From Dehalococcoidales bacterium (GTDB taxonomy: Bacteria; Chloroflexota; Dehalococcoidia; Dehalococcoidales; RBG-16-60-22), in assembly GCA_030603605.1 (NCBI GenBank), contig JAUVXN010000010.1, positions 1 to 22,003 on the forward strand: a DNA stretch of 22,003 bases, in the 5' to 3' direction. Positions 1-22,003 of this stretch are shown piece after piece. Position 1 is the stretch's first letter; every line of letters begins with the position of its first letter. The notes beneath the pieces were generated by a model. It saw only the letters and a program-made list of their open reading frames with translations. It did not search any database and was not told where the DNA came from. The translations under genes and the position numbers were made by a program.

Positions 1-210
1 TGGTACTTCGGTAACTTCTCCATCGGGTAATGTCACTTCCCCGGGCCACAAGGATACCGTCACGGGTGGCTGGCTCGGTACATATATGTCCTTTTCATCC
101 AGGAATGGGTCCATACGGGAAGTAACAAGCAAGATGAGTATATGAGCGATGACAAAAAAAAGAAGACCCCAATAGACCGTATTCAGCTTTATCGGCTTCT
201 TTGTGCTCAT
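1..210 (-). CDS. Membrane-anchored protein, C-terminus beyond window edge
   Basis: An open frame starts at ATG 210 and runs off the left edge without a stop, giving 70 residues. It opens MSTKKPIKLNTVYWG, followed by one hydrophobic stretch at about residues 15-32 (LLFFVIAHILILLV). It then becomes polar and proline rich (DPFLDEKDIYVPSQPPVTVSLWPGE). The pattern fits a signal anchor with an extracytoplasmic domain, or the first helix of a polytopic protein. I do not recognise the family. The Shine-Dalgarno sequence is weak. The frame is supported by its clean membrane-segment pattern and by the absence of a competing frame, but it is incomplete here. Confidence 0.55.
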   Translation of the reverse strand, partial: MSTKKPIKLNTVYWGLLFFVIAHILILLVTSRMDPFLDEKDIYVPSQPPVTVSLWPGEVTLPDGEVTEVP

Positions 211-351
211 ATCGGGGATATTCTATATCGAAGAAGGCACAATGTTAAAGTATCACTGTGACTGGCAACCTATGCAAATTGAACGTTTTGAGTGATTGTT
301 AAACGTGCCTCGCACGGTAGCCAACAAACCAGCCGATTGTTGAAGGTTTGC

Positions 352-543
352 TTACCTACCAACGCGAATAGATTCAACTGCCTCATAAATGGCTTGCTTC
401 GTTGATTCACAGGAGATGAAGACTGGGCACACTTCCTCGAACTGCTTTAGGTATACCGAAATGCTCGTCCTCAAAGACCTGAAAGCCATCTCTCTGCTCT
501 TGAGCAAGAACCCACAGAGATAGATCACGGCGTGAATTCTCAC
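352..543 (-). CDS. Short hypothetical frame, possibly a gene remnant
   Basis: This 63-residue frame starts at GTG 543 with only a weak ribosome site. The second half (LKQFEEVCPVFISCESTKQAIYEAVESI) looks like ordinary protein, while the first half is less convincing. It lies 20 bp downstream of an IS3 remnant on the same strand, so it may be the tail of a gene cut by that insertion. I recognise no family. Confidence 0.25.
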   Translation of the reverse strand: MRIHAVIYLCGFLLKSREMAFRSLRTSISVYLKQFEEVCPVFISCESTKQAIYEAVESIRVGR

Positions 544-562
544 GTGGTTCTACTTTCTCTGA

Positions 563-810
563 TTAGTTCGCCGAGTTCATATTTCGAGGGCGTTCGGAGG
601 GTGTAAGTGAGTGGTGCCGCTGAGTGGCTCTGGCTTGGCCGAGTATTTTACAAGCCCGCCTTTCCGAGATTACCAGTTTCTGGCAGATCTGTTGGACCAT
701 TTTACGTCTCCTTGACGGGCTTAGGAGTTTCCCCTTGAGTGAGCAGAACCTCTGCCTCACGAAGTTTGTTGATAACATGAAACTGGACTCTTTTTCGGGG
801 GGCAGGTCAA
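563..810 (-). pseudogene. IS3-family transposase remnant (orfA start joined to orfB start)
   Basis: Two frames on the minus strand carry IS3-type transposase motifs. One frame, upstream, encodes VINKLREAEVLLTQGET, which matches the start of IS3 orfA proteins (NKLREAEVLLxQG). The other encodes LLSPSRRRKMVQQICQKLV followed by SERRACKILGQARATQRH, which is the linker and first helix-turn-helix region of IS3 orfB (SERRACRxLGQxRSTQR). The middle of orfA, the rest of orfB and its DDE catalytic core are missing. A large internal deletion with a frame change has therefore brought the two N-terminal regions together. No terminal inverted repeats were identified. It cannot encode a working transposase. 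Confidence 0.7.
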
Positions 811-838
811 GTATGCAATTCGGGTTTTCAAATTTAAC

Positions 839-1519
839 TTAAATTAAATGCAGCAACCTAAGTCTGACACACGCTACTGACTTCGGAACGTCAAAGGTTT
901 CCGCCATCTTGCTTAAACTATTGCTCTCTGCCCACTTTCCCCTCACCATCTCGGCAGGCATCAGGATGCAGGTAGCGAACTGCTCAGCCAACAGCTCATT
1001 AAAGTGACCCGCCTTAAGCTCTCCCTTCCGAAAAATGGGGGTGGCTTTACGATGAGCTAAGATGTGAAAAACCTCGTGGAATAGCGTAAATCTCCTTGTA
1101 GCCAGTGCGTCCTTTTCATTAAGGTGTATTACCCATCCATCCCTCAGATGCCAGATAGCACCATGATAGGCCGTCAATGGCACTAAGCGGACTTCTATAG
1201 GACTCTGCTCGTCAGCCAGTGAAACAATCTCTGTTGGCACCGGTGGGTAGTAAACCTTCTTCCTCTTAATGTACTTCTGGGTCAACATTTCTACCAGTTC
1301 AAAGATTCTGCAGGATGTCAGGCGTCCTATAGAATTGCAATCCCTGAGCTTAGAATACCTGGCATCCACTAGTCGACCCACTTGTTCCATACAGTCAGAA
1401 GGGCACCAGCCTCCCTTTCGTTCTGCATGGCAGTAGCCATACAAAGGGCATTGCGCGCCATCGCTGCTACTTATGTAAGACCATAGTTCAACTTCCCACT
1501 TGAGAATCCTTTGAATCAT
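839..1519 (-). CDS. ImmA/IrrE-family metallo-endopeptidase with N-terminal Cys cluster
   Basis: The protein is about 226 residues from ATG 1519, chosen because GGAG lies 8 bp upstream; the frame stays open a little further to a TTG at 1540. The zinc peptidase motif HEVFH is at residues 148-152, followed by NELLAEQFATCILMP, which supplies the downstream acidic ligand and hydrophobic helix typical of ImmA/IrrE (DUF955) proteins. Family members cleave XRE-type repressors and so derepress mobile elements or stress genes. The start overlaps the upstream XRE gene by 32 bp, which implies translational coupling and identifies that protein as the likely substrate. The N-terminus carries four cysteines (24, 30, 39, 43), a spacing that could bind a metal or an Fe-S cluster; that role is inference. 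Confidence 0.85.
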   Translation of the reverse strand: MIQRILKWEVELWSYISSSDGAQCPLYGYCHAERKGGWCPSDCMEQVGRLVDARYSKLRDCNSIGRLTSCRIFELVEMLTQKYIKRKKVYYPPVPTEIVSLADEQSPIEVRLVPLTAYHGAIWHLRDGWVIHLNEKDALATRRFTLFHEVFHILAHRKATPIFRKGELKAGHFNELLAEQFATCILMPAEMVRGKWAESNSLSKMAETFDVPKSVACVRLRLLHLI

Positions 1520-1871
1520 GTCTTTTTCTCCGCCGCTCAATCAGGTCCTCAATCATGGTAATTAGGTCTTCGTCCAGCTCCTTTGGATACTTGCCCCGAG
1601 CATACTCACGAAATTCAGGCCAATCAGGGGATGCCTCTTCCCCTGCCTTCGGCAGGTGACCAACAATGGAAAGGACTTTCTGCAAGGGCACGCCACTATA
1701 TTCAGCCAGTTTCCGACAGGACCGTGTACTGGGAATATCTTCGCCAGAAAGCCAGCGGCTAACGGTAGCATGGCTAACGCTCAAACCAGTTGCCAGTTGG
1801 CTCGGCAAGCGTCTGCGCCGGCGCATTAGTTCCTTCAGCAATGAAACTAGAGGGGCATCTTCGGTAGACAC
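1488..1871 (-). CDS. XRE-family transcriptional regulator (ImmR-like partner)
   Basis: This is a 127-residue protein starting at GTG 1871 with AGGATG just upstream. The helix-turn-helix lies at about residues 21-55, with LPSQLATGLSVSHATVSRWL and then PSTRSCRKLAEYSGVP, the usual XRE (lambda-repressor-like) pattern. The C-terminal half is charged and ends in a basic stretch (DLIERRRKRHDS). It is the first gene of a two-gene operon with the ImmA-type peptidase, whose start lies inside it. By analogy with ImmR/ImmA modules of integrative elements it probably represses its own promoter or a neighbouring element until cleaved. No conjugation genes are present nearby. Confidence 0.8.
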   Translation of the reverse strand: MSTEDAPLVSLLKELMRRRRRLPSQLATGLSVSHATVSRWLSGEDIPSTRSCRKLAEYSGVPLQKVLSIVGHLPKAGEEASPDWPEFREYARGKYPKELDEDLITMIEDLIERRRKRHDSKDSQVGS

Positions 1872-2243
1872 GCCGTCATCCTAGCAGAGCACACCCCGTC
1901 CGTCAAGGTAAGAAAGCCCAGGAGGACATTAAGAGCCATCAAACATCACTCTGGAGTATTGACAAAACAGAGAGGCACTGTTAGCATTGTCCCTAAAGGG
2001 ACGGCCGATGACCGCACAGGTACCACTTGAATACGACGTAGCTGGCGAAAGCATCTGGGCCGAGCCAGGGGAAATCAGGGCTGGTTTTGTTTACCAGGTT
2101 TTATGCTCCTCTTTTTGTTTTAAGGCTGATATGGAAATCGAAGGGCGGAATTTCGGTGATGTATTTGCGATTATTACCCATGCCGTATGCCCTCGGGCTT
2201 TATGCCGATCGATCCTGGGCAGTTTGGGCTCCCTTCTAAAGTT

Positions 2244-2280
2244 TCCTCTCCCTTGAAGGGAAAGGATTGAGGTGAGCCCA
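2244..2280 (+). repeat. Dispersed repeat, CCTCTCCC...AAGG...GAGGTGAGCCC type
   Basis: The stretch has CCTCTCCCTTGAAGGGAAAGG followed by ATTGAGGTGAGCCC. It has the same layout as the better-preserved copy at 2366-2407 (C/T-rich arm, short loop, G-rich arm, then AAGGTGAGGG), so both belong to one repeat family. The stem here is partly degenerate. GGGCTCCC just upstream may pair with the final GAGCCC. Confidence 0.5.
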
Positions 2281-2365
2281 GTAAGGCACATCTCAAATCA
2301 AAGATGAGATGAGATTAAGATATGCCCAATGAGATAAAGAATAATGCTCAGGCTCCGCGAGGGAC

Positions 2366-2407
2366 TCTCTCCTCTCCCTCGATGGGAGAGGGCTAAGGTG
2401 AGGGTGA
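2366..2407 (+). repeat. Dispersed palindromic repeat, second copy
   Basis: A perfect 8-bp stem CCTCTCCC (2371-2378) / GGGAGAGG (2384-2391) encloses the loop TCGAT and is followed by GCTAAGGTGAGGGTGA. This type of intergenic hairpin is common in environmental bacterial genomes. No function is evident beyond a possible RNA end or stabiliser. Confidence 0.6.
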
Positions 2408-2440
2408 TAAGTGGAGCGGTCGATCTGGGAAAATCTCAAA

Positions 2441-2500
2441 TGTGATTGCGAGGTTCTTTTGTATCGCTATTGCGAGGCGTGAAGTGCCGAAGCAATCTCT
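2441..2500 (+). repeat. ATTGCGAGG...GAAGCAATCTC type repeat
   Basis: The segment contains ATTGCGAGG twice (about 2441 and 2469), and the second copy is followed by CGTGAAGTGCCGAAGCAATCTC. GATTGC and GCAATC form the ends of an imperfect hairpin. This motif is a familiar dispersed repeat and is distinct from the CCTCTCCC family beside it. Confidence 0.5.
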
Positions 2501-2533
2501 TCGGGCATAGAAGACTTAAAAAGGGAGATAAAA

Positions 2534-3100
2534 ATGACTAAAACAAAATGGTATGCCAAACCAATTTATCTGCTGGTTGCCCTGGTGCTGGTCTTAACCC
2601 TGAGCCTAGTGGCGGCGGTGCCAGTGGCAGCTGGAGGTGGTGGAGGCGGTATAAACAACCCGCCTGGCAATCCGCTATACGTAATCATTGAGGTCACCTG
2701 GGACGGCACCAGCAATGATGGTGACTGGACGGTCTGGGGACCGGTGTGGAGTCCCGTGGTAGGAACCGGGACAGTGCTCGTTTCATGCGCCAACTGCCTA
2801 GATATGAGCAACTACACATTCACCTTCCATGGGAAGACGGTGCACTTCGATGAAGTTATGGTTTCCGGTGTCCGTGCAACACCACAACAAAATCATGTGG
2901 TGCTGAAGGATAAAAATGGTGATGGAACCTACACTGGTTCTCTTGCTGCGGGACACTACTTTCCTTGGGCACCTGAGCCTGACGGTTCGTGGGCAATTCA
3001 CTACTTCGACAGAATTGACTACGAAATCGGTTTCGATGACTCCGGGAACGTGACTAGCTTCCGCTATTTGCAGTACGAGCACAAGAAGTTGGCATCTTAG
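2534..3100 (+). CDS. Secreted protein of unknown function
   Basis: The protein has 188 residues and starts at ATG 2534 with AGGGAGA 5-6 bp upstream. A signal peptide occupies roughly residues 1-33: a basic N-terminus (MTKTKWYAK), a hydrophobic core and a likely cut after VPVAA. A glycine run (GGGGGGINNPPGNP) follows. The mature part is rich in aromatic and beta-prone residues, has a CANC pair and an acidic DKNGDGTY loop that could bind calcium. No domain is recognised. Its signal peptide resembles that of the dockerin protein at 11379-13376 (MTKHKLYTKVLYT), suggesting a common secreted-protein lineage. A strong terminator follows 30 bp after the stop, so it is probably monocistronic. Confidence 0.75.
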   Translation: MTKTKWYAKPIYLLVALVLVLTLSLVAAVPVAAGGGGGGINNPPGNPLYVIIEVTWDGTSNDGDWTVWGPVWSPVVGTGTVLVSCANCLDMSNYTFTFHGKTVHFDEVMVSGVRATPQQNHVVLKDKNGDGTYTGSLAAGHYFPWAPEPDGSWAIHYFDRIDYEIGFDDSGNVTSFRYLQYEHKKLAS

Positions 3101-3130
3101 AGTCAAGCGCACTACTCTCGCTAATTCTAA

Positions 3131-3170
3131 AGGGGGCAGGGTCTAGACCCTGCCCCCTCCTGTTTTGTCT
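3131..3170 (+). terminator. Rho-independent terminator of the secreted-protein gene
   Basis: A perfect 28-bp palindrome (3131-3158) has arms AGGGGGCAGGGTCT / AGACCCTGCCCCCT and is followed by CCTGTTTTGTCTTT. The long GC-rich stem plus T-rich tail directly downstream of the gene ending at 3100 supports termination. Confidence 0.8.
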
Positions 3171-3183
3171 TTACCCTTTTGAT

Positions 3184-3528
3184 TCAGCAGGTAATATGGA
3201 GAGCGGCTACTACCTTCTGGGAATGACAAAGCTGATTATATATGTTACATGCCTCACTGGTAGGCTCGGCAATAAGCTTAATCTCCCGGGCTTCAAGGCT
3301 CTGTTTTACCTCAGGCAGCACCTTCACCAATCCTGAGGCTCCGGTGCCCACCACCAGCACCTCAGGATTTTCAGCTATAACCTCGGCTACATCGTCAAGG
3401 CATAGCTGGTGACCGCTCTTTCTCCACCAGTTATCTTTGACCCTATCGGGGAAAATGATAACATCTGACGTATACTTCTTGCCGCTAATTACTATCTGTC
3501 CAAACTGATAAGAATCAATCATGTTCAT
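3184..3528 (-). CDS. Mth938-like domain protein (DUF498 family)
   Basis: This small single-domain protein of 114 residues starts at ATG 3528, selected because AGGAG sits 7 bp upstream; the frame extends to 3558 without a ribosome site. It shows the Mth938/NDUFAF3-like pattern: an N-terminal SYQFGQIVISGKKYTSDVII strand block, a central Trp-rich stretch DNWWRKSGH, then EVLVVGTGASGLVKV with a glycine-rich turn, and a terminal helix region (SEACNIYNQL). Bacterial members are of unknown biochemical role; mitochondrial relatives help assemble complex I. It converges on the secreted-protein gene and its terminator. Family assignment is fairly firm, function unknown. Confidence 0.75.
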   Translation of the reverse strand: MNMIDSYQFGQIVISGKKYTSDVIIFPDRVKDNWWRKSGHQLCLDDVAEVIAENPEVLVVGTGASGLVKVLPEVKQSLEAREIKLIAEPTSEACNIYNQLCHSQKVVAALHITC

Positions 3529-3691
3529 AACCAAGCTCCTGCCATGCCTCCATATCATTTAGTATCATTTTACCCTTTTATCATTTTTGCAACCGCTATG
3601 TTTAAAATTATTTAGTAAAACCTTATGCTTTGGCTTCGGTTGAGAGGCACAGGGCTGAGCTAGAGCACGGAACTTTCTGAAGCCGAGAATA

Positions 3692-3937
3692 TTGAGGCAT
3701 GCCCACAAGTATTTGGAAGATGAGAAACTGCCACCCAGAGTTCCCAAGGATACAATTCGTCAGAATGTTCAATTTGAGTTGAAAAACGCTAAGCCTTTGT
3801 CTACACTAGAAGTAATCCATGCCTATGCAGAATGTAATCGCAACTTTAGAACGGGAAGTGGTTCTATTCAGGTGCTTGAGGAGCATATTTGTGGCTGGAA
3901 TGGGCCATTGCTCCTCCTAAATAATAGTTGGATGTAA
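3692..3937 (+). CDS. Small hypothetical protein upstream of HEPN-like gene
   Basis: The frame has 81 residues from TTG 3692 with no clear ribosome site; no in-frame ATG lies near the start, so the beginning may be lost or the frame may be a fragment. The sequence (KDTIRQNVQFELKNAKPL, HAYAECNRNFRTGSGSIQVL) looks like protein but matches no family I know. It ends 3 bp before the ATG of the next gene, which suggests translational coupling. If the downstream protein is a HEPN-type nuclease, this could be its partner, but it has no recognisable antitoxin fold (no MNT nucleotidyltransferase GSxxxGxxxxxSD motif). Confidence 0.4.
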   Translation: MRHAHKYLEDEKLPPRVPKDTIRQNVQFELKNAKPLSTLEVIHAYAECNRNFRTGSGSIQVLEEHICGWNGPLLLLNNSWM

Positions 3938-3940
3938 AAA

Positions 3941-4534
3941 ATGGATCCGGAACCAGACAAATTTTCACATTTTATGAGGGGGCTCTGTAGTGCTACTCAA
4001 CTTCTTCAGAGAGCTGGCGAGAATGACTTCTTCGTGGAGTATATATGTCTTGCAGCGGCAGTCATTGATGCTTCACTGCGCATCGGTCTTATTCTTCAAC
4101 ATCAAATCAAAACCAGAACCGTGGAGATTCTTGACTCATTGTTATATCAGGCAGATGAAGATAGAATGGTCTCAGAACGACAAATCTATACTATGGCATT
4201 GAAGGAGAGTATACTCTCTCAAGATTTGTTCGGCGAACTGAGGAGTCTTTACACAAAGAGAAACAGAGTGATTCATCGCTATATCCTAAGTGACATCACA
4301 ACGGAACAGGTTCTTGCCATTGCTATTCAATATGAGCATGCCATTCCTTTGATTTCCGAGACAGTGGGAAAACTCGAACAAAAGCAAATCGAAATGGGAG
4401 TCGGCATGACTGTTGTAACAGATGCACCAAAAGCAGAAATTGAAGCGTGGTTGAACGAAATGAGTGCAGAGAAGCACGGAAATCCGCTCTTGGCATATTC
4501 TTTGGGAAGAAAGAGAAGAAAAAAGAGCATCTAA
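3941..4534 (+). CDS. Hypothetical helical protein with HEPN-like RNxxxH motif
   Basis: The protein has 197 residues and begins at ATG 3941, only 3 bp after the preceding frame. The sequence is predicted to be mostly alpha-helical. Residues 107-112 read RNRVIH inside KRNRVIHRYI, matching the RNxxxH (Rx4-6H) catalytic motif of HEPN-fold ribonucleases in toxin-antitoxin and defence systems. An upstream helix with conserved-looking polar residues (LAAAVIDASLRIGLIL) would fit the first HEPN helix. The C-terminus is strongly basic (GRKRRKKSI). HEPN membership is inference from the motif and helicity. Alternatives are a non-catalytic helical protein or a phage-derived gene. Confidence 0.6.
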   Translation: MDPEPDKFSHFMRGLCSATQLLQRAGENDFFVEYICLAAAVIDASLRIGLILQHQIKTRTVEILDSLLYQADEDRMVSERQIYTMALKESILSQDLFGELRSLYTKRNRVIHRYILSDITTEQVLAIAIQYEHAIPLISETVGKLEQKQIEMGVGMTVVTDAPKAEIEAWLNEMSAEKHGNPLLAYSLGRKRRKKSI

Positions 4535-4600
4535 CTACTGATTATACTCCGACCGCACGGGGCGGTGGCGGGCAACCCGCAAGCCAAAATGTCATAGTAA

Positions 4601-4699
4601 TTGAATGCCAGACAAGTTACACTCAAGAATGGCAGACCAGCAACCCAGGGTGTGTGCCCCATGTGCGGGACTAAGGTGTTTAGAATAGGGAAAGCATAG
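4601..4699 (+). pseudogene. DUF5679 zinc-ribbon remnant (plus strand)
   Basis: In frame, this stretch reads NARQVTLKNGRPATQG followed by VCPMCGTKVFRIGKA and a stop. That is the C-terminal two thirds of a DUF5679 protein. It aligns with the intact copies at 5184-5327 and 7650-7793 (VTLKNNARAVQG, CSVCGTKVFRMGKA). A stop codon sits directly upstream at 4598, and the first CxxC (AYCxKC) is missing. It is a 5'-truncated copy on the opposite strand from the two intact ones. Confidence 0.7.
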
Positions 4700-4767
4700 A
4701 TATTTGTAGCTTAACCAATTAAGTGGTTCAAATTATGTCTGAAAGGTAGCGATAATTTGGACAGAGG

Positions 4768-5010
4768 CTAAAATAGAAGGGAATGAAAACCGAAAATTCG
4801 TCCTGTGGTGCTTTCACAGATCAACGTATTCCCATTGGGCAATCGCTGGTAACTACCCATGACGGAGGTATAGAAGTTGGCGCGGAGTTCATCTTCATAC
4901 GACCATACCATCTCGTTACTCTTTGGGTTTACCTCCAGCACACGTGAAAAGCCCATAGAATATTTATCACGATGTAAACCGTTATCCAGTAATCCTATTG
5001 GACATTCCAT
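4768..5010 (-). pseudogene. Cys-leader start fused to arylsulfotransferase C-terminal fragment
   Basis: The 80-residue frame starts at ATG 5010 with an excellent ribosome site (GAGGAGGTGAACC). Its first residues MECPIGL are the start of the Cys-leader found on the proteins at 5363-5710 and 6408-6605, but the leader breaks off by residue 8. From about residue 20 it reads SRVLEVNPKSNEMVWSYE, then GSYQRLPNGNTLICESTTGRIF, which is the last beta-propeller blade region of arylsulfotransferase-like (ASST) proteins; these normally run to several hundred residues. The frame therefore joins a duplicated leader to the 3' tail of an unrelated gene. It could still be translated, but sulfotransferase activity is impossible without the active-site domain. 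Confidence 0.65.
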
Positions 5011-5024
5011 GGTTCACCTCCTCT

Positions 5025-5050
5025 AAGGCGGGGATAAACCCCGCCACTAC
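5025..5050 (-). repeat. REP-like hairpin, copy 1
   Basis: GGCGGGG (5027-5033), loop ATAAA, CCCCGCC (5039-5045), followed by ACTAC. The perfect 7-bp stem lies between conserved element A and the ribosome site of the frame starting at 5010. Five other copies share stem, loop (one base change in one copy) and the flanking ACTAC. Confidence 0.85.
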
Positions 5051-5058
5051 GGTATTTT

Positions 5059-5175
5059 GGGGCGGGATGCCACTTGCCCGATTACGCCAAGGGCAGCACA
5101 CGGGAGGGGGGTCTCACGCTTCCAGGGAGCTGCTCAACTCCTGGAGCCCTTGTTTCCCCTGGTAGAGCCCGCCAT
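5059..5175 (-). repeat. Conserved leader element, copy A
   Basis: This element of about 117 bp is nearly identical to copy B (6654-6771) and very similar to copy C (7524-7641). Its ends are inverted (GGGCGGGATGCC at the left, GGTAGAGCCCGCC at the right), so an RNA read on the minus strand could close with GGCGGG/CCCGCC. An internal hairpin, CCAGG...CCTGG, is present. Read on the minus strand it starts 8 bp after the DUF5679 stop and precedes the hairpin and start at 5010. It may be a cis-acting RNA leader or a non-autonomous mobile element. Confidence 0.75.
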
Positions 5176-5183
5176 GCGAATAT

Positions 5184-5327
5184 TCAGGCTTTCCCCATTC
5201 GGAACACCTTTGTGCCGCAAACAGAGCAGATACCTTGAACTGCCCGTGCATTATTTTTAAGTGTGACTTCCGTGGGGTTTTCCATTACCACTTTTTTTCT
5301 GCATTTCACACAATAAGCTGTTGTCAT
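5184..5327 (-). CDS. DUF5679 zinc-ribbon protein, copy 1
   Basis: This 47-residue protein begins at ATG 5327 with AAAGGAGG 5-6 bp upstream. It has two CxxC knuckles, YCVKC (Cys6, Cys9) and CSVCG (Cys34, Cys37), separated by a basic strand-turn region with VTLKNN and followed by TKVFRMGKA. This is the complete pattern of DUF5679, a small predicted zinc-binding family whose role is not known. It follows the LuxR gene 5363-5710 with only a REP-like hairpin between stop and ribosome site, so the two are probably cotranscribed. A near-duplicate (about three quarters identical by eye) occupies the equivalent position at 7650-7793. Confidence 0.85.
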   Translation of the reverse strand: MTTAYCVKCRKKVVMENPTEVTLKNNARAVQGICSVCGTKVFRMGKA

Positions 5328-5340
5328 AGTGTCCTCCTTT

Positions 5341-5366
5341 AAGGCGGGGATAAACCCCGCCACTAC
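5341..5366 (-). repeat. REP-like hairpin, copy 2
   Basis: GGCGGGG (5343-5349), ATAAA, CCCCGCC (5355-5361), then ACTAC. On the minus strand its TAGTGGCGGGG start supplies the TAG stop of the LuxR gene (5363-5365). Its other end runs into the AAAGGAGG ribosome site of the DUF5679 gene. Confidence 0.85.
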
Positions 5367-5710
5367 TTAACTTTTGGTTCGGGTGGGGCGGTTACGTCAC
5401 TCAGCGGCAGGATGCTGCAGCGTAGGGCTATTGCCGTGGCATGAGCTTTGTTCTTGGCACCGAGCTTTAACTTTATAAGGGTCATGTGGTTCTTTACCGT
5501 CTGTGTGGCTATACCCAGGGCTCTAGCTATCTCAGTATAGGTTTTCCCGTTCGCAACGTATCGCAGAAGTTCTAGTTCACGCTTGGTCAGTGGGTGTGTC
5601 ATTTCACGGCGCTTCATTTCCTTGATGATTTTATCGTAAGCACATTTGTCATGGCGCCAAAAGTTGCAGTTCTGACAATGGGTCTTGTCTAATTCTATTG
5701 GACATTCCAT
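5363..5710 (-). CDS. LuxR-type HTH regulator with Cys-leader
   Basis: This 115-residue protein starts at ATG 5710 with GGGAGGTGAACT upstream. Residues 1-33 form a Cys-leader: MECPIELDKTHCQNCNFW then RHDKCAYDKIIKEMK, with cysteines 3, 12, 15 and 23 that could bind one metal ion. Residues about 39-103 form a LuxR/GerE DNA-binding domain (LTKRELELLRYVANGKTYTE, ALGIATQTVKNHM, KLGAKNKAHATAIAL). There is no receiver or ligand domain, so the leader is the only candidate sensing part. Its stop codon lies inside a REP-like hairpin, and a DUF5679 gene follows. A metal- or redox-responsive regulator is possible but unproven. Confidence 0.85.
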   Translation of the reverse strand: MECPIELDKTHCQNCNFWRHDKCAYDKIIKEMKRREMTHPLTKRELELLRYVANGKTYTEIARALGIATQTVKNHMTLIKLKLGAKNKAHATAIALRCSILPLSDVTAPPEPKVK

Positions 5711-5728
5711 AGTTCACCTCCCTATTTT

Positions 5729-5770
5729 GGCGGCGGGATGCCACTTGCCCCATTACAGTCGAGGCACCAC
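5729..5770 (-). repeat. Conserved leader element, partial copy E
   Basis: This copy keeps only the last part of the element as read on the minus strand (CTGTAA, GGGCAAGTGGCATCCCGCC, then the AAAATA linker). It overlaps the 3' end of the HD-GYP gene, which uses it for its final codons VVPRL and stop. Copy D encodes the same VVPRL-stop in the equivalent frame. It precedes the LuxR start at 5710 without a REP-like hairpin. Confidence 0.7.
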
Positions 5771-6478
5771 AGCTTTCGTGCTTCGCTCAAACTCAAATGA
5801 TTTCTCTGTAAAAAGCCACAGGCATGCGTCCACCACATCAGTATCATAAAGAACACCTTTCTTTTGTGTGATTTCTGACAGAGCCCTATCTCTACCGAGA
5901 GCCGGACGGTAAGGGCGGTGAGAGGACATAGCTTCAACAACATCAGCTACAGCTAAGATTCTTGCTTCCAGAAGGATATCTCCATCTGATAGGCCTAAAG
6001 GATATCCAGAGCCATCCATCCTTTCATGGTGTTGATATACAATTTGGGCGATAGGCCATGGAAATTCTATAGTGCTCAATATTTTGTAACCGGCTAGCGG
6101 ATGCACCTTAATCATATTGAATTCAGCTTCAGCTAATCCGTCAGGGTTGGTGAGAATTTCAGATGGTACACGTACCTTACCGATGTCGTGGATAAGTCCA
6201 GCTAGGCGCAGGGCATTAGCCTGGTCTTCTGAAAGGCACATCTTCTTGCCTATGGCGCAGGCAAGTTGCGTTACCCGTCGCTGATGACCGGCAGTGTAGG
6301 GGTCTCTCATTTCGACTATCATAGCCATGGCCTCGACCATGTCTTTCAGTGCCTTTACCAGCTCCTCCGTGCCATGTTCCTCTTCTGCCTGGTTGCGCTT
6401 AGTATTCTCAGCTCGTAGTGCTTCGTTGGCTTTTGTCAGTTGCGCAGTTCGCTTCCTGACCTGTTTCCTCGCCTTCAT
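5753..6478 (-). CDS. HD-GYP domain protein, predicted c-di-GMP phosphodiesterase
   Basis: The protein has 241 residues from ATG 6478. Residues 1-50 form a charged coiled coil (RKQVRKRTAQLTKANEALRAE) of the kind that links sensor to output domains. Residues about 50-230 form an HD-GYP domain: His65 (TAGHQRRV), HDIGK at 97-101, His126 (HPLAGYKIL), HH at 150-151 and DGSGYP at 155-160, so metal ligands and the GYP signature are complete. Such enzymes hydrolyse cyclic di-GMP. The start lies inside an overlapping Cys-leader frame (6408-6605), suggesting that the leader was once fused to it and was separated by a frameshift, or that the two are coupled. The last codons come from repeat element E. 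Confidence 0.85.
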   Translation of the reverse strand: MKARKQVRKRTAQLTKANEALRAENTKRNQAEEEHGTEELVKALKDMVEAMAMIVEMRDPYTAGHQRRVTQLACAIGKKMCLSEDQANALRLAGLIHDIGKVRVPSEILTNPDGLAEAEFNMIKVHPLAGYKILSTIEFPWPIAQIVYQHHERMDGSGYPLGLSDGDILLEARILAVADVVEAMSSHRPYRPALGRDRALSEITQKKGVLYDTDVVDACLWLFTEKSFEFERSTKAVVPRL

Positions 6479-6605
6479 TTAATACCCTCTGCATAGTTTT
6501 ACGGCCCTTCATTTCCTTGATGATTTTATCGTAATCACATTTGTCATGGCGCCAGAAGAAGCAGTTCTGGCAATGGATCTTGGGTAATCCTATTGGACAT
6601 TCCAT
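6408..6605 (-). CDS. Cys-leader small protein overlapping the HD-GYP start
   Basis: This 65-residue frame starts at ATG 6605 with GAGGAGGTGAACC upstream. Residues 1-33 (MECPIGLPKIHCQNCFFW, RHDKCDYDKIIKEMK) are nearly identical to the leader of the LuxR protein at 5363-5710, with cysteines at 3, 12, 15 and 23. After about residue 38 the sequence becomes low quality (EGEETGQEANCATDKSQ) because it reads the HD-GYP coiled coil out of frame. Either it is a short coupled protein or the leader of an HD-GYP protein separated by a frameshift. The 71-bp overlap with the next frame fits both. Confidence 0.6.
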   Translation of the reverse strand: MECPIGLPKIHCQNCFFWRHDKCDYDKIIKEMKGRKTMQRVLNEGEETGQEANCATDKSQRSTTS

Positions 6606-6619
6606 GGTTCACCTCCTCT

Positions 6620-6645
6620 AAGGCGGGGATAAACCCCGCCACTAC
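6620..6645 (-). repeat. REP-like hairpin, copy 3
   Basis: GGCGGGG (6622-6628), ATAAA, CCCCGCC (6634-6640), then ACTAC. It lies between conserved element B and the ribosome site of the Cys-leader frame at 6605, exactly as copy 1 does at 5025-5050. Confidence 0.85.
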
Positions 6646-6653
6646 GGTATTTT

Positions 6654-6771
6654 GGCGGCGGGATGCCACTTGCCCGATTACGCCAAGGGCAGCACACGGG
6701 AGGGGGGTCTCACGCTTCCAGGGAGCTGCTCAACTCCTGGAGCCCTTGTTTCCCCTGGTAGAGCCCGCCAT
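6654..6771 (-). repeat. Conserved leader element, copy B
   Basis: This copy is identical to copy A apart from one small indel near GGCGGCGGG. The identity continues through the hairpin, the ribosome site and the first seven codons of the Cys-leader, so the A and B repeats span 4989-5175 and 6584-6771 in full. One end coincides with the stop codon of the DUF5658-like gene. Confidence 0.8.
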
Positions 6772-7115
6772 TATAAAATCCACAGGCAAATTCCGTTCCA
6801 CAGGACTATCGCCAGCATACAGATATTCAGGATCCACAACAGGTTCGTCCTGGCAAACCTGACGAGAAGAAGGATTATGACCAGGGCGAGGAGTCCCTTG
6901 ACGGGCATATTATCGCCGTAGGGGACTACTATGGGGTTCGCTTCGCGGCCGCCCATAGCTATTAGCTGCCGGGCTAGCCAGGCATCGAGTATATTTAAGC
7001 CGATAAAGGCCAGGCTGCTGCAGATAGATGCTCGGGTTGGGAATCGCTTATGCTGGCTTCCACTCACAATCAGTGGTGTTCCAAGCCCCCAGAGCACTGC
7101 CCCAACAAGTATCAC
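6771..7115 (-). CDS. DUF5658-like small membrane protein
   Basis: The frame gives up to 114 residues from GTG 7115, but the true start is uncertain because no ribosome site is visible and the first 22 codons overlap the pilin gene. From about residue 35 it reads AFIGLNILDAWLARQLI, then GGREANPIVVPYGDN, followed by two hydrophobic helices (GLLALVIILLLVRF, WILNICMLAIVLWN). The LNxLDA...GGxEANP pattern is that of DUF5658 membrane proteins of unknown role. It lies immediately downstream of the pilin gene and probably shares its transcript. It may be missing its original start. The stop abuts repeat element B. Confidence 0.6.
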   Translation of the reverse strand: MILVGAVLWGLGTPLIVSGSQHKRFPTRASICSSLAFIGLNILDAWLARQLIAMGGREANPIVVPYGDNMPVKGLLALVIILLLVRFARTNLLWILNICMLAIVLWNGICLWIL

Positions 7116-7476
7116 AGGTAGCGTTCGTGGCCGTTATGATGCAGGGTGTGCTATTGGTAGCGATGGTGTACTCAGCCTTAAGGGGACCGTCGATATAAGC
7201 AATTATTCCAGCACCATCATCACCACTACTGGATGTTCTTTCAGGGCCAACTGTTCCAGCTACATCCCTACCGACATCAATTGCATGGGCCTGAGCGGCG
7301 GTCTTGACCGTAGATACCTCGATATTGGCTGCCTGCAGAGTGCCCTTGCCGAGAAACTTACCTATATTTGGCACGATTACAACTGCCAGGATGCCCAGGA
7401 TAGCGATGACAATCAGCAGCTCGATCAGGGTAAATCCCCTGTGGCCGCAGCGGAATGATTTTAGAAACCTTTTCAT
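7048..7476 (-). CDS. Type IV pilin-like protein (prepilin)
   Basis: The protein has 142 residues from ATG 7476, with AAAGGAGG about 18 bp upstream and AGAGG closer. A short basic leader (MKRFLKSFRCGHRG) ends at the prepilin peptidase site G-FTLIELLIVIAILGILA, which gives residue +1 Phe and Glu at +5 as in class III leader / type IVa pilins. The N-terminal helix is followed by a globular part with four cysteines, two near the end (CDTCW) that may form a C-terminal disulfide loop. It would be a pseudopilin or pilus subunit. No assembly ATPase or platform gene is in the window. Conserved element C lies 45 bp upstream. Confidence 0.85.
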   Translation of the reverse strand: MKRFLKSFRCGHRGFTLIELLIVIAILGILAVVIVPNIGKFLGKGTLQAANIEVSTVKTAAQAHAIDVGRDVAGTVGPERTSSSGDDGAGIIAYIDGPLKAEYTIATNSTPCIITATNATCDTCWGSALGAWNTTDCEWKPA

Positions 7477-7523
7477 GTGTTAACCTCTGTTAACCTCCTT
7501 TTTTAACTTTCGTTTCCTAATTT

Positions 7524-7641
7524 GGCGGTGGGATGCCACTGGCCCGATTACGCCAAGCGCAGCACACGGGAGGGGGGTCTCACGCTTCCAGGGAGCTGCT
7601 CAACTCCTGGAGCCCTTGTTTCCCCTGGCAGAGCCCGCCAT
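7524..7641 (-). repeat. Conserved leader element, copy C
   Basis: This copy differs from A and B at a few positions (GGCGGTGGGATGCC at the left end, GCAGAGCCCGCC at the right, CCAAGCGCAGC inside). It lies between a DUF5679 gene and the pilin gene. No hairpin repeat separates it from the pilin ribosome site. Confidence 0.75.
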
Positions 7642-7649
7642 GCGAATAT

Positions 7650-7793
7650 TCAGAATTTCCCCAGTCGGAACACCTTTGTGCCGCAAACAGAGCAGACACC
7701 GCGGACTGCATGGCTATTATTTTTGAGTATGCCTTGCGTGGGGTTTTTGATTTCTACCTTTCTTTTACACTTCATGCAATAAGCTGTTGTCAT
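7650..7793 (-). CDS. DUF5679 zinc-ribbon protein, copy 2
   Basis: This 47-residue protein starts at ATG 7793 with AAAGGAGG about 7 bp upstream. The two knuckles are YCMKC (Cys6, Cys9) and CSVCG (Cys34, Cys37), and it ends TKVFRLGKF. It is a paralogue of the copy at 5184-5327, and the flanking sequences on both sides are also duplicated (REP-like hairpin upstream, conserved element downstream), so a block including the gene was copied. It lies immediately downstream of the LuxR-tailed IS110-like gene. Its role is unknown; zinc binding is inferred from the cysteines. Confidence 0.85.
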   Translation of the reverse strand: MTTAYCMKCKRKVEIKNPTQGILKNNSHAVRGVCSVCGTKVFRLGKF

Positions 7794-7808
7794 AGTGTGT
7801 CCTCCTTT

Positions 7809-7834
7809 AAGGCGGGGATAAACCCCGCCACTAC
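7809..7834 (-). repeat. REP-like hairpin, copy 4
   Basis: GGCGGGG (7811-7817), ATAAA, CCCCGCC (7823-7829), then ACTAC. On the minus strand the leading TAG is the stop codon of the gene 7831-9063, and the hairpin is followed by the DUF5679 ribosome site, the same arrangement as copy 2. Confidence 0.85.
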
Positions 7835-9063
7835 TGTAGTTCTCTTTTGTATGCCATGGTAACGAGCTGAGCTTTATTTCTCAGGCCCAGCTTTTTGTTC
7901 ATATGAGCGACCTGGTTGGTCACGGTATGAGGCCTGGTAGAGAGAGCATCAGCAATTTCTGTAATGCTATAGCCCTGGGCAATAAAAGCTAGAATCTGCC
8001 CTTCGCGTGGAGTCAGTGGGGCTTGAGGGTCTGAGGGCTTTTCTGGTACAGCAATCTGCCTGGCCCTTTCACGACTTATGCCCAATCTACGGCCGATTTC
8101 GGCATAGCTCAGGTCGGCCTTCGTTAACTGAACTACTCGGGTGCGTCTAGAGGGCCCTGGGGGATAGGCCTCTGGGGCATAGGCCAAAGGAGGCTCCAGC
8201 TCATCACACATCTCTTCAGGTTCAATCATATGGTCATGGCCCAGATACTCTGCCGGATAGGGAACTCTTGTTGATAGACCCTGGGCTTGCCTCCATACGA
8301 CCCACAAGAGGGATAGGAAGAGTTTAATCATCTTGCGCAAGGCCATCTTGTGTAAATGTCCTTCGAATATGACTCCTTCTGGCTCCTGTTTTTGCCTTAG
8401 AGGAGCGCCACAATCAGGGCAGTATTTGGCTGCTTTTGCTTTAACCTCCCTCTGACATTGAGGGCAAAATCTACCGGTTGGTGTGGCTATAATCTTGAAA
8501 CCTTTGTTTATGTATTTGTGATGATACTTATCCTTTTCCTTCAGGTAGTAGTGATAGAATAAACCCTTTGCCCGGAGCAAACTTACTCCAAGGCGCCAGG
8601 TCATCACTCTGAGTTGTGAGTTATAAGTTAGCTTCTTGCCCTTTCTCCGCTTTGGTGCTGCGCCATCCTGGACATCCCAGCCGGCAAACTTCCACAGGCT
8701 GGACACAGTATGGGCTTTTTCTATATCAATCAGGCCGACAACTTTAGCAATATTTTCATTTCCCACACCTTTTACTCTAGTAAACCAATAATATGCTGGA
8801 TGAGCCTGGATAAGTTCAGTAACTCTAGCCTCAGCATATTCTTCAAGGGATACAAGCCTGCGATGGAGCTCATCTGTCTCAATGTCCTTTTTCCCCTGAC
8901 GGGCCAGGTGGGTTCGCCTCACCTGAGTGGCCACTCTTAGTTTTTCAATAACTAAAGTAGCATCTACCAGGGCTGGCATTGTGGATAATTTCTCTAGGCG
9001 GGGATGAACCCCGCCACTACTGGTAGGTGGGTCGCTCAGGACGATTGGTTTTCTCATAATCAT
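7831..9063 (-). CDS. IS110-type transposase_20-like protein fused to zinc ribbon and two HTH domains
   Basis: The protein has 410 residues from ATG 9063, or 382 from ATG 8979; neither start has a strong ribosome site. Residues about 90-190 carry the helix-hairpin-helix region of IS110/IS116 transposases (FTRVKGVGNENIAKVVGL, SLWKFAGWDV, MTWRLGVSLLRAKGLFYHYY). The DEDD catalytic domain that should precede it is absent. A zinc ribbon follows (Cys200, 203, 215, 218), then LHKMALRKMIKLFLSLLWVVWR, a sigma-like HTH (LSYAEIGRRLGISRERARQI, 319-338) and a LuxR HTH (PLTPREGQILAFIAQGYSI, ending near 405). It appears to be a domesticated DNA-binding protein. Its LuxR tail resembles that of 5363-5710. A REP-like hairpin encodes residues 15-24 if the upstream start is used. 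Confidence 0.75.
   Translation of the reverse strand: MIMRKPIVLSDPPTSSGGVHPRLEKLSTMPALVDATLVIEKLRVATQVRRTHLARQGKKDIETDELHRRLVSLEEYAEARVTELIQAHPAYYWFTRVKGVGNENIAKVVGLIDIEKAHTVSSLWKFAGWDVQDGAAPKRRKGKKLTYNSQLRVMTWRLGVSLLRAKGLFYHYYLKEKDKYHHKYINKGFKIIATPTGRFCPQCQREVKAKAAKYCPDCGAPLRQKQEPEGVIFEGHLHKMALRKMIKLFLSLLWVVWRQAQGLSTRVPYPAEYLGHDHMIEPEEMCDELEPPLAYAPEAYPPGPSRRTRVVQLTKADLSYAEIGRRLGISRERARQIAVPEKPSDPQAPLTPREGQILAFIAQGYSITEIADALSTRPHTVTNQVAHMNKKLGLRNKAQLVTMAYKRELQ
8997..9022 (-). repeat. REP-like hairpin, copy 5 (inside or before a reading frame)
   Basis: GGCGGGG, loop ATGAA, CCCCGCC, then ACTAC; the loop differs by one base from the other copies. It lies within the first 25 codons of the long 7831-9063 frame, or just upstream of the alternative start at 8979, which would put it in the usual position in front of a start codon. 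Confidence 0.8.
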
Positions 9064-9150
9064 TGGCTCGCTTGCTTATAGTGGGTTTCTCATCACCTCT
9101 GGCTCGCTCATCACTTCTGGAATTCATATCACTGCCGGCCTGACCAAATG

Positions 9151-9259
9151 GGCGGTGGGATGCCACTTGCCCGATTACAGCCGAGGAACCACACGGGAGG
9201 GAACAAAAAACCTGGGCTGGTAAGACCCGCCTCGAATTTCCCCTGGCAGAGCCCGCCAT
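9151..9259 (-). repeat. Conserved leader element, diverged copy D
   Basis: The ends match the other copies (GGCGGTGGGATGCCACTTGC at the left, CCCCTGGCAGAGCCCGCCAT at the right), while the middle differs strongly. The middle still offers a hairpin (GGGCTGGTAAGACCC) in place of the CCAGG/CCTGG stem. Conserved ends around a changed but still foldable middle are what a structured RNA or a family of short mobile elements would show. Confidence 0.7.
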
Positions 9260-9274
9260 GCAAGCCTGCTGAGA

Positions 9275-9305
9275 GAGGTGCAGGGCTATAAAAGCCCTGC
9301 ACCTC
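9275..9305 (-). terminator. Hairpin downstream of the cohesin gene
   Basis: A perfect 13-bp inverted repeat, GAGGTGCAGGGCT (9275-9287) and AGCCCTGCACCTC (9293-9305), has the loop ATAAA, the same loop as the REP-like repeats. It lies 9 bp beyond the stop of the gene 9314-11365. On the minus strand no good T-tract follows, so it may be a terminator of weak type or an mRNA end stabiliser. Confidence 0.6.
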
Positions 9306-9313
9306 CAAGTTCT

Positions 9314-11365
9314 TTACTCCAACACCTCGAAGGTAGCCGTCTCCGGGTTGCCGTCGGGAGTCATGTTATCCACGTTGTCCATAGCCCAGGCATAAACGGT
9401 ATAGGTTTCGGCCCAGCCTGGTGTGAAGGTAACGCTGGCTTCATCGCTGAAACTCAGTACGTATTCGATGACGTCCTCGTAGGCCACTTGCGGGGCAGCC
9501 AGAGAACTGGGTGGGGGTGGGGGTTCAGGCCAGGGGCTGGAAACCAGGAACATCACCAACTGCACGCCACTGGGGTCAGCAGCCGAAACCGTTACGGTTA
9601 CCTCGTCTCCCAGTGACACTGTGGCTGGAACATCAATGGTTATCGTTGGTGGAGTTACATCCACGCCAGCAGGAATCTCATAGTAGACATCTACGGTGTA
9701 GTCGCCAGCTTCATAGGCGAAGACCCACAGGTTATAGGCCTGGCCCAGAGGACCGTCAGCAGTGATGTATTCTTCACCACCGCTATAGCCACTATAGCCG
9801 AAGTCGTCACCTTCATAGCTGCCACCTGGCGCCGAGCCGATCTCGCCGTTCCAGCCAATGATCAGGGTAGCCCCATCATACAGCTCCAGGTCCAGGTCAT
9901 CAGTTGCCGAGAGGTCTATGTCAAGAGCGGCAGCCCCTGCGGGTATGGCGCAAATGAAGTCCCTATCTCCCTCAGCTAATCTGCCAGTGAATGTTTCTTC
10001 AAACACTCCGTCACCAACTATTACCTCACCATCGTTCTCAAGGATAGTTATTGGCGCATTGTTCTCATCCAGCAGAGTGGCCTCGATAGCCAGGACATAT
10101 GTGCCCTCCGCGGCAGCATCAACAGCGAAGTCGATGGTCATGAAGTTGCCTTCTACAGCAGCAGGAACATTATCCCCTGTCCTAACCACAGCCCAGGTAA
10201 CTTCGCCAGCAGCTATACCAGGATTGTCGTCCGGGATAGCCAGTACTGGAGTGCCTAACAAGGGCAGCCCTATTGCGTCAGTGGCCGTGAGGTCGGTGTC
10301 AAAGGTTACTTCTACCTCACAAGCCTTGACAAGAAGACCCGATGAATCCACTGCAACATCAACGCTGAATGAGCCACCAGCTTCCGCTGTTAGGCTATCA
10401 GGCTCGATGCTCACCGATGGAGCCTCCTCGGGCGAAGGACCAGGCACAATTACCGTGCCATCATTTATTTCGACAACAACCGGCTCCACGTTCTCATCCA
10501 CCAGTTCAGCCCTGGTAATGGTGAGGTCATAATCACCTGGTGCAGCATCCGCATCCATAGTAAACGTGATGGTCATTAGTGAAGCATCAACATCTGCCAC
10601 TGCGGTTGTGCTAACCAGTGCGTAACTGACCTCTCCGTCGGTTACTGTGGGTCCGATCTCCAGTCCACCAAGTAGATCGGGAGCCACTATGTCTGCTCCA
10701 CTGGTAGTCATGGCATCGGCGTCATACCCTACCTTCACATCAATCCCCAACAAGCTGTTATCCCCGGCATCCACCAGGACATCAATGTCGAAGGTGTCGC
10801 CGGGATCCACTTCCCCACTATCCGCCGGGTCAATGCTCACCGATGCGCCGGTCGGAGGAGCAGCACCAGACACAGTTACCGTGCCATCGTTTATGGAAAC
10901 AGTAACCGGGTCCACGTTCTCATCCACCAGGTCAGCCTTGGTAATGGTGAGGTCATAATCGCCCGCTATGGCGTCGTCGTTGATGGTAAAGGTGATGGTC
11001 ATTACTGAACCATCAACATCTGCCACTGCGGTTGTGCTAACCAGTGCGTAAGTAACCTCTCCGTCAGCTACCAAGGGACCGATCTCCAGTCCACCAAGTA
11101 GATTGGGAGCCACTATGGCTGCTCCACTGGTAGTCATGGCATCGGCATCATAGTCCACGGCCACATCAATCCCCTTCAAGCTGTTATCCCCAGCATCCAC
11201 CAGGACATCAATGGTAAAGGTGCCCCCTGGATCCACTTCCCCACTATCCGCCGGGTCAATGCTCACCGATGGAGCTTCCTGGGCCAGGGCGGTGCCCATC
11301 CCCAATAGACTTGCAACCAGAAGGGAGGCTACTGCGATTCCGAGAAACTTTCTTTTACCTATCAT
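9314..11365 (-). CDS. Secreted multi-cohesin protein (scaffoldin-like)
   Basis: The protein has 683 residues from ATG 11365, chosen because AAAGGAGG sits 6 bp upstream (a GTG one codon earlier is too close). A signal peptide (residues 1-29, MIGKRKFLG...GTALAQ) precedes three cohesin-like modules of about 140 residues, each starting PSVSIDPADSGEVDPGG or similar and containing DVLVDAGDNSLKGIDV, SYALVSTTAV and MTITF. Modules 1 and 2 are near copies; module 3 is diverged. Next come a PPC-type beta domain (about 455-570, FTGRLAEGDRDF) and a C-terminal Ig-like domain (TPPTITIDVPATVSLGD). No sortase signal or S-layer motif is seen. Cohesins bind dockerins, and the gene upstream encodes one, so this is likely a surface or matrix scaffold and not a cellulosome part, since no glycoside hydrolase is near. 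Confidence 0.8.
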   Translation of the reverse strand: MIGKRKFLGIAVASLLVASLLGMGTALAQEAPSVSIDPADSGEVDPGGTFTIDVLVDAGDNSLKGIDVAVDYDADAMTTSGAAIVAPNLLGGLEIGPLVADGEVTYALVSTTAVADVDGSVMTITFTINDDAIAGDYDLTITKADLVDENVDPVTVSINDGTVTVSGAAPPTGASVSIDPADSGEVDPGDTFDIDVLVDAGDNSLLGIDVKVGYDADAMTTSGADIVAPDLLGGLEIGPTVTDGEVSYALVSTTAVADVDASLMTITFTMDADAAPGDYDLTITRAELVDENVEPVVVEINDGTVIVPGPSPEEAPSVSIEPDSLTAEAGGSFSVDVAVDSSGLLVKACEVEVTFDTDLTATDAIGLPLLGTPVLAIPDDNPGIAAGEVTWAVVRTGDNVPAAVEGNFMTIDFAVDAAAEGTYVLAIEATLLDENNAPITILENDGEVIVGDGVFEETFTGRLAEGDRDFICAIPAGAAALDIDLSATDDLDLELYDGATLIIGWNGEIGSAPGGSYEGDDFGYSGYSGGEEYITADGPLGQAYNLWVFAYEAGDYTVDVYYEIPAGVDVTPPTITIDVPATVSLGDEVTVTVSAADPSGVQLVMFLVSSPWPEPPPPPSSLAAPQVAYEDVIEYVLSFSDEASVTFTPGWAETYTVYAWAMDNVDNMTPDGNPETATFEVLE

Positions 11366-11378
11366 CACTTACCTCCTT

Positions 11379-13376
11379 TCACCATGAAGTCCCGAAAACA
11401 GTGGCGAATTGCACGAAGTCAAGCAGGTCAATGTCGCCATCGTCATCGAAGTCGCCTATTGCATTGTAGTTGTCATCTCCTAGCTCCGAGCCATAAGCCT
11501 CAGCAAAGTAAACGAAGTCAGTCAGGTCAATGTCGTTATCGTCATCGAAGTCGCCCTTGGTTACTTCGGACACGCCGCTGATGGCGAAGGGTGTGCCGCC
11601 TAGCTCTGAGATGTTTGGTGTAGTGTCGGCTGCTCGCACTTTGACCCAGAGAAATTCGTCTGTCGGGTTGTAGCCCTGGTCAGAGCACGCCAGCCACATT
11701 CCCTGAAGGTCATCGAAGACATACGCCGTTGATTCAGCAGTAATGTTGGCATCAGCGAACTTAATGACGATCTGGGTAGCCACCAGGAGACCCCCATCAG
11801 GACAAGCGGTCACCTGGACATCAAAGAAGCCGTCCTCAATTAGGTTGGAGGGCGCATCGGCGTCTGGTTCAGGATTGCTGGCATAACGGCCAACTGTAAT
11901 GCTTGCATCATCGCCGGTGATAGATACCGCCACTCCGACCGTCTCTAAGGCGTCTAGTTCATTAAGTTCATCATCACAGGTAACACTGTCGGCTTCTAAC
12001 CAGGAAACAACCCTGAAGGGCCAGCTTTCAGTAGCCTCGTTCCCAGCGTTGTCGGAGACGCTAACTGTCACATCATGAGTGCCCTCAGCCAGGTCGTCCT
12101 CAGGGGTATAGGTCACAGCAGAATCTGTAAGGGACGAAGCATCGTCTGTGACATCCACGCCATCGACGAGCATCTCCACCGAGTCCTCATCAATGCCAGA
12201 GGTACCACCGCTATAGGTCGCCTTTATCACTGGCGTGGGATCCTCGGTCATGGCATCATCCAGGGGTGATACAACGGTTATCGTCGGGACAGTGTCATCT
12301 ACCCAAGCGTCAATAGAAGTAGGTGACGCCGAATCATCGCCGGCTCCCCAGAAGGGGGTACTAGTAGTGTATTCTACGGTGATGGTAGAACCATCCTCGA
12401 CGTAAAGCTCATCTTCTGCAACTGGAGGTGTGCCCGAGGTGCCGATTGAGCAAGTGAAAACACCGGTATCAGCACCCGTCTCCTCGAGGGCGACTGTGAT
12501 TTCGGTTAATGGGTCGCTAGAACTCTTGGCGGTAACCTTCCAGTTTTCTTCGAGTACTTCGTCCACATCGTAATTAGCCTCAACCGGGTTGATCCTGACG
12601 GAGTCAGTGTTGGCGGCGAAGTTGGGCACCGTCACCTCTACAGTATCGCCGACACTGTAGTACTCCTCGTCCAGGAATATGGGCTCAAGCTCGTAGGTGG
12701 TGCCGGCTATGGTGATGTCGTCGATGTAGGCAGTCCTTTCCTGCACATCCGGCACATATAACTCGACTTGAACTCTGGTGAGCTCATAGTCCAACATTGC
12801 GCTAAGAACCCCGCTTACAGCAGCAGCAAGGGTAGTATAGTCGGTACTAGTTGATCCGTCCCAGGTGCCAACATTTCCGAAGTTGGTATCAAGATCCACC
12901 TCAGTCCACGCATCTAGCACAGTGTCAGGTCCACTTTGTAACATTAATGTTACCTCGGCGAAGTCGGTACTATCAGGATCCTCAAACTTCAGTTCCAATG
13001 CTGGACCATTGGAACTTACGGTGGTCTCAGTCAAATAGTACCAGAAGCCAAAATCTCCGCCTGTAGCGTCATCAAGGTCGCTGAGCGTTGTCCCCGCGGC
13101 TGGAATGAATTCTACGTGGAGGTCATCTTGATTGTCGTCGTTATCGTGCACAAGCTTCACCGAGTAGCTTCCACTGTACGGGTCGTCGCTAATACCTACC
13201 TCGCCAACGCCAACCCACGTCGCTGGCGAATCAGTGGTGGGCTCTGCAAGACTGTAGCCCACGTCGGTGTCAGCCGGAGTGTCAGCCGCAACCGCTGGCA
13301 CCAAAGTCAGTCCAGCCACCAGCGCCAGGGCAAATACCGTGTATAAAACCTTGGTATACAATTTATGTTTGGTCAT
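11379..13376 (-). CDS. Secreted dockerin-containing protein with Ig-like domains
   Basis: The protein has 665 residues from ATG 13376, with AAGGAGG 5 bp upstream. A signal peptide (residues 1-31, ending VPAVAA) is followed by an acidic beta-sandwich region resembling carbohydrate-binding or concanavalin-like folds (about 40-225), a strand-rich region, and an Ig-like domain (TVPTITVVSPLDDAM ... TVSVSDNAGNEAT). The C-terminus (605-665) is a type I-like dockerin with two calcium loops, GDFDDDNDIDLTDFVYFAEA and GDFDDDGDIDLLDFVQFATV. No catalytic domain is recognised. It is the first gene of an operon with the cohesin protein, 13 bp apart, so the two products are probably binding partners at the cell surface. 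Confidence 0.85.
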   Translation of the reverse strand: MTKHKLYTKVLYTVFALALVAGLTLVPAVAADTPADTDVGYSLAEPTTDSPATWVGVGEVGISDDPYSGSYSVKLVHDNDDNQDDLHVEFIPAAGTTLSDLDDATGGDFGFWYYLTETTVSSNGPALELKFEDPDSTDFAEVTLMLQSGPDTVLDAWTEVDLDTNFGNVGTWDGSTSTDYTTLAAAVSGVLSAMLDYELTRVQVELYVPDVQERTAYIDDITIAGTTYELEPIFLDEEYYSVGDTVEVTVPNFAANTDSVRINPVEANYDVDEVLEENWKVTAKSSSDPLTEITVALEETGADTGVFTCSIGTSGTPPVAEDELYVEDGSTITVEYTTSTPFWGAGDDSASPTSIDAWVDDTVPTITVVSPLDDAMTEDPTPVIKATYSGGTSGIDEDSVEMLVDGVDVTDDASSLTDSAVTYTPEDDLAEGTHDVTVSVSDNAGNEATESWPFRVVSWLEADSVTCDDELNELDALETVGVAVSITGDDASITVGRYASNPEPDADAPSNLIEDGFFDVQVTACPDGGLLVATQIVIKFADANITAESTAYVFDDLQGMWLACSDQGYNPTDEFLWVKVRAADTTPNISELGGTPFAISGVSEVTKGDFDDDNDIDLTDFVYFAEAYGSELGDDNYNAIGDFDDDGDIDLLDFVQFATVFGTSW

Positions 13377-13462
13377 GTATTCCTCCTTATGTTATGTTTG
13401 TTTTTCCCTAGTCTTTCCAAGTTGCCACTCAGTCTTTCCTGAGAGCCAATTCTTCATAAGCA

Positions 13463-13669
13463 TCACCCCCTTTTTATTTCGCCAATCAACATGGGCTCCT
13501 TTAGGGCTTCAAACCCCCATTCATGTCCACAACTCCAGCATCCCCAGCCAGCATTCACCACCGATCTCTTGCCGACCTTTACCTGCTTAACTGCTGCAAC
13601 ATGCTCGCCGTGATACTTTCCCTCAGCGCCACAGTCCGGGCATTTTTTGCCCATTCCTTCTTTATTCAC
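13463..13669 (-). CDS. Small zinc-ribbon protein
   Basis: The frame has 68 residues from GTG 13669 (GAGG just upstream) or 63 from ATG 13654. Two CxxC pairs, KKCPDCGAEG near the start and GCWSCGHEWGFE in the second half, are separated by about 30 residues including a basic segment (AVKQVKVGKRSVV). This spacing fits a treble-clef or zinc-ribbon fold. It lies about 90 bp upstream of the dockerin gene on the same strand and could be cotranscribed. It is not DUF5679. The function is unknown; nucleic-acid or protein binding is typical of such small ribbons. Confidence 0.6.
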   Translation of the reverse strand: MNKEGMGKKCPDCGAEGKYHGEHVAAVKQVKVGKRSVVNAGWGCWSCGHEWGFEALKEPMLIGEIKRG

Positions 13670-14052
13670 TTCCCCTCAGCTTCTTTAGAGCTCTTACCTC
13701 TGCGTCAGGATGAATTAACAAAATCCTGTGCATCTCCATAGGCATCGTCTCGTTCAACTAATATCCTGATAACAGCTTGCTACCTTCCTTATATTAAATG
13801 ATGCCATCAATATTTGTCAAGATGTGTCCAATAACTTCCTGTTGCTTCTAGTTGTGCCTAACTATCCTTGGTTTGATATTCTTAGGTCAACAAGGATAAA
13901 CTTCCAGCTTTTGGTCGGTCGGGGCGGAAAGTAAAAGACAGGCCTCGGAATCCTGGAGGGATTCGAGTAAGCTCATTTTTCGATTAACGAGGCCTCTCTT
14001 AATGGATAGCAGGACTGAGCTAGTGGTAAGGCTGAAGATGCAATAGAGGGAG
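13670..14052. other. Intergenic stretch with one complex hairpin
   Basis: No gene is supported. An inverted repeat AGGCCTCG (13940-13947) / CGAGGCCT (13988-13995) encloses a smaller stem GAATCC / GGATTC. It could be a structured RNA or an old insertion boundary; I cannot assign it. The stretch leads into the excisionase-like gene. Confidence 0.4.
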
Positions 14053-14298
14053 GTGGGAGGAAGAGAGGGGCAGGCGGGGTTGAGAGTGACCGAAAAGGAT
14101 AAGCACGTGGTAAAGGAAGACGAATTAAACCGAAGTGCGGAGAGGATATTCCTGACGCTTCGGGAAGCGCAGCGCTTTTTAGGCATAAGCCATCAAACGA
14201 TGTATAAGCTTATGAAGGAGGGGCTGCCTTCTCATAAGATAGCGAGAAACCGGGTGTTCTTCAGGGAAGACCTTATCCAATGGATAAGAGACCACTGA
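14053..14298 (+). CDS. Excisionase-type helix-turn-helix protein
   Basis: The frame has up to 81 residues from GTG 14053; a GTG at 14086 with GGCGGGG upstream gives a more likely protein of about 70. The core, FLTLREAQRFLGISHQTMYK then LMKEGLPSHKIARNRVFFRE and DLIQWIRDH, is the MerR-like winged HTH of the HTH_17/excisionase family (L..eA..lLgvs..tvyrl...G.p..ki....rf....l..wl). Such proteins bind DNA as recombination directionality factors or as simple regulators. It converges on a second HTH_17 protein, with tandem 12-bp repeats between them, and an integrase gene lies 1 kb further right. Confidence 0.75.
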   Translation: MGGREGQAGLRVTEKDKHVVKEDELNRSAERIFLTLREAQRFLGISHQTMYKLMKEGLPSHKIARNRVFFREDLIQWIRDH

Positions 14299-14374
14299 TT
14301 GGTGAACGATTAAAGCAAGGGTTACTTTGAATATGCTGGGAGTTTGAGCCGGGATCCTGGCATAATGGGCTGTG

Positions 14375-14410
14375 TTGTTAGATTGTTTGTTAGACTTTTT
14401 GTTAGACCTT
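14375..14410 (+). repeat. Three tandem 12-bp direct repeats
   Basis: TTGTTAGA occurs at 14375, 14387 and 14399, exactly 12 bp apart, and the four remaining bases are similar (TTGT, CTTT, CCTT). The array sits between the convergent HTH genes at 14053-14298 and 14437-14739. Regular spacing near one helical turn suggests cooperative protein binding, for example by an excisionase-like protein. Confidence 0.65.
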
Positions 14411-14436
14411 AACGAGGGGTAACACTGGCCTTTGCT

Positions 14437-14739
14437 CTATGGGGGAAATGGCTGCTTGACCTTGGGAGTAGTGATGGGCGCTGGGGATTGCTGTGCCGGG
14501 AAAGGTTGAAGGACTTTGGGGATGCGCTCTGTAATCTCATGGCGCTGGTATTTTCTCTTTGCACCGATTGTTTGCAATCTCTGAACCTCGCTCCTGGGTA
14601 TGACCGGGGTCTTTCCCAGCTTTAGTCTGGTCACCTTGTTTCTGGCGATCCAACGGTATAAAGTCGCACGATTTATATCAAGTTCCCTGGCAGCGTCCTC
14701 CAGGGAAAGAATCTGATTTGAGACAAATTTAATTTCCAC
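14437..14739 (-). CDS. Excisionase/HTH_17-family DNA-binding protein
   Basis: This 100-residue protein starts at ATG 14739. Residues 10-50 (ILSLEDAARELDINRATLYR, WIARNKVTRLKLGKTPVIPR) are a MerR-type helix-turn-helix of the HTH_17 family. A basic linker (GAKRKYQRHEITERI) follows, and then a proline-rich tail (VLQPFPAQQSPAPITTPKVK) probably disordered. No strong ribosome site is visible. It faces the other HTH_17 gene tail to tail. It could regulate the integrase region or the tandem 12-bp repeats next to its 3' end. Confidence 0.7.
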   Translation of the reverse strand: MEIKFVSNQILSLEDAARELDINRATLYRWIARNKVTRLKLGKTPVIPRSEVQRLQTIGAKRKYQRHEITERIPKVLQPFPAQQSPAPITTPKVKQPFPP

Positions 14740-14880
14740 TTTGGGATGTTGTACCTCAATTTCTTATCTTTGTCACTAGAAGGGAAAAAATTTAAGGGAG
14801 TTGGTGTCGCGAACGATAGAGGTTAGAATAGCGAAGGAGGAGGCGTAGCCTAATAGCTGGCTTTGCCTCCCCCGTCTGAC

Positions 14881-15081
14881 CTAGCGGCGCTTCTTGCGGC
14901 TGGCAAAGGCTACCAGGTGGCGGTATTCCTTGGCATCGAGGGTTACCTGGGTGGCCTGGTTGCCCTTGGTCTGAACAATCTGAATTAGCCTCTTGCCCTT
15001 ACCGGTGCTGACGATCCTGGCCATGGTGACGGCTCCCTCTGGCTGCCTCTCTGAGTGTAAGATTGCTTCTCTGACTCTCAT
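14881..15081 (-). CDS. Small basic hypothetical protein
   Basis: This 66-residue protein starts at ATG 15081 with a strong AAGGAGG 7 bp upstream; an internal ATG at residue 20 (MARIVSTGKG) is possible but has no ribosome site. It is very basic, ends in SRKKRR, and the middle (RLIQIVQTKGNQATQVTLDA) would form a short beta hairpin. No family is recognised. A REP-like hairpin lies directly upstream of the ribosome site, the same placement as for the DUF5679 genes. Confidence 0.6.
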   Translation of the reverse strand: MRVREAILHSERQPEGAVTMARIVSTGKGKRLIQIVQTKGNQATQVTLDAKEYRHLVAFASRKKRR

Positions 15082-15098
15082 AATGATCCTCCTTCCGT

Positions 15099-15125
15099 CA
15101 GGCGGGGATAAACCCCGCCACTACT
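15099..15125 (-). repeat. REP-like hairpin, copy 6
   Basis: GGCGGGG, ATAAA, CCCCGCC, ACTAC, far from the other copies but again just upstream of a ribosome site. On the minus strand its TAG ends a short open stretch (SIDIDFIWEAKVKAPQQLKQ) that looks like the tail of a lost gene. Confidence 0.85.
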
Positions 15126-15263
15126 GTTTAAGCTGCTGTGGTGCTTTAACTTTTGCCTCCCAAATAAAATCAATATCGATTGACTTAACGCCGCTTTCCT
15201 GTCAAAATACTATAATAGTACCGTTTGGGGATAACAAAAGAAGGTTTTCTAAAAGGGGAGCAA

Positions 15264-16166
15264 ATGACTAAGCAAGAGCTTTTACACAAAGTTAATGAAG
15301 AACTGGCTGGATCAGGCGATCATACCATCCGGCAGTTCTGCTCTATCATTGCCAGGTTTTATGATTTCAGCAAAGGTGAATTCACACGAACCCAAGTCGT
15401 CAATTACATCAAGAAGTTGGAGAAGGAAGGCTATGCCGCTGGAACCAGAGCAATGCAGTTCAGGGTACTGAAGCGAGGCTTTGAAATAGCTCACAGAATT
15501 GATAACAGCATTGAGTGGCCGTTTTATAAAAGAGCACCAGCAGAATTGCCGATTGACGTAGCGGAATGGGATGTTAAAGCGCCTGTCATTCCCATAGAGG
15601 AACTAAAGGTTACTATTGAAGGTGCAAAGAATAGTAAGGTGCCTCCTGATTTGTCATCACTTGTAGCTGTATCGACTATTTACGGTCTACGGAGAATCGA
15701 GATGATAGAACTCGTGCCTGAATTTCTAGATTTAGATAAGGGCACATTGAGAGTGGTAACAGCGAAGCATGGCCGGGCAAGAGAGCACCTGATCCCGGAT
15801 GAGATAAAGCCTTATTTAAGTGCTTATCCTTTTGGTAAATACACTGAATTTAAGCTGTCTCAGGTTTATCATGAAATTAAGAAGACAGTAGGTCTTCCTA
15901 GCGTTTATGGGGAGGGCTTTCATAGTGTGCGTAGAGCCTTAACAACGGCTTTATCCTATATTTTCCCTGAGCCTATAGTTGAAGATTTCATGAGATGGAG
16001 GAAACCAAAAACTATGAGGATGGTCCGGCATTATTGGACTCCCCCTTCTTCACAGGTTGTAGAAAAGATCGTTTTTGGGCTTGAACCCTTCCCTACCTAT
16101 GGTGGGGAGCTTGTGTATGGGAAACATCCGTTTCTTGATTTCTGGAGGGGAGAAATAGGGCAATAG
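15264..16166 (+). CDS. Tyrosine recombinase / phage-type integrase
   Basis: The protein has 300 residues from ATG 15264, selected for AAAAGGGGAG just upstream; the frame stays open to 15225. Residues about 1-85 form a SAM-like core-binding domain. The catalytic domain shows Arg143 (YGLRRIEMIEL), Lys168 (TAKHGR), His220-x-x-Arg223 (FHSVRRALTT) and Tyr257 in MRMVRHYW. The usual box II LGH is replaced by MRWRKPK. The catalytic set is complete, so it may be active, though the box II variation places it away from classical phage integrases; archaeal-type or chloroflexal recombinases are possible relatives. TATAAT occurs at 15211. No flanking tRNA attachment site is visible. Confidence 0.8.
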   Translation: MTKQELLHKVNEELAGSGDHTIRQFCSIIARFYDFSKGEFTRTQVVNYIKKLEKEGYAAGTRAMQFRVLKRGFEIAHRIDNSIEWPFYKRAPAELPIDVAEWDVKAPVIPIEELKVTIEGAKNSKVPPDLSSLVAVSTIYGLRRIEMIELVPEFLDLDKGTLRVVTAKHGRAREHLIPDEIKPYLSAYPFGKYTEFKLSQVYHEIKKTVGLPSVYGEGFHSVRRALTTALSYIFPEPIVEDFMRWRKPKTMRMVRHYWTPPSSQVVEKIVFGLEPFPTYGGELVYGKHPFLDFWRGEIGQ

Positions 16167-16322
16167 GCTTTTTTATATGTCGCAAAAGAAGTTAGAGGGG
16201 CAACCAGCGTGAAATTATAGGGGGGTTTTGGGCAAAAATATAAAGGATGGTAAGACTAGAAGCAATGCGAGAGGGGAGAGCGAGGGCAAGTGCAGCAAAA
16301 AGAAGGATAAGGAGGCAAAACG

Positions 16323-16748
16323 ATGCCTGGAAGAAAGCCGAGAGGAATAACAGAGAAAAGAGCAATTAAAGTAGCCAGATTACCGGCTGAACAGGAGTTA
16401 ACTTACATAGTTTGCCCCTTATGCGGAAGGTCAAGAATTTTGGAGCTGTCGGATAGCACCATTGAACGAAAGCCAGAGAAGAGTAAGAGGCTACGCTGGG
16501 ACTTCTTTGACCCTAACATAAGCGGTTTTGTGCAGATCAGAACTGGCGGTGGTAAGGTGGCAAGCGATTTAGAGACAATGAAGTTCAGGGGAAGAGGTTC
16601 GGCTCGTGGTGCTGGCTTTCGTCTAAAGCGGGCTTTGAATTTGGAAGAGGCAAGCAAGGACAGGCGGTTTAGGGACCAAATTGAGGCTATTAAGACGCAA
16701 ATTAAAAAGCTTCAGATAGTTATTGAAAACTTTGATTATCCTCGATGA
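16323..16748 (+). CDS. Hypothetical protein with CPLCGR motif
   Basis: This 141-residue protein starts at ATG 16323 with AAGGAGG 7 bp upstream. A basic N-terminus is followed by YIVCPLCGRSRILEL (one CxxC pair only), a central DFFDPNISGFVQIRTGGGK stretch and a predicted coiled-coil C-terminus (EEASKDRRFRDQIEAIKTQI). A single knuckle suggests dimeric metal binding or a degenerate ribbon. No family is recognised. It follows the integrase by 156 bp on the same strand and may belong to the same integrated element. Confidence 0.65.
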   Translation: MPGRKPRGITEKRAIKVARLPAEQELTYIVCPLCGRSRILELSDSTIERKPEKSKRLRWDFFDPNISGFVQIRTGGGKVASDLETMKFRGRGSARGAGFRLKRALNLEEASKDRRFRDQIEAIKTQIKKLQIVIENFDYPR

Positions 16749-16985
16749 CAATTGGACTGTACCCCTACGGCTGTTCTATCCCTCATTATAGGATAGTGGC
16801 ATGGTTGACCTTGGCTCTGGCAAGCACTGGGGTTAGTAGGCAGCGACGCTAGTCAACTGAACACTTCGTCATAATGTTATTTCTCTTGACCACTCGGAGT
16901 CTCAGAGTTTATACTCCCAAATGAGAAAGACGGTGACATTCCATACATTTCACAGACCGTAAAGATTTTGCAGAGGGGGCAGCAA

Positions 16986-17552
16986 ATGCAAGAACATTTA
17001 CCCTCATACGAGGAAGCGTTGTCAATTCTTAAGGAATTTAACAGCAACGATAGCCTACTGAAACACGCCTATTCCGTTGAGGGGGTGATGCGTTATATAG
17101 CACGGAAGAGGGGAGAAGATGAGGAAAAATGGGGAATTGTCGGACTGATGCATGACCTTGACTACGAGCGTTACCCCGAGCAGCACTGTGAGAAATCACG
17201 AGAGATATTGAATGAACGAGGTTGGCCTGAGGAGCACGTACGAGCAATTGTCTCTCACGGTTGGGGTATATGCAGTAGTGTTGAGCCCAAGACTGAGATG
17301 GAAAAGACACTGTATACCGTCGGCGAACTCACCGGACTCATCACGGCAGTCGCAATAATCAGACCGTCGAAGAGCGTGGCAGACCTCGAAGCGAAGTCGG
17401 TTATGAAGAAATGGAAGGATAAGTCATTTGCTGCCGGTGTGAACCGATCTGTAATTGAAAAGGGCACAGCAATGCTGGGAGTGGAGTTAAAAGATCTCAT
17501 TACTGACGTGATTATGGGTATGCGCGATGTAGCTGATCGAATAGGGCTATGA
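16986..17552 (+). CDS. HD-domain hydrolase
   Basis: The protein has 188 residues from ATG 16986, chosen because AGAGGGGG lies 6-7 bp upstream; an in-frame TTG at 16968 is less likely. The HD signature is complete: His27 (LLKHAYSVEGVMR), His56-Asp57 in LMHDLDYERYPEQH, and a later His in AIVSHGWG. This HDIG-type fold hydrolyses phosphate esters, often of nucleotides. The second half (TGLITAVAIIRPSKSVADLE, SVMKKWKDKSFAAGVNR) matches the single-domain HD proteins common in anaerobes, whose substrate is unknown. It stands alone, with about 220 bp upstream and 260 bp downstream that show no gene. Confidence 0.8.
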   Translation: MQEHLPSYEEALSILKEFNSNDSLLKHAYSVEGVMRYIARKRGEDEEKWGIVGLMHDLDYERYPEQHCEKSREILNERGWPEEHVRAIVSHGWGICSSVEPKTEMEKTLYTVGELTGLITAVAIIRPSKSVADLEAKSVMKKWKDKSFAAGVNRSVIEKGTAMLGVELKDLITDVIMGMRDVADRIGL

Positions 17553-17809
17553 TAATGCAGTTCCCATATTCTAGTCAGGTATAATTGAACATTAAGCCAG
17601 AATGTGCAAGCATGAATTGCCGAGCCCCTGAAACCAGTGTAGCCACCCTTCAACTATATCCTTGCCCGTAAGATTAAGGCATACGCCTACTAGTTAGGCT
17701 CACGCTCAAGCCGTGGCTGACTTTGACGTTGGCGTCCCGTCACAGCGGGTTACAACTCACCACACCAATCGTGGTTTCGGAGGTCGGTGGACTGTATCAG
17801 ACGATATGA

Positions 17810-18181
17810 GACACGATGGAACGGCACTATGAACTCGAGATTAGGAAGTTGAGGTGGAAGGATGCCGCCGGAACGTACGAGGGTGGTTTCTTGTGGCAGC
17901 CTAGCGTGATCCTTGGCCGACCAAATACCTTCTTGGGCTATCCAATCCACACCCAGGACGATATGGCTACCCTCGCAGGGACAGAAGGCGTTATAGCAGC
18001 GTTCGGAAACTTCATGGTTGGGTATCGTATCCTCGATCATACGAACAATATGAGCGTTCAGCGCCTGGTTGAGCTCTACGCTGAAGCTGGCCTGGTAGGT
18101 TTCAAGGTCCATAAGCGGGTCGGCGGATATTGTATCCGGCCAGCCAACAAGAGCATTATTCTGCTTACTGAGCACGCATAG
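17810..18181 (+). pseudogene. HK97-type major capsid protein, C-terminal remnant
   Basis: The open stretch begins after a stop at 17807, and the first ATG is at 17816, giving 121 residues. It reads IRKLRWKDAAGTYEGGFLWQ, then LGRPNTFLGYPIHTQDDM, FGNFMVGYRILDHTNN and FKVHKRVGGYCIRPANKSII. This is the C-terminal third of HK97-fold phage major capsid proteins (LkDa.G.yl..p, llG.Pv.....m, fGdf..gY.i.dr, rvgg.v...aik.l). Full proteins are about 300-400 residues, so the shell-forming N-terminus and P-loop region are missing. No terminase, portal or protease gene is present. It marks a decayed prophage. Confidence 0.75.
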
Positions 18182-18200
18182 TGGGGGCATAGCAAGGTAA

Positions 18201-18240
18201 GAGAGGAGAGTGGCTCCACGGCCACTCTCCTCTCTTTGGT
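18201..18240. terminator. Rho-independent terminator
   Basis: A perfect 14-bp stem, GAGAGGAGAGTGGC (18201-18214) / GCCACTCTCCTCTC (18221-18234), has the loop TCCACG and is followed by TTTGGTT. It closes transcription from the capsid remnant and separates it from the hydrolase genes. Confidence 0.75.
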
Positions 18241-18352
18241 TATACCCTGGATTTCCTATATCAAACCGGGGGTACAGCAAGGTTTCTATGGTAAAATATC
18301 TTCAAAAGCCCCTTGTTCGGCCACATTAGACGGGGCTAATTAGAGGAACCCA

Positions 18353-19549
18353 ATGGGTGAAAAGGCGTCGGTTTATATAAAAAAAACGATTCTTTTAATT
18401 TCAATTCTTTCATTATTAATTGTCGGTTGCCAATTAGAACCTCCCAGTATATTCACTTATCGACCACCTGAGAATATTAATGATGGACTTGACGTCGGCA
18501 CTTTAGATGAAGTGAATATTGATTCAGTGTTGATTGAAAAAGCAGTCAATAGAATATACGCCGGCCGGTATAAAGAAATACATTCAATGCTTATTTTCAA
18601 GGATAACAAGCTGGTATTAGAAGAGTATTTTACGGGTCATGGATACAAATGGGATGCTGCTAAGCATCACGATGAATTGGTGACCTGGGACAGGACAATG
18701 TTACATGATGTTAAGTCTGTGACCAAAAGTATTACTTCAACCTGTATCGGAATCGCGATAGATCATAGTTTTATCGAAAGTGTTCATCAATCCATATTTG
18801 ACTATTTACCGGAACATCAGCACCTCAATACAGGTGGGAAAGATAAAATTACCATCGAACATCTGCTGACCATGACCTCCGGATTAGAGTGGGATGAGTG
18901 GGGTGCGCCTCTCAGCAGCACGGATAATGACATCATTGGCTTGTGGTTTCACTGTGATGATCAGATCACTTGTATTTTAGAAAGGCCACTGGTAGATGAA
19001 CCAGGGACAAGTTTTACTTATTCAGGTGGAAATATGATTGTTTTGGGTGAAATCATTAAGAATGCTACAAAAATGAATATTGATGAGTTTTCTCGAAAAT
19101 ATTTGTTTGAGCCCTTAGGGATTGCTTCTTCTAATTGGACAGTACGATACGAAAATGGTGTGATTGAAGCAGCCGGTAGTTTAGAAATTACACCAAGAGC
19201 GATGGCTAAAATTGGTGTGACATTTCTAAATAAGGGAGTTTGGAATGGGAAGCAAATTATTTCCGAACAATGGGTCGATAAAAGCGCCACTTCATTTCCC
19301 GGTAACCATGGGATTAATGTCCCGGGTGAAGATTCGGGGAGAAATGGTTATTCCTATTCGTGGTGGATAAGAACATTTTCTAATTCAGGTAAAAGAATAA
19401 ATATGTATTCTGCCATGGGTTGGGGAGGACAGTATATTATGGTCTTCCCTGAATTAAACACAGTGGTTGTTTTCACAGGTGGCACTTACACATCTAAAGT
19501 ACGGGTATTTAATATTCTTGAAGAACATGTTATACCCGCTATTGTTTAA
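18353..19549 (+). CDS. Serine hydrolase lipoprotein (beta-lactamase / PBP4* family), AT-rich
   Basis: The protein has 398 residues from ATG 18353. A lipoprotein signal ends in LIVGC (Cys26), so the protein is probably anchored on the outer face of the membrane. The beta-lactamase-like fold shows SVTK at 122-125 (nucleophile Ser122, Lys125), YSG at 223-225 in place of the common YxN, and GWGGQYIMVF in place of HGG. Such class C-like enzymes include esterases, peptidases and D-amino-acid hydrolases; the substrate is unknown and resistance is not implied. The gene is clearly AT-richer than the homologous gene 3 bp downstream. Confidence 0.85.
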   Translation: MGEKASVYIKKTILLISILSLLIVGCQLEPPSIFTYRPPENINDGLDVGTLDEVNIDSVLIEKAVNRIYAGRYKEIHSMLIFKDNKLVLEEYFTGHGYKWDAAKHHDELVTWDRTMLHDVKSVTKSITSTCIGIAIDHSFIESVHQSIFDYLPEHQHLNTGGKDKITIEHLLTMTSGLEWDEWGAPLSSTDNDIIGLWFHCDDQITCILERPLVDEPGTSFTYSGGNMIVLGEIIKNATKMNIDEFSRKYLFEPLGIASSNWTVRYENGVIEAAGSLEITPRAMAKIGVTFLNKGVWNGKQIISEQWVDKSATSFPGNHGINVPGEDSGRNGYSYSWWIRTFSNSGKRINMYSAMGWGGQYIMVFPELNTVVVFTGGTYTSKVRVFNILEEHVIPAIV

Positions 19550-19552
19550 GTT

Positions 19553-20728
19553 ATGAATAAATCAGTAGGCCAAGTAAACATTTCCAAGTGGCGCCAGCAT
19601 TCTTTCCTCTTATTCGCCAGCGCGATCCTAATCCTATCCATGTTGGTCGGATGCGGCCCTTCGACTGAGGAGCTCGAAGCGGTTGAATACACACCGCTGC
19701 CCGGGGATGATTGGAAGGTGTCGACGCCCGCAGAGCAGGGGCTGGATCCGATGCTTGTGGCGGAGCTATATTACAATGCGGCTGAATTGGAGAGGCTCTA
19801 CGGGCTGCTGGTCATCAAGAACGGCCATCTGATAGCTGAAGGGTACTTCAATGAAGGGTCGGTTGAGCAGAAAGCCCGATTGCAGTCAGTGACGAAGAGT
19901 TATACCTCGGCCTTGGTCGGGATTGCCCTGGAGCAAGGTTATCTGTCAAGCGTGGACCAGAAGATGATGGATTTCTTCCCGGAAGTCGCCGGTCAAATGA
20001 CTGACCCGAGGAAGGAGCAGATAACGATTGAACACATGTTGCAGATGCGCGCCGGATATCCCTGGGAGGAAACCGATCCAGTTCTTTGGGAGGGGCTTTT
20101 ATCGGGTCACTATCCGCCCCTTATAGAAGAATTCCCTCTCATCGCCGATCCGGGAACCGAGTTCCATTACAGCAATCTGACGTCCAACTGGCTGGGGATT
20201 ATCGTAGACCGGGCGTGTGGTACGAATCTCAAGTCATACGCCGAGGAGCATTTGTTCTTGCCGATTGACGCGGAGGTGGGCGATTGGGGCACGGACAGGG
20301 ACGGCCATAACAACGGCTGCGCGGATCTCCACTTTTCGGCTCGTGATATGGCCAGGTTCGGTCTGTTATATCTCAACGACGGTGAATACGAGGGGAACCA
20401 GATCGTTCCAGCCGATTGGGTCAGTGAATCACTGCAGAGGTACTCGGAGGATATCAATGCGACTGGCGGATTTCCAGCAAACTGGGGCCTTTCCATCAGC
20501 GACATCGGGTATGGCTATCAGTGGTGGTCCGCCAGGGTAGGCGAGCATCATTTCGACTTTGCGTGGGGACATGGAGGGCAGCTGATTGTTTTGTTGGATG
20601 AGCTCGACATGGTTATTGTCGTTACCTCTGATCCGTTTTACCTGCAACATGATGACGAGTCATGGAAGCACGAAAAGGCGAACATCAATGTGGTGGGTGA
20701 GTTCATCAACTCCCTGCCGAGTGATTGA
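19553..20728 (+). CDS. Serine hydrolase lipoprotein (beta-lactamase family), GC-rich
   Basis: The protein has 391 residues from ATG 19553, 3 bp after the preceding gene and without a clear ribosome site of its own, so it may depend on translational coupling. The lipobox LVGC ends at Cys34. Catalytic motifs are canonical: SVTK at 112-115, YSN at 206-208 and WGHGGQ near residue 342. It is homologous to the upstream gene in overall layout but much diverged, and its codon use is far more GC rich. An attC-like site begins 27 bp after the stop, so the gene could have arrived as an integron-type cassette. Confidence 0.85.
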   Translation: MNKSVGQVNISKWRQHSFLLFASAILILSMLVGCGPSTEELEAVEYTPLPGDDWKVSTPAEQGLDPMLVAELYYNAAELERLYGLLVIKNGHLIAEGYFNEGSVEQKARLQSVTKSYTSALVGIALEQGYLSSVDQKMMDFFPEVAGQMTDPRKEQITIEHMLQMRAGYPWEETDPVLWEGLLSGHYPPLIEEFPLIADPGTEFHYSNLTSNWLGIIVDRACGTNLKSYAEEHLFLPIDAEVGDWGTDRDGHNNGCADLHFSARDMARFGLLYLNDGEYEGNQIVPADWVSESLQRYSEDINATGGFPANWGLSISDIGYGYQWWSARVGEHHFDFAWGHGGQLIVLLDELDMVIVVTSDPFYLQHDDESWKHEKANINVVGEFINSLPSD

Positions 20729-20755
20729 CGGGCAGGCGAGAGTGGCGTTCCGGCT

Positions 20756-20827
20756 GGCTAACAACGCGCTGGCCCCGACCGCTATGAAGCGCAGCGGAAT
20801 AGCGGCAGGTGAGCTTGGTCGTTAGGT
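20756..20827 (+). repeat. attC-like recombination site
   Basis: The 72-bp segment starts GGCTAACAACGCGCTG and ends GAGCTTGGTCGTTAGGT. The end GTTAGGT fits the attC R' consensus GTTRRRY, and CTAAC at the left is its complement. The arms pair imperfectly (CGCGCTGGCC with GGTGAGCTTGG), and a variable terminal stem CCGCTAT / ATAGCGG lies inside. Layout and size agree with integron attC sites; the left box deviates at one position from RYYYAAC. No integron integrase is visible in the window. Confidence 0.65.
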
Positions 20828-20903
20828 TTTGCAAACTTATAGTATAATTTTGGTGAACTATTCTGATAATGGCCGGATCAAAGCAATATAGGAGGAATAA
20901 AAA

Positions 20904-21608
20904 ATGAATACCAACATAAAGACCGCAAGAATCGTTGGAGCATTGTTCATAATTGCGACGGTTGCATACTCACTTAGTGTTATTTTATTAGACCCAATTC
21001 TAAGTGGTTCAGATTATCTCACTATGGCATCTGCAAATGAATACCAAGTGATGATTGGAGCGCTCCTTGTGTTAATTGATGCCGTTGCAGTGGCTAGTAT
21101 TGCAATTGTGATATATCCAATCCTAAAAAAGCATCATGAAACTTTAGCTCTTGGGTACGTTGGAGCCAGACTTGCTGAGGGCGTACTCGTTATCGTTAAT
21201 ATAATCACCATACTAACACTATTGACATTAAGTCAGGAATTTGTAAAAGCAGGAGCTCCAGATGCTTCCAATTATCAAACCTTAGGCATTGTATTAATAG
21301 CAGCAGGTGATTGGGCCTTTCTGTTTGGGTTGGGACTTGCTTTTTCCCTATCAGCTCTGACTTTAAATATTGTATTATATCGATCAAAACTCATTCCTCG
21401 ATGGTTATCAGGTTGGGGCCTTGTTGGCGCCGTATTGGTGTTCGCAAATTTTTTGCTATATTCTTTCAGCATTGATCCAGTTGAAATTTTATTCCTTCCA
21501 ATAGCCGTTCAAGAAATGGTATTTGCGGTATGGCTTATAGCTAAAGGATTCAATCCATCAGCAATCGCTTCCGGGTCTGCCAAAACAGATATAAACGAGA
21601 TAAAATGA
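20904..21608 (+). CDS. DUF4386 integral membrane protein
   Basis: The protein has 234 residues from ATG 20904 with AGGAGG 8 bp upstream. It contains about six hydrophobic helices (for example ARIVGALFIIATVAYSLSVI near the start, and GLGLAFSLSALTLNIVLY). The pattern K.ARivGalfiiat...., LGYVGARLAEGV and WLSGWGLVGAVL is that of DUF4386 proteins, a family of unknown function frequent in accessory regions of Firmicutes and Chloroflexota. A TATAAT box at 20843 lies just beyond the attC-like site, so it probably has its own promoter. A conserved-looking ribosome site 28 bp after its stop starts the next frame. Confidence 0.8.
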   Translation: MNTNIKTARIVGALFIIATVAYSLSVILLDPILSGSDYLTMASANEYQVMIGALLVLIDAVAVASIAIVIYPILKKHHETLALGYVGARLAEGVLVIVNIITILTLLTLSQEFVKAGAPDASNYQTLGIVLIAAGDWAFLFGLGLAFSLSALTLNIVLYRSKLIPRWLSGWGLVGAVLVFANFLLYSFSIDPVEILFLPIAVQEMVFAVWLIAKGFNPSAIASGSAKTDINEIK

Positions 21609-21636
21609 AAATCAGAGTAAATTAGGAGGAATTGAA

Positions 21637-22003
21637 ATGACAAACCGTCATTTTGTGCAGTTTAGTAAGGTCTCGCCCATAGGTATTGTCCCTACTATCT
21701 TCGGATGGTGCAGTGCCTATCCCAGAGACAGTGACTATTCTTGCAACAGCGCCCACAGAGCAATATAATTGGCCTATGTTTATACAAGCGAGCGCAGAAG
21801 CATTACTAGCTTTAAACCTGTTTCAGCTAGATCCAAGTCGAAGGAAAAATCGTAAGGTACTCAATCGACAACTAGTGCAGGTTGCTATGTTCGAGCATGA
21901 GGATGCTAGATCCCTAAACGAAATAACCACGGCGGTGTCAGAGGTTCTTGGGCAAGCCGCGGAATTTAGTCATGATGAATGTAGAGAAGCTTTACATGAT
22001 AAT
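21637..22003 (+). CDS. Unrecognised protein, cut by window edge and possibly frameshifted
   Basis: ATG 21637 has a good AGGAGG ribosome site and begins MTNRHFVQFSKVSPIGIV, but this frame stops at 21768. A second frame, shifted by one base, is open from about 21686 to the window end (VPIPETVTILATAPTEQYNW, FQLDPSRRKNRKVLNRQL, HEDARSLNEITTAVSEV). The second frame has much better protein character. Joining the two near 21690-21705 would give one continuous protein, so an authentic frameshift or a sequencing indel is likely. No family is recognised. Confidence 0.5.

Follow-up and report, generated by a model that had tools for sequence, protein, structure and literature searches.

A predicted structured RNA leader, a candidate riboswitch, before functionally mixed genes of Dehalococcoidia

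The cobalamin riboswitch is a leader with long-range loop-loop pairing, whose core motifs follow what we take to be the order GGGAA, GGUG, AA, CCCG and CUGUAA, and the purine riboswitch is a three-way junction with kissing loops. Dispersed repeats of the REP/MITE type are multi-copy, with pairing ends and remnants, and many ribozymes have pseudoknotted folds. Dehalococcoides and Dehalogenimonas remove chlorinated solvent pollution, and to our knowledge the switching of their many reductive-dehalogenase operons is largely open. The rdhA motif WRC-34-1 is reported as a weak riboswitch candidate directly upstream of reductive dehalogenase genes, with 18 representatives mostly from Dehalococcoides (PMC11109978), and in Dehalogenimonas a Moco riboswitch is reported to precede moaA and moaC (PMC13390414).

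The window analysed here, the whole stretch of 22,003 nt from a Dehalococcoidales contig, carries an element of about 120 bases five times on the minus strand, complete in four cases and reduced to its 3' part in the fifth. The copies and their neighbours are given below with scores of two models, R1 and R2, R2 being a covariance model made only from sequences outside the window.

9151..9260, minus strand: copy 1, full; R1 95.1 bits; R2 53.9 bits, E 4.7e-12 at 9148-9260
7831..9063, minus strand: gene 3' of copy 1, zinc-ribbon and LuxR-type HTH protein (GerE 4.1e-15)
7524..7642, minus strand: copy 2, full; R1 100.8 bits; R2 60.2 bits, E 9.9e-14 at 7521-7642
7048..7476, minus strand: gene 3' of copy 2, type IV pilin-like protein (N_methyl 2.7e-9)
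6654..6772, minus strand: copy 3, full; R1 105.8 bits; R2 65.8 bits, E 3.3e-15
6622..6645, minus strand: GTAG hairpin (repeat B), lying 3' of copy 3 and 5' of the ribosome-binding site that follows it
6456..6605, minus strand: small ORF 3' of copy 3, start MECPI, first 50 codons (translation); overlaps the HD-GYP start
5753..6478, minus strand: HD-GYP-type HD domain protein (HD_5 6.2e-42)
about 5729..5771, minus strand: copy 4, 3' remnant, by exact core match and alignment; weak whole-model R1 24.8 bits at 5729-5893
5363..5710, minus strand: gene 3' of copy 4, MECPI N-terminus fused to LuxR-type HTH (GerE 1.8e-17; translation)
5187..5327, minus strand: DUF5679 zinc-ribbon ORF directly upstream of copy 5 (DUF5679 5.2e-15; translation)
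5058..5176, minus strand: copy 5, full; R1 104.7 bits; R2 66.5 bits, E 2.2e-15
4768..5010, minus strand: gene 3' of copy 5, MECPI start and arylsulfotransferase C-terminal fragment (PF14269 2.1e-5; translation)

Same-strand ATGs follow copies 1 to 5 at 9063, 7476, 6605, 5710 and 5010, with gaps of 87, 47, 48, 18 and 47 nt between element and start. The first-pass annotation had already described five like-oriented minus-strand copies shortly before start codons; the 18 to 87 bases to the ATG confirm this, its copy coordinates were right within a base or two, and the pairing ends GGCGGG/CCCGCC that it named are present. All four full copies were found independently by R2 (E 5e-12 to 2e-15), which gave no match to the remnant up to E 1. 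A pattern of 20 fixed bases and 2 N for the 3' core has five mismatch-free matches in the window and none in 100 dinucleotide shuffles, even with three mismatches allowed; members of the R1 set agree perfectly in the 3' core as a consequence of the pattern by which they were picked. As for the identities proposed for the neighbours, the pilin (N_methyl), HD_5 and GerE in two proteins stand, the arylsulfotransferase fragment remains below its cut-off (24.5 bits against 27), and the IS110-like label of the 7831-9063 protein found no support, no IS110-type family being among the 16 Pfam families that it matched up to E 0.01. The HD-GYP reading frame stops within copy 4, at 5753.

Three of the four full copies are alike, two of them being 95% identical to the third, and a duplicated block of 279 nt (88%; 5054-5332 and 7520-7798) contains both the element and the adjacent DUF5679 gene, a relative of which begins, by translation, at 7793, directly upstream of copy 2. 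The near-identical copies probably arose by duplication of a cassette made up of the leader and a gene start. The suggestion that the middle of the element varies thus depends on the 9151 copy and on relatives elsewhere. The variable inner hairpin is kept: of 61 segments, 49 were excised, and these have a median z of -2.1 against mononucleotide shuffles, with 35 of them below -1.

The alignments point to a fold that is likely an outer stem with two stem-loops whose loops pair with each other, and this loop-loop helix would be a kissing contact within a three-way junction. The predicted topology, a closing stem and two arms with pairing loops, is like that of the purine riboswitch, whereas the sequence, the size and the extra variable hairpin in one loop are unlike it, and the scanned members have no Rfam match. 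Each full window copy departs from the family fold by one mismatch, a C-A in P1 (9151, 7524) or an A-C in P2 (6654, 5058). In single-sequence folding no window copy beat its shuffles (minus-strand z from +1.1 to -0.9) and neither strand was better, so that stability is not usable as evidence and covariation among relatives is. Among 22 copies, to which the window contributes three, 97.3% of cells are paired and both-side changes occur in 7/25 pairs; the 16 cells with such changes compare with 3.6 in shuffles and were reached by none of 500, whereas for further pair types, one of five measures, 49/500 shuffles came up to the observed value. In 39 distant copies, all from outside the window, 95.4% are paired and 16/20 pairs show compensatory changes, with 101 both-side-change cells against 25.9 in shuffles (0/500 on all five measures), and slid registers score far worse. 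RNAalifold recovers the loop-loop helix unaided, and the covarying parts are the outer stem, one arm and this helix; stem P3 is unsupported because it is nearly invariant. The strand can also be read from the cells, as G-U outnumbers A-C by 46 to 9 in A5 (30 to 9 after removal of its one mainly U-G pair) and by 14 to 7 in A2. The conserved core comprises GGGGAAA, CCUCCCGUG and GUAAUCGGG, and 16 columns are invariant and 13 nearly invariant in 39 diverse copies. Such a complex conserved structure backed by covariation is typical of riboswitches.

The family is present in Dehalococcoidia, in 30/393 sampled genomes and with up to 15 matches per genome. No Rfam 15 family overlaps an element in scans of the window at E 1, of the elements of 12 loci at E 0.5 and of those of 6 loci at E 10, which returned only tRNAs and chance-level matches; RF00174, RF01055 and c-di-GMP-I gave no covariance-model match on the scanned elements. 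The Bacteroidetes record L010 has a pattern match only, and its genome gave no model match. A structured 5' leader family outside the known riboswitch classes, as proposed in the first-pass annotation, is supported by the covariation, by the leader geometry and by the missing Rfam matches of the scanned members. Its pilus/c-di-GMP control set proved peculiar to the window; elsewhere the element precedes ribonucleotide-reductase-like, radical-SAM, rdhA, transporter, molybdo-hydroxylase, corrinoid methyl-transfer, MarR and AsnC genes.

In a survey of 96 copies, for which genes were rough long-ORF calls, a same-strand gene start lies within 300 nt downstream of 62, compared with 11 in the mirror image (discordant copies 54 vs 3, p 4e-13), and with shared flanks collapsed the counts are 54/87 and 9/87. 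A ribosome-binding site and start within 150 nt follow 51 copies and 10 mirrored ones. The element thus stands, like a riboswitch, before a gene and on its strand, with 34/96 copies having no such called gene start within 300 nt; downstream of 21/96 a convergent gene ends no more than 300 nt away, and 19/96 lie by more than half within a called ORF. An upstream same-strand gene end lies within 300 nt of 64/96 copies, and within 50 nt of 33 of these, which places many copies within operons. In three presumed Dehalococcoides genomes, one site has an ORF of 26-28 codons 18 or 19 nt after the element, and at one site a terminator-like hairpin follows the element at once. The L166 copy lies just past a pilin-like ORF and ahead of a terminator. 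In one viral-collection contig a copy lies 12 nt past one ORF and 17 nt ahead of the next. By eye, response-regulator-like genes are often directly upstream of the element in Dehalogenimonas-type genomes.

In five genomes 20/27 copies have a reductive-dehalogenase (rdhA) match no more than 5 kb downstream, as compared with a random mean of 0.98 (maximum 6 in 5000 trials) and 1/27 for mirrored copies; a position immediately ahead of rdhA is seen for only 2, perhaps 3, of the 27 in the Dehalogenimonas-type genomes. WRC-34-1, compared here by its published description, is reported directly upstream of rdhA mostly in Dehalococcoides (PMC11109978), unlike the element, with which it may still overlap; in three genomes presumed to be Dehalococcoides, 0/6 element copies had one of the 70 rdhA matches within 5 kb. 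The genes that the element precedes in Dehalogenimonas-type genomes include AdoCbl-dependent ribonucleotide reductase genes (TIGR02504 above cut-off in 2/2 tested), reductive dehalogenase genes (above cut-off in 1/2 tested) and genes like those for B12-binding radical-SAM proteins, below cut-offs; in draft genomes a corrinoid protein and one resembling trimethylamine methyltransferase follow it, neither of which reaches its cut-off. Genes downstream of some copies encode molybdopterin enzymes, and one is an SBP_bac_11 gene, a family presumably linked to molybdate. The molybdo-hydroxylase neighbours had suggested a Moco riboswitch; in contrast to this likeness, the scanned members have no RF01055 match and a Moco riboswitch is reported separately in Dehalogenimonas (PMC13390414), and the reading was rejected.

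We consider the element to be a predicted structured RNA leader, likely a riboswitch, with a probability of roughly 0.52. It would be transcribed and act in cis: the folded core would bind a small molecule or second messenger, and ligand binding would set the translation of the gene starting shortly 3' of it. Translation-level action is preferred because some copies are wedged too tightly between genes to leave space for a promoter and because the element shows no excess of terminators behind it (1/98 vs 33/1723 in the control, and 3/98 vs 76/1746 under a laxer rule), so that a terminator platform gains no support. Nor is simple masking of the ribosome-binding site seen in the predicted fold, the trend in the 41 copies with a close start being the opposite: the pairing of the site with the element (0.12) is lower than with shuffled elements (mean difference -0.17) and exceeds them in only 6/41. 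The C-rich strands of the unfolded element could cover the site. Counting against a riboswitch are the very mixed genes served, unlike those of most metabolite riboswitches, and also the copies that have no called start nearby, face a convergent gene end or lie inside an ORF, the terminator-like hairpin at one site, the L166 copy, the missing rdhA neighbours in the presumed Dehalococcoides genomes and the mismatch in P1 or P2 of each full window copy. Tentatively, a kissing-loop riboswitch class specific to Dehalococcoidia may sense one global energy or cofactor signal and tune organohalide-respiration, corrinoid methyl-transfer, molybdo-hydroxylase, solute-uptake and regulator genes from one shared leader, which phages of these bacteria would have adopted. 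A core common to unrelated operons would point to such a global signal. A correctly stranded, covarying RNA within 5 kb upstream of rdhA at 20/27 sites offers one directly testable answer to how these operons are switched, and the covariance models from this analysis could locate the element in other Dehalococcoidia genomes.

The location of many copies inside operons, the functional mixture of genes served and the response-regulator-like genes upstream would also suit a leader that is a protein binding site, where a regulator, or an antitermination factor modifying RNA polymerase, allows read-through of long operons or adjusts translation. We regard this as rather unlikely, because a core of 16 invariant and 13 nearly invariant columns exceeds the needs of most protein sites. 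Less probable again is a separate RNA or a processing or cleavage element, such as a small RNA or ribozyme, merely located between genes. The pseudoknot-like fold, the copies directly behind upstream stops, the terminator-like hairpin at the presumed Dehalococcoides site and the L166 copy speak for it, but start codons cluster shortly 3' of the element (62/96), and the scanned members have no Rfam ribozyme match and no recognised cleavage consensus.

Spread of a non-autonomous element that has come to serve as leader was the other possibility raised in the first-pass annotation; the rival considered here is a non-autonomous mobile repeat with inverted ends, spreading between genes and without a regulatory role. 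Like REP/MITE repeats, the element is multi-copy and has pairing ends and remnants (3' parts, in the window and in records L004, L005, L009 and L015), and its near-identical window copies would agree with this, as would its copies in viral-collection contigs. In IMG/VR there is one exact type-1 match, and the five type-2 pattern matches include a clear element and a marginal one (E 0.051). No blastn match to one window copy was found in the phage and plasmid collections. MITEs insert regardless of orientation, whereas the element is strongly oriented before genes (54 vs 3), its internal stems evolve by compensation, one duplicated window unit takes in the adjacent DUF5679 ORF, and different genomes have copies at one and the same gene, all of which makes a mere mobile repeat very improbable. 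Random orientation and a lack of covarying pairs had been named beforehand as marks of a plain dispersed repeat, and both were examined and neither was found.

RF00174 matches occur at other sites in 14/16 of these genomes (above cut-off in 12), and two of them, when aligned, were unlike the element in appearance. A strongly derived cobalamin riboswitch, likewise a leader with loop-loop pairing and suggested by the similar motif order and by the partly B12-dependent enzymes served, is the least probable reading and was dismissed, as the scanned elements have no RF00174 match, true RF00174 sites coexist in the same genomes, and nothing links the window, transporter and molybdo-hydroxylase genes to B12.

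The GTAG hairpin (repeat B) was also considered as a part of the leader and rejected, being absent from all 166 other records examined; it is treated as a local repeat, identical at 5027-5050, 5343-5366, 7811-7834 and 15101-15124 and present with one mismatch at 8997-9020.

The window carries four full copies of the element and one 3' remnant, all on the minus strand, and a same-strand ATG follows every copy at a spacing of 18 to 87 nt, which agrees with the first-pass annotation's claim of five same-direction copies shortly before start codons. A pattern for the 3' core matched the window five times without mismatch and had no match in 100 dinucleotide shuffles. Among the four full copies, two share 95% identity with a third across 132 nt, and therefore the structure could not be tested from the window alone; in folding stability, no window copy exceeded its own shuffles.

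A pattern scan of genome contigs matched 22 stretches, 20 of which were titled Dehalococcoidia, Dehalococcoidales, Chloroflexota or Chloroflexi. One was titled Deltaproteobacteria, its genome (G011) being classed with G001, and one was a Bacteroidetes record that gave no covariance-model match. The covariance model R1 was built from 22 full copies, three of them from the window; it omitted the window's 5058 copy (almost the same sequence as the 6654 copy), record L001 with its diverged 5' part, and remnants or diverged matches (L004, L005, L006, L009, L010, L015 and the window remnant). R1 matched 12 of 13 individually searched genomes, with a maximum of 15 matches per genome, and 30 of the 393 class genomes searched. 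A second model, R2, used 39 distant copies from outside both the window and the R1 set; it matched 27 of the 393 class genomes, 9 of 11 in one family and 11 of 400 in the phylum, all 11 already found by the class searches. The large searches ran under stricter filters, at the cost of weak matches. R2 recovered the four full window copies (E 4.7e-12 to 2.2e-15) and did not recover the window remnant.

The fold was read as RNA from the minus strand of the window. The closing stem P1 is GGCGGG/CCCGCC in the window and variable elsewhere, and stem P2 is UGCCA/UGGCA. One arm begins GGGGAAA and contains a variable hairpin in its loop, the other is CCCG/CGGG, and six pairs form a loop-loop helix, CUGAGG/CCUCAG. 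Three full window copies have a CAAGG/CCUUG-like version of this helix, and the fourth has CGAGG/CCUCG. The sole fold mismatch is a C-A in P1 in each of the copies at 9151 and 7524, and an A-C in P2 in each of those at 6654 and 5058. In A2, the alignment of 22 copies including three from the window, 97.3% of cells were paired, and both-side changes occurred at 7 of 25 pairs, including four of the six loop-loop pairs; four of five measures were reached by 0 of 500 shuffles, and the fifth, further pair types, by 49 of 500. In A5, the alignment of 39 distant copies, 95.4% of cells were paired, with both-side changes at 16 of 20 pairs and in 101 cells vs 25.9 in shuffles (0/500 on all measures), and slid registers were only 27 to 60% paired. 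The CCCG/CGGG arm changed on both sides at two of its four pairs in A5, whereas the GGGG/CCCU stem lacks covariation support because it is nearly invariant. Given A5 alone, RNAalifold predicted the loop-loop helix, P1 and part of P2; it also added four pairs outside the adopted fold (18 with 146, 19-21 with 135-137). The variable hairpin had a median z of -2.1 (49 of 61 segments, those extractable by pattern), and in the conserved core of A5, 16 columns were invariant and a further 13 nearly so. G-U cells outnumbered A-C cells by 46 to 9 in A5 (30 to 9 when one mainly U-G pair is set aside) and by 14 to 7 in A2, an excess that favours the strand as read, the minus strand in the window.

Gene context was counted for 96 of 98 collected copies, those with enough flank; these counts are rough because genes were long-ORF calls. 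A same-strand gene start lay within 300 nt downstream of 62/96 copies, compared with 11/96 in the mirrored direction (both 8, neither 31; discordant pairs 54 to 3, p 4e-13). Within 150 nt, 51 copies had a ribosome-binding site together with a start, vs 10 mirrored, and when shared flanks were collapsed, 87 contexts remained, with 54 vs 9. Nineteen of the 96 copies lay mostly within a called ORF. The end of a same-strand upstream gene lay within 300 nt of 64/96 copies, and within 50 nt in 33 of those 64; many copies are therefore inside operons. Clear copies also occurred in two contigs of a viral collection: the L166 copy lies 10 nt past a pilin-like ORF (by eye) and ahead of a terminator, and the other is as follows.

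L168, 1726-1854: full element lying 12 nt downstream of one ORF and 17 nt upstream of the following one, within a run of phage-like genes (by eye)

Five genomes of the G202 family, which we take to be Dehalogenimonas, had 23 to 52 matches to the reductive dehalogenase gene rdhA, with every match placed on one large contig in each genome, and 20 of their 27 copies had a same-strand rdhA match within 5 kb downstream, against a mean of 0.98 and a maximum of 6 for random positions in 5000 trials and 1/27 when mirrored. The 20 copies share 18 rdhA matches between them; some sites are the same locus in two genomes. Four of the 20 have a match that scores only 126 to 131 bits, under the family cut-off of 160, and the count omitted one partial rdhA match in each of two genomes. 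In G148, a sixth, draft genome of the family outside this count, both copies were followed by an rdhA match within 3 kb. By eye, the first longer gene at 24 loci of the family was ribonucleotide-reductase-like in 14 (two behind a short ORF), radical-SAM in seven, B12-radical-SAM-like in one and rdhA in two. Among representatives, TIGR02504 was over cut-off in 2/2 tested and rdhA in 1/2, and the radical-SAM proteins had family matches only below cut-offs. Multiplied ribonucleotide-reductase-like genes (TIGR02504 in two tested) lie between element and rdhA in L102, L103, L117, L119, L134, L145 and other records.

Three genomes, including G111, that are probably Dehalococcoides have two copies each, and 0/6 copies lay within 5 kb of any of their 70 rdhA matches. 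One copy follows a response-regulator gene and stands 18 or 19 nt ahead of a short, 26- to 28-codon ORF; the other is followed by a terminator-like hairpin. The short ORF begins MSxLGLWLIL:

L138, 1395-1481, minus strand
L139, 1402-1482, minus strand
L140, 1402-1482, minus strand

Among selected downstream proteins scanned in draft genomes, some encoded several hundred nt from the element, the families were DctP, SBP_bac_5, Peripla_BP_4, two permease families, SBP_bac_11, ABC ATPase, Fer2_2 (twice with a scanned molybdopterin-binding partner), a Fer4 protein, AsnC, DUF169 and DUF3100. Two others, one a corrinoid protein and one trimethylamine methyltransferase-like, scored below cut-offs, and two scanned proteins matched no family. 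MarR, further TRAP genes and others were seen there by eye.

No Rfam 15 family was found on the element in scans of the window at E 1, of 12 loci at 0.5 and of six loci at 10, so the first-pass annotation's remark that it recognised no riboswitch class in the element holds for the window and the selected loci. The cobalamin riboswitch family RF00174 matched sites other than the element in 14/16 element-bearing genomes, over cut-off in 12. Short cobalamin-riboswitch matches that score weakly (24 to 31 bits) lie about 2 kb or less from rdhA matches:

G111, contig 1: 300591
G202, contig 1: 1419011 and 1463026
G213, contig 1: 247377 and 360983

One paper reports an 'rdhA motif' with 18 representatives, mostly from Dehalococcoides, immediately upstream of rdhA (PMC11109978); the present element may overlap with that motif, although its copies in the presumed Dehalococcoides genomes do not lie near rdhA. 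Riboswitches of unnamed type upstream of tceA and S-layer genes are mentioned for Dehalococcoides in another (PMC5102406). In a limited literature search, no description was recognised as the present element.

The conserved core, the covarying loop-loop helix and the leader position fit a riboswitch. The main doubt about the riboswitch reading comes from the mixed gene set, which argues for a global signal or a protein partner. Terminators were not enriched behind the element (1/98 vs 33/1723; 3/98 vs 76/1746 under a laxer rule), and the ribosome-binding site paired less with the element than with shuffled elements across the 41 copies that have a start nearby. The lack of an evident expression platform leads to the prediction of an open folded form and a masking unfolded strand: the folded element would leave the start accessible, and the C-rich strand of the unfolded element could conceal it.

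Two levels of duplication are seen among the window units. One is a 279-nt block, holding a DUF5679 ORF and the element, at 5054-5332 and 7520-7798 (88%); the other is the order element, hairpin B, MECPI start (named for shared N-terminal residues), repeated at the starts 6605 and 5010. The remnant, within which the HD-GYP reading frame terminates, also precedes a MECPI start (5710). This two-level duplication makes it likely that leader and gene start were copied or recombined together.

5010, 5710 and 6605, minus strand: starts of the MECPI ORFs, from translations
5027, 5343, 6622, 7811, 8997 and 15101, minus strand: hairpin B, GTAGTGGCGGGGTTTATCCCCGCC, GTAG-headed, six copies, one with a mismatch

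Two of the three MECPI ORFs continue with the Cys-rich HCQNCxFWRHDKCxYDKIIKEMK, one of these two being joined to a LuxR-type domain, and the third runs into an arylsulfotransferase fragment. Five of the six hairpin B copies directly precede a ribosome-binding site and ATG. Hairpin B was absent from 166 other records examined, and with its GTAG head and hairpin form it resembles REP units. Elsewhere in the window, 9314-13376 on the minus strand encodes a large cohesin-domain protein and a large protein with Ig-like/HYR domains, and contains internal DNA repeats, and 18353-20728 on the plus strand encodes two adjoining PF00144 beta-lactamase family proteins.
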